Shown here: in pieces, positions 1 through 64,000 of the stretch
How positions within the stretch are numbered: position 1 is the first letter of the stretch
How the letters are laid out: each line of letters begins with the position of its first letter
Assembly: GCA_032433595.1 (NCBI GenBank)
Contig: JASWJB010000033.1
Coordinates: forward strand, 159,246-223,245
Reading direction: 5' to 3'
Length of the DNA stretch: 64,000 bases
Source of the DNA: Conoideocrella luteorostrata
Taxonomy: Eukaryota; Ascomycota; Sordariomycetes; Hypocreales; Clavicipitaceae
The notes under the pieces: model-generated
The model's input: only the letters and a program-made list of their open reading frames with translations
Databases searched by the model: none
Told to the model about the DNA's origin: nothing
Position numbers and translations under genes: made by a program

Positions 1-966
1 TGAAAAATGAGATGCTTACCGATGTTGGAACGGTCGATGAAGGCGAGTACTGCGGAGGAATTAGGGATGTTAGCGCGAGAGGTTTCGCGATTCTCATAAG
101 GTGCAGCCCAGACGTTCGTTATACGTACGGTAGAGCAAACTGACGAGCGGGATGAGACAAAAGTCCATCTTGAGGCGCACTCTGGACTCATCCCTGGCGT
201 CTATATGCACAAGAGACTGGCCATATCTAATATGCCACGAATCAGCATTTTCATATTCACCAGAGCCAGCAGATTGCCATGGATGATGGATGCACTTACT
301 GGTCCGTGGCCTGGTACTGCGCCTGCGCCGCCTGGTGCTGCTCTCGCCGCGCCTCGACCTTCTCATCTATGCTCGATTCTCCCATACCGCCACAGTTTGA
401 AGTAGGCTTCCCGTACGATGCGCCAAAAAATAAAAAAAATAAAAAAAATAAAAATAATGATACCCGACAATGTCACACAGACAGACAGACAGTCGGTCGG
501 CCACGACAAGCGTCTTGATGCTGGCGACGACGACTGGCGGACAACCAGCCGTTATAAAGAGAGAAAGACTGCATCCCCATCCGATCCCCATCCCATCGGC
601 CAGCAGCGGCTATGATGGCTGGCTCGGAAGGTAGGTTCACACACAGTTCCGCGCCGGACGATTAACGTCGCAGTGCGGTTGTGCCGCATGGATTATGCTT
701 GACTCAGCAGCACCAACTAGGATGACGCTAGAAACGGGCAGGATGGAGAAGTTAGTGAAGTTACAGAATAACTTGCTCGCTATCGGCATGCATGTCTACA
801 TAACGCCGTATCGATATCGTCGTTTGCTGCTTCGGCACGCCCGACCTTGTGGGCCGCAGTGCAACGGGGCTACTTAGTTTGTAGTTGACTGGTTATCTGC
901 TTTATCTTGTCCCTTGGCCTTGGCACGCCACGGTCCGTCCGCCCGTACGTACTGCTTCAGTGCATA

Positions 967-991
967 CGTAGACGTAGACGTAGACGTAGAC
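967..991. repeat. Hexanucleotide tandem repeat (GTAGAC)n
   Basis: About four tandem copies of CGTAGA/GTAGAC lie in non-coding DNA. It is a plain microsatellite. Confidence 0.85.
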
Positions 992-1078
992 TGTGCCGTC
1001 CTGGAGTGCAAATTTTGAAGCAATCGCAGCCAAACTCTTGCGAGTGCTTACTCACGCACCCGCCGCGTAGCTACGGAG

Positions 1079-1213
1079 TAACTAACTACTCCGTAGTCGT
1101 CGGATGTTTCAGCGCTCCTGGCCATCGATCAGCAGCAAAGTCCCGAAAGCCACTCGGCACCAACCAACTAGCCAGTTTATTTCCCATTGTACGGAGTACG
1201 GAGTAGTTAGTTA
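1079..1213. repeat. Possible miniature inverted-repeat unit (135 bp)
   Basis: The left arm at 1079-1095 (TAACTAACTACTCCGTA) is the exact reverse complement of the right arm at 1197-1213. The outermost TA on each side could be a TA target duplication around 15-bp inverted repeats. The interior has no coding potential. The arms contain the TACGGAGTA motif that is scattered through other intergenic regions of the window. Calling it a MITE is inference from structure only; a chance pairing of two copies of the common motif is the alternative. Confidence 0.35.
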
Positions 1214-1958
1214 GTCGATAACAATTATTGATTGCACGGCGTGGCGCTGCGCTGAAAACCCGGCCCCCGCCCCTCCAACCAGCCATGCACGGCAGTGATG
1301 GATTGCACAAACCACGGAGCTAGACCCCGGATTTCCCCCGGAATTTGGCGAGCGTGGTCTTACTCACGCCGCCACCTTTTTTTTCTATCCCCCCAATGGA
1401 TGGATCAAGAGAGTGCTTAGATTGAGGGTACGCGTGGATACTTATGCACGTATATGTGGGAACGTGTGCGTTGGCAATAGTTACCTTGGACGTGTCCCGG
1501 GCTTCGGAACGAGAGGCGTTCAGTTACTTGGACGTGTTTTTCTCCGCACGTCTAGTTAGCGGGATGTCGGGTCTGGATTCACCGGAGGATAGGTAAAACA
1601 TGGTGGCATGGCATAATGGTAGATGGACCTTGTGCTCCGTACAGTCTTTCAAGCAGAATGAGGTGCATTTAATGTGTGTGTTTTTTTTCTTCATCGTCAA
1701 ATAAGTCCGTGAGGGACAAAAAAAAAAACATAATGTACTTTAATCTATCTGCTTCACATAGGTCTGCTCATCATCTGCACACCCCACAAAATAGAGCCAG
1801 TCGCCGGTTCACGTACGGAGTGCAATCCGACGCTTACACGTCTTTGCTTTCCACACTACGGAGTATACCGCCCAAAAACAAAACATGACTTTAACTTTGG
1901 ATAACAGCCCTTTCTTGCTAAACTGCTGAGCAGCATCTTGGTCTTTCCTCACCACCAT

Positions 1959-2023
1959 CAGCCACGGCCACAGCCACGGCCACAGCCACGGCCACAGCCA
2001 CGGCCACAGCCACAGCCACAGCC
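1959..2023. repeat. 12-bp tandem repeat CAGCCACGGCCA
   Basis: About five tandem copies of CAGCCACGGCCA degrade into CAGCCA hexamers at the right end. It lies in non-coding DNA; the frames through it are low-complexity (PQPR or WPWL) and were not taken as genes. Confidence 0.9.
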
Positions 2024-3981
2024 GACTCAACGATTCTTGATTCTCGCTCTCGCGTGCAAGGACTCCCGCTGGATTGGGGAAAGCAACAATGACCACCACA
2101 AAGCGTTACCTATTGCTTGCATGGCTAAATGACATTCTGAGCAAGTACGCACAAACAGCAAGTCGTCTGTTAGTGGATGACGCCGAAACTCTATGTGTTC
2201 ATGCCCCTTTACAACCACCAAGCTAGCTCAGTCATCCTGGCTAGCTGCGATTATCGTGTGGTCGGTCCTGGTGCCGCCTCATCATAAATGGCCTGCCCGT
2301 TTAGCGAAAGACACTGTTTTGCTTTCAACTGAGCTAGAAGGAATACGCAACAGAACATGGTCCTTAGCACTGGAAAACTATGCAGAGTTCGTGAGCAGTG
2401 GACATTGCGATACTATGCCCCCCTCCCCCCCCGACTGGCATATTCCCTGATGTTCCTTAGTATATATTCTTTCTGTTCTACCTGACTCTTGAATAAGGAC
2501 GCTTCCATATCCCGACCGCACTCCGCCCCCCTCCAAAAGGTCTTTAGAGGCATGCAGACAGGGAGCTTGCGGACATGTCTGCTGCGTGCCCAAGTTCAAA
2601 CCATATGCCCCCACAGCACACTATGAATACAATAGCCGTCAAAACTGGTATACGAGATTTCTGCATCACAGCTAGCTATGCAGCTCTTGCCTGGCTGCCT
2701 GCCGGATTGTAACCCCGCCGGTAGATGTCAACTACGGCTGCCTCTCATCACCATCTTTACGATATAGCCCTTCGCGCGACATCCCGTGCATTCAGAAAGA
2801 GAACATTGTCAAGATGATGATGGAAGACAAACGCTTCAGCTAATAGTGTACCTACATAGTAGACCAGATCTTCGCTGCCAGTCCATGCCTGTTCTGGAAT
2901 ATATAAGGCCGCCCCCCGTCATGTTGCATGGTGTCGCTGCTGCTGCTGCGCAACATGGACTGACATCATCCTGTTTCCTACTATACATCACCAGGCAGAC
3001 TTAAGGACATGGGAAAGGACCTGGGAACGACGAAAAGTGTCGTTTCCAAAGCACACCATCACTACGACGTCGTTGACGTGTGCCTGCTCCACAGTCGTGA
3101 TTCGAGGCGCATTACTCCGTATGGAGTAGTTATTATGATCACCAATTCGTCTTAAATGCCTCGCCCAATGTCAAGACCGGCGGAAACATCGAGTATCCCT
3201 GCAGCCTAGCTCCCACGTTTCGTCTCAAGTGCCATCCTTGCGTCGCATTCTCGAAACCACGCCATTGCATCCTGGCGTGCATCCACATGCACGTGTTGCT
3301 GTTGTATGATGCATCGGAGGTTTCTATACCATGCGACGCCATGCCATTGGCATGTGCACGATTGACAACTAATCAGGACCGTGGACTTTGGAGCCGACGG
3401 CCTTTATTGGAACACAGATAGACAGCCAATCACATAGAGCGACATGTTGATAGGCGCAGCAAAGAAGAGTTAATTGTAGAAGTGAATGATTTTAATAGCC
3501 GTGACGCCCCCATTCCTATGCTTCAACCGCTTTCGACCGGGTGATGCCGACCCCGGACTTTTTTAGTTGCCGCTGCAGCATCTGCAATAAAGTAATAAAC
3601 ATACACCCGGAAGAAAAGTACAGTGTAGTTATGAAGTATTTTACATGAATAAAAGGTAGGTGTGAAGCGGTGTCTGCCTTGGGATCCGTGTGCTGCGATT
3701 CAAAGCTATCCGAACGCAACACGAGTGACAAACTCTCACAATAGAGCCGCAGACCGAAACCGTGGGGTTAAGCCAAGTTATCACGAGTGAATGGCGAAGT
3801 ATTTATCGGCAGATTTCAAGGTCCGGGTCGTGTTGAAAATGGAACATGCCGCAATGTCCAATGCGACCTCCAAACACCAACACACCTCTAACAGTAACTC
3901 GGTGATGCACAAATGAAAAAAAGTCTTGCCCAACAAGATGCATAATAAGAAGAATCCTGCAAACCAGGGAGGGAAGGGGTA

Positions 3982-5073
3982 TCATGAAATAATAACCCCC
4001 GGTTCAATGTGTGCTGTTTCATTGACCAGCGGCATGCATCCAAACAGTTTATTATAGTCGTTAAGACACTGGCTTCGAGCTTCGATATGTCCTGGCTTTG
4101 TGCTGATTCCGTTCGTCGGCACGTAGCTGACGTATGGATCGTTTCCCTTGACAAGTAAGGGTCCCTCGCCTGTCAATAACGAGACGAGATAGTTCATGGC
4201 AAGGTCTTCACAATTGAAATGCTCATCGACGTATGCGCGAATCTTCTTGGGAATGGCATCTTCTGATGAGTAGTAGTCCAGGAACGAGATGTGTGCAAAG
4301 GCGAGACCAGATAAGATGAGATTATAGTTGTTGCCTTCGTCGGTAGAGCAGAATGAATATTTCCACTTTCCGCTGGGCTCCGGGACGGCACAACGTGTAA
4401 AGCCTCCGGTCATCCTGCGACGTCCAAATTTGCGCCACGACTGGAACACAAATTCAAGGTCTTTTGGCTTGTAGTATATGTCATCGTCGCATAGAAAAAT
4501 CGCCTGCGTTTCATAGGCGGGATCGGGCCACAGTTTTTGGTTGAGGCTATTTACTTCCGATGCTCTGAAGCGCACGGGCACGCCATACTTAGACTTGTAG
4601 TTTTCAGGTGGTGTGGTTTCCAGGTCGTTCCACACAACAACCAATTCGGAAAGCGAAGGAATCTTCTCAGCCAATAGAGCGTTCAGAGTATCGTTGAGTT
4701 CTTTCGGTCGTTTATATGTCTGCATAGCAATACTGTACATCAAATGTCAGTAAGGTAGAGGCGGGGCGTTGGGGGAGACAGGGCAAACGAGCATTGCCAT
4801 GACGTACGTAAATTTATCATCGCGTAGATGCTGGAATTTGAGTTGCGACTCTGCCCAGATTTCGTTGGATCCCGTGAAGTTACCGCATTGTGGAATTTTC
4901 GTCGCCTTGAAAGGGGCGGCGACGACGTCAGATATCCGTAGAAATTGTTTCTCGGGTGCGTACGCGAATAGAGCGAACATAAATCCAGCGGAAGCAGTGA
5001 ATGCAAAGATCCAAATGGCGATGCGTCTAGCAAGGCGAGAATGCACCCCGCCAAGTGGTTTAGAAACGTCCAT
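3982..5073 (-). CDS. GT64 (exostosin-like) glycosyltransferase, type II membrane protein
   Basis: Two exons, complement(3982..4732, 4808..5073), encode 338 residues. The 75-nt intron has donor GTACGT and acceptor TACAG and rejoins the sequence as KFTIAMQTYKRP, the typical start of the GT64 fold. The N-terminus is a short cytoplasmic tail (MDVSKPLGG..) and one hydrophobic anchor at about residues 15-35, so a Golgi/ER type II topology is likely. The DDD metal/nucleotide-sugar motif lies in FLCDDDIYYKP, and a conserved NCEDLAMNYLV motif lies near the C-terminus. The family transfers HexNAc-type sugars; the acceptor in fungi is not known. A start at 5259 is open in frame, but it would put about 60 polar residues before the anchor, so 5073 is preferred. 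Confidence 0.85.
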
Positions 5074-7195
5074 AGTATGGATGGAACTCAAGATACCTCG
5101 TAGATCTCGTTGCCAGTCCTTCGACTTTCGATGTTGCCTGATCCTTCGATGGACAAATTCCAGTGACAACAGATGATGGTCGAAGCGGCAACGTCGTCCG
5201 TCAGGAGGTAGAGGGTTGGGAACACATGTGCCAAGTGACTGATTGTAATGAAGCAACAATCATGCAGGTTCCCGTGTTCCCGACATAAACGTCGTTGATG
5301 AGGTGAGCAGACTTTTCAAGACAAGCAGTCAGACAAGAAAAAGCCAATCCCTTTATGGGGTCCGGTCTCTCTCGTCACAGAAAGCGCTAGGTGGCAAGTA
5401 CCGGTAGCGGCGGGGAGCGAAGTGGTGATTGCGCGTCAAACACTTGGCCAGCGAGTCTACAAGCATATACGTTCAAGCCAGCCCCCATGCTGGAACCACC
5501 AACGCCTCGTTCTCTTTTTCTTGCAGTTGATCGGGCGTTGAGCAACGGACATACTTCAGAGTGTGCATACCCGCAGCACCTACATGTTCTTCCAGAGACG
5601 TTGACAATGAAACCGTGCCGGGCATCGAGAGAAGTCTTACTGCTGAATCCCCACTGACTAGCCACCACCGGTAGAAAACAAGCGGCTATAATTGGACAGT
5701 GCATGCCTTTCCCCAGACAATAGTACGCAGTACGGAGTACATAAGTGGATGTCTGTTTATAACGTACTCTGTGCTCCGTACGGAATAGCTAGGTGGGTGG
5801 GTAACCTTGGCTGCTGCTCGAGTTCGCTGCATCGGAATTAGCAACGTTTCTCTCGATGAATGCACCACCTGGGCAGTACAGCAAGTACATACGTCTACGG
5901 AGTAAACAGGAATGGATCTGGCTGCATTCAACAACACGCCATCGCTAACCCCCGCCCCATTGTCAGCCGGGTCCCTGCGTCGGCGCAAACGAGCCATCTT
6001 TCCGCACCACACTTCTATAACCATCCATGCCTTAATATTGAATGTCGACATGACAAAAACAACATCAATCTGGTTGACAGAGATATCAAAGCTGAACAAA
6101 TAGTGCGACATGTGCAGTGCTTGTGAAGGCTGGATCTCGCCGCAGCCAGCGTCGTTGGACCATGTGACACGCTAAAAATAAGGATGCCGTAGCGAGCTGC
6201 TGCGGTGCAACACGCCAAAAATCCGATCTGATGTGATGTGTGATGTGTGATTGGCGACTAGTGGCTGGTGATGTAGTGTGTGATGGACTCGGGAGGTAGC
6301 ACAAATCAAAAGGTCTGTTCGAGCTGTGTCACACCTAACTAGCTCATCCGAGGCAACACCAGCAGGGCTAACCAGTTCTCGAAGCTTGAGTGGACCGGCG
6401 ATGCAACAACTCTCCTGCGCGCTGCTCTGCTTGTGCTGGGTAAATCGCAGTGCTTGTCGGGTCAACTGGCTAACTGGTTCCTTCCAACGCCAGTGTCGTA
6501 TTCCTTGCTTGCCAATTTGCTTCGGACGTTCCCCCCACGGCCACAAGGATGTCCTTTGCAACGCTGGTGCCCACATTAATCAACCGCGTGCTCACCCTTT
6601 GCGCCCGGCTTGGCCCCAATCTACCCATCACCATTGTCTCGCTTAAAATACCATGTAGTTAGTTGTTGGACATCAGCATGCAAGAAGGCCTTTCATTTCA
6701 TTCCAGAGCATGGCGGCGCTCGTCCATTCCGGGCGTCGTCCAGTCGTCGCGTACGACCGCCACCACCTCATGCGCCGTCGCTCTAACTGGTTCTTCCCTT
6801 GGTCTGTAATTTCTGTTCTGTGTTGCGCAATGTCGCAGCTGGACTCGATATTATTCCGCCAACAAATTGGACCGCAAGACATGTGCACTGTTACACCGTC
6901 AGGCGACCCGAACCATGGACCATCCCGATATCTAGCCTAGTTCATTTGGCCCGCGCTCAGGCTACCTGGTTTGCTCTCTAGTTTTGTTCTTGCCCCGGTT
7001 CAAGATATAGTAGTCATGCAGATCCGATTTGAGTTTGATTGTTCCTGGACCTTGCTTGAAACTCTAATCCGCTGCCCCTTCCCTCCTTGGAAGTGCCTTC
7101 ACATTGTGATCAGCTGTGTCCCGACAACCACATACAACACTCTCTTGTACTCGTTTGTTCGGTTCTCGAACGAATTGTACGATCCATAGCCCGCA
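5074..7195. other. Intergenic, no gene seen
   Basis: Divergent spacer between the GT64 gene and the beta-glucosidase gene. It holds TACGGAGTA-type motifs near 5735, 5778 and 5897 and a GATGTGTGAT-rich stretch near 6228-6290. The short open frames lack domains and overlap one another on both strands. Confidence 0.6.
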
Positions 7196-10152
7196 ATGAC
7201 TTCCGTCATGCTGAGAATAGTTGCGCTGGTGGTTGCCACCTCTGTCGGTGTGGTTGCCAGCCCGACTCCTGATGTAGTGGCTCAAAAGTCATTCGTCCCG
7301 GACGGTTACTATGTGCCGGCGTATTACCCTGCTCCATATGGCGGCTGGGTCAGTGGTTGGCAGGAGAGTTATGGAAAGGCAAGGAATTTTGTGAATTCGA
7401 TGACCCTGGCAGAGAAAACCAATATTACAGCAGGTAGTGGTATTTTCATGGGTAAGCTACACTGTCCTTGGCATCTCCATGTCCTCCTCCACCCTGACTA
7501 GAGCTTTATTGACATGATCCCACAGGGTAAGCAAGCCTTGAATTTCTGACATACTTCTGATTTCAACTACACAAATCATGACGACTTCCTTTCGACTCGT
7601 CTTGCTCTTATTCCCCTACATGCTGTTTTGCAAGGTTGGAGTTAACATATACGCAGACACTGTAACGGCAACACTGGCTCCGCTCTTCGTGTGGGATTTC
7701 CGCAGCTCTGTTTAAACGATGGCCACGCTGGCATTCGTCAGGCTGATAATGTGACGGTCTTTCCAGACGGCATCACGACAGGCGCAACGTTCGACAAGAC
7801 GCTCATGTATCAGCGCGCAGTCGCAATCGGCAAAGAGGCCCGTGGCAAAGGTGTAAATGTCTTGCTAGGTCCGACAGTTGGTCCCATTGGGCGTAAGCCC
7901 AAAGGTGGTCGTAACTGGGAGGGATTCGGTGCTGATCCGTCTTTACAAGCCATCGCTGCTCGTGAGACAATCAAAGGCATCCAAGAACAGGGCGTTATTG
8001 CGACAATCAAGCATTTCATCGGCAACGAACAAGAAATGTATCGCATGTACAACCCATTCCAGTACGCGTATAGCGCAAATATAGGTATTGATATTGACAA
8101 TCTTCTTAGCGCTGGTGACACTAGCTGACCAGGTGTAGATGACCGCGTCTTACATGAGGTTTACATGTGGCCATTCGCCGAAGGCATTCGAGCCGGGGTG
8201 GGCTCCGTCATGATGGCGTACAATGCTGTAAGTTTCCGTGTAGGCGTCTAGGTCTGTGAAGAAGAATTGGCTGATTGTCGTAGGTCAATGGCACGGCTTG
8301 TAGCCAACATCCGTATCTGATCAACGGACTTCTGAAAGATGAGCTTGGCTTCCAAGGATTCGTTCAGTCAGACTGGCTTGGCCATATGTCTGGAGTGGCA
8401 TCGGCGATTGCCGGCCTGGATTTGGACATGCCTGGCGATACACAGGTCCCCCTTTTGGGTAACTCTTATTGGATGTATGAGCTCAGCAGATCGGTTCTCA
8501 ATGGCTCCGTTCCAGTGGATCGACTGAACGACATGGCTACCCGCATTGTGGCTGCTTGGTATCAGATGGGACAAGACAAGAACTTCCCAGAGACGAACTT
8601 CGACACAAATACAAAGAGTCGCGAAGGCCTCTTATATCCCGCTGCATGGCCAAATAGCCCTACCGGTGTCGTTAACCATTTCGTTCAGGTTCAAGCTGAT
8701 CACGATGTGGTGGCTCGTCAGATTGCGCAGGACGCCATTACGCTGCTGAAGAATACGGATAACTTGTTGCCAATAGATCCATCACGGGCTTTAAAAGTCT
8801 TTGGCACGGGTGCTCAAACCAATCCCGACGGCCCAAACGCCTGCAGTGATCGAAAATGCAACAAGGGCACACTCGGGCAAGGATGGGGATCCGGTACAGT
8901 TGATTACATGTATCTTGACGATCCCATATCTGGCCTTAGAGACAAGGCAAAGGATATCAAAATTTACAACACGGATAAGTTCCCTCTCGCCATTGACAAC
9001 CCTAAGGACGACGACGTCGCTTTTGTCTTCATTACATCGGACTCTGGGGAGAATACCTATACTGTCGAAGGCAACCACGGCGACAGAGATGCATCGGAAC
9101 TCTGTGCTTGGCACAACGGGGATCAACTGGTTCAAGATGCCGCAGCTAAATACAAAAATGTTGTCGTAGTAGCCCACACTGTCGGGCCTTTGATACTCGA
9201 AAAATGGATTGATCTCCCGTCCGTCAAATCTGTGCTTATTGCACACCTACCCGGCCAAGAAGCTGGTAGATCGCTGGCCGAGGTTATTTTTGGCGACGTT
9301 TCACCTAGCGGCCATCTGCCCTACTCAATCACCAAGAAAGAAGAAGACTTTCCGAAGAGTGTCACAGAGTTGATCAATTCCGAACTCCTCAACCAGCCCC
9401 AAGACACATATTCGGAGGGTCTCTACATTGACTACAAGTGGCTGAACAGCAAGGGAATTCAGCCTCGGTATGCTTTTGGTCATGGTCTTAGCTATACAAA
9501 CTTTACGTACTCCAAGGGGACCATCACGAAAGTTACGCAAATGAGCAAAACACCTCCTGCTCGGTCACCGAAGACTGGTGTTCTTGATTACATCCAGGCC
9601 ATCCCGGCGGCCACCGAAGCAGTTGCACCAAAAGGTTTTTACAAAATTTCGCGATACATCTACTCATGGCTGAGTGCTGCAGAAGCGGAGGCTGCCGTAA
9701 AGGATGCCGGTAAGAAGAAATACCCATATCCAGCTGGGTACTCCACAGACCAGAAGCCAGGACCCCGCGCCGGCGGTGGTGAAGGTGGAAATCCTGCGCT
9801 GTGGGATGTTGCGTACAAGTTGTCTGTGACTGTGACAAACAGTGGACAGAAACACTCTGGCAAAGCTTCTGTGCAGGCATATCTTCAGTTCCCGAGGGAC
9901 ACTGGATACGATACACCCATTCTCCAACTGCGCGACTTTGAGAAGACAAAGACGCTTGCACCAGGCGAGAGCACTGTTGTCGAGCTGCAATTGACGAGGA
10001 AAGACTTGAGTGTTTGGGATGTGGTTTTGCAGGATTGGGTGATTCCTGCCGTAGACGGGGCGTACAATGTGTGGATTGGGAGCGCGGTTGACGCTTTGGA
10101 TGTCTCGTGTCATGCTGTTGGGTTGAAGTGTGAAGTCGTGATTAAAGGGTAG
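7196..10152 (+). CDS. Secreted glycoside hydrolase family 3 beta-glucosidase
   Basis: The model is join(7196..7451, 7525, 7657..8084, 8133..8227, 8284..10152), 882 residues. An N-terminal signal peptide (about residues 1-21) precedes the GH3 N-domain with DGHAGIR, the KHFIGNEQE motif and the nucleophile Asp290 in FVQSDW. The GH3 C-domain and a fibronectin III-like tail (about 750-870) follow. Fungal members of this length release glucose from cellobiose and other beta-glucosides outside the cell. Introns 3 and 4 (48 and 56 nt) are ordinary. Between GIFMG and HCNGNTGS, two well-formed introns (7452-7524 and 7526-7656, both with donor GTAAGC) leave a single exonic G at 7525; only this keeps frame and family alignment. 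The total length divides by three. The function call is firm; the one-base exon is an inference. Confidence 0.9.
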
Positions 10153-10485
10153 GTAGTAAGCCGATGACAATGATAATGAGTATTATTATAAATAGTACAT
10201 AAAGTGGCATGCCAGTTCAATTTACTTCTCTCACGCATGGGCCTCCCTATTAAATAAAAGGCCGTATATAAACCGTAATCATACATTCTATGGTAGTATT
10301 ACAAAGTCTCTCTCCAGCGGATTGTCCTCTGTCCAAGCAGTGGAGCAAGACTCAACCGCTCCGCCAGAGACGACTCGTAATCTTGTAGAGATTTTACGCC
10401 TATCAATAATGTTACAACCACATCATAGATACCAACACCTTGTCCGGATTGTCGTTCCATCGGCAGCTCAAAACTGCGCAATTGA

Positions 10486-10933
10486 TCACTGAGCCAGCTG
10501 CTTCCTTCCCTTCATTCTCCTTCTCAAAATGATCTTCCTCCCAGTCCTACTCCGCATTCTATACAGAAACCCATGCCTTCGCTTCTGGACCAATCTCGTA
10601 TGTCCATTCATGGTGTTTCGCGGACCGAAGCGCAATTGCAGCCCGCTGAGGGCGGGATGTGAAGACACAGCGCTCTGAGAGACCAAGTCGGCGGCGGTCT
10701 CGCCCAACGTTGTTGTGGTAGGTGCGGGAGTGAAGCTTAGGAGGGCGCTTGGTCGGCGAAGAGGCGTGATGGAGGGCCGCAGAGGGCAAAGGGTGGTGAA
10801 TGTTCTGGTTTGCAAGTTAGCTGGGACGAATGTGTTGAGTGTTGGGACGGGGGCCAACGGACCGTGGAGAAGGGGGAACGGATTTGGTGACGAGGGTCCT
10901 CGCGGGGCGTGCGAGGTGCTTGAGAGATTGCAT
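10486..10933 (-). CDS. Mitochondrial large-subunit ribosomal protein bL34m
   Basis: Two exons, complement(10486..10804, 10863..10933), encode 129 residues. The 58-nt intron has donor GTCCGT, a perfect GCTAACT branch site and acceptor CCAG, and joins ..PPSPR to TFTTLCPLRP. The C-terminal ~50 residues are the bL34 signature: FGPRNTMNGHTRLVQKRRHG followed by a very basic helix ending RRRMKGRKQLAQ. The N-terminal ~75 residues are Arg/Ser/Thr-rich with no acidic cluster, as expected for a mitochondrial presequence. The protein sits in the large mitoribosomal subunit. The 3' end faces the 3' end of the beta-glucosidase gene about 330 bp away, and that spacer holds nothing else. Confidence 0.88.
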
Positions 10934-11559
10934 CGTAGGCGATGGGGCTTTGCTTGATGATGATGGTGGTGATGTCTTGTTGGTGATGTTTGGGACGTAA
11001 CTATTCATTCAAAGGAGATTGGAAATTTTGGGGGTGTGTGATTGGTTGGCTTGTTGGCGGGAGTGGTGGAGCTGGCTGTGTGTGGTGGGGAGGTGCTTGT
11101 TGAACACTTACATCCCAAGCAAGTATGGAAGTTATGGTGCCGGTTTGATGAGGGCTCGATAGTATCACAGAATTCTGGAATTCAACACTGAATATTTTTT
11201 TCAAATTCCTCACGCGTCGGGCTAAAAAATCGGCCTTTATGAAAAGCGATGATATTGTCTCGGCACTAAATGTCGTTTCTGTTAGAACATAGACAATGGC
11301 GTTAATTTAGGCTTCACCTCGACGAGACGTGACATTATTGCAATTGATCGCTATTTACAAATTGGCCAGAGCAGCTGTTGATTGGCTCATTACTATTTTG
11401 TGCAGAAACAAATAGTAAAGTAGCGATCCTCTCGGTTTCCTTCCTTCTGAACCAGCGCCGGCAATCTTTCCAATCGGAACTGTTGATCTGCACGCCACGA
11501 ACAATACCAAGGCATCACGTCCTTATCATTTGAACTCAAACACCCTGCCCGCCGCCCAT
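10934..11559. other. Intergenic, no gene seen
   Basis: The spacer holds the bL34m promoter side and the 3' flank of the cysteine-repeat gene. It has GT-rich and TGATGATGGTGGTGATG microsatellite-like sequence near 10955-10985 and an A/T-rich block near 11190-11410. No domain-bearing frame was seen. Confidence 0.5.
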
Positions 11560-12048
11560 TTAAATGCACAAACCCCCGCAAGGGTGCCTAGGGGTACAGG
11601 TCATAGTTGGCGTGCAGGTACTTCCCCTAGAGCATTGATGTCTCTTGCCCATGGTGCACGGAGATAGACTCTTGGCCGTGGTTGTAGCTTCTGGCGGGAG
11701 GGTCTCGATGCACAAGCCCCCTCGGGGCTGGCCTGGAGTTGAGTACATGGTAGGCGTGCAGGTGCTGCCCCGGGGACAATCACGCGTGTGGCCCATCACG
11801 CAGGGGATGGTGTACTGGGTCGGCTGGTAGGGCACGGAGAAGCAGAGCCCGCCGCATAGCTTTCCCGGGGTGCATGTCTGCGTGGGCGTGCATGTAAAGG
11901 ACGTTGGGCAGGGTCTGTTGTCGCCGACGGTGCAGGGGACCGTGTATCCGGGCGCGAGGGTGGGTGTTGAAGCAGTGGTTGTTGGAGGCGGGAGGCCGCA
12001 TAGGGCCAGAGGGAGGAAGGGGAGCAGGTTGAGAAGCAGAAGCTGCAT
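11560..12048 (-). CDS. Small secreted protein with three cysteine-rich repeats
   Basis: This intronless frame of 162 residues begins with a strong signal peptide (MQLLLLNLLPFLPLALCG). A Thr/Pro-rich spacer follows, then three tandem repeats of about 33-45 residues, each shaped CxxG(x)4CPxx(S/T)xCTPTxxxTPGxxxGGLC. The first and third repeats keep six cysteines. The second has Ser and Arg where the CTPG..C pair would be, so it has lost two cysteines together, consistent with loss of one disulfide. No known family is recognised. Size, secretion signal and cysteine content fit small secreted proteins such as effectors or cell-wall-associated proteins, but nothing shows which. It stands alone; the nearest genes are bL34m and the GrpB-like gene. 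Confidence 0.75.
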   Translation of the reverse strand: MQLLLLNLLPFLPLALCGLPPPTTTASTPTLAPGYTVPCTVGDNRPCPTSFTCTPTQTCTPGKLCGGLCFSVPYQPTQYTIPCVMGHTRDCPRGSTCTPTMYSTPGQPRGGLCIETLPPEATTTAKSLSPCTMGKRHQCSRGSTCTPTMTCTPRHPCGGLCI

Positions 12049-13315
12049 TGTGGAAGAGGATGGAGGATAGCTAGAGTTCCGATTACTTTGTGAGGCTTCT
12101 CCTGCAGGACATGGTGTAAGACAAGCGGCGATGGATGGTGGGAGGGGGTTCCGTATAATATATAGATAGACGTGAATGCTGCGCTTGTGTAGCTGAAAGA
12201 AATGGCACGTTATGGAAAGAATGAACGAATGTACGGCATTGGAATCCGATATTTGGACCAGGGAGTAGAGACGGCTGAAAACTTGATTTCTGCATCAACT
12301 CGACATGGTAAGTGGCTGACCGTTGCTTTTACAGCTGAAGCACAAGGGTGCGTGCTGCATGGGGAGGAAGCCGCCAATTCGATTCATACGACTTGGGATA
12401 GCTGGACTGGAATAAGTATTGTATCTACATGCGCAGCAACGTAGCAAAGCAGTCAGCCCGAGCCAGAAGTCGCCTGCAAGCAGGTACAGCTACCGAGCAA
12501 CAAGTCTTATTAGACCTCATCAACCAGCCATCCCTTACTGATCAGTGCGCCTGACGGCTGTGTCTCTTCTCGTATTGCTGCAATTGTGGCGCTTGCGGCT
12601 GCTGGCGAATACGGAGCCACTACTCCCTCCGTAGTCGAGTCACATATGCGCCGTTCCAACCAGTTGACATGTGGTCGGCATATCTTTAGGCCCGGCTGAC
12701 GGCGGATATTGGGGCTGTCAGTGATGCCAGTGGCTCCTCTTGTCTTGGTGGCGGTTGCGGGCTAGTCATGAAGTACGGAGTAGTTCGATGGTTAGGTAGT
12801 CGCCCACGTGTTTTGACATGGGGCTGACCTGACGGCAGCCACGACTTATTGTATTTTACACTACGGAGTATGGCCTCGATGACTTGCTGCCGGAAGTCGG
12901 TTCTTTGCAATGCTGGAGCGCCCAGCTGGCAGCTCGTAATGCCTTTTGTTATCCGACTATTTAGCTGCATGAGCAGTGACTAATGCATTGGGATGGCGAA
13001 CCACAGTCTGTCAGTGTACGGTCAAATGAGTAAGCCGGCACATCCGTTCTCTTCTCCAATCAAACGTCTGGTAACTAGCAACATGGCATTCTATCGAATA
13101 GCGCCAGAGTAGCATCGCAAGAAACAAAAGCGCATTTATCATGGTGAACCACTCCTTGGCATTCCTACACAGCACAGCGTCATTAGGATCAAGTTTAGCC
13201 TTTAATAGTGCGAAGCAGGTGAACCGTGACAGCTTCCAGCAGCCAAGCCATTCATCCCCATCACCTACACGCCGGGCCAATCACGATCCAGAAGCACCCA
13301 AAACTCACTCAAAAC
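12049..13315. other. Intergenic, no gene seen
   Basis: This is the upstream region of the cysteine-repeat gene. TATATAGATAG near 12160-12170 could serve as a TATA element about 110 bp upstream of its ATG. TACGGAGTA-type motifs lie near 12625, 12773 and 12862. The short frames have no recognisable products. Confidence 0.5.
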
Positions 13316-13966
13316 TCACTCGATAAAGCCAGCGTCTCGCCACATCCGGTCCAGAATTTCCCGTATCGTTGCCTCTTTCCGAGAATTATACTGATTAGGG
13401 TGCTCACCACTCTTGGTAACCGCCTCGGAAGCCTCCCGCTTGGCCTTTATGTAGAGCTCTCTGTCATGCGGATGGTTTATAATGTGATTCTTAAACATGA
13501 GATGCCGCACCAGTTCGGGACAGCCCTCGGGGAAGACGTGCAGGTTCGTCATGGGCTCATAGCAGACGAAGAAGTGGTGATTGTGCCACGAGGGCTCATA
13601 GCTAACCCACTGAAACCCAGCGGCCTCTAGAGCAGGCACATAGCTGTCTTCGTCGCCCGGATCGGCGACAGTTAGGTCAACGTCTATGATGTCTTTGGCT
13701 GGCAGGCCCGGGATGCTGGTTGATCCCACGTGGGATACGCAGAGGGCCCGGGGGCCGAGAGCGGCCTCGATGCGGTCTTTGAGGGATTGGAACTTGGAGG
13801 GCCAGGTTGGGTCGGGCTCGACTATGGAGAGCGAGTATGGTATTTTTCGAGCAGATACCCGCTTGACCTTGGCCGGGTCGTAGCTGTAGTCTCTAATGAG
13901 GTCCTCCCGAGTTGGCTGCTTCCTGGTCGAAGGGGTTTGGCCATTTGTGCTCTCCGTAGCGTTCAT
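13316..13966 (-). CDS. GrpB family protein (UPF0157, nucleotidyltransferase-like fold)
   Basis: A single exon of 216 residues. After a ~40-residue N-terminal extension, the GrpB domain spans about residues 42-210. Its signature is visible as GSTSIPGLPAKDIIDVDLTV, where the acidic DVD corresponds to the metal-site region of the polymerase-beta-like fold. HNHHFFV and a conserved HPHDRELYIKAK segment follow. The family is common in bacteria and scattered in filamentous fungi; its reaction is not established. In fungi an origin by transfer from bacteria has been considered plausible, but nothing in base composition here proves it. The neighbour at 14597-15492 is transcribed in the same direction but is an independent gene. 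Confidence 0.85.
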   Translation of the reverse strand: MNATESTNGQTPSTRKQPTREDLIRDYSYDPAKVKRVSARKIPYSLSIVEPDPTWPSKFQSLKDRIEAALGPRALCVSHVGSTSIPGLPAKDIIDVDLTVADPGDEDSYVPALEAAGFQWVSYEPSWHNHHFFVCYEPMTNLHVFPEGCPELVRHLMFKNHIINHPHDRELYIKAKREASEAVTKSGEHPNQYNSRKEATIREILDRMWRDAGFIE

Positions 13967-14596
13967 GGTACAAAATTGTAGCAGTTTATGTCTTTGGGAG
14001 GGTTGGGGTTGAGGTTAATTACTTGGACACGGGGTGATATGGGTTTTATTACATGGAGTACGGAGTAGGTAGAGTAGACAAAAGAAATAAATGAGGCTTG
14101 TGTTCAATGAGCCGCTTAAAGTCGAATCTCATATTCCGCGGTTGGCCGCCTGACTCACCGGAGGATCGGTTCTAAGACGATTTGGGACGTCGGTCAGCCC
14201 TGCCAGGTTCAGCGGCGGGCGAGATCTGCAACCCGGGTGGCGCTAGCTTCCCTATCGCGGCCCTTCAGCGTTGTGACAAGGTCGGACGCGTGTGGGCGCG
14301 TTTGATCTCTATCATCTTTCATTTATGTTATTTAGTTGGCGCTAGTTACGGAGTAGATTGTTGAACAAGATGCATATTTCGCCGGTCATTTCCATTTCTC
14401 GGACCAAGTATCTTGCCTATCCCTCGTCGGGTACGGAGTACTCCGTACTTTAATACAGTTTACGGAGTACGGAGTAGAGCAACATTCATCAACTGTAGAC
14501 CCCTGTCGCCAGCTCTAACTAGATTGAAGTACCTACCACTAATTACAGCTGCAGTTGAAGGCTTACAGCTGCGTCCTTGATTCCACACAAATCCTC
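13967..14596. other. Intergenic spacer with TACGGAGTA palindrome
   Basis: No gene was seen. The stretch holds the exact 18-bp palindrome GTACGGAGTACTCCGTAC at 14431-14448, a second direct pair TACGGAGTACGGAGTA at 14461-14476, and single copies near 14058 and 14346. This is the densest cluster of the motif in the window. Confidence 0.7.
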
Positions 14597-15492
14597 TTAC
14601 ATCTCATATCCCACCTCGCGACATACCTCACCTCCGGAGCATAACCACCCATCAACCAGCCTCTCCGCCTCTTCCCAGGACATAACCATCATGACCTCCC
14701 CAAAATAATTGACCTCTCCCGTCTGTTTGAATCCTAGCTTTTGAAACAACGCCCTGCTTCCAGCATTCGCTTCTTGGATTTTAGCCATCAGCCCCGCCAT
14801 CTGCGGCTGGCGCTCTTGTATGCCCTCCCCAGCCGCGTATTCATCTATGATGCGACGTAGATTCTTCCGTATATAAACCAGCAGGGCTGCCACAGAAGCG
14901 CTCCCGTATCCCCGTCTCCAGTGTCCTTTCTCGGCAATCATGACATCGATTTCGCCGCGTAAACGTGTCTGACTGTTCGTTGGCGCTTGCTCATCACCAT
15001 CACCATCACCATCGCCATCGCCATCGCCATCTTCTTGGTCTCCGTCAGGGTCGTCGCGGTACATGAAGAAATTTATGTCTCCTCTCATCTTGTCATCCGC
15101 ATCTACTACGTTTGCTCGGACTGCTGAGGAGGCCAAGTCGGCGCGGGACAATGGCTCGCACACAATAAACGTGAGCTTGTCATGGGATGCCCGCCACGAC
15201 TGCTGATTTTCGTATTCCTCGTCCAAGGTCAGTGGCTCAGAAGCCGTCGCTTCTTGAATTGCCTAACAGCCGTCGGGTTAGAATTTTGGGGCGACTTTTT
15301 GTTTTTATTTTTCTGCCCAGTGGGCGATGGCTAGCGTACGGGGTCTTGCATCCAGGCGTGGTATTTGAGGACATGGTGCGCTTCGTACGGCACAAGCAGA
15401 ACCTTGCTGGCGACGATGGCTCCGACACATTAGCAGGTGAATTCTGGCTATCCGCATTGTTCTGGCTTACCTGTTTCTTGGTTCACCTTCAT
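14597..15492 (-). CDS. GNAT N-acetyltransferase, NAT9-like
   Basis: Three exons, complement(14597..15262, 15340..15419, 15471..15492), encode 255 residues. The first exon is only 22 nt (MKVNQETA). Introns are 51 nt (GTAAGC..CGGAG, GCTAATG branch) and 77 nt (GTACGC..GTTAG). The spliced N-terminus KVLLVPYEAHHVLKYHAWM and the EYENQQSW motif identify the NAT9 branch of the GNAT superfamily. The acetyl-CoA loop is GHWRRGYGSAS, and the NAGSRALFQKLGFKQTG segment is the usual C-terminal GNAT strand. Related proteins acetylate protein N-termini or tubulin-associated targets; the substrate in fungi is not known. An in-frame trinucleotide run encodes a (GD)n acidic loop (about residues 100-112) between the two halves of the domain. 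Confidence 0.87.
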
Positions 15493-15798
15493 TACGCAGC
15501 TTAGGATATGGCTTGCGCTGTGGCCTGGTTAGTATGAGCGCATGGCCTGACGTTTCGAAGGTGACGAAGTTGCAAATTACTACTAGGCGTTGGAGTGGCC
15601 CCGATAATGGGCCCGGTTCTGCGTATTAAATAGTTAGGACCACTTTCGAGCGGGCGATGTCATTGCTCTAGTCATCGTTCAGCCCGACATGTGACGAAGT
15701 AATGACAATTGTTTAGATCAGAGATTACTTTTGCCTATATGTCTATGTTACATACTATACAGTGTCGTGCTCAGCACTCGGCTAAAGGTACAAATATT

Positions 15799-17899
15799 CT
15801 ACAATGACTGCGCCTTATTCTTCGCGGCGTGCAGCTCTGCTAGCATCTTTGCGACAGCCTCCTCTCCCATTCTGGCCTCCATGGCCAGCAACTCTGCCAC
15901 TTGGTTCATTTTGTTTTTTGTTTTGTCATGTAGTGCTGAGCTCAATTGCTCCATTACCTCCGCGTCGGAATCATTTGCATTCGGAGTAGGCGGGAAGATC
16001 GTGTCCCACTTCTTCGTTCTCGCCGCTGGATCTCCCGTCTTCGCTTCCGTGCCATAGTCCGCATCTTTGCCCTTGACGGCAAACTCGACAGTTCTTCGGT
16101 CTTCGCGGACGCCCAGCTCATCCAGAAGCAAGGCCGCTTTGGTGGGCATGATTGGCTGCAGCAAGATGCCTGCAATGCGCAACGCCTCTGCGCTGTTGTA
16201 GATAACCAGGTTGAGAAGTGTGCGGGATTCTGAATCTGGGGCTTTGACTAGATTCCAGGGTTCCGTGTCCGAGACGTAGCGATTTGTCTATTTAGATGGT
16301 TAGCTCGAGCCTTGGTTAGGGTTCAGAGTAGAGCGAAACGTACCTCGCGGAGAAGATTGAATATCTCACGGATAGCACCTCCTGTATTGCAGTTCTCCAT
16401 TTCTTCGTAGAATGCTGGAGGGGTCTTCTCCAAATGCTCGTCCAGGCTATGAAACAACTGTTCCGATTGGTGTTCGTGCATCTCGTTGAACCCGCCCTCG
16501 CGATAGGTAGCGACAGCCTCCAGCGTCGACCATTTGGCGGTGACTTTCGGCCGCGCAATCCTGTAAAATAAATTTCCGATATTTGCTTGGAGCTCTTTGA
16601 CATATACCGATCCAATCAGCTGATTAGAGTAGCTCATATCCTTTGTGAAGCTTCCATTCCGCATGAGGAAATATCGTAATGGATCGATGTCCCATCGTTG
16701 CACGGCGAAAAACGGATTGACGACATTGCCTAGCGATTTGGACATTTTTCGGTTCGACATGGTCCAGTGATTGTGGCACAAGAGCCTCTTGGGGGGCGGC
16801 AAACGAAGTGCCATGAGAAGGGCTGGCCAGTAGATGGCATGAAATCGGAGGATATCCTTCCCAATCACTTGCATGTCCGCCGGCCAGATGCCCATATTGT
16901 CGGACGAGGAGTGCCACGTGCTTCCGTACCCTGCCTGTGTGATGTAGTTGATCAAGGCATCCACCCAAACATATATCGTTTGATTGTGATCCTCGGGGTC
17001 GGGAATGCCCCAACTTAGCCGTGCTGCTGGTCTTGTAATAGACAGATCCTCAAGATGGTTTCCCACCCAGTTCCGAACCTCGTTCATTCGATGAGTCGGA
17101 GTAATCCAATTGGGATTGTCATCGTAGAATTTCAGAAGCGCGTCTTTGTATTTGGTCAAGGGGAAGAACCATGTTTCCTCTTTGACCCATTCAACTTCGC
17201 TCCCCGTCTCATCACTAACCATGATTTTCTTTCCCGTTTGGGGAACAATATCAGGTCGGACCAGATCCTCAGGATAGAAGCACTCATCGCTCACGGCATA
17301 CCATCCTTCATGTATACCTTTGTACAAGCCCAGATGCTCCGGTAGAGTGTGTTTAAGCTGCAGCCAAAATTCGCTGACAGACTCCTTGTGCTCTGGACTA
17401 GTCGTTCTCATAAAGGCATCGTACGATATGTCACCAGCTGCGGCTAGCTCTCGAAATTTGTTGGAGTTGTTGTCGCAGAATTCTTTCGGTTCAATGCCTT
17501 CCTTCGCCGCGGCACGCTGAATCTTCATGCCATGCTCGTCCGTCCCTGTAAGAAGAAACGCTTCTTTCCCTTTAATCTGCTGCCATCGCTTCAAAACGTC
17601 GACCAAGACCATTGTATACAGATGCCCAATATGTGGTGCTGTGGAAGAGCATAAGTCAGCAAACGTTACTTGGTCAGGCCTTCGGAATCGGTCCTACCGG
17701 CATTGACGTAAAATATCGGCGTGGTGATATAATATGGCTTGTCGGCGGCCGGAATCGTAGATAGGTTGGAGGAGCTGCTCCACCGAGCTTGTCGTATGCG
17801 CGGCGCTTGACACATATTGCAAACCCATCTTGATCGCGTCCAAAGACTCAATCGACCGGGCCGTCGCCCTGAGAGTACTTGCGACGCGAATTGCTTCAT
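15799..17899 (-). CDS. Methionyl-tRNA synthetase, mitochondrial
   Basis: Three exons, complement(15799..16287, 16344..17638, 17698..17899), encode 661 residues. The N-terminus is Arg/Ser-rich (a mitochondrial presequence of about 50 residues) before DKPYYITTPIFYVNA. The 59-nt intron falls inside the class I signature and restores PHIGH at about residues 69-73. The class I catalytic domain includes LTGTDEHG and the adenylate-site motif RKMSKSLGN. It is followed by the alpha-helical anticodon-binding domain and a Lys/Asp-rich C-terminal tail. The enzyme charges mitochondrial initiator and elongator tRNA-Met. Its start codon is 277 bp from the start codon of the divergent Mtr2-like gene, so the two probably share a promoter region. 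Confidence 0.93.
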
Positions 17900-18175
17900 G
17901 GCCGGTGATCACGGTCGACGTTGACGGCGGGAGCTTGCTGCGTTATTGGAGCTCTTCATGCAAGAAGCTAGAGGGTCCAGTGGTAAGTGGCCCCACTATG
18001 GTTTAGCCTTTTCGAACTACGGAGTATAAACCGCCTGTTTAGTGGCAAGCAGCATCACGGGATTAAGAATTCAACTTTCGCGACCTGACATCTTTCACGC
18101 TACGAAACGGAAGTCAATACCATTCGGGGACCGTTTGCAAGCCTAGGCGATTTCTATGCAGACAAAAGCTAAGAT

Positions 18176-18748
18176 ATGCCGCTCCCAGACGCAGATACAG
18201 AGGTCAGGACCTCTAGCGAAGGTATGCATGTTCTGCATTGCTTTAGCTGTCTCCTCCCAGATCCTAACGCGTCTTTACTTCTAGCTGCTGAGACGTTTAT
18301 CAATCACTATTACCAAGCTTTGAACAATCGATCGCAGCTTATGCCGTTCTATATCAACTCGTCTTCCAAGTACTCAATCGCGGCCGACATCTCCATTAAC
18401 GGCTCGGTAGTGGCCACTCCCGCCGACTACTCTACACTATTAGACGGCCAAGGCCAAGGCGTTCGCTATGAGATAGAATCTCTAGATGCACATGTGATCA
18501 ATCCTTCGTCGCAATACGGAGCGCCCGAGAACATTCATGATAACAGCAAAGTCGAGAAGAACGGTGGACGGATGAGCATTGTTGTTACGACAATGGGCAG
18601 AGTACAGTTTGGCAAGGGACGGGAGTCTCCACAGAAGATGTTCAATGAAACGTTTGTCCTGGTGCCAAACTGGGATTCCATGGCGAGAAATCCTCCCCGG
18701 GGTATCAAGCGATGGCTAATCATGTCGCAAAATTTCCGGGCTCTGTAG
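18176..18748 (+). CDS. NTF2-like mRNA export factor, Mtr2 type
   Basis: Two exons, join(18176..18221, 18285..18748), encode 169 residues. The 63-nt intron has donor GTATGC, a CCTAACG branch site and acceptor CTAG. The product starts with a short tail and then AAETFINHYYQALNNRSQLM, the first helix of the NTF2-like fold. The beta-sheet core follows (NGSVVATPADYSTLL, a VINPS segment and FNETFVLVPNWD). Insertions between strands fit Mtr2/p15, which pairs with Mex67 to carry mRNA through the nuclear pore, better than classical NTF2. The assignment rests on fold pattern and length; another NTF2-like protein is the alternative. Confidence 0.75.
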   Translation: MPLPDADTEVRTSSEGMHVLHCFSCLLPDPNASLLLAAETFINHYYQALNNRSQLMPFYINSSSKYSIAADISINGSVVATPADYSTLLDGQGQGVRYEIESLDAHVINPSSQYGAPENIHDNSKVEKNGGRMSIVVTTMGRVQFGKGRESPQKMFNETFVLVPNWDSMARNPPRGIKRWLIMSQNFRAL

Positions 18749-19234
18749 GCTCAATGGAGGACTGTTTGGGACTTTAATGATTGAATGATGTAAAATCTTG
18801 GGGGCAGATATAAAATGTATTTGGAACAAGGCAAAAGACCGAAACAAAAGTCACGATTCAAGGGGGTCGGGGAAATATCTTTGCGGTGTAATATTTGGTG
18901 AATGGAGTTTGGGTACACCGAACAATTACTTTCGGACAGCCCATCAAAAAACAATGTGATCGAGGTTAAGAGGCAAGTATCCGGTAACTTTAACGGCTAT
19001 TCCGGCTTGCGTCTACTCTGTAGATGGTTCTACCTTACCGACATGTTTAGGAGTCCCCCCCCCCTTTTCGCGTCTTTCAATTCTTAGCTGTTAAGTGATT
19101 GCATGGCGTCGCAAACTAGCAAAACCGTGGCGCCATACACGGCCAAAATTTTGGTGGAGACCGCAAAGAACAATAGCTAGACACACGACGGCTCACCATT
19201 CTTGAATCTTACCCCACCATCACAACTTGCAGCC
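18749..19234. other. Intergenic, no gene seen
   Basis: Spacer between the Mtr2-like gene and the farnesyltransferase gene, which run in the same direction. A C/T tract (CCCCCCCCCTTTTC, 19056-19069) lies about 170 bp before the downstream ATG and may be promoter pyrimidine sequence. Confidence 0.5.
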
Positions 19235-20885
19235 ATGCCTCCCAAGACAAAAGTTGCCGTTGCAAAAGCAAATAATCCTGAGTCCAAAGGTCCGAAACGT
19301 GCCGAGAAAAGCCATGTGTTCCTACTATAAAGCTGACAAGTGAATTTTTCCAGTCACCGAGCCCACGCCTAAGACTGTAGACGAACGCACGACCCAGCGC
19401 TTCTACCAAACCAACCCTGTCGAGAGGAGGTTTGAAGAAGTTGGATTTCCAGACTTGACCGCTCAAGAAAAGAAGGCCTACACGTACACAAAGCTCATCC
19501 TCCCTGTCGCTGATCATAAAGTCCCTCTGTCAAACAAGTCGGAACGAGAATACTGGAAGCAGGTGACCAAGGACGGCCTACCTATTCGCCGCCTAAAGAA
19601 GGGCTACACCTGGGGCCAGGATCGAAGCGGTAGAGACATCGGTACATACAAACTCGGAGATTTTGAGCAGCGCTCGTTCAAATCAGCTCGACTGTCTGCC
19701 TTGGATATTCTCCACCGTCAATTTCTGTCGAAGCGACGACAAGCATTTGCAGCTGGCAACGCCGAGTTGTCGGACCAAGATATCTCGGAAGAAAAGATAA
19801 GACGAAAAGAGATGGCAGCATTGAAAAGGGAACTTTACGGTGAAATCACCGGCTCGTTAGCCAACGATCCTGAATGGGACGATGTAATTCCCATTCCTCA
19901 CAGCGAACCCAATGACGCCCTTGCGAAAATTGCCTACCCGGATGACTATGCTGAAGGTGGGTACCGTCGGTTGTGACTTATTTAGATGTTGCTGACGATC
20001 CCAGCCGTTTCGTACCTTCGTGCTGTCATGGCTGCGGAGGAGTGCTCACCGCGGTGTCTCCGCTTGACGGAGCATATCATCTCTATGAACCCCGCGCACT
20101 ATACCGTTTGGCTTTATCGCTTCAAAATTGTGAAGACGCTGGAGCTTCCAGTGCCTGAAGAAATTGAGTGGCTCAATCAAGTAGCACTCTCCAATTTGAA
20201 GAACTACCAGATATGGCATCATCGTCAACTTCTACTAGATTATTATTTCCCCTTTATTGCCTCGGACGAGGAAACCATCAAGAAACTGGCCAGAACCGAA
20301 ATACAATTTGTCAATTCCATGCTTGATGAAGACACCAAGAACTACCATGTCTGGTCTTACCGACAGTATTTGGTAACGAAACTAGGCATGTGGAATATTG
20401 CGGAGCTGGCAGCGACTCAGAACTTGATCGAGGATGATATCCGCAACAACTCCGCCTGGGCCCATCGCTTCTTCCTCGCCTTCTCTGATCCTGCTGTGCA
20501 TACACCAGACCTACCCGCAACAGTGCATGACCCCAAAGTTCCTGCCTCCATTATCGATAGGGAAGTTGATTATGCAAAGGAAAAGATTGCTCTCGCGCCC
20601 CAGAATCAGTCAAGCTGGAATTATCTCCGTGGGGTACTCGTGAAGGGCGGACGGAGTCTATCTGATGTTACTAAGTTTGCGGAAGAATTTGCCACAAACC
20701 TGGGTGAAGAGGGCGAGGACGTCAAGAGCTCACACGCATTGGATCTACTGGCAGATGCATATCACCAGTCTGGGAAGACAGATAAGGCAAAGTTATGTTT
20801 GCAGAGGTTGTGGGAGAAGTGGGATCCAGTGCGTGCAGGATATTGGAAACATAGGGCATTGGAATTGGGGGAGGCTAAGGCGTGA
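19235..20885 (+). CDS. Protein farnesyltransferase/geranylgeranyltransferase I alpha subunit with long N-terminal extension
   Basis: Three exons, join(19235..19289, 19354..19956, 20005..20885), encode 512 residues. The C-terminal ~325 residues begin at DPEWDDVIPIP. They carry five prenyltransferase alpha (PPTA) repeats with the W..R pattern: YTVWLYRFKIV, YQIWHHRQLLL, YHVWSYRQYLV, NSAWAHRFFLA and QSSWNYLRGVL. This subunit pairs with beta subunits to prenylate CaaX proteins such as Ras and a-factor-type peptides. Ahead of it, in one unbroken frame, lie about 185 residues with no PPTA repeat, rich in Lys/Arg/Glu (..RRLKKGYTWGQDRSG..). A Met near residue 171 would give a protein of usual family length. 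The first intron donor is uncertain: GTCCGA at 19290 or GTGCCG at 19299 both keep frame. Confidence 0.88.
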
Positions 20886-21037
20886 AGTGTCAGTCAAGTG
20901 AGGTCGCATTCATAAGATAAAAGAAATGCAACTGGCTAGTATCATATTGATAGCTTGCTGTAATACCAACTCGTCGTTTTCTTAATGGGCCATGCTCATC
21001 GTCTGTTCGCTCAAGGGAAACATACAAATTCAGCCAA

Positions 21038-21295
21038 TTAGCTGACTTGGAGGCGTGGCGGGAGAGCTTGGGTCAAATAGCGGGGCAGCGAAGCTTCCCC
21101 ACTTGCCTCTGCCGACAGCTCTCGCAAGCGTTCAACCCACTCAACCAACAAGTCACACCTTCTTTCGCGCTGCACGCCGTCACTAGAATCACTGCACCTG
21201 GCCGACTTTGTTTGTTCGATGTCGCGCCGGGCGAAAAGCAGTGCCTCAACCTCAAGAATACCACGGCGATCCTGAATCTGACCCACATTTGCCAT
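21038..21295 (-). CDS. Small hypothetical protein head-to-head with CAND1
   Basis: An open frame of 85 residues, highly charged and mostly helical in character (..GILEVEALLFARRDIEQTK.., ..CDLLVEWVERLREL..). No family is recognised. It is kept because its ATG is 88 bp from the ATG of the divergent CAND1 gene, a spacing seen for bidirectional promoters, and because the residue pattern looks like a short amphipathic helical protein rather than a random frame. It overlaps a frame on the other strand, so it could still be a non-coding leader of the CAND1 promoter. Confidence 0.4.
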   Translation of the reverse strand: MANVGQIQDRRGILEVEALLFARRDIEQTKSARCSDSSDGVQRERRCDLLVEWVERLRELSAEASGEASLPRYLTQALPPRLQVS

Positions 21296-21383
21296 CTTGT
21301 CATCCTTAAATTATCTTCTCCCCCAAACACTACTCGCTAGATACCGACTATCCTCTACTGACTTAATCGCCCGGCCTTACACG

Positions 21384-24300
21384 ATGGCGAACTCCAACAT
21401 CAACCCATCGCCACAGGCTGTCACAGCACTCGTGCAGAAGCTTGCCGACGCAGACCCGGACTTTCGTTTCATGTCATTGAACGATTTGTTGCAACTGCTA
21501 CACGTAGCCAAGCCAGAGTTTCTCCAACACGATTATAACACAGCTGCCCGGGCAGTCGACGGCGTCGTCAAAACGCTTGATGACCAGAATGGCGAGGTCC
21601 AGAATCTGGCGGTCAAATGGTTGGTTCCCACAAGGAAACGTTATTTGTTCAAGACTCTAACAGCGTCAACACAGCTTGGGTCCTCTTGTTAGCAAGATAC
21701 CGATGCCGATCCTGGCTCCCATGATTGACAAGCTGTCGTCAATGAAGCTCAAGAACTCTGTTGACAACACCATCCCTGCGCTCGCCCTACGATCCGTTAT
21801 AATGCATCTTCCTCGTCCTGTGCCAGGAGTCACAGCATCAGCGGACGTTCAAATGGCATATGATGCCATCCACCGTGTCCTTATCCCTCGCCTCATCGGA
21901 CCAGGACGGGCTGAGAATGCCTCGGTGCCGATCCTGCCGTTGGGCATGCTACAAGAAGATAATAACGTCAACCCGGAGGCTCTGGATGTCTTGATCGAGA
22001 TAATGCGATGTTTCGGTCCTCTTCTTCAGTCTGTTGAGGTGGAAGCTATGCAACAGGTAGTCATGCAGCTGCTCGAGAGCAACAACGGTACTTCTGTGGT
22101 GAAGAAGAGAGCGGTGGTTGCTATGTCTATGCTAGCTGTCTACCTCGCGGATGAGCATCTAGAAGACATTGTTCAAAGACTGACATCGGGTCTATCTGAT
22201 TCCAGCACCGGAGCTGTTAACCAACGCCTTTATATCTCTATCATGGGCAGCATGGCTCGCTCAATACCTGCCCGGTTTGGGCCACATATTGCCAAGGTTG
22301 CACCTTTTGTGTTCCAAGCACTTTCTGAAGAAAATCTCCTAGCCCATCTCGAAATGATGAGTGATGGAGAGGACCTAGGGCTGGAGTTCAATGAAGTGCG
22401 AGAAACAGCCCTGGTCTCCCTGGAGGCGTTCTTAGCCTCTTGCCCACAAGAGATGTGTCCATTCACTGACGATATAATTTCATCCGCTCTCCGGTATCTC
22501 AAGTACGATCCAAATTATACAGTTGATGACGAGGATGATGATGATGTGGATATGGATGAGGATGAGGATGGAGACGAACAAGATGACGAGTTTGACGCTG
22601 ATGACGGATTCGAGGCTGATGACGATGACGCTAGCTGGAAGGTTCGTCGATGTGCGGCTAAAATGCTCTATACACTTATCGCCACTTGTGGCAGTGGAAA
22701 TCTCTTGGATAATGGAGTCTTGTATAAACAAGCTGCGCCCCCCCTTATCAGGCGCATCGACGAACGGGAAGAGAATGTACGGCTGGAAATTATATCAGCC
22801 TTGGCACTTCTCGCTCGAAAAACGGGCGAGGGACTCCATATTGCCAACTTTTCTCTGGACGAGTCGGAGGCCACCATGATCCCACAGGCGCCTCTGAATC
22901 GCAAAAGGCGACGACAAAGCAGTGCTGGAACAGCCACCACCGTGTCTCAGTTTATGGCTGGCTCTGGCCTGACCTCACCAGTCCTAGAGAAAGTGCCTGC
23001 CTCTGGTCCGAGAGCAGACTTGGCTCAACTGACTCCAACCATCGTCAAGGCCTCTTTGAGACAGCTGAAGGGTAGATCTGTACCTACGAAGCAATCAATT
23101 ATCAATTTGCTGGATGATATTGTCTTGGTTCAATCAGGGGGACTATCACTGTTTTTCCCTGAACTAATTGGGCCCATTCTCGAAGCTGCAAAATCCTCTG
23201 GACATGGCGCCGTAGCATCTTCATTGGCCAGTGCTGGCGGGTCAGCCTCTGCGACTCCAAGTACTCTTAGGATTGCGACATTGAGGCTGATGAGCGATAT
23301 TTCAAAGACTCATTCATCTTCCGTCTTGCAACCTTATTTGACCATGATTGTCGCCGGTGTTACTGCCGCGGTTCATGACAAATTCTACAAAATTTCCAGC
23401 GAAGCTATCAGGACTGCGGAGGAGCTTGTTAAGGCCATTACTCCTCCACGGTCACGGAATTCGGGTTCGAAGTACAAGTCAGAGTTGGAATCACTATACG
23501 ACGTCATCGTGGATAGGTGTTCTGCAAATGATGCCGACGTGGAGGTTCGCCAAAGAGCTATCCACGCTTTGGGGATCCTTGTGTCGAGAACTTCGGAAGA
23601 AGCTACGGATCTGCTGTCTGCAGACAAGCGTCAAATGGCTCTCAACATATTGCAGGAGAGGCTCAAGAACGAAACTACCAGACTGGCAGCGGTTCGTGCT
23701 GTGGATACCGTCGCAGCTTTTGCGTCCGGTCCTACACAGCTCGATAAAAGCTGGATACAGGACGTCGCTCTCGAGCTTTCGGCCCAGCTGCGCAAATCCA
23801 ATCGATCACTTCGTGGCTCAAGTGTCAATGCTTTGAAGCACCTGGTACTTTCTACTGCCGCGAGGGATAAATTGGAGCAGGAGACAGTGGTCGGGATTGT
23901 ATCCGAGCTGGCCCCCGCTGTTACGAACAGTGATACCCATCTCCTTGGGCCGGCGCTACTTATTCTGGCCAGCCTAGCTACAAAACATCCTGATATTGTT
24001 GTCTCACCCGATATGGTGGCCGCATTCTGCCAACTCTTGAAGTCTCACTTTGCGAGCATCGTACTAGATCAAATCCTTGAGCTGATGGCCAAAATTGGCG
24101 AAAGCGGTGCCAGTAAACCACTCATGACAGGATTGTTGAAAGATGTCAGCGTTTCTGGAGACCCTTCCGTCGTGGGTAAGGTTATAGGAACCCTACTAGT
24201 CACTGGTGATAGTTCTGCCGGAGTTTCTGTTCACAGTTTCATATCTGAGCTTGAGAACAGCTCCAAAAACGGTGACGAGGCTCGGGTAAGTCTCGCTCTC

Positions 24301-25613
24301 GCCGTTCTTGGAGAGACAGGCATGAGATTAGGTCCAACATCCCCTTTGAAGCCAGAGCTATTTTTGAATCAATTTCACTCGGAACCGGACAAAGTATCTC
24401 TCGCCGCAGCCATTGCACTTGGTCGTGCCGGTTCCGGTAACGTGGCTCAGTTCCTTCCAGTTGTTTTGGAGAAGATGCAATCTGGTGGGAACACCGAGTA
24501 TCTTCTCATCCAGTCTATCAAGGAAATTCTTCAGTCAATCACTAACCAATCAGCTAATTTGCGAGAGTACGCCGTCCCGATTTGGGATCAGCTTATCGGG
24601 GCTTCCGAAGCAACCGACAACAGGGTTATATGTGCGGAGTGTGTAGGACGGCTCGTAACCCTCGATCCCAGCACATTCATGCCTAGGCTACAGGTAAGCC
24701 ACGACAACTAGACACTCTTCACCTTCTTATAAACTGATGAATTTTGTAGTCTTTACTCAAAAACAAGTCATCTGGCATTCGAGGCATGGCAGTTCAAGCA
24801 GTCCGCTACACTTTACCCGAAAGCGAGGAGGCCTTTGATGCTATGCTCAAACAAACTCTCATTGGCATGCTTTTGACTGTGCTGCAAGACTCAGACACCG
24901 AAATTCGACGACTAGCTATGACGACATTGAACTCCGCCGCCCACAATAAGCCTGACCTTATCCTGCCACACCTCGGAGAACTCATGCCTTTTGTTCTAAC
25001 CGAATCGGTTATCAAGCCCGAACTCATCAAGGAGGTGATGTTGGGTCCGTTTAAACATACTGTGGACGATGGCTTGGAAGTTCGGAAGGTGAGAGTGACT
25101 TGTACCTGTTCCATCCTCACAAGAATACAATCACTTACTTGGGAATAGAGTGCCTACGAAACGTTATATGCCCTCATGGAAACGGCATTTACTCGCATTA
25201 ATAATATCGCATTTTACGATCGGGTCGTGGCAGGTCTTAAGGACGACAATGATATCCGACAGCTGTGTAACCTCATGATTACGAAGTTGATTGTGATTGA
25301 CCCTGATGAAACCGCCCGCAGACTTGATTCCATCGCTGAAGCCTATAGAAGTGTTTTGTCTGTCAAGCTCAAAGAAAACGCTGTCAAACAGGATGTTGAA
25401 AAGCAAGAGGAGGCCAACAAGAGTGTGCTCCGAGTTACGCTTTTGCTTGGAGACAAGATGAAAGCCATGACTGGCAACGCTGGGGCAGTAACGAGCAACG
25501 CCGGAGCAGCAGGAGTTTGGACATCGTACTGGGAGTGGGCCAATAAGGAGTGTGATAAGCAGCTCAGAGGGTTGCGTGATGAGACCAAAGAGCTGCAAAC
25601 TCGCATGATGTAA
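21384..25613 (+). CDS. Cullin-associated NEDD8-dissociated protein (CAND1/TIP120)
   Basis: Four exons, join(21384..21619, 21675..24693, 24750..25088, 25149..25613), encode 1352 residues, the usual CAND1 size. Introns are 55, 56 and 60 nt; the first restores VKCLGPLVSK. The protein is an array of HEAT repeats from end to end with a TIP120 domain at the C-terminus (about 1160-1330). An Asp/Glu-rich loop at about residues 375-415 precedes the conserved DASWKVRRCAAK helix; it is longer than the short acidic loop seen in animal homologues. CAND1 binds cullin-RBX1 not modified by NEDD8 and exchanges substrate receptors of SCF ubiquitin ligases, in nucleus and cytosol. In Aspergillus the family is split into two genes; here it is one continuous gene. 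Confidence 0.93.
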
Positions 25614-25812
25614 TGAAGCGTTTACGTGAAAGTGCTTTCTGCCATTAGCATGGTTTCATGTCAGACTCGCGCAGTTCATTCTTTTTAGAATGATAAATGA
25701 ATGACCTTATCCTCGCCGTATGAAATGCTCTTTTGCTATAGTTCTGTGATTCAATCATTTGCACGCGAAGAGGAAAGGAAAGGAAAAGAATATTAGGTGG
25801 CTCAAGTGCTCT

Positions 25813-27855
25813 CTACTTGATCTGCCTGTTGTGACTCCTCGGATTCTCCATGTCTCCATTGGAGGTGTTTTTTTCTGTGGTTTCGGTATCATCGCTTATT
25901 TCCGACTCCATACTATGAGGCGAAACGTTCGCACCGATATCTAGCTTCCCTTCTCCTCTCCGTTTACGTGGGACCAAGCTATGCAGCCACCTGGGCACAA
26001 TGAAGCCGATTCCGATGATAACTAAAGCAATATGTCCTACACCAAATCCCAGAATATGAAGCGGGTCTTCGCGCAGTGCGTAGAACGATGGATATGAGAA
26101 ACTATACACTATGGCGAGGATAGGTGCAGCAATATAGCGGATCAAAGGGCCCCAGAAAGATGGTATATTCCAGTTATTGCCATTGCCGATGATCTCGTTA
26201 AGGTCCCGACGCAGCTGATTGCCCTTTGCCATCACATCAGTATGTCTGTTTCAAGTAAGATGGGGGGAGTGACCCACTGGGTAGAACGCCAGGTACCACA
26301 TTCGGCTGGTAAAAGCATTTTTTCGCCACCATTTCGGCGCCGGTGAGTCGGGGGTTTCGCCCGTGACGAGAGAGGCGAGTGTACATGCGGCAAAGAGGCC
26401 AAAGCCAACGCCTGCTCCAACGACCGGGGAAACAGCTTGTGCAAGCGCCACTCCTAGAATCATGCCGCCGAAGTAGCCGCTATTATAGGTAATGAACGCT
26501 GGCAGACCTACCTGCCCTACGACGTCTTTCCAGCGATAGACGGTAGTTGACGTGACACACTCAGACCACACGACGAACACCAGGGCGACGTCGTTTATCC
26601 AGCGATCGATTCCAGTGAGGAGGTAGTACCCGAACTCGGTACAGTACGGCAGTGAGAGTAGAACGAAGACGGCAACGACGATCGTCACCACCAAAGAGCG
26701 GTTCCAGCGGGGCTGGGCATCCATGGCGAGCGTCACGATGGCGTCCACCATGGCAAATGCTGAGCTATATCCCAAGACCATCAAGGTGAAAAAAAGGAGG
26801 ACGGCCCAGAAGTTGGCTCCGGGCATTTGTGTGACTGCGGACGGGAGGGTGATGAACTCGACTGTGAAGCTGCCTAGACGGACGCCATCCTGGGGGAAGA
26901 GACCGAGAAACCCGACAACGCCGTACACGGCAAACGCAGCGATGTTTTCGAAGAGCACGTTGCTGGTTACTATGAGGATGGAGTCCATGACGGCGTTGGA
27001 GTACTTTTGATTATAGGATGCGTAGGAGGTGAAGTAGCCGAAGCCGACACCAGTCGAGAAGAATACCTGGCCACATGCCGTCTGCCAGATTTCGCCGCTG
27101 GCAAGTTTCTCGCCGTGCCATGACGCCCAGAAGAGCTTCACTCCCTGAGAGGCGTTTTCCAGCGACAAGGACCGCCCGATCAGGACAATGGTGATGACAA
27201 TGGGCAGGCCCATGGTGAAGTAGACGACTCTGCCTGTGAGCCCCACGCCCCGGAATATAGACACCCACACGAGAAACCACGTGAAGACGGTCCATCCCAC
27301 CGTCTCTGCAATCATGCCCACCCCGGGGTAGGATGTATATCTGAGCACCTCGGACCCGTCAGGCGAGAAGCTACCCGGCAGGGGGTCAACATTCGCCACG
27401 ACGTCCTTGTAGAAGAAGTCCTCGCCGCGGCCATCCCACGGGAGTGGGCTCTGGAACGAGCTTCGAAAGTACCTCATGATCCAGGCCAGATTGGCCACAA
27501 AGTACGGACTGACAACGAAGCCGACGTACAGGAGACTGAGGCCCAAGCCCCGGAGGCGATGGTTGACGGCGTTGTTGGCAACGACGCACCCCCCACGGTA
27601 GGCCTGGCCGATGGCAATCTCAAGGACCAACACGGGGATGGCGATGAGGAAGACACACATGAGGTAGGGGATGAACCACTGCAGACCGCTGTTGTTGAAA
27701 ACCTGGGACGGGTACCGCAAGAGGTTGCCCATGCCGGCGCAGCCTCCCATTGCGGCGAGGAGGAAAGCCATTCGAGAGGGCCATTGGTCACGCCCATCGG
27801 GGGACTGTTGAGGCGCCGGCAGGAGGTATTTCGCCGTGGTTTTGAGGGCATTCAT
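25813..27855 (-). CDS. SLC6/NSS-family sodium-coupled symporter
   Basis: Two exons, complement(25813..26223, 26278..27855), encode 662 residues. The 54-nt intron (GTGGGT..CAAAG) joins WYLAFYP to GNQLRRDLNE. The frame contains about 12 membrane segments. TM1 carries the NSS signature GMGNLLRYPSQVFNNSG, whose unwound middle forms the substrate and sodium site in bacterial and animal members. LEIAIGQ follows TM2, and the C-terminal cytosolic tail is hydrophilic. Animal members carry neurotransmitters, amino acids or osmolytes with sodium; substrates of the fungal members are not established. Gene direction is opposite to CAND1, with about 200 bp between the two 3' ends. Confidence 0.9.
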
Positions 27856-29434
27856 GATGCCGAGTCAGATGGGATGTCTGGGTGTTTAGGTTCCCCAGGC
27901 CATTTGGGTTGCTGGGAACGACGACAAGACAAACGTCAATGGGAGCAGAATGTGACTCGTGGAATAGGAATGGTGAGAACAGGGGGAAAGTATCTCGAAC
28001 GATTCAACTTTTGAGGTAAAATCCAACGTCATTGCATTTTAATTTTAATATGCGTGTTAGCATGCTTGCAGGGGAAGTGAAGTGGGCGTCACGGACAACC
28101 CCCAACACCGACCAGCTGTCCCATCTCATCCATCGGTGACGACACCCGGAGGAGCAAGGTTAAAAAAAAAAAACTCAAAAAAGTGACAGCGTTCACAAGG
28201 ATCGAGCGGTAGTGTCTTGGCGTGGCTTTCTCGCTCGAGGAGCAGAGTGACGCCGCTGGTATCCCGTTATCCCATTATCCCAACATCCACATGCCAAGGG
28301 GCAGCCAAGGGCTCGGCATCGAGATGGTTGGTGTGACGAGCGGGTCTATTTATACCTATGGAACGCCAAGGGAGTGAGGAGCACGCAAGCGTCACTGAAT
28401 TTAATCGAATTAGAGAAACGCTCCGCCCGTCAAAAGGCTTGCACTGATTCCTTTATGCACTCGAAAAACAGGCAAGTTGCGGCATATGCATTTGCACAAT
28501 AACGAAGTGGGCACAGTCGAACTTGGAGACTAGGGAATCCTAAATGTACCGCTGTCAGCTGGACCTTCTCGTACTATTAGGATGGTGTGCTCAGCGCGGG
28601 CCACTCTTTTCCCCCGCAGGGTCTGCCCAACAATTTCATCATGCGAAGTTCCAGAAACTCGTAGCGTGAGAGCTTGGGCACAGGTTGCAATGACATGAAG
28701 GGCCATATGTCAGTCAACCTTGGTTGGTGCGGGAGTGGGTGTACTTATACTTCGGTCGGAAGCCCTCTTGTCCCTCATTTAGGCACGTTCACCATATTGA
28801 GTTCATCCGATGTGAATAAGCCTAGCTTTCTTTATTTAAATCGACAGCATTAAATTTAAAGCTAAGCTTAAAATAGATGCCCTGGATTACATGTAGTCTT
28901 TGCATTCATACCTATTCATTGGAGTCGAGGACACCAGAGATGCCAAATGAGTTCAAAAAAATCAAAAAAAAGGACGGCATACTGCTAATTTCACGCATCT
29001 AGATTACAAGACAGAACGCAAATGCTTAGACTGCAGAACTCCAAGGGCCGTCACTGCCAAATTATTATCGTATCCGTCTCTCTGAACATGTTGAAGACCG
29101 CTAATGGTGTAGGCTTGGCAGCCCCTGAGAAAGTAGATCACCATGTGAACCAAGACCTTGCATTGGCCCTCCAAAGGGATAATACAGTGCCTCGTTGTGT
29201 TGGAAGTGCTCATGTACCTTTGTTTTTCCAGTAGAGAATTTACCTCAAGTTATCATAATTCTAGACCGTGTCTTCTAGTTTACAAATGGCACACTACAAA
29301 GCAGGATTGATTGTTGGCTATTATGTAGGTATAGTACCTTTGATAGATTTATTCCACTGGAAAACTTATATCAAGTAAGTTTGAAACTAACAGTGAAACC
29401 TGCCCTGTGCTGTAGGTATTGTTATCACCCCTGC
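27856..29434. other. Gene-free region between symporter and ABC transporter
   Basis: No gene was supported. It contains poly-A runs (28160-28171, 28955-28972), an A/T-rich block (28820-28900) and a possible TATA element TATTTATACC near 28347. The left ~500 bp are the promoter side of the SLC6 gene. The short frames near 29004-29234 overlap antisense and have no domain. Confidence 0.55.
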
Positions 29435-32400
29435 TTACGCAGAAGAAGTTTCGGGTCTTCCACGTTGCGCAGCATAGAGCTTCGCGAATGCCCCATCAAC
29501 CCTCGCCAATAGCTCCTCTGGCTCACCATACTCAAGTAACACGCCCCCATCTAGAACAACAACCTTATCAAATCTACGGACACCAGCGAGACTGTGCGTT
29601 GCCATGATGACAGTGCTAGTCGCGAACTCCGACTCGACGATGGCTTCTATGTAAGATTCGGTGCTGGCGTCAACACTGTGAATTATGAGTGATACTTAGT
29701 GTCAGCTTTCATACTGCATCATAATATCTTTTTTCAGATATGAACGCAAGGAAAGGGAGGGTCTGTTACTTACCCGCTGCTCGGCTCATCTAAAACCAGG
29801 ACCGGGCTCTTGCGCAAAAGCGCACGGCCGAGGCAGAAAAGCTTTCTTTGCCCTTGGGACAAGAAGTCCTCTTCCATCTTCATATCAAGTATCGAGAATT
29901 CTAGAGGGTGAGAGGTCTCTGTGCTCTCCTTTGATCGGAAGATATCCCATAGCCCAACCTTCTGCAGGGCAGAGATGATATCAGTATCTGTAGCCTCGCC
30001 ATGCGGATCTGCATTCAGTCTGACACTCCCGCCAAACAAGAAAGGGTCTTGTGTGAGACATGTGAGCTTCTGACGGGTGACATCTTTAGGTACTAATGCA
30101 AGATCGACATCGTCTAAGACAATCCTCCCGGTAGACTCCTCGACCATGCCGAGCAGGGACAAGAGAAGTGAGGTTTTGCCACTTGCGGCACTTTCGTCAG
30201 CAAGTTTCTCGTCATAAGGCTTGTGGAATGATTTATGCTTGTGACTCTTACCTTCCTGTCCTGCCGCATATGGCAACTTTCTCCCCGGCCTGAATCGAAA
30301 TATCGATGTTGCGAAGCACGGGGTGACTGTGGTACGATGTTAGTTACTGCTTAAGACTGGTACAAAACTCCAGAAAGTATAAAGTGAGATATAGATACCC
30401 ATTATAGTGAGCCGACCAATTCTCAATGACCACCGATCCTTGAGACGGCCAGCCAGCGAGAATTATTGTATCCACAATCTCGCGAGGTTTCTCGGTCGGG
30501 GTATCCTCGGAGAAAGTCTTCACGCGCGAAATGGCACCCAAGGACGTCTCAAGCAAGGTCCAAAAGGTGATAAGGGCAGCCAAGGTATGGCCAAGATTCA
30601 TCATGCTTACAAGGGCAACGCCGAGGAAACCGGCGTCCAGTCTGCTGCGGAGCGTGACGCCTAGGGTGGTGAGCAGTATCGCGAGCCCAGCGACCGTCAG
30701 TCCCAATACAAGAGTCAGCCATCGTTGAATGCAGAGGAGCAAGTAATAAGGCTTCTGGGCCCTGTCGAGGAGGGCGAGATTCTTGGCGACGTGGTTGCTC
30801 GTCCAGCCATATGCTCGGATAGTGGCGATGCCCTGGAGAGACTCCAGAACGTGAGAATAGAGAGGTGCTTTCGCTTCCAGGCTAAGCCAGCATTAGCACT
30901 TCATATCGTTTGCAAGGTAACAATAGACATTACTCTAGTAGTCGAAGCTGCCGAGATGTCCTTAGATAAAAGCGCTGGAGGAAGAAGAGAGCACAGGCGA
31001 CGAAGGGCAGTACAGCTGCGAAGTAGGAAACAGCGACAATAGCCAACGCTGCAACTGCGAAACACGCAGCAAGCTCTATGATTCTCAAATTAGCGACCAG
31101 CTTCCTAGAGGATTGCGTTAAAGTTGCTACGGACGAAAGCTCGCATTCACGAGTGCCCCGGGTAGGGTCATGTCAACCAATTGCATGTCTTGACTGAATC
31201 TGTCATTGGAAAGAAATACTTATGGGTCAGTTCATGCTCTTGTTGTCTTACGCGAAAGTCATGACATACCTGTTAACCAACAACCCAGTGTCGGTCTTGG
31301 CCAGAAAAGACATTGGAGCTCTGTCGTTATCGTAAGAACATGAACAAGCCACTGGCAACAAGAAATTTGGCGATCTTACCGTATAACTGCCCGAAGCACA
31401 GTCAAGTGGAGAGACTGTGCAGACTTAGGTACGATCACCACGTACATGTAGCTGGGTATAATCATTAGCATAAGAGCCTCAAGCACGATGCTTGGTGAGC
31501 CTCCAGGCTTTGATAAGTCAGGTTCGACACCGTAGGAGAAGAACTCACTAGACCGCAGAAATAAGACCGGCCGCAGTAAAAACACCAAAAAGTGCATATA
31601 ACCCAAGCCAGTAGCCAAGCCGTGATGCTTGCGATCCGTCGCTGCTTTGGGCCCACAGTTTGATCCATGCATCTGTACTCACCCACATCAGCTTCGAGCC
31701 TGACTTACTGCGGCTGAGTGGCACTACACCAGCACTGATAAAAAGGGGCGGATCTGATGGAAGAAGCATGCTTACATTGCAGTGTGCTGAATGCCAAGTT
31801 TGAAGCTACGAAGATACCGAACAAGGCGAAGCTAAGCCATCCCAAAGACGAGAAGTAGTATAGATAGATGGACAAGTCTCCCATCTGTCTCTTGTCATCT
31901 TGTTTCGTGCTTGAGCTCTGAGTTTCACCAGCTGAAATTTTGGGGGGTGGGCTATTTCCTGAGGTCGCCGAAGAGCCATCGACTCCGGCTAGCTGTGGCG
32001 TAAGAGAAGCCATATTCTCAGATGAGCTCTGCTGAATGATTTGTCCTTGGTCGTCAAGTATGATAGTTTGGTCCGCGATGGCGCATAGGCTCACTGTGTG
32101 TGGTCGTTAGTAGGAACGACACGTTTTCCTAAACGCTATATGAGTTATTCAAAACTCATTGTTACTCACCAGAATGCGTGGCCAAAATGGCTGCCATACC
32201 CAGGTTCCGGATCAGTCCATCAGCTCCGAAGACACGCGTGGTGACGATGTCGTGGGTGACGGCATCCAGGCCGCTCAGTACATCATCCAGGACAGCGATA
32301 GGCTTGCGCGCATAAAGTGCCCGAGCTAATGTCTGTTTCATCTCAGTACGCAATACAATAGTCAGGCGCCGAGGCAGTTCTTACCAGGCGTTGCTTCTGC

Positions 32401-35098
32401 CCACCGCTGAGCGAAACCCCTTTGCTCCCGACATTCGTCGCGTCACCGTCCGATAACTGCAGCAAATCCACTTGTAAAGCGCAAGCGTGAATGACAGTAT
32501 TGTACCAAGCAGCGTCGAAGTCAGTTCCCGAGACAATGTTTTCTCGAACGGAGCCGTTCGAAACCCACGGGCTTTGGTCGCAATAGGCTAGCTCCTTGCT
32601 ACTGATCCAGACAGAGCCGCTGAATATGGTGGCTTCACCAAGAATGGCCTTTAGAATTGTAGACTTGCCACAGCCGACTGGTCCCAAAATGACTGTGAGA
32701 TGATGATTTTGGCCGATGCGCAGTGACATGTCTTTGATTACATGGCTGGAGCCTCGCCAGCCAACGGTAGCATTATGGATGATCACATGGTCGGAGTTGA
32801 AGATCGTACGAGGAAGAGGCTCTTTTGGTGTTGATTGCGGACGTTGAATCATTTCCACATGGTTATAGTCCGAAGGCGTCTGAATCGTGTCCGGCTTATC
32901 GTGGCTCTCCAGATTCGGTGTTTCTAGCGGGCATTCAGGCAGTCGTTTGTCGTCCCAGGACTCGCTAGCAAGAAAGTCCTGGATTCTCTGAAAGCAACCC
33001 AAGGCAGCATATGCCTGAGGAATCACCACTAACACTTTGCCTAGAGGCTCCATGAGGATGGAGAGAATGGACAGGGCTGTGACTGCCTGCGACACCGTCA
33101 CGAAGCTGTTACCCTGAACTTTGGCGGCGATTGCAAAGGTCGCAAATGTGAAGAACTGGGAGAACAGCGAGGGTAAGTTTACTGCGATTCATTAGTGCCT
33201 GCGCTGGATCAACTTAGAGGTGCGTTTCAGCTTACCAAGGCAGACATTGAAGCTGGACAAGCGCCTGAACCTCTTGGAGAGGTCCAGTTCAGTAACACGC
33301 ATACCCTGTATGAGAGATTCAAATTTGTTGCTAAGGCCCAACATCTTGACACTTCTCATTGAGCCTAGGGTATGTGCGGTAAAGTTAATCCTCGCTTGAA
33401 TCGCCTCGAGCCAGACCTTCTGGCGGGCGGTCACAAATCCAGCCGCTCTGACTGACATGGCGGTCGCCACTACCAAGTTGTAAAGTTAGCAACATAAACC
33501 AGTGAATAAAGCAGCCCTAAGCCCAATCGACATGAGTACATTGACTTACCCAACGCAACAATGACTGGAGTGACACAAACGGGACCGATTTGCATCTGTA
33601 AGAACCACACAGCAAAAGCAAGCTGAATGACACTCGCCCAACTTTCGGCGACCACAAGATGCCACGTCTCGCAGATTCGTTCGACGTCTGTACCAATCAA
33701 GGTCATCGCAGCAGAGTCACCGACTTGCGTCGACGGCGATTGCACAATCTTCTCATAGATCAGGGAAATGAGGCTGCCCCTAACCATAGCCATGAGTCGA
33801 AAGGAAAGGTGCTGATAAAAGCCTGTCGCGATCTTGTGACACACATATCTGATCAGCAGTAACCCGGGCGGGAGGAAGGAAGTTGAGCTTACGGGTATCC
33901 CTGTATGGACTAAAGCCACAGCACCGATCAGGCCATATCCTTGGTTCCAAGTTTGCTGACTGACGGGAGCCGATATAGTCTCTACGACTTGGTGGATGAG
34001 GAAAGGCTGTGCAAGGCTAAGTGCAACCAGACAAAGACGAGGAAGCGCAATCTTGGCAAGTTCCAACCGCCAGGCCGAAAGCGTAGCCAGAGCTAAGGCG
34101 TGCTTATGCCGATTGTGGTCTACTTTCTCTGATGCGTGAGGCAAGGTCAGACTACTAGACGACAATCTCGGTGCAAGAGGGCTCAAATAGTTCTCACTTT
34201 TAGTCATCCATCGAACCTGCAGCTCACTCGAAAGCTTGGAAGATCTAAGCTTTTCATTGATGGACTCGAGATCTTCAACGGCCAAGATGCGCCGGGATCC
34301 ATCAGAGAGCAAGTGTCTCAACCACCAAAAAAGCCCACGACTGAGGAGGCCACTTGTTGCCTCGCGTGAGAGGCTGCGATACGCACCAGCCAGGATTTTC
34401 CTTTTGTTCTTGGTCTCTAGGACGAGAATCAGAACCTGGACGGCTAGAGCAGCGGTGAGAATAGCTGGCATGAGATGTTTGTCCGATGCCAGGAGCCAGG
34501 CGGTTCGGACACGCGCGCCGTTCAGGGGTAGTGAAATTATGAGATAACCAGTGATTATGAAAGATGGCCGTGGGCTTTTGCCATGTTGAACTTGGGACAG
34601 GACAGCGAGGGCGAGAGCGGCGCAGAGGCTTAATACGGATGAGGCCAGGGTTGCGCGAGTGGTGAATTCATGTCCCGAAGCCCATAAGATCAGCAAGGCT
34701 AAGTTGAGTCCGGCATAAACGAGAGTCGATACCTGCCAGCCTATGTTAATGACATGAACTTGCTGACAATTACAAAAAAGTGCAACAACAAGGGTGACCG
34801 AGAAGTACGAACGAGTTTGAACATCGATAGAAGTAGTGATGGCCTCACAGCCGAAACGGCTTTGAAGATGCGGGCCACCTGAATAGGGGCAATCAGGAGA
34901 AACCCAGCCGACAGCGGGATAGACAGGACGCTTTCTTCGAATAGCACTATGGAAAGATCATGTCAGTGACTAGCCACAAAGTGTCGCATTATCATTCAAG
35001 GGCTGCGTACCTGTGAAGTCGAACCCGCCTCGACAAGACTCCGTGGCGACGGCTGGCCCGAAAAGCTCATCGTGGCAGACATTCGACACATTATTCAT
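29435..35098 (-). CDS. ABCC (MRP-type) full-size ABC transporter
   Basis: Seventeen exons, complement(29435..29675, 29774..30181, 30252..30326, 30399..30881, 30934..31075, 31135..31199, 31270..31320, 31380..31451, 31549..31672, 31776..32093, 32170..32332, 32385..33181, 33236..33469, 33550..33832, 33893..34732, 34813..34946, 35011..35098), encode 1505 residues. The layout is an N-terminal TMD0 (about 1-170), TMD1, NBD1, TMD2, NBD2. NBD1 has Walker A GPVGCGKST (about 693), Q-loop CDQSPWV, signature LSGGQKQR and Walker B IAVLDDVLSGLD. NBD2 has Walker A GRTGSGKT, restored across an intron, the LSQGQ signature and Walker B LVLDEPSSGVD. The family exports glutathione conjugates, toxins and secondary metabolites across plasma or vacuolar membranes. 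All phases close in frame and no disruption was found, so it looks functional. The 60-nt intron 33833-33892 has no stop and keeps frame, so retention would only add 20 residues. A transposon-like element lies about 300 bp upstream. Confidence 0.92.
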
Positions 35099-35397
35099 GC
35101 TGAGTCACAGAATATTGGGTGAAGCCTGGTGAATTATTGAACGTTTCGTTGGTAAAAGGGGGTGATCGTATGGCCAGGAAAGGATTTGGGTCCTCACGGT
35201 ACTGGTTCGGCTTTGAGCGAACACAAGGACACAAATGAAAGTGAAGCTTCCCGAGTCTCGTAAGGTGAAGAATGAAGAGAGGCACCGTGTAATCCTTTGA
35301 ACCAACGTGGGCACGTACGTAAGCAATGATCGGCCAACAAGAGCCTCTCACGGCTTCACCCCAGAATGGCAAGTCTGCTTGTGCGTTATCTTACGGC

Positions 35398-36053
35398 ACT
35401 GTCTGGAGTAGGTCTGTTGGGAGCTGTACGGACCAACTAGAAAGTGGAGACAGACCGAATTTTAGCTAGAGGTATTGATTCCCACCCCTCCCCCCGTAAA
35501 TTCCATACACAGTCATGGCGCGTTACTCCTCGCACACAAGAAATCCTGTCTTTTATTTAATTCTTTATATTCTGCGACCAGGCCACGGCTAATCCGCTCA
35601 AAAACGCGATTTCTAGTACTTTCTTTAATTATACACTTATTAACTATACAGACTATTTACTCCGGGTTACCTAACTAGCTTAATAGTCATAACTAGAATC
35701 TTATTAATACGTTAAAATTATTTAATAAAACCTATAAGCACTATAATTCTAGCAGGCTAAGCGCTATAACTCCAGCGGAGTAGGTGCTATAATTCTAGCG
35801 TGCTAGGCGCTATAACTCTAGCGGGCTATGCGATATACTTGTAGCGGGACGGGCGTGCAGGGAAGCCTATAGAAGGCAGGCCTCGTAATGTCACTAGAAA
35901 AGCGAATTAAATGCGCAGCTATCACAGCTGCCAGGTCCGTGCATACAAATTACGTGTGGAGGTGTGGGATGCGGGATATAGCTGTATTAAATTGTGGAGA
36001 CGAATTATTCCAAGTTGTTCCGTACAGCTCCCAACAGACCTACTCACTGTCTG
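35398..36053. mobile_element. Non-autonomous hAT-like terminal-inverted-repeat element
   Basis: A perfect 27-bp inverted repeat sits at 35406-35432 (starts GAGTAGGTCTGTTGGGAGC) and 36019-36045. It continues imperfectly inward for about 15 more bases (GACCAACTAGAA versus GAACAACTTGGAA). Immediately outside each end is the same 8-bp direct repeat ACTGTCTG, at 35398-35405 and 36046-36053. An 8-bp target duplication is characteristic of hAT-superfamily transposition. The 640-bp interior has no transposase frame, is A/T-rich and TA-rich (35560-35760), consistent with repeat-induced point mutation, and holds the 23-bp tandem array at 35737-35851. It lies in the upstream region of the ABC transporter gene. 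Confidence 0.85.
35737..35851. repeat. Five-copy 23-bp tandem array inside the hAT-like element
   Basis: Five head-to-tail units of exactly 23 bp start at 35737, 35760, 35783, 35806 and 35829, with consensus close to GCGCTATAACTCTAGCGGGC followed by TA. Units differ mainly at C/T and G/A positions, and the last unit is the most diverged. Subterminal repeats of this kind are common in hAT elements, where they can bind transposase; that role here is inference. Confidence 0.85.
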
Positions 36054-37130
36054 TACAGTACAGACCGCTCACAGCACATGCACCTTTCAATGGCAGTGGA
36101 TTCACACAAGAAAATAACAGTTACTCGTGCCACGCCCTACTTTTTTGGACTCGCAATGATGTTGCACGGCACGCACGCGTAGAGTAGCTAGTATGCTTAG
36201 ACTAAAGTAACAGCGCACACTCCTAGGGTAAAGCGCGTGCCCCTTTTCTCTAGTAGCTAAGGGGACTTCTCTCTTAGTATTATAATTATTAATTTGAGTA
36301 TTTATACTTATACTTATTATTTCTTAAAAAATACTTTACTTTTAAAAATTTTTAGTAAATTAAATTTTAGTAAAGCACCCCTTAGGTAGTAGTCAAAACG
36401 TGTAGCAACCCTCAGGTAGACCCACTAACCAACCCTCAGTTTGTGATATCCCTCTGCATCAACTATTTTATCAGCCCGGAGGTCTATCCAACTAGCCTTT
36501 CCTATGAAATGTGTATCAGCGGCGCAGTGCCATGACCAAATCATACCATTTACCACCTCTCCGCTTGTACGCTGTTCCAACGAAGAACCTAGAGGGAGGG
36601 GGGCATTGCAGCCCCATAGTGTTCGCTGCCTCACAATCTACAACTATTACCATTTGTGCCGACACAGTTATACAGCAGCAGTGACACAGGTTTGTAAATT
36701 GACCCAAGTGGTGTAGTTTCATGTATTGCCGCATTTTTAATCTGCAAAGAGCTATGTATGAGATTACTTGACCATCGTGCCGCATTTCATCATGCCGCGC
36801 GCATACAGTTTCCACGACGTATCAGTTATTACTCAAGCCAGAATAGCCTTGCGCAGCTGAAACTTTGGGTAAACGTACGACCCATTCGTCATGTCGGGCT
36901 CCGCTCCATAAAATCGTACTACAAGTCCCCAAGCACGTCAGCCTCGGGCCAAATGCCAAGAATCGTACCTCGCGAAGATATTGTGCACTTACAACTGATT
37001 GAGAAGGGTCCTCCGCCCGCACTAACAGGCAGCCAACTACAGAATCCAGATTGATTAGCTACCGAACCCATCAACGAGCTCCAAAAAATAAAAACAAAAA
37101 ATAAAACAAAACAAAACCCAAAATATTTGC
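36054..37130. other. Intergenic, A/T-rich block
   Basis: No gene was seen. Positions 36270-36380 are strongly A/T- and TA-rich, with two related segments TAAAGCGCGTGCCCCTT (36221-36237) and TAAAGCACCCCTTAG (36372-36386) on its borders. This could be another decayed repeat, but no target duplication was found. Confidence 0.5.
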
Positions 37131-38544
37131 CTACTTGTTGGTCCAGTTTGACGGTGGCTTGACATCGCTTGCTTGGATCAGCATGTCAAACGGCCCGTCT
37201 GGCCCATCGGATATGGGCTTCCCATTCGGAAATGTCAAGTTGCTGCGATCACCCAATGCATATCGGTGGAGCGGATTGGAAATCAAGAGCTGCTCCTCGT
37301 TGTATACAGTAAGGCTCCAGAATCCGCCTGCAGACACGCGGGGTCTCCGTGAAAATCGGAGGACGTATGCCTCCTCCGCGCCTAGCTTGAGATTAGGTGA
37401 GGATGGGTATATCGTTTGGTCCTTCGTGAGGGCGAGATAGCCGTGTGCGGCGATGAAGTACCGCGACTGATAGAAGGACCCGTAGTTGCCGATGGGCTGA
37501 TTGAGGGTCCAATTGTTTCCTAGGCTCTGCACAAAGCCTGGAGTTGTGAGGAGCGCCGTCACCGACGCGTTGGCTGCGGCTGAGGCGGCCGTCAAGTTGG
37601 TGTTGTTGGGCTGAGTGAACGAGCCTTGCGAAATTCCCGCATTGCCCAGGAGATTGGTAACCCAAGTCCTGTCTTGAGGCACAACAGGCTGGTTGTATCT
37701 CGAGAAGGCCGCTGTCAGTCTCAAAATAGAAAGTTCCACGGAAACGTTGGGTCCAGGCCGGTAATACGGATCCGTGAAAATGCTGAGGTTGAATGATGGA
37801 ATGTTTGATCCATCAGAACGGAGACGCTCTGATACTGACGTCTTGTTTTGATATCGGTGAACATTGTCTATGTCCCCCGCCTTGTTCTTGACGAGAATCC
37901 GTGTAACTGATATGCCGTATGGGGTGGGAAGATTGATATATGCCCGATACCCACCACGGACATTTTTGTACTGCACGCCAGGGTTTTCTGCATCATATCT
38001 CACCAAATATGTACCCGGCTTGTCCTTTCCGATGCTACCAATGTTGGCGACGTTATTTCCATATCTGCACATGGCTAGTTAGTTTCGACGAAAGTCAATC
38101 GCCTCCAATCTAGAGAACTGGCTTACAAGTCAAGAAACGACTGTGCCCAATATCGGTCATCAAATTCGGGACATGTAAAGTTCACGTCTGAGCTAGACAC
38201 GTCCACAAACCAGGTTGAATATACTGTGTCTACGTTTGGTCGGACGACTGCAATTGCGCCAGGCGAGGCGAGCTGTCTCTGGTGGTAAAGTTTATTTGTT
38301 TGGGCTGAGTTGTTATAAGGTTCGAGGAAGACGCCGTACGCGTAGAGTGGATAGCCGTACTTGATGCCGATGTTAGAGAATAATAAGGCCAGATTCAATC
38401 AGTCGCTCCATCTCTCCGTCTTCGCACCTCATACGCAAATGCCAGTGCATTCTGAGCACAATTCTGGAGCAGACATGTTTCCCGAAATGCCAGTGCAACT
38501 GCCAAGGAGCCAGACAGCAAGGTACCCGTGCCGAGAACTTTCAT
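37131..38544 (-). CDS. Secreted DUF1254/DUF1214 domain protein
   Basis: Three exons, complement(37131..38064, 38127..38359, 38428..38544), encode 427 residues. A signal peptide is visible (MKVLGTGTLLSGSLAVALAF). DUF1254 spans about residues 35-160 (YGYPLYAYGVF, RPNVDTVYSTWFVDVS). DUF1214 forms the C-terminal ~110 residues (FWSLTVYNEEQLL, FPNGKPISDGPDGP). Introns are 68 nt (CTCTAAC branch) and 62 nt. The DUF1254+DUF1214 pair is widespread in bacteria and fungi as a secreted or periplasmic protein of unknown activity. Several N-x-S/T sites fit glycosylation during secretion. The gene runs in the same direction as the zinc-cluster regulator upstream, with about 900 bp between them. Confidence 0.85.
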
Positions 38545-39452
38545 TGTATGGTGATTGAAGTACTATGAGTCAAGGAGATGAGGGGAGATGATAGTTGGCA
38601 TACTTGAAGATGCGGGAGAGTCTTTATATACTTTCAACCACGGCTGGTGCTCTGTTGGTTCGTCGAATCTCCAATCTCGACAACCCCGCACGATACCCGC
38701 ATGTTGCCGTTAGGTCGTAGCCAAAAAAAAAAAAAAAGCAGGGATTACTGGCTTCACCATAGTCCAGTTTTTTCGCGCCATCAAGATAACTCCTCGGAAT
38801 TGGTAATGTTATTGGAGCCGAAAAACCAATGCTAAGCCTGTCAGACGTAACATGTGGGTGAAAATCACTGGCTGATGCTATCTGTGCTAACGTCAAATAT
38901 ATAGGAATGTCCGGCCGACTTTGCCTCTCGAATTCCTCTTCTCTTCCGTTTTTGCTTGTGTCTCCGACACTTTGTAGGTGATTTTGATGCTATTGAGAGA
39001 AAGCCACCTTCTGCTTACTTCATTGTCATGGCGCCCTAAAATGCTATGTAATGTGAACCCGAGCATATTTAAGACCGACATATGTCATTTGCTTGCTGGT
39101 TTTCGCTGTAGCGGCTGCCAAGTCATGATGCGCAATACATGCGCTGATTGGCACGGCATAAGCTCGTTGCTGGATAGATTGAACTATACAGCTTGTCACG
39201 CGGGCGGAAGAGAGGTGGGCGTGCCTCAAATGTCACGATTCTCTAATTGCCCGCAGTTTTTCTAAGGTACTAGCTGTTTGAAAAAAAAAAAAATTAAGCC
39301 GGTGCCGGACAGTGAGAAGAGCTGCATCGACCTGTCTGTCGTTGGGTGGTTGAGTTGTGGTACTAAAAATACCCGTCTTTTACGTCTCAGAAGGAGATTT
39401 CGTCGACATTTCGGGCGATGGTAAAGCACGCCATGTAGACATTGCACCAGAT
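38545..39452. other. Intergenic, no gene seen
   Basis: Promoter side of the DUF1254/DUF1214 gene; TATATACTTTC near 38624 is a TATA candidate about 80 bp upstream of its ATG. A-tracts lie at 38722-38736 and 39280-39292. No coding frame is supported. Confidence 0.5.
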
Positions 39453-41186
39453 CTATTGGGAAACTTTAAGAATGCCCTGATTAGCAGGGCGCTTACGAAA
39501 TGTGGCCGAAGGCTGAAGCCCGAAAAAAAAAAAAATCAGGTACGCAGAAGCAAGGGTATTAAACATACCTTAGGCTTTTCAATTGCACTCTTGACGCCAA
39601 GTTCCATCCCGATATACTTCAGGCGACCTCGAATCCAAGCACGCTGAGCATCAGTCGTGTAATCATGGGCCTCCATGGCAGATAATGGCCAGATTAAGAG
39701 AAGTCCAGGAAGCGTTTTCGCGGCATTATTGTCCCCGCAGCCATATCCAGAGAGAACAGAGTTCTCTAATAAATCCATGCGATTGTTAAACCAACCGAGC
39801 AGGTACGGGACTGATGCCATAATGTCGCCCATTTCCTCACCCCACAATTTTGTAACGGCGGCATACTCTATCGTTGTGCGATAGTCGTTTGGCCAGGTCA
39901 GTAGCGCCACGCATCGAACCATGATGGAACTGGCCACGATGCGGCAAGCTCGCATATTGTTCAATAAACTTGCTGCCCACACATTCTTATATATGTCTAT
40001 GCAACCTGGATACACTTCAGCCGTGGAGTAATCTCCTCGAGGGACTCGGTACTCCCAGGCCACGGTCTTCCAACTATAGCTCTCGGGCAGGCTATGTGTC
40101 CATTCAATCAGCTGTTGATCCATTGCCTTGCATCTGTGAACAAGTTTCCGTAGAAGGCTCATGTTATCTGCAGTCGGGGGCTTGCTCAAAAGATCTGTAG
40201 CATCCTTTTTTAGCTTGCACACCACCAAACTTAATTCTTGAGCGTGAAGCACTGGTTCATGATAAACTAGCTTGCTTGGTACTTCGATCCCAACGTCAAG
40301 CTGAATACCGGCACTCATTGCGCGAACAATCTGGAGAGCGAGGTTAGGAGCTGAAACGCTAAAATGACGGAACAGTGAGGTAGAGCCTACGCCTTGGGTC
40401 CTGCAGGTAACAAACAGATCTAATCCCGACTTTGTCTGCAATTGGGAAGAGCCTCTGGCACGAATGAGCAATAAAAGGCCTCGAATATGCGAACCCCACG
40501 CGACGGTGCCGACACTTCTTGCCGTGATAGTCTCGAAAAGGCACAGAAGGTAAACTGCGGCCAGTGTTGCGTCATCCTTCATCATCGCTGGGTTTCGCAG
40601 CGCTGTTGCTGTTGTGGAGAGGGCCTGTGTATAATTGGCCAATGCCAGCTTATCGTATTCATCCTTATGGCTAATGGCGTTGTTGAGAGAGGCAACAGCA
40701 CAAGCCTCAAAGGCGTGTCTGAGATGTGGAAGATGATGACGGACCTTCAACAGCGGTATGAGAAAGTCGAGGAATCCACGCATGCCGCCGCTGTGGGGGA
40801 TGAGACAATAGTTGGCGACAAAGTGGCATGATGCTTTCTCCTCGAGAGGAATTGTAGGGGACTCGATAATTAATTGTTTGGTGCTGCTTGAAGATGTCTT
40901 GATTTTGACAGCGGTCGGCATTTTCCGTCTACTTGAAACTCCGTGCGCTGCAGCCGATATGTCGGCATTGTCTAATGGACCTGGGCATCGTAACTGTGCT
41001 TTTTGACACTGGCCGCAACTGGGATGTTGAAGGTCACACTTGGAGGCACGTCGTGCGTCAGTTTGATGATATCAATCAATTCCCATCGTCTTACGTGAGT
41101 GGGAGCCAAAAGTTGAGGGCCACACGCACCTTGATTCGGCGAATCTTGCAACTTTGGCAAGCTCGCGACGTCCGGCGACGAGCCAT
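39453..41186 (-). CDS. Zn2Cys6 transcription factor (Fungal_trans_2 type)
   Basis: The model is complement(39453..39512, 39569..41038, 41130..41186). Exon 1 (MARRRTSRACQSCKIRRIK) and exon 2 are joined across a 91-nt intron to give a complete zinc cluster CQSCKIRRIKC..CGQCQKAQLRC (C-x2-C-x6-C..C-x2-C-x6-C) at about residues 10-37. The remainder is the helical regulatory domain of the Fungal_trans_2 family, ending YIGMELGVKSAIEKPK. A good intron (donor GTATGT, 13-T tract, acceptor TTCAG) near the end leads to a 20-codon last exon; reading through instead stops at 39536 after 10 more residues. The DNA-binding target is unknown. The DUF1254/DUF1214 gene downstream or the ABC transporter could be regulated by it; this is inference from position only. 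Confidence 0.83.
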
Positions 41187-44100
41187 CTTGCTTGCATGCC
41201 CGTAGAGGAACAACCGCTTGGTGAGGTCGAGAGGTTCTCATCCATCTGGCATCGAGAGCCATCTCTCTACGCAGTAGCAGGCATGCCGGATCGTGAATAC
41301 CGACTCTTAAGTCATGGCAAATGGCGTGTCAGGTTGCCGTTTTCTTCTTGCCGCGGGACCGCTCCTGATAGCTCAGCTCAATTCTACTAGCCAGCCCTGG
41401 CAACGTTGGGACGCTCGGAGAACTCGCCGGCTCTCCCCTTTGGTCTCCTCAGACAGCTGCCGCACATGTGTTTCCTAGCGGCTTCTGGTGAGCAGCGAGC
41501 TGTCTTCGACGTCGAAACCCGAAACCCGCAACGCCAACTACCCGTCTTCATGCACCGAGTAACACACATTATACTAGTAGACAACTATCCCCCCCCCGCG
41601 CCTTTGCTGGTTGGCTGACTCCTAACCCAGCCCAGCAGCGGGCCTAGTGGCGTTCTGACCGCCCCAAGCCATGTTTCAATCGCAAATGTAGCCCAGTTGA
41701 GCTGCGATGCACTCCAACGTTGGCGCTAGACACGCGGGGATCGTCTTTGCATCCGGGGAATCCTCTGGATGAAGCAAAATCATTCGAGTATTGGCCAGCT
41801 ACAGATCATCCTTGCGGGTCTGGTCCACGAACCTGGGGTTCTCTAGGGACTCCGTATGTCATGAAAGGAGTAACGGTGCGGTACGATCCTGGCCGAGGGC
41901 AGGAGAATCTACGTGACCAATCCGGCATGCTGGCATAAGAAGGATGCTGCTAATGCGGAGTAGGGATTGTGGATGTGGACGTCGGTGCCCCTCTGTGCCT
42001 CTCCAACGTACCCTGCACTGCCCTCGATGTCTCGATTAATTTGTCAATGCCTTGCCAGGGTCGGGTTGGAAGCTGCAGTCTGTTGGGATGCATTTGGTGA
42101 GCACGTGTCAACCAACAGGCTATCCGACTCTTCAAGAAAAGAAAGAACCTAAGACAAGCTTTCCTACCTGTCATTTTTCAACTCACAGCTCAATGCTTTC
42201 CCGTTGTATCTATTGAACCGGCACTTTTCCATACATCATATGCAACAGCAGCGCATGCAGAAGATAACTGATACAGATAAGGCTCTGTTTGAATAATGCA
42301 TTTCGTGACTGGGTTGGATGCGTGCGTGTGCGCTACGAGTCAGTCATATTGATGCGGCCAGGGTAGCACCTTCCAAAACAGAACGATATGCATCCCCAAA
42401 CGTGGCAGGTTCCTTGAATTTTTTTCATTCACAGTTTATTGTTCATGGGAACACCTGTCTCATCTTCATGCACCGACGATCTGCTCTTGAAGCGGTCACG
42501 GCAGTTTGGACATATGCAAATCATCATATTCCACGTCGCGAGTGATCGTTCTATCTTTCCGCCTTGAGACGCGAGATCTTAGACAGCCGGCATGCAACAA
42601 GATAGAGAAGTGCCGAGGCCACGCGCATTTGCTAGGTACAACGCAAAGTCAAGGCAAGGGCGGTGGCAGGTTTCATTCTTCGTGCTCCTCGGATGTAGCG
42701 GCGTAGGAAAAGCCCAGAAAAAGAACAGCCAAGCTTACGTGGCCGATATTCCTCATATGCAGCCCACATGCACCGTTCTCCATCCTTCTAAATGGGAGCA
42801 GTTCTCTGCCATAACGACGTAGGGAGCGCAGATTTGGTGACAGCAAGCTGGAATGGAACACAACACTGCCGCCGTTTGCGTGCACGGACCTGGCGAGCAA
42901 ATCTTGGTACATCTACGGAGTACGCCTAACCATTCTATGCAACACACTGCGGAGTGCAGCAAGGCTGCGGCATGCCAGCGATCGCCAGTTCAGCTCCATG
43001 TCGAAGAGAAGAGGCTGATAATTTGAAAACGTGGACTGCCTGGCTTCGTCAGCGATACGGGTTTGCCGGCAGAGACATGGTTCTTGAGACCTCGTGGCTT
43101 CAATGTTCGCAATAAACACCGTCTAGTGCAACAGACTGTCAATCTGCGGAGTGCCTGGCATCCTGGCAGCTGGGTAGCTAAGACATGTTCAAGCCCTATC
43201 TAGGTATGAGGTAGTGCGACAAGGGGGGATCTCACGGGCTTCCCAGCACGTGGACCAAGGGGGACGTAAATCACTAGTATTACTACGAAGTAGTGCAGCA
43301 ACGAACTACTGCCAAATAAGGTTCTTTATCCATGTCAACTGATGCCAAGACTTTGGGTAATCTGCTACTTTGCGGAGTACATAAAGGGGAACGTTTTCGT
43401 ATTGTCAATGAACAAATCGCCTTGGTCTGCCGCGACGGATACGTTATCCGAGCAATTACATAAGCGGCAATTAAACATCCTGTGTGTTAGCGGACAAAGC
43501 TAGAAATAGAAATCAATCCTGAGATCTCGCTGCTGCGGCATTTGTTGCACGTGGCTGTGAAAGAGCTAGCATCGCGGAGTGCCCTTCCACCATACCAGCA
43601 TGTCAGGCCCGTGAGCCGCAGCAGGACAAGGCTGGCTGGGATATTGAAACGACCGTTGCAGATGTCTTTCACATTATTTGGCTGGCTCATCTGTACATCG
43701 TACCACACGCTATTAGGAAACAGCAAGTAATGTCTTCTTCTTAACAAGTCGGGCCAGCCGCTCCGACCAGTAAGTCGCCAACTTTAAACTAGTACATAGC
43801 GCCCGGATTTCTTGTGCGAACTGCCGTCAAGCCCCTACCCTTGCACGAACAAAAGAAGATGTCTAACCGTACATATTTTACTAGATACGTAATCCGTATT
43901 GGCCGCGTAACCCTTCAAGATCAGGCGCTGATCCGGCGTGAGCAGAGTACGCAGTTGGTTTGCTGCCTCAGCAGGGAGACCTATCATTCCTCGCCAGGGA
44001 TCTTCCCACCTGTCTGGCATCTGCCGAGAACATTGGTGACTCATATTACGACAGACAGGTTTGTTTCTTTGGCCGCCAGGGCTGCAGATTACTGAAAGTC

Positions 44101-44895
44101 GACCCCAGATCCTGGCGTACTTAATGATGAGAGAATGCACTGCATACTACTCCGTAGTAGTCCTCTGTTGGTTCCGTCTGGTTGAAAGCGTGCTTGGGCC
44201 ATCGAAACGAGCACACAACGGCGCCCGCTCAAATAAATAAATTATCCCACCCCTGTGTTCTCAATCAGTGACGAATTTTAGTGCAGCAAGGAGCCGGCCG
44301 TTGATGCTACCAAGCTATCCTGCAAGCGCAAGACAGCGCCTTAGCTCATGTACAACAGTGATTGAATGGATAGATGTGAAGCGCCGTGGCGTTAGGATAA
44401 CGTTAATTCGCGACTTTTGGCGATCATCGCGATTGCCGATCGTAAGTGTGTGCAGAGTCTCACAAGCGGCGACCAGGGGCGAGGCGATTTTATTGGCGTA
44501 TTGACTGAGGACTACAACTTTGTTATAGAGGGGAACAAGAGGAAGTCTTCTCGGATAGCTACGCGGTATATTGCACCAGAAAAATCCAGCGAATCGGCTA
44601 TAAGCTTGAAATCTTATCCAAGACCTAGCTGCAAACCAAACTGAAACGGCGCGCCGCTTGTCAACAATATTCTCTGTTGAAGAGAGAAAATGCCACGGGA
44701 AAAGATGCACGCAGCAAGACATACAGAGTATATATTCTGTATATCTTTCAAGCCAACTCTTCCGGAAGAGAAGCAGATTAACTCTCCATGTTTGCTCATA
44801 AGAGACACGTACCATACAAATCAACACTCAAGCCTCATTGACAGGCACAGAGCTCTCCTTGTGTCTTTCAACATCATAGTCGATATTCTCTCATC
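41187..44895. other. Long gene-free region upstream of the WOPR regulator
   Basis: 3.7 kb with no supported gene on either strand. Frames are all below about 170 residues, overlap in antisense, and show no domain, signal or matching splice sites. It holds TACGGAGTA-type motifs (42911, 43374, 44148) and a TATATTCTGTATAT segment near 44730-44745, about 160 bp before the WOPR ATG. Master WOPR regulators in other ascomycetes are known to have very long upstream control regions and leaders; this stretch would fit, but it could also be decayed sequence. Confidence 0.55.
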
Positions 44896-45636
44896 ATGAC
44901 GCCCTTGGAAAACCCACTCCACCCTTCCTGGAGGGGCTACATAGCCTCTACGACTGATGCATTAATGATCATGGAGGCTTATCTCACGGGTCTAATCGCC
45001 GGGGTACCCCGTCGACCTCGATACGCAGAACAACACTCTCTCATAAAGAGCGGAAACGTTCTCATCTTTGAAGAACACTCCTCCAGTATCAAGCGTTGGA
45101 CAGACGGCCTGAGATGGGGGCCAAGCAGGGTGCTCGGAAACTTTCTCATCTATCGCGAACTCGACGACGCGTGCGACGTTGTGCGGAAGCCAACAAATCA
45201 GCCGAAAACAGCCAGGACTGGCAGGAAACGACTGACAGAACGGTCCACGGCCAATGTGGTGGGGAGTTTCGGAGACTGGCACAACTTCAAGAAAGATGGC
45301 CTTGTGAAGAAGACCATCAGTGTTCAGATACCAGGTCACTCATTCCATCTTGTCAGCTATTTCACCATGGAGGACATAATGCAAGGCAGGCTGTGGACAC
45401 CATCCATGGAGCCGGGCCTACAGCAAGTCGTACCCCGAATGGAGCTCATAAGGTCTGAGAGCATTCGAAAACCCATCGATGGTGTCGAGCAGCTTGGCAC
45501 TTCTTGCCATTCTTTGGGCTCATCAACTGCGGCCTCGCCACCAGGGGCCGTTTGGGATTCACAGCAGTGGGAATTCCTCCAAAACCATTCGAGCTTTCAT
45601 CCCATGATTATGAGCCATCCGAGCGTTATTCAATAA
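44896..45636 (+). CDS. WOPR-domain transcriptional regulator (Sge1/Ryp1-like, Gti1/Pac2 family)
   Basis: A single exon of 246 residues. WOPRa covers about residues 9-95 with WRGYIASTTDALMIMEAYL, SGNVLIFEEHSSSIKRWTDG and RWGPSRVLGNFLIYRELD. WOPRb covers about 130-180 with KKDGLVKKTISVQI and HLVSYFTMEDIMQGRLWTP. The two halves together form the single DNA-binding domain of this family. The residues around the IKRWTDG loop match Sge1/Ryp1/Wor1 members more closely than Gti1/Pac2. Those proteins control morphological switching, virulence and effector genes, but are usually 330 residues or more with long Gln/Pro-rich tails. This one stops about 65 residues after WOPRb, so it may be an extra, shortened paralogue. 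Confidence 0.9.
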   Translation: MTPLENPLHPSWRGYIASTTDALMIMEAYLTGLIAGVPRRPRYAEQHSLIKSGNVLIFEEHSSSIKRWTDGLRWGPSRVLGNFLIYRELDDACDVVRKPTNQPKTARTGRKRLTERSTANVVGSFGDWHNFKKDGLVKKTISVQIPGHSFHLVSYFTMEDIMQGRLWTPSMEPGLQQVVPRMELIRSESIRKPIDGVEQLGTSCHSLGSSTAASPPGAVWDSQQWEFLQNHSSFHPMIMSHPSVIQ

Positions 45637-46281
45637 TTTTGTTCTAAAACGGCGTGTGGGTGGAGGCTGAACGGGCATTTTAGTATTTATAGATTAGTTC
45701 GCCATGTTAGTTAACAATCGAATTAGTCTCCGCACGAAGACTTCCGCAAATTCCGTATCATTTAGTTAAGTTCGGTGCCACTAACGGTGCTACGCTGTAC
45801 CGATCCAGAAGCATCATTGTTCCCAGGTTCTCGGCGGCTTACTCGGGTGCAAGTGCGAAATAGCGGCCACTGAACCGGAAAATTCGTTGCGACTTGTAGA
45901 GCATCTTTGGGCATCTTTGTCACCGCCATCGCATCGCCTCATGGTGCGTTTGTTGGTTCGCGTAGGGCAAAAGGGATACATGCGGACTTGTTTTTGTCCG
46001 CATGAGAAACCTACATCATCAGCAGCCTCCGGTCTCCGGCTCCACCATTTTGCGGAATTATCGCCAAATCTCAGAAGCGCGGGATGCATAGGCCTCCGGA
46101 GTACAACCGGACGATTCTTCTGCCGCATGTCATGGCCGGAGTTCGGACTATAAGATGAGAGCAAGGCACTGTTGAAAACTCATCGTTATTGCCATTATAT
46201 CAACCATTCTCATCAAGGTGAATAGAACAGCTACATCGCCATTGACAACAGATCCACTGCTCAACACTTCAATTAATTACA

Positions 46282-47514
46282 ATGTCGCCCACCGCCGTTG
46301 ATACACTGAAAACCTATAAGATTGCTGTAGTACCCGCTGATGGAATTGGACCAGAAGTCATTGAGGCTGGCGTTACGGTGTTGAACTCCCTGGTCGGTGC
46401 ACTGAGGTCCTTCAAGCTTGACTTTACAAATTATGACTGGAGTTCCGAGAAATACAAAGAGACGGGTGTCTATATCCCCGAAGGCGGACTAGAAGAGCTG
46501 AAAAAGCACGATGCTATTCTTTTTGGATCTGTGGGCGCCCCAGGTGAGCATACCAGTTGCACATATGCATGTAGGGTCCATCGCATTGGACTAATAAAGT
46601 TGGATACAAGATGTTCCTGACCACATTTCACTTTGGGGGCTGCGACTTGCCATCTGCCAATCTCTGCAGCAATACGCAAATGTTCGTCCGACCCGCGTCC
46701 TACCAGGAACGCAGTCCCCTCTCCGTGGCTGTGGGACCGGCGACCTCGACTGGGTCATTGTCCGGGAAAATAGCGAAGGAGAATATGCTGGGCAGGGCGG
46801 ACGCTCGCACATAGGTTGTGCTTGGGAGACAGCCACGGAAGTTGCCATCTTTACCCGACATGCCATTGAGCGGCTGATGCGATTTGGGTTTGAAACTGCC
46901 CAGTCAAGACCAAGAAAGCTCCTGACTGTCGTGACCAAGAGCAATGCTCAGAGGAACGGACTTGTCCTTTGGGACAAGGTTGCATCCGATGTCAGCAAGG
47001 AATTCCCGGACGTGAAGATGGATAAGATGCTTGTTGATGCAATGACGGTAAGAATGGTCCAGCACCCGAAATCTTTGGATACCATCGTCGCCACCAATCT
47101 GGTAAGTTTCCATTCAGCGGCTCTGCAGTGAGCGTTAGAAAATAGTATACGGAACTGACGGGGATCTCCTCTTGAAAGCATGCCGACATTCTTTCCGACT
47201 TGGCAGCTGCCCTAGCAGGCTCTATTGGCATTGCACCAACAAGCAACCTTGACCCTACTCGTGAAAATCCTTCGATGTTCGAGCCGATCCATGGCTCTGC
47301 ATTTGATATCACCGGTAAAGGAATCGCCAACCCTGTTGCCACCTTCTGGACCGCTGCTGAGATGCTGGCATGGTTGGGTGAGCAAGAAGCGTCAAGCTTG
47401 CTCATGAGCGCGGTTGAAAAGGTCTCCAGTCGAGGTATAATGACACCTGATCTTGCTGGAACAGCAACCACAAAGGATGTTACGGAGGCCGTGATCAAAG
47501 AAATTGAAAACTGA
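46282..47514 (+). CDS. Tartrate/D-malate dehydrogenase (isopropylmalate dehydrogenase family)
   Basis: Three exons, join(46282..46543, 46611..47101, 47179..47514), encode 362 residues. Introns are 67 nt (GTGAGC..ACAAG) and 77 nt (GTAAGT..GAAAG). Motifs run in family order: PADGIGPEVIEAG, FGSVGAPG, RENSEGEYAGQGGR, TKSNAQRNG, the metal-site segment ADILSDLAAALAG and MFEPIHGSAFDITGKGIANP. The RENSEGEY context favours tartrate dehydrogenase/D-malate decarboxylase over leucine-pathway 3-isopropylmalate dehydrogenase, which normally has a different loop there. These enzymes use NAD and a divalent metal to oxidise and decarboxylate 2-hydroxy diacids. No peroxisomal or mitochondrial signal is clear. 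It sits among regulators and sugar-related genes, so an accessory catabolic role is plausible. Confidence 0.9.
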
Positions 47515-47811
47515 ACGAAGGAGATCTGAACTGGATTTCACTTGTATGGATAGTATTCTTGTGTAAACTTATGTGAGGGAGTTTCGAAGGAACATAACAC
47601 GACAGCTTGCGATTTCCTTTGTGCGTATATACGTGTATGTGGTAACGATGAAGCCAAGTATATGAATGTGATTTGATAAACGCCTCTAGGTACTTTTCCA
47701 GCCCTCAGAAATAAATATTGGGGCGCTTTTGCACTATTTTCGCGACTCTGCTGCTTTCTGGTGCTGGGGTGTTTGTTGCATCAAATGTAGCCGGAGTGTG
47801 AGTCGTCAGAG

Positions 47812-48521
47812 TCAATAGGGTGGCAATTGGCAGTCGTTCGGACATTTATCATCTTGCATCAAATTCGGTGGCTGTTGTGCTGCATGACGTTTGGAATCCA
47901 AATCTAACGGTCCAAACGATTCCCCTTCGTCAGTCGCCACTGGTTGACCCTTTCCCGACATTTGCCGGCGATACCATGCTTGTACGTCCTCCATGCTATC
48001 CAGTGGGAACCGTTCCCATTCAGTTAGTCGGGCGCTTTTCGACAGGCCATCCGTCCATAATACATGAGTGGACAGATCCATATTCACAGGTGAATGTCTC
48101 ATGGATGAACCCAGAGTGGAATCTTCGAGAACCCGAATCAATGCCAATTCTGTCTTTCTCAACCGAGTCTCGAGTGTTGTGACGAACCCCACGGGCAAAC
48201 CTCTACCAGCATCTTTGTGTCAATTCTTATAGGCGACGTGCCGCTGAAGGATATGACAAACCTCTGGTTCGGTTTTGTATAATGGCATTGGGCGTGTTCA
48301 CGCCGACACCGCTGACAGCAAGGTCTGCAGTTGCCCCGCACGAGTCAGCCACGGTCCGCAAGTTATGTTGGGCATTTCGAAGACCCAGGCCTACATGTCA
48401 CGAGAACACTGGCAAACATGTTACCATGGAGCTGTTCGGCTTTAGGATCGTCTCATACCTTGCGCTTCTTGACCCGACACGAGTCGCATGAGACAGCTTG
48501 GCGTGCCATCTCCAACAGCAT
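47812..48521 (-). CDS. Small zinc-cluster (Zn2Cys6) protein without regulatory domain
   Basis: Four exons, complement(47812..48202, 48262..48324, 48395..48408, 48459..48521), encode 176 residues. Exon 2 is only 14 nt. Splicing (introns 50, 70 and 59 nt) rebuilds a perfect zinc cluster CDSCRVKKRKCSRDI then PCCQRCRREHAQC, spacing C-x2-C-x6-C-x6-C-x2-C-x6-C, at about residues 12-39. The linker GLPVGFVTTLETRLRKTELA is coiled-coil-like, as in many fungal activators. The protein ends shortly after ..EWERFPLDSMEDVQAWYRRQ.. with no middle homology region. It may bind DNA as a dimer with no activation domain of its own, or act with a partner. A start at 48509 is an in-frame alternative. The divergent neighbour at 48928 has the opposite composition. 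Confidence 0.82.
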
Positions 48522-48927
48522 TAACCGGCTGCGTAGCAGTTATTCACGGCTTGCAAGCTGCGCAGTACAAGGTTGATGCAAGAAAATGAATTTATCAACT
48601 ACGGCAAAGAAACAAACAGAGAAAGAGGTCGAAAAGTCCAGGTGGGGGGCGTCGTGGTATGGCGTTGTGCGGTACGGAGTGGGGAGGGTAGCAGTTGACA
48701 GTGCCCTCTCGCCAAAGGCAAGCCCGACGCCACTTATATTTGTTTGCTTGAGCTAATCTGAACGTTCGCATGGGCGGCTGCTTCAGTGTCACACTTTAGC
48801 CTGCGAGAGGTGCTCTATCATCTCATTTGAGCCTCGTTAGCAGTTCGTCGTGTTGGCTCATGCGTCCAAGTGTAAACTTACTGCTTGCAATGGAGGACAC
48901 GGACATGACACCTGGACTGGCCGAGTG

Positions 48928-51170
48928 ATGTCGATGCTGTCCAATTGCAACGACCCCGAGGTCGCGGGGCCGACTGCTGCGTCATCCCCATCGAGAAAGA
49001 GACTGCGCCCAGCAGATCACGCTGACGATATTGCCCGGCCGAGGGAACTGGGGCTGATGAGGGAGACGGCAGACCCTGGCGCAGCGCGGTTTGTAGGCAG
49101 CAGTAGTGGCATCCATTTCGTCCGCGCTGTCTACAACAGGCTATCGAGGTCTCAGAGGGCTTCTGCTCCTAGACGACCCAATATCGACCTTGTACCCGGC
49201 GAGGATGATCAGTTACGCCAGCTGCCCAACAATTCAGACGTGCTCGGGTCGTTCTGGAGCCATGATGAGGTGCGCCGCGAAATGGAGACCGTCTCGGGTG
49301 GCGGCGCTCCAGCGTCGTTTGACGACCTGCTCGAATGGTCCAATAATTACTTCGAATTCTGGCATCCAATCTATCCTTTCCTCCACGCGCCAGATGTTTT
49401 GCAGATATTTGAAGCGGCTAGCCATCACGGCATTTGTTCCCTTTCCGTTCCGGATGCCAACATCCTGAAATCAGTCATATCCATATCTCTAGCTGATAGC
49501 CGGCAAGGGCTCCCTCTCAAGGGACGTATACCCTCTTCATTCGTCTTCGACACAGCAGATGAGGCAATGTCACGCTGCTGTATTGCTCTATCTCAACCAG
49601 CGTCAATGAAAGTTTTACAAGCTACGCTTTCCATCCAAACCTTTCTCATCTCGATGCTATACTTCAACAGCGCATCTAGGTTGGGCGGCCTTGCTGTGCG
49701 GATGGTATATCATCTGGGTTTACATCGCTGCCCCTCAAGATACCCCATGTTTTCGACCGCAGAAATCTCTATGCGTCGTCGGGTTTTCTGGTCCAGCTAT
49801 TGCTTGGAGAGGCTGCTCGCTCAATCGCTCGGCATCCCCCTAGACATTCAAGATGATGACACGGATGTATGTTATCCTGGAGAAGAGATTCACAAGTCTT
49901 CTTGCGAGTCATCTAACGAGGCAAGAAAGCTTGTTCTCTTGAAGCACTTGGCGAAGCATGCCCGTATACGTGGCCTCATTGTGGAACTTAGACACAAATC
50001 GATCAACAATCGGCAAGAAACCGCCACTAAATCTATGTATGTGCAAGCAGAGCTTGCGAAGTGGTCCAATGATGTTCAAGACGATATCGAAGATGAAGAA
50101 GGGGAAGATGGGAACCGGAATGCAGAGGCCGACCCGTTGATATCTGACAGACATCGCCTTCTTCTCGATTTACTCAAGAATGAGTCTACTATATGTCTTA
50201 ACCGACCTTTGATGGCCTTGGTTGCTGATACACCGTCTTACTCATCAGCACTTCAAGCATGTATCTCTGCAGCGAGATGCATTAGCAGCGCCATGAGGAA
50301 ACATATTGGACACAATGAATTCAGTGGAAATAATGAGGATACCCAAATTAGTACTCGACTGATAGAGCCACTGGTCTGGCCGTCGGTGACATGGGCGGTT
50401 TGGATAAGTGCCTTCGTTCTCGTACATGCTACCTTCAATAATCAAGTTGCGTTGAATACCACACTCCGGTATGTCACGTCTTTTAAATATTTCGGGCCTC
50501 ATCCGAATGTTTACTAATTTATTCCAGGCATGTCAAAGTATGCAAAGATACTCTCAGGCATGTTTCTTCTCGACAGACCATGTGGCCGGAACATTGTCTC
50601 GAAGCCATCGATGCCCTATTGATTGCAAGGCAAGAAATACACAGTTCACTCGTAGCGAAGTCTACACAGACCCAAGGCGCCAATTCGAACATTGAATTGG
50701 GAGAGGCAAGCCATGAGCTCCGGCCCGAGTACAGTCAATACAACGTGGATGAAACCCAGAGTAGGCGACCTTCCAATAATGTCAGCAGCGGCTTGTTCTC
50801 AAGCGAATACGACTTTCGCACACGAACCCTATCCTCGAACGGCGACGGGACGGCGCAGACGGTATTGAAAACACCTACACAGTCAATCGATATACGAATG
50901 CAAATGCCCACTTATCAAGCGGACGCTTCAAGACCTCAAATTACAAACAACTCAGAGTTGAATAATCCGCCAGAAGATGCAGCCGGCTTTCTACAACGAG
51001 CCGATCCTCTTGCTACAATGTATCCTGACAATGAGTTAGCTGATCTTCAGGGATCGATGGTGTGGTACGATCAACTTTTCGAGAGAGCTTTTACTGCCAT
51101 TGACAACCCGTCTCATGTGGATGCCGAATATGAATCTAGCGGGGTCCCAACGTGGTCTTTTCCGATGTGA
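48928..51170 (+). CDS. Fungal_trans (middle homology region) regulator lacking a zinc cluster
   Basis: Two exons, join(48928..50468, 50528..51170), encode 727 residues. The 59-nt intron joins NTTLR to HVKVCKDTLR. The linker motif VGSSSGIHFVRAVY (about residue 54), normally found between the zinc cluster and the regulatory domain, is present. Fungal_trans follows from about residue 130 (FDDLLEWSNNYFEFWHPIYP, RRRVFWSSYCLERLLAQSLG). An acidic segment lies at about residue 390 and a Ser/Asn-rich tail at the end. No Zn2Cys6 motif precedes it. The frame is open upstream to a non-ATG codon at 48850 and contains isolated KCK..AC residues, but no full cluster could be built even with introns. It could act through a DNA-binding partner. 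Confidence 0.83.
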
Positions 51171-51817
51171 AGGCTTACAAATGTAACTCATTGTCGTATT
51201 CAGCAGCGGCGAAACCCGTTTTATACAGCGTCTACGAACTCAGACTACTGCAATCATACGCAAGTAGTTTCTATCCAGTGCGATTCATTACTGTTGGTTT
51301 TGGCAAGTGCACTGAATTGCATCAGTTTGTCGACGATTTGGAAAAGATATGTCCACAGACCCTGGTTATTTAGGCGCTTTATAAATTCACACAGCTCTAG
51401 AGAACCATGACAGAGAACAGGCACTGACTTATACGTTGCCAAAAAAAAAAAAAGTCGGGCGAGCAGACGACCTGCAGCAGTGTTTTCACCACACAAATGA
51501 CAAATTTTTGTTGCATTAACGTCATCCACTAATGCGGCGAGACCGTTCGTCCTGAAAGCCCTAGTCGCAACATTTCCGTTGGATCTCCCGCGTAGGCCTA
51601 CAGGCTGATGATCAATACGAGTAGTCCTCCAGGTAGAACAAGTGCCCGATTATGAGTTAAAAATCTTGTTGCTGTTGCTGTTGCTGTTAACTATCAACAT
51701 GTTTTCGAGGGGCATACCCTGTCGTGATGACAAATTCCATCCCCATGCATCCTCCATTCGCAATTGCCTAGCCATCATTAGCGAGCAGTTCATCTTGAAT
51801 CTAGGCGATGAGTATTC
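51171..51817. other. Intergenic between converging regulator genes
   Basis: Shared 3' region of two convergent transcription factor genes. It holds a 13-A tract at 51442-51454 and a (TTGCTG)n run at 51666-51687. No gene was seen. Confidence 0.55.
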
Positions 51818-53985
51818 TTACACAGCACGAGTCGGCCAGCCTAGGTCTCTATCTGTCTTCACCAAAATTCTATAAAATGCTTCTTGTTCGAGACGATGTA
51901 CGAATCGATCCCCAGCCATAGCGATGGCAATACACGCATTACTTATTCATTGGGACATTAGCGTAGATACTCACCTGATTTTTAGTAACCAATGGAACTG
52001 AAACTCACACGAAAGCTGGGGCAGTGGATGCGTTCGACTTCAAGACGAAGGTTGTGTTAGCGAAAGCTGATTTGATATAGGGAGTGGAATCAGACCTCAG
52101 CAATCCCGCAGAGCAAGCGCACGTTCGTTTTAATCTCTGTGTCCACTTCACGGGCCGCTCTGGCCTGGCCTGGACCGAGCTTTGGAGTCGTCGGGTTATG
52201 TGCCGCCATGAGGATCTGGGCAAGCAACCAATGCTGCACACCGGTGACTACCGCGCTGTTGAGATACTGCTGAACTGGGAGAGCGTCCGGCAGATGATCC
52301 TGTGCGTGCATAGGATAAAACATCCATGGTCGGTTTTGCCACAGGATATCCAGTCTATCCTTTAAACTCTGCCAGGCTAAATGGCTTTGTGTGTCGGAGC
52401 CATAACAGTATCGGATACAAGCGGCGCACTGAAGTATCATCAGGTTTGCGTAACTACACCCGCTATCATCATCGTCTTGTCGGATGACCTGTTCTGCTTT
52501 CTCTAACACAAAACTGCTATGTATTGGACGGGTCTGGACAAACGCGAAGTGGATTTCTTGACGTAGGGCAAGCCAATACGCGGCTCGCCAAAGACCTGTA
52601 GAGCCACACATGTCCTCCTGGGCTGCGACGAAGACGCGAGTACCTAGGAGATGTGATTCTGGCGCTGGAGCGGTAAGCGGCTCGTCCAACTCCTCCATGT
52701 AGCGAAGTATAACGATGGCTGGGAGTAAATTCTCATCCATTGCTGCTGCTGAGCTGGACATTGCAGGAATGAGAGCATTGAGGCAATCTTGATGATACTT
52801 GTCCACAGTTACACCGTCGAAGCCGTCAAGTCTACTCAAGAGTTTCGCAGAAGCCGCTAACATGGCGTTCATGAGAGGAGGACAAAATACTGCACGGCGA
52901 GGAACTATCTTTTCGAAATGTCGCTCATCGTCGCACATGTCGAAAAGGGGCGATAACTTGTCAATGAAGTATCGGAAGAGCATTGCTTCTTGGTGTTCCG
53001 TGATGGGCCATTTTGGGCTGCTGAGATGGATTATACCACTGCTTTCGGGATTATGGATTGATACTATAGGAGAGATTATGTTGTTTTCGGGAGAGTGTAG
53101 ATATGAGACTGATGGTGTTTTGGGAATTACTGGCGAATGGTCTTGGGAATCATCATGTGAATGAAAGGCAGGGTATTTGCACGCTGGCTTGGGTATGCAG
53201 CCAGCAGAATCTAAGTTTGGGTTATGCGTGTAGTGCAAGACGGTACTTTGCTCATCATTCTGCAAGGAAGAATGATCAAAGTCTGTTGATTGGTCTTGAG
53301 GGGGCGAAATTGATGCCGATGGTGAGAAGTAAGTGGAATATGTGGATGGGGGAGATGCATCGCCCCCTATCGCAAGGTCTCTTACAACCTCAGCATCTTC
53401 GCTGAGGTTACCTACCGAATCAGAGGATTCACATATAAATTGCAGCCTTTTATTGACTTTGACCCATGGCTGGTCGCTTTGAAAGGCGCGTCTATTCTTA
53501 CTAGAGGTATCGGCTCGTTTGGAGCGCTTACTACTGACAAGCCAAGTTAGCTGGTCAATAAAGTCGCATAGAGTGCCGATATAGCTGACCTTGGGTGGTT
53601 TACAGAATGCCTGAACTTGATGCCCAATTTTTTGACGCACTTTGCCTTGTTGGTCCGGCAATTGCTACAGATGAGAGGATCATTGTCGCCTGTGTTCCAT
53701 AACCGGATCAGCGTTTGGTATTGTTCTCTTGCTCAAGAGTGGAGAGTGCCTCGACTTACACTTTAGATGCCTAAGGACATGGAAGGTATTAGCAAGAGGT
53801 GGGTGGCTCAACTGAATCTGGGGCGTAAGAAGCCGGATCCATAAATTACAGACCTTACTTTGCAGTACTGTAATATTTCCAAATTAGTAATCCCGGAGTT
53901 ATTCGCCTGTCATGGGCCCCATGAATCCTACAGTGCATGAGTTAACCGGCGTCTTGGTTGTTGCACCGCCCGGCGGTTCAGACAT
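51818..53985 (-). CDS. ARCA-like Zn2Cys6 transcription factor built with micro-exons
   Basis: Seven exons, complement(51818..51941, 52009..52037, 52096..53533, 53590..53689, 53760..53770, 53854..53867, 53932..53985), encode 589 residues. Exons 2 and 3 are 14 and 11 nt and carry the centre of the zinc cluster, which reads CTYCKVRHLKCDNDPLICSN then CRTNKAKC after splicing. Exon 6 is 29 nt and restores SNASTAPAFV; exon 7 gives NACIAIAMAGDRFVHRLEQE. The body contains a Ser/Pro-rich linker and the Fungal_trans_2-type domain (ITEHQEAMLFRYFIDKLSPL..). ARCA-like factors activate local metabolic genes in several fungi; the target here is unknown. It is divergent from the sugar-porter gene, sharing about 760 bp of promoter DNA. 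Confidence 0.85.
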
Positions 53986-54321
53986 GGGAGCTTCACAAGA
54001 CCGGCTGGCGATCGGCATTCATGCGCTTCTGGCAAGATCACTCGATAGGATAGAAACAACGAAAAGCGGAGATTGGTACACCGCGAGGTGTCTTGATTGA
54101 TGGGAGATCAAGGGGTGTAGACGAAAGCTGGGTTGAGTCAACGGCGCATGGTCGAGGAGACGGTATGAAGTGCTACTGAACGGGGAAGATTACCTCTTTA
54201 AGCACCTTACCACGTCTACTCATCTCCAACCCCAACGACCAAGCGGCATACGAACAATTAGCGTACATGACAGCCAAACGCCGAAGGAGACATCCCCGCC
54301 CGTCCTCATCGGCTAGTGGAG

Positions 54322-54366
54322 GCGGGGCGATCGAATCTGGAGAATTGTCTGGGGAACTGTCCGGGG
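54322..54366 (+). promoter_or_regulatory. Cluster of four CreA-type (SYGGRG) sites
   Basis: GCGGGG at 54322-54327, CTGGAG at 54337-54342, CTGGGG at 54349-54354 and CCGGGG at 54361-54366 all match SYGGRG, the recognition sequence of the carbon-catabolite repressor CreA/CRE1. Four sites in 45 bp lie about 380 bp upstream of the transporter ATG, in the region shared with the ARCA-like gene. Known CreA control usually needs at least two close sites. A matching TTTTATAAATTC TATA-like element is at 54606-54617. The function is inferred from motif match only. Confidence 0.5.
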
Positions 54367-54744
54367 GAAAGTCGGGCTATATTGCAGCGAGACTACGAAA
54401 GTATCGCGAAACGATGGCTCGGCCAATCAAGCATGAAATATCAGCCATTTATACCATGATTCTGGTATGTGTGTATGTGTGTGGATTCGCTTGTGACCTG
54501 TTACGCCCCAGCTTCAAGACGGCGGAACAAGCATACCCATGGTTCCGCAGCATCGACATACGTCTCTCTAGAACATGGCTTCCATATGTAAATGCTCATT
54601 AAAACCTTTTATAAATTCAGCTCTCTTGCCATCCGATAGAACTCTGGCTTTGGCTGGAGGTCTTAGACGCAATACTTCTACGAGATACTACTGCCTTTTC
54701 CATTCTATAACAACCAACACACTACCTGATATAATTGTTCCAAA

Positions 54745-56402
54745 ATGTCCGAAGACGAGAAAAAGTATTTCGAACAGATAGAAAACACCGCTTCTGTATC
54801 GCAATCACCGGGCAGGATTGGCATGGAAGATCTGGATAGCATTGAGCTCACCAAGACAGGCAAATACTCATGGCTGGTGTCGATTACGGCTGCAATAGGT
54901 GGAATGTTGTTCGGCTACGACACCGGCATCATTTCGGCCGTGTTGGTCTACATAAATAGCGACCTGGGCAGTGCGGCGCTCAACTCCTCGCAGCGAGAGC
55001 TGATCACTTCCATCACATCTGGTGGTGCGTTCCTCGGGGCCATCTTTGCTGGCACCACCGCAGATCGCTACGGTCGGAAAATTGCACTTTACGTTGGATG
55101 CGCCCTGTTCACTGTCGGCGCTGTGTTGCAGGCAAGTGCTTTCTCTTTAGAGCAAATGACTGTTGGACGCCTGGTTGTTGGATTTGGAGTTGGATCGGCC
55201 GCCATGATTGTACCCATGTGAGTATCGCTCGCCTTCTTTGCGTCGACAAAACGCTCTTTCCTGACTCTTCTTATTTGCGAAACTTCTGACATCCTCGTAG
55301 GTATATTGCTGAAGTATCACCTGCTAAATACCGCGGTCGCATGATCAGCCTGGACAACATGTCCATCACGGGGGGTCAACTTATCAGCTACGGCATCGGG
55401 GCGGCATTCGCGCATGTCCCCGGCGGCTGGAGATACATGGTGGGAGGTGGTGCCGTTCCGGCACTGGTGCTGACTGCTTTACTGCCATTCTGCCCAGAAT
55501 CCCCAAGGCAGCTTGTGTATCATGGCAAAATCGAGGAAGCCGCCAGAGTGATCCGGCTCGTCTTCCCGAACGGGACCGATGAGCAGGTTGACAACAAGAT
55601 TAAGCACATTACTCTTTCTGTGGAGGAAGCGAAAAACATCAATCGCGGGAAAAGCATGTGGTGGGTGCTCAAGCAACTCTATGTTGTACCGGCCAATTTT
55701 CGCGCCATGGTGTCCGCGTGTGGGCTGATGGCGATTTCGCAACTTGGAGGATTCAACGCCTTGATGTACTACTCGCCGCTCATATTTTCGCTCGTGGGCT
55801 TCTCAAACCCTGTGGCTGTTGGCACTGTCATTGCGGGAACGAACTTCATCTTTACCTTTGTCAACCTAATGCTCGTGGACCGCGTCGGCCGACGACGAGT
55901 CCTCCTTTGCACTGTTCAGTTCATGGGCCTGGCTCTTGTTCTTGCCGCGGTGTGTTTCACGTGGATTCCCATCAATCGTGACTTGTCTCTGGCAGGGAGC
56001 CCAGAAGTTGGGTGGCCCGCCATCACAGTGTTGGTGAGCATGGTTGTCTACGTTGCGTTCTACTCCTCGGGTATCGGCAACACTGCTTGGCTGGGCAGCG
56101 AGTTTTATCCTATGGAGGTCCGATCTATGGGCACCATGATGCTTACTATGACTTGTTGGGGATCCAACATCATCGTGGCATCGACATTTTTGACCCAGAT
56201 GGAAAATACGACTCCGTCTGGAGCGTTTGGCTTTTATGCCAGCATTTGTCTTCTCGGTTGGTTGTGCGTCTACTTTTGCTTCCCTGAAGTCAAGGGCATG
56301 ACATTGGAGGATATTAGGGAAGTATTTCAGGATGGATTTGGCGTCCAGAAAGCCAGGGAGATCCAGAAAGAAATGCGTCAGAGCAGGGAAGCTGCTGTTT
56401 GA
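54745..56402 (+). CDS. MFS sugar porter, inositol-transporter type
   Basis: Two exons, join(54745..55217, 55301..56402), encode 524 residues. The 83-nt intron (GTGAGT..CGTAG) restores IVPMYIAEVSPAKYRGR. Twelve membrane segments are visible. Sugar-porter signatures are GYDTGIISAVLVY in TM1, DRYGRKIA in loop 2-3, ESPRQLVYHGK after TM6, DRVGRRRVL in loop 8-9 and the C-terminal PEVKGMTLEDI. The TM1 context, the PESPRQLVYHGKIEEAARV segment and the TM7-10 sequence resemble fungal proton/myo-inositol symporters (Itr1/Itr2 group) more than glucose or lactose permeases. It acts in the plasma membrane. Genes for an ARCA-like regulator and a MocA-type dehydrogenase flank it. Confidence 0.9.
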
Positions 56403-57231
56403 GGAGACTTTTTGGAAGACGGTTGGAGCCTGGCGGGGGGCTGTGTCAACATTTAGGTAGTCAACTCAGTCATGCAATCTGGAAATCCAAGAGGTTCTTT
56501 GCCCTTCTATCCTAAGACACTATCCCAGTGATTCCATGGCGCTTCTTGCGAGCATTTGCTCAGTTTGTCCGTGCGGGTTGCCGAAAGATCACGCTGCATC
56601 TGTGTCCGTTACTTTGATGCGTGAATATCCGGTTCCGGCCCCGTTTGTATCAACTAGCCCATAGATTCTTTGTTACTATGTCGCGTGAGGGAGATTTGTT
56701 TGATGGGCGCTGTTCTTTGCGAGCCGATTTTCTTGTGATGTAGTTATTTCCAAATTCGTCGTGCCGCCGCAGCCCGACCGGAGCGAATTGCCTTTCTTGG
56801 AATGTCGGGCATCACGGCGTGTCCCAAGTTTACAGACAGGCAAGAATCCGAAGATAGACTACTGCAAGCTTCTTGTCTCAAGACAAATGTTTCTAATCGA
56901 ATTGATAACTGATACGACGTTCGGAAGCTCGATCGGATGAGGTATCGACGCTTTGGTCCTTTGTAGCTTTGCCTCCGGGGTCGGAGACCAGCTGGAGATA
57001 TATCGGGGTCATCCGCTCGCACTACGTATCCAAACTGTGGTCAACCAAAGTAGCTTCTTTTCTACAAAAAATAAAACAAAAGAAAACATTCGAAATCAAA
57101 AAAACTTCTTTCATTCTGCCAACCACAACTTCCATTATTAAGTAATAGCCTTCACAACTCATTTTGCACGACTCAACGGGTCTCCCACATCTTCATACAT
57201 CACAACCAGAAGCAGCCTGAATTTCCACGAG
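56403..57231. other. Intergenic, no gene seen
   Basis: Spacer between the transporter gene and the MocA-type dehydrogenase gene, which run in the same direction. A CT-rich and A-rich leader (57057-57110) precedes the dehydrogenase ATG. Frames here have no domains. Confidence 0.5.
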
Positions 57232-58362
57232 ATGGCCCCTCAAAAGCTCCAAGTTGCGTGCGCTGGCTTGGGACGCATGGGAGCGAGACATGCCTTGAAC
57301 TTTCTCAATCGAACTCCACGAGCGCAGCTTGTTGCGGCATTCACCCCGGATCCCAAAGAAGTCCAGTGGGCCAAGACACACCTGGAGCCATCTGGTGTTA
57401 CGATTTACACGGACTACGACGAAATGCTGCGACATTCTGGCTTAGAAGCTGTTGTTGTCGCGACAGTGACGACTGTACATGCTGAAGAAGCCATTAAGGC
57501 AATCGAGGCGAATCTGCACGTCTTGTGCGAAAAGCCTCTCAGTACAAGCGTAGAAATTGTAAGCCAATCCCAGAGAATAAGTATGTCGCGTTCTCATTTC
57601 TAACCACACCTTCATCCCTAGTCTCAGTCAGTTCTTGACGCGGCCAGGCGGAAGCCTCAATTGAAAGTCATGTGTGGCTTCTCGCGCAGATTCGACGCCT
57701 CTTACAGAGACGCCTTCAACCGCATGGACAGCGGATCCATCGGCCGCCCATCTGTTTTCCGCTCCCAGACATGCGACAAACTTGACCCCTCTGGTTTCTT
57801 TGTCGCATATGCCGAGTTCAGCGGCGGCATCTTTGTCGACTGCAACATCCACGACATCGACCTTGCTCTGTGGTTCTTCGGACAGGACTCCGTGGTCAAG
57901 AGTGTCGCTGCCGTGGGCATCTGCGCCGTACAGCCAGAGTTGCGCAAGCACAAAGACGTCGATAATGGAATCGGCATGGTCGAGTTCTGGGGCGGCAAGG
58001 TCGCGTACTTCTATTCTTCGCGTATGATGGCCGCGGGGCAGCATGACATGACGGAGATCATTGGCACTGAAGGCAAGCTGTCTGTCAATGCCAGCCCGAC
58101 GGGGACCTTGGTAGAGATGCATGGTTCGGCTGGCGTACAGCGTGAGATCCCTGCCGATTATTACGGTCGGTTCGAGCATGCGTTTGTGACGGAGGCAAAT
58201 GAGTTTACTGCGGCTTGCCTCGATAACACGAGGCTTCCCTTCAAGTTGTCGGGGGCGGTGCAGGCTGTCAAGATCGGGTGCGCGCTGCAGGAGAGCCTGA
58301 ACTCTGGTCAGAAGATCAACTTTGATGAAGTTGGCAGAAGAATTGAGAGTGCGAGACTGTGA
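57232..58362 (+). CDS. Gfo/Idh/MocA-family oxidoreductase (inositol 2-dehydrogenase-like)
   Basis: Two exons, join(57232..57558, 57622..58362), encode 355 residues. The 63-nt intron (GTAAGC..CCTAG) joins STSVEI to SQSVLDAARR. The N-terminal Rossmann domain has the nucleotide loop GLGRMGARHA. The catalytic lysine lies in HVLCEKPLS (about residue 104) and the second conserved segment is VDCNIHDIDLALWFFG, where the Asp/His pair acts in catalysis. The C-terminal half is the alpha/beta substrate domain. Family members oxidise inositols, sugars or sugar acids with NAD(P). Next to an inositol-type transporter, oxidation of myo-inositol or a related polyol is the natural guess, but substrate residues cannot settle it. 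Confidence 0.88.
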
Positions 58363-59356
58363 GCATCACTCCATAGGTCCACTAGCTAGTGGCAACGTGT
58401 GGGAATATTCTAGGCTATCTTTGGTTGTGAGTGTCAAAAATTGCTCTGACGCCCTTGAATTGGTGCTCATCTACATAACTACATCCATCGCTGTTGTATT
58501 TTCGGACTCAACGCTGTGGTATTTCCTGTGGTGCTCGTTGACACAGTGCTTGCAATTTCTGAGCATTTACACCGGATACTTGCGCCTCCATGACAGATGT
58601 CAATCAGAGACCGCATCAAGGTTAAACATCTTCTCATTGTCGATAAGTGCACGTGTGGGGTACAGTTTAGCTTATGTTATCTACTCGTAGTTATTTACTG
58701 ATTAATATAAGTATCGAGGTTATGGCATCAAAATAGACCATCTTGCCGAACAAGGCGTGGTACAGTCAGTCATCTGGGACAAAGCCTTAGTTACCACGTG
58801 CTGGATGGGGTTGAGAAAGGGAAAAAAGCAAACACAGAGATTAGAATGGGGGATGGAGAAAACCGAGAAGGGCATTTGAGAGTTTTGAGAGGGCACAGCA
58901 GCTGGGACACAGACACAATTGTTGACTTCCACGGATAAAAAACACCTTGCAACAGTAGAAGCAGCCTAAAGTATGCTGCAAGTGGTGCTGTCTGTGACGA
59001 GACAAAATATAGGACAGTCCAGGAGTTGGTCAAACATTATGAGCGCCATGCTGCCGAGCTTAACGATGGTGTCGACGAAATAGCCCAGTCGTACAAGAAA
59101 ATCGGTAAGGTTGCGGCCCGTGTCTCCAGCACAGAAGTCAAGACAGGAATTTCAGCAAGTCAAATGCATCAAGCAGTCCGGCAGAGCTCAAGAGCAACTG
59201 CTAAGAGGTGGTGATTCGTATCTCGTGTAATAGAGTTAACGTACATTGCTAAGAAGACATTTGCAAAGACTATTTAAGGGGATATGGATCCCTTACGCAC
59301 CATTCAAACAAAATACAATCTGTGGCTAAATGCCATCCCCGATTCGTTGTCAAAGC
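58363..59356. other. Intergenic; one doubtful short frame
   Basis: Convergent 3' region between the dehydrogenase and reductase genes. A plus-strand frame open from about 58936 to 59214 encodes a charged helical segment (..ELVKHYERHAAELNDGVDEI..). It has no family match, no clear ATG near its start and no supporting splice sites, so it is not called as a gene. Confidence 0.4.
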
Positions 59357-61568
59357 TTACCCCCAAACATCCTGCAGCCATTTCCCACCTCTCGTCATAG
59401 ACTCTGCCCAGCGCTTTACTTCAGTATCATGCCAGTCATTATGTACCCTCATAGCATTCCAAACAACCTCCCCAACCTGCTTTGCCATTACTACTCGACC
59501 ACAGATATATATGCTGGCACGATCATCCAACAACTCACACACTTCCTGTCGCCTCTCGGCCACCCTGTCTTGCACGTAGTATTTATGATCGATACGTGAT
59601 CTTGAAAACGCGGTGATGACTTTAAGAGATCCATCGAAGGAAGAAACAGCTTCAGAAATCTCTTCTTGGTACAAGAAATCGTCCTGATTTCGACATCCAA
59701 AGAAAAGCAGCATTTTGCCGACCGGCTGTCCAACGGAATGGAGCCTTGCTCGTTCCTGGATGAACGCTCGAAATGGCGCAATTCCTGTGCCAGCTGCGAT
59801 CATTATGAGTGGTGTGGTACTTAGCTTGGGCAGCTTGAATGATGATGGACAGATGGATGCGCAAATTTGAGACGCCTTCGTACTCCCGCTTAGTTCGGGT
59901 AACGGATACTCTGGCATGGATGTCTCCCGAGAAACCAGATCATTTACATCATCTGCAACAGATAGCAAATAATTGCTCGCTACGCCAGGCACTGTTATCG
60001 ACGAATGTGGCGCTATGGCGTTGGAAACAACTCCTACAGTGATTGCCAAGGAGTGAGGCGACACAGCACTGGATGAAGAAATAGAGTAATATCGTGGTTT
60101 CATGGTTGGTAGCGTTTCCAAAAGGAATGACAGTGGCAAGAGGCCCCAGACTAGATTCGGTGCCGCAAGAGATAGCAGTCTCCCCATAGTAATGTGGTTT
60201 TCAGCTACAAATTTTGCGTAGGCAGCTTTGTTCTCCGCCAGTGACAACAATAGTTTGGACGCGTTGGGGGTTGGCGCGTACTGCGCCAATGTCTTGAGCA
60301 GCTCTCTTGATACGGGGGCACAAATCTCCAAGTGGTGGCGCAATAGTCTTTCCAGAGTAGCTGGACTCGGCAATTTTAAGCTTGAATCGCTTTCAATGGA
60401 ACGCACAACCAGTGGCGTTTTGGCGCGTACTCCGTCATAGCCGGTGGCTTTGAGTAAAAGCTCAATCTCGCTGGTCGGGTTAACAGGATGGACGGCGAGG
60501 TGGTCGCCCGTTCGATACCGCAAATCTGTGTGATTAGGGATGTCAAGCTCCATGTGGATGTACTCTCGTCCCGACGAAGAGCAAATGCAGTGAGCAGCAC
60601 CGATAGCCAGCGGCATGATCCTTGCGTCACGGGGGTGTGTGTCATCTCTGCTTCGAAAACTTGTGATCAAATCTATAGGTGTAAGATTTCTATCTTCGGT
60701 CACAGTTATGCTTGGTGTGAACCCCACATATGCGTCAACAAAGCCCAGCTCGGCCTGAAAGAGATCAAAAAGCCGACATTTCCAGGAGAGAAAGTCTTCT
60801 TCGGTGCCCCCGCGAGCGTCGTCAGCCTTGCCAACGGTAATCAGCGACCGAGCACCAGCCTTGTCCAGACTTGCCACGGCAACGTCGATGACTTTGTTGT
60901 AGTATCTATATTTGCTGTTGCCCAGACCAAACGCCACGTAGCGAAGACTACCCAGACTCGCGACAGAAGGTGACGATTGATGAAGCCAATTCCAGAACGC
61001 AGCAGCGTTGTCACTTGGATCTCCCTCTCCATATGTTGACATGATAAAGATCGCTAACTTGGTGGCTGGTATCAGACCAATAGTTTCCGGATCATAGTCT
61101 GCCAGATCTGCGCAGAGAGTTTGGCGGCCGAATCGGACTGAGATCTCTTTCGCAAGCCGCACTGCAAATGACTCTCCAGTGCCTGACTGAGAGCCCCAGA
61201 AAATGACAATATCTTTGCCCTAGGCAGGAAATCGTTAGTATTTGTCGCAGACATACATAAATTCATATGCATCGGAAGCCACAGGCTCAACTTACAGCTG
61301 TCGCTAGCTTCTCGGCGATGTTTCTTGTCTCCGGTCGAGAAGGTTGGACAGCTGCATGGAATTTTTCTGTAGGCTTCTCAAACCATACATGATGGTACGG
61401 ATCTGGCTTATCCCAAACTATTCCTCTTAGAAGATATATAGCAGATACCATGCATGCTGCTATGAGTGCGACAAGGTCGGGGGCTGAGCGCGGTATGAGC
61501 TGTTCAGGAACTTGAAGAGTCGACATTTGGGACATTGTAGTTAGTCTGCTATCTTTAAACTTGCTCAA
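59357..61568 (-). CDS. NADPH-cytochrome P450 reductase (cluster-type paralogue)
   Basis: Two exons, complement(59357..61219, 61296..61568), encode 711 residues. Starting at the Met at 61535 gives 700, close to the usual size. An N-terminal membrane anchor (LVALIAACMVSAIYLLRG) precedes the FMN domain (FWGSQSGTGES, MSTYGEGDPSDNA, GLGNSKYRYYN). The FAD domain (PRYYSISSSS) and NADPH domain (GTGIAPFRAFIQER, CGRVVMAKQVGEVV) follow, ending ..VWG with the aromatic residue expected near the C-terminus. The 76-nt intron joins KLATA to GKDIVIFWG. It passes electrons from NADPH to microsomal P450s. It is divergent from the P450 gene at 62069, which suggests a dedicated redox pair; a genomic housekeeping reductase would be expected elsewhere. 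Confidence 0.92.
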
Positions 61569-62068
61569 GATGCTTTGTAAACTCTTATGGTTTGAGCATC
61601 ATTTGGGAAGCAGTTACAAGGGCTCATATTCATTCAAGTAGTGGCATGTACCCCGTAGCAACTCGTCGATGATACTCCATCGCCACACCGGCAACCTATT
61701 TGACGAAAAGCGAGCGATCTCCGATGGCGGTGGAGTAGCGGCTAACAACAGTTAGTGATCTTTACCAGACTAGACCGATGGAGGAAATTTCCCCATTAAG
61801 CATCGCGCCAGCCGTCTCCACTCCTCCCGTCTTGCTGCAGAAGCGTCTCGATTCAGTGTGTTGTACGGAGTATGGTGTGGTTGGGATGCATGGAGAGCTG
61901 TGCTGTATGATAGGAGACTTGAAAGCTGGTTACGAGTCTGGCGTGAGAACCTAAATCTTGTATTGTTATATTAAATCGCTGGTGCTGGAACAAGGGAAGC
62001 TGTGTTAAGCCCAATCTCATCACTCTGCACGTTGTGAATCTTGCTCCTTTCTGAAAGTACACTGCGGC
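61569..62068. promoter_or_regulatory. Shared divergent promoter of reductase and P450 genes
   Basis: 500 bp separate the two start codons, and no gene lies between. A TACGGAGTA-type motif is at 61864-61872. The layout makes co-expression of the pair likely; no specific factor site is recognised. Confidence 0.55.
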
Positions 62069-63658
62069 TTGCCCTATTTCATTGAGATATCACCCTTCGC
62101 AATGTACGCCGCTGTTTTGTCTGCAAGTGCTATATCCCTTCTCTTTGTTTATTTCGTTATACACCCGATTTATTTATACTTCCAAGATGCGAAAGGACTT
62201 CGTCGGTATCCTCTTCTTCACCCATTGGCGGGTATCACAAACTTGATGTTTGTCCGCGAGGCAATGCGAGGATTCAGATCCAAAGCTTTGTACGAACTGC
62301 ATAAGACTCATCCCGTGGTCCGCACCGGACCTACTTCTTTATCATACGGAAATCTAGCCGCGATCAAAGACATATACGGCCACGGCACAAAATGCCTAAA
62401 AGGTGTCTTTTACGAGACCCTCTCGGGTACTCACTTCCACCTCGCCGACGTAGTAGACAAGGCAGAGCACAGTCGAAAACGCAGGGCCCTGGCTGCTGCA
62501 TATGCCATCAAGAACTTGGAGAACTGGGAGCACAAGGTGGCAGACAAGACCGCGCGGTTCATTCGAGCGGCCGACGCTGCTTGCACCGAACCTCTGCGAA
62601 GCGGTGTCGTCGGGCCAAGTCCCAGTGACCTCACTTTCGACTATCGCAAATACGCCAATCTTTTCACAGTAGATGCAATTGCCGATATTGGGCTTAGTGA
62701 GCGCCTAGGGCTGCTCGACGAAGGAGATGACCTGGTTCAGGCTGAAAGGATGGACGGCTCGGTGTACCAAGTCCACTTCCGGGAATGCCTGCACTCAACT
62801 GCGCGAGCGCAGTCGTGTCTCGTCTGGACTGAGAAATGGTACGACTTCGCATCAAGACTGTCCAAGATCATGTCAGGAAATTTCGCCAGACTGTGGAAGC
62901 TGAACGAAGGCTGGAATGATCTCGTATATCGTCGAGCAATGCAACGCCTTCGGCGCTACCAAGCGGGCGAGAAGATGCCTGATTTTTTCCAGTCTCTGAT
63001 GGAACACAGTGAGACCAACCCTCTTGAGTTGGGCGAGATTGTTGCCGAGGTGTCGATCATGATGAATGCCGGTTCTGACACAACCGCCATTGCCATGAAT
63101 AACGTCGTGTACTGGCTCTTGAAGAACCCAGACTGTCTAGGAAAGCTGAGAAGTGAGGTCGATGCCGTTCTTGCCCCCGACGAGGTGATTGCTCCGTACG
63201 AGAAAGTCAAGCATCTGCCTTACCTTAGGGCATGCCTCGATGAATCACTTCGAATTACACCCCCAACGACGTTTGGCCTCCCTCGCAGAACACCACCAGA
63301 GGGCGCGACGATTCTAGGAGACTTCATTCCAGGCGATACTACAGTTTCAATGTCGGCATATGTTGCACATAGAGACCCAAACGTCTTTCCCGAGCCAGAG
63401 GAGTACATTCCCGATCGCTGGCTTGGTGAGAAGGGCAAAGCCCTGCAGCCGTATTTCATCTCATTCAGTGCCGGAGCGCGGGGCTGTATTGGCCGAAACA
63501 TCAGTTACTTGGAGCAGACGGTATTATTGGCAAGTGTTGTGCATCGATATGAGATTGCGTTGCCGTCTCCGGGGTGGGTGCAGGACAGGCACGAGGCATT
63601 CAATCTAATGCCGGGACTGATGCCTGTGAAAATTTGGCGGCGATCACAGTGTGCATAG
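62069..63658 (+). CDS. Cytochrome P450 monooxygenase, CYP53-like (benzoate hydroxylase type)
   Basis: A single exon of 529 residues. It has an N-terminal membrane anchor (about 10-35) and a proline-containing segment after it. The C-helix region is AEHSRKRR, the I-helix oxygen motif AGSDTT, the K-helix ESLR, the PERF-like EEYIPDRW, and the heme-binding loop FSAGARGCIG with the axial Cys473. The substrate-side sequence IYGHGTKCLKGVFYETL and the overall order resemble fungal benzoate 4-hydroxylases (CYP53) and near relatives. A role on an aromatic acid or another small hydrophobic substrate is therefore possible. It is intronless, unlike its neighbours. Paired with the reductase at 59357-61568. 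Confidence 0.87.
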   Translation: MPYFIEISPFAMYAAVLSASAISLLFVYFVIHPIYLYFQDAKGLRRYPLLHPLAGITNLMFVREAMRGFRSKALYELHKTHPVVRTGPTSLSYGNLAAIKDIYGHGTKCLKGVFYETLSGTHFHLADVVDKAEHSRKRRALAAAYAIKNLENWEHKVADKTARFIRAADAACTEPLRSGVVGPSPSDLTFDYRKYANLFTVDAIADIGLSERLGLLDEGDDLVQAERMDGSVYQVHFRECLHSTARAQSCLVWTEKWYDFASRLSKIMSGNFARLWKLNEGWNDLVYRRAMQRLRRYQAGEKMPDFFQSLMEHSETNPLELGEIVAEVSIMMNAGSDTTAIAMNNVVYWLLKNPDCLGKLRSEVDAVLAPDEVIAPYEKVKHLPYLRACLDESLRITPPTTFGLPRRTPPEGATILGDFIPGDTTVSMSAYVAHRDPNVFPEPEEYIPDRWLGEKGKALQPYFISFSAGARGCIGRNISYLEQTVLLASVVHRYEIALPSPGWVQDRHEAFNLMPGLMPVKIWRRSQCA

Positions 63659-64000
63659 GCTTTGTTTTCATCGTATGGACTGATTCAGAAAACTTTGCAA
63701 CTTCATTAATGCCGCCAAGGGTGTAGTCGTATGGCTCTGACCGGATGTGTTTCGTCATTGAAAAACCTAATTTGTCAAGGCCAAAACAAGCACGCCCTCC
63801 CAACTAGTGATGGTGGTATTGTAAAACAAGATGTGCCCAAATGTATAATATTAACGCTTCGGAAATTTCTACTATGTACCTCCGGAGCAAACACATGTAA
63901 CAGATGTCACAGGAATGGAGGGTAAATAGAACAACGAACAATTGGCTACTTCCTTACTGTCTAGAGATACTACTCCTTCCCTATAATAATTAAAAAGCAT
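63659..64000. other. 3' flank, no gene seen
   Basis: Downstream of the P450 gene to the end of the window. It is A/T-rich toward the end (TATAATAATTAAAAAGC) with no supported gene. Confidence 0.5.

Follow-up and report, generated by a model that had tools for sequence, protein, structure and literature searches.

The 64-kb stretch of Conoideocrella luteorostrata DNA analyzed here (the window) contains a MITE, that is, a short element with inverted ends and a target duplication, without a transposase and present in several copies. It is probably of the Mutator (MULE) type and non-autonomous. Mutator is preferred over hAT because three sister copies have 9-bp duplications. Thus, of the hAT-like miniature transposon proposed in the first-pass annotation, the miniature inverted-repeat transposon with a target duplication stands, whereas the hAT label lacks support.

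The element and its surroundings

The inverted-ended element comprises 640 bp (35406-36045) and is flanked on both sides by ACTGTCTG. Its left end, GAGTAGGTCTGTTGGGAGCTGTACGGA..., starts at 35406, and the reverse complement of GAGTAGGTCTGTTGGGAGCTGTACGGA ends at 36045. The sequence is as the first-pass annotation described it, with a perfectly complementary outer 27 bp of the terminal arms (35406-35432 and 36019-36045) and identical octamers directly outside; the imperfect inward continuation is also present, the whole 38-nt arms agreeing at 92%. Inward of the first 40 bp, the two arms become complementary again, in degenerate form and at a mirrored distance (TCCCACACCCCCAC...), as far as about 115 bp. 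The score of this subterminal repeat was matched by 1 of 500 shuffled sequences for the window copy and by none of 500 for each of two sister copies, C140 and C3. The terminal repeat gives the impression of having been long, about 115 bp, and of having decayed since. The features are as follows.

29770..35098, minus strand: ABC transporter gene next to the element (extent approximate, based on open frames)
35398..35405, plus strand: left target duplication ACTGTCTG (as the 9-mer CACTGTCTG, 35397-35405)
35406..35443, plus strand: left terminal inverted repeat, beginning GAGTAGGTCTGTTGGGAGC
35480..35519, plus strand: left arm (TCCCAC...) of the degenerate subterminal inverted repeat, into which the terminal repeat continues inward
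35735..35848, plus strand: tandem array in the interior (5.0 copies of a 23-bp unit; 76% matches)
35930..35969, minus strand: right arm of the subterminal inverted repeat
36008..36045, minus strand: right terminal inverted repeat
36046..36053, plus strand: right target duplication ACTGTCTG (as the 9-mer CACTGTCTG, 36045-36053, sharing the last arm base)

The window was scanned for exact 8-bp direct repeats with at least 12 of 16 matching inverted ends, 150 to 5000 bp apart. The element, whose ends match at 16 of 16 positions, is the sole match in the 64 kb, and 10 mononucleotide shuffles gave two matches in total. When exact repeats of 9 or 10 bp lying wholly external to the ends were required, no match was obtained in the window. 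Among frames of at least 90 aa, only one touches the element, a 104-aa frame that exits through the right end; a transposase-sized frame is absent from this set, as had been noted from the sequence at first. The number of units in the 23-bp array varies from copy to copy. An Rfam scan of 34900-36600 and a tRNA scan of the 64-kb window returned nothing.

The element had been placed about 300 bp upstream of a transporter start codon, and we find a distance of 308 bp to an ATG at 35098 on the minus strand, where a putative first exon reads MNNVSNVCHDELFGPAVATESCRGGFDFT. Later frames of this gene have recognizable ABC domains; the 495-aa frame after the putative first exon has none. An effect of the element on transporter expression is conjecture. 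The minus-strand neighbors at 37131-38398 and 39536-41071 carry DUF1254/DUF1214 and a fungal transcription-factor domain, respectively.

Related copies, their ends and their composition

DNA searches of the same genome (46.4 Mb, 620 contigs) revealed related sequence at at least 23 other loci, hence at least 24 including the window copy. The absence of any second copy, named in the first-pass annotation as telling against it, was thus not borne out. Three of the 23 other loci (C140, C3, and C7) keep both ends within different, duplicated flanks, so that four two-ended copies are available. Because related copies lie at dispersed loci elsewhere in the genome, the element is mobile DNA. We consider it practically out of the question that the structure is no transposon but an inverted repeat of chance or segmental origin, beside which a direct repeat stands by coincidence. 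Nothing was found in favor of this, and both the dispersed relatives with different, duplicated flanks and the uniqueness of the structure in the window speak against it.

Identity to the window copy is 84% for C140, 87 to 88% in pieces for C3, which has an internal deletion, and 80% for C7, whose right end is shortened. C37 (69%) has lost its ends, and C109 (79%) is a partial copy. With divergences of 12 to 31% from its longest relatives, the element appears to be old. Nine of the 24 loci are mere pieces of about 40 to 100 bp (C52, C290, C460, C49, C2, C68, C435, C554, and C220); a 64-bp piece about 1 kb from the C109 fragment was not counted as a separate locus. More partial loci came from searches with other copies and with both ends. 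C42 and C15 retain the right end only, and no left partner was found by duplication in their fetched stretches. In C69 (801 bp), the left end alone is visible by eye.

Some of these remnants recur in a patterned way. A piece of the interior (about element positions 180 to 260; about 40 to 100 bp) stands alone at seven loci (C52:150881, C290:18417, C68:105475, C460:3803, C435:27563, C49:149639, and C2:284906) and is perhaps part of another repeat family. Single left ends of 75 to 100 bp, for which no right end was found, occur at C4:120913, C618:5944, C7:15077, and C69:83439. They break off at similar points and are either truncated relics or ends of other elements. A similar single end exists at C6:117025, the inner part of which matches the right side of the family.

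Both ends of the window copy, C140, and C3 start with GAGT, as does the left end of C7. Two versions follow this start: (i) A(A/G)GTCTGTTGGGAGC in the window copy and C3 and, with the last two bases different, in C42, and (ii) CTCC(C/T)TATTCGGAGC or CCCCCTGTTCGGGGC in C140 and C7. The two ends within one element are alike at 30 of 31 positions (window copy, C140, and C3). Between elements, agreement is 23 to 25 of 31 for the window copy and C140 and 29 to 31 of 31 for the window copy and C3; subfamily descent thus explains the end likeness as well as arm conversion would.

When the boundary is set at GAGT...ACTC, the flanks of C140 (GTCAACATC/GTCAACATC) form an exact 9-bp duplication, and those of C3 (TTCCTACAG/TTTCTACAG) agree at eight of nine positions. 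C7, with its shortened right end, lies between GCTGAAGTC/GCTGAAGTC, again exact over 9 bp. Read strictly, the duplication of the window copy is 8 bp long when counted from the edges of the maximal inverted repeat. The copy also holds the 9-bp direct repeat CACTGTCTG, the right-hand instance of which begins with the final base of the right arm. Its duplication is therefore ambiguous between 8 and 9 bp. There are two explanations for this pattern: (i) an original duplication of 9 bp in which one C of an adjacent pair was deleted at the right junction, or (ii) an 8-bp duplication. The uninterrupted site expected is CACTGTCTGTACAG in both cases. Of 400,000 random pairs of 9-mers taken from the window, 50 had eight or more positions in common, including 9 that were identical.

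The interior had been described as A/T- and TA-rich, as after repeat-induced point mutation (RIP), and a RIP index run bears this out: TpA/ApT is 1.48, (CpA+TpG)/(ApC+GpT) is 0.81, and the composite is 0.67, versus -0.57 for the window. Only 2 of 396 sliding 640-bp windows reach the composite of the element, and both overlap it. The 23-bp tandem units of the family (35735-35848) inherently account for some of the TpA richness. Among the other copies, the composite is 0.36 in C3, 0.27 in C140, 0.23 in C7, and 0.05 in C37, and it is below zero in C109, C42, C15a, and C5; the stretches used for C37, C109, C42, C15a, and C5 contain some flank. Pooled over seven copies, changed cells amount to 45/366 for CpA, 42/428 for CpG, 25/413 for CpC, and 28/482 for CpT. 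The odds ratio of CpA versus CpC+CpT changes is 2.2, with a P value of 0.0003 that is optimistic because the cells share ancestry. C37 alone shows no CpA preference (CpA 6, CpT 14, CpG 11, CpC 8). RIP on the MITE is likely, though mild, and we infer RIP as the cause of the composition.

Directly to the right of the element, 36054-36700 is AT-rich and RIP-like (composite 0.58) and is possibly another decayed repeat. A second RIP-like stretch, with a composite above zero and up to 0.55, lies at 481-1600 of the window.

Superfamily assignment

MULEs have duplications of 8 to 11 bp and typically long inverted repeats, according to the accessible passages of PMC6446971. The duplications of the family fall within this range (9 bp in C140 and C7, eight of nine positions in C3, and 8 or 9 bp in the window copy), and the inverted ends are long, namely, 38 bp at 92% with the subterminal continuation to about 115 bp. 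This reading draws on only four two-ended copies, of which C7 has a shortened right end and C3 a mismatched duplication. The 8-bp duplication that had been regarded as a mark of hAT lies equally inside the 8- to 11-bp range given for Mutator-like elements in those passages. Furthermore, VdMULE1, a fungal MULE, has an 8-bp duplication in the part of PMC3441728 that is accessible; duplication length alone thus cannot separate MULE from hAT in one copy.

Insertion by a hAT transposase with an 8-bp staggered cut would account for the perfect 8-bp repeat outside the maximal inverted ends of the window copy, which, read strictly, is the likeness to hAT MITEs and was the sole evidence for hAT membership; hAT transposase domains are also present in the genome (eight PF05699 matches). 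However, the three other two-ended copies have 9-bp duplications (two exact, one with eight of nine positions), and BLAST gave no match to the MITE at any of the eight hAT loci, each taken as a stretch of roughly 3.2 kb (L027-L034). In addition, ACTGTCTG misfits the hAT target consensus, nTnnnnAn. At the three hAT loci, out of eight, that were fetched more widely, the ends were not definable; hence this genome offered no hAT yardstick. For hAT, the accessible part of PMC2874221 gives an 8-bp duplication and repeats of 5 to 27 bp, a length that the inverted repeat of the element exceeds. We regard a hAT MITE as very unlikely.

KDZ elements make 8-bp duplications, and a MITE of another superfamily with 8- to 9-bp duplications, such as Merlin or KDZ/Zisupton, is an equally poor prospect. 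Merlin elements have 8- or 9-bp duplications and repeats of 24 to 462 bp, but their ends start with GG (PMC8101967, accessible passages), versus GA here (GAGT in the window copy, C140, C3, and the left end of C7). No PF12762 (Merlin) match exists in the genome, the control being positive in 1 of 14 genomes, a prokaryote. Nor is there a PF18758 (KDZ) match in the genome, which weighs little since no control gave any match.

Tc1/mariner elements make 2-bp TA duplications, and so do mimp and mFot5, versus the 8 to 9 bp of our element. Like the element, mimp and mFot5 of Fusarium oxysporum are small, non-coding, and promoter-proximal and have inverted ends; unlike it, both are related to Tc1/mariner, mFot5 being linked to Fot5 transposases and mimps being miniature Impalas (PMC3599309, in part). 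The same passages record 55 mimps on one chromosome of F. oxysporum. The ascomycete MULEs Hop, VdMULE, Phantom-Ca, and Mutyl share with the element duplications of 8 to 10 bp and long, partly degenerate inverted ends (PMC6446971 and PMC3441728, excerpts); in contrast to them, it has no transposase, measures about 0.6 kb, and has ends that begin with GAGT rather than GG. Within this group, Phantom-Ca has a 9-bp duplication and 34-bp repeats (PMC6446971), and Hop1 and the VdMULEs have the terminal consensus GGNAA (PMC3441728), as excerpted. Three terminal strings of the family were found in no paper by a literature search that mostly covered papers available without subscription. A description of a GAGT-ended family was likewise not recognized in titles, beginnings of abstracts, and passages on fungal Mutator MITEs or on the species, a scope to which most subscription papers do not belong.

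The element was presumably moved by a MULE transposase whose gene lies elsewhere or has since been lost. This enzyme would have recognized the long inverted ends starting with GAGT, cut the element out, and inserted it here by a 9-bp staggered cut. The gap would have been repaired into a direct repeat, which is read today either as 8 bp or as 9 bp minus a base at the right junction. Thereafter, the element would have stayed, diverged, and taken C-to-T changes, partly of the RIP type.

Mutator transposons of the genome and the search for a partner

PF10551, the MULE domain, is present at eight loci of the genome. Seven of them were examined for ends and duplications as stretches of 8.9 to 9.9 kb; the stretch of the eighth, C282, stops short of the domain. 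Four of the seven MULEs (C222, C46, C75, and C91) are whole from end to end, with lengths of 2934 to 3038 bp, long inverted ends, and exact 9-bp duplications (TCAGAAGTG, AAAAAATGC, TAATGCGGC, and GTTGGCTTC). This is also the duplication length of the sister copies of the MITE and speaks for the Mutator type. In three of the four, end palindromes also passed the scan at 8 and 10 bp, and the outermost pair was used. Their ends begin with GGGAG, GGGCA, GGCTT, and GGGCA, and their MULE domains contain stop codons. C228, C185, and C315 yielded no ends with duplications, even at a looser setting. The four whole MULEs lie at the following positions of the fetched stretches.

L061, 3929-6862: whole MULE
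L063, 3903-6940: whole MULE
L065, 3949-6924: whole MULE
L066, 3976-6942: whole MULE

These four are more AT-rich than their flanks, as after RIP, with composites from 0.07 (C222) to 1.33 (C75, 20.5% GC).

A BLAST comparison of the MITE with the seven domain-holding MULE stretches gave no match, and the four whole MULEs were rejected as partners, their ends beginning with GGG or GGC versus GAGT in the MITE. A degenerate 31-nt end pattern, run over the whole genome with up to three mismatches, gave 12 matches (reversed control, 0), no two of which lie 2 to 6 kb apart. With up to nine mismatches in 21 fetched loci, 13 matches were obtained, made up of 5 known ends and 8 weak ones (eight or nine mismatches); the weak ones were taken for noise because the reversed pattern gave 4. 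At the single ends of C4, C618, C7 (15 kb), C6, and C5, 5.9 to 9.6 kb were searched inward, and the few near-matches to the flanking 9-mer, attributable to chance, never lay beside end-like sequence. The best candidate for a second end, located 4.9 kb away from the single end of C6, matches at 22 of 31 positions (best of 60 shuffles, 20) but was rejected: it has no matching duplication and falls inside a 434-aa open frame that is polyketide-synthase-like by eye. None of the frames between the two is transposase-like by eye. PF03108 has no match in the genome, nor had the controls.

No partner was thus seen in the assembly (seven of eight PF10551 loci), which does not mean that none exists; from its sequence the element may be called MULE-MITE-like, with membership unproven. 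It is conceivable, although unlikely, that the GAGT-ended family is an orphan Mutator-related lineage outside the recognizable MULEs of this genome, with ends kept alike, e.g., by arm conversion, and outer bases differing between subfamilies. If so, it would be a separate lineage with its own end recognition, the transposase of which is lost or is not recognized by PF10551.

Most likely, however, the element belongs to an ordinary, old MITE family of the Mutator type, which adds one such family to C. luteorostrata and is of modest significance. Should strains differ in carrying the insertion, they would provide a natural test of whether an insertion of this kind changes a transporter promoter. 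The sister copies, which shift the element from hAT to the Mutator type, show that superfamilies should not be assigned from one 8-bp duplication alone.
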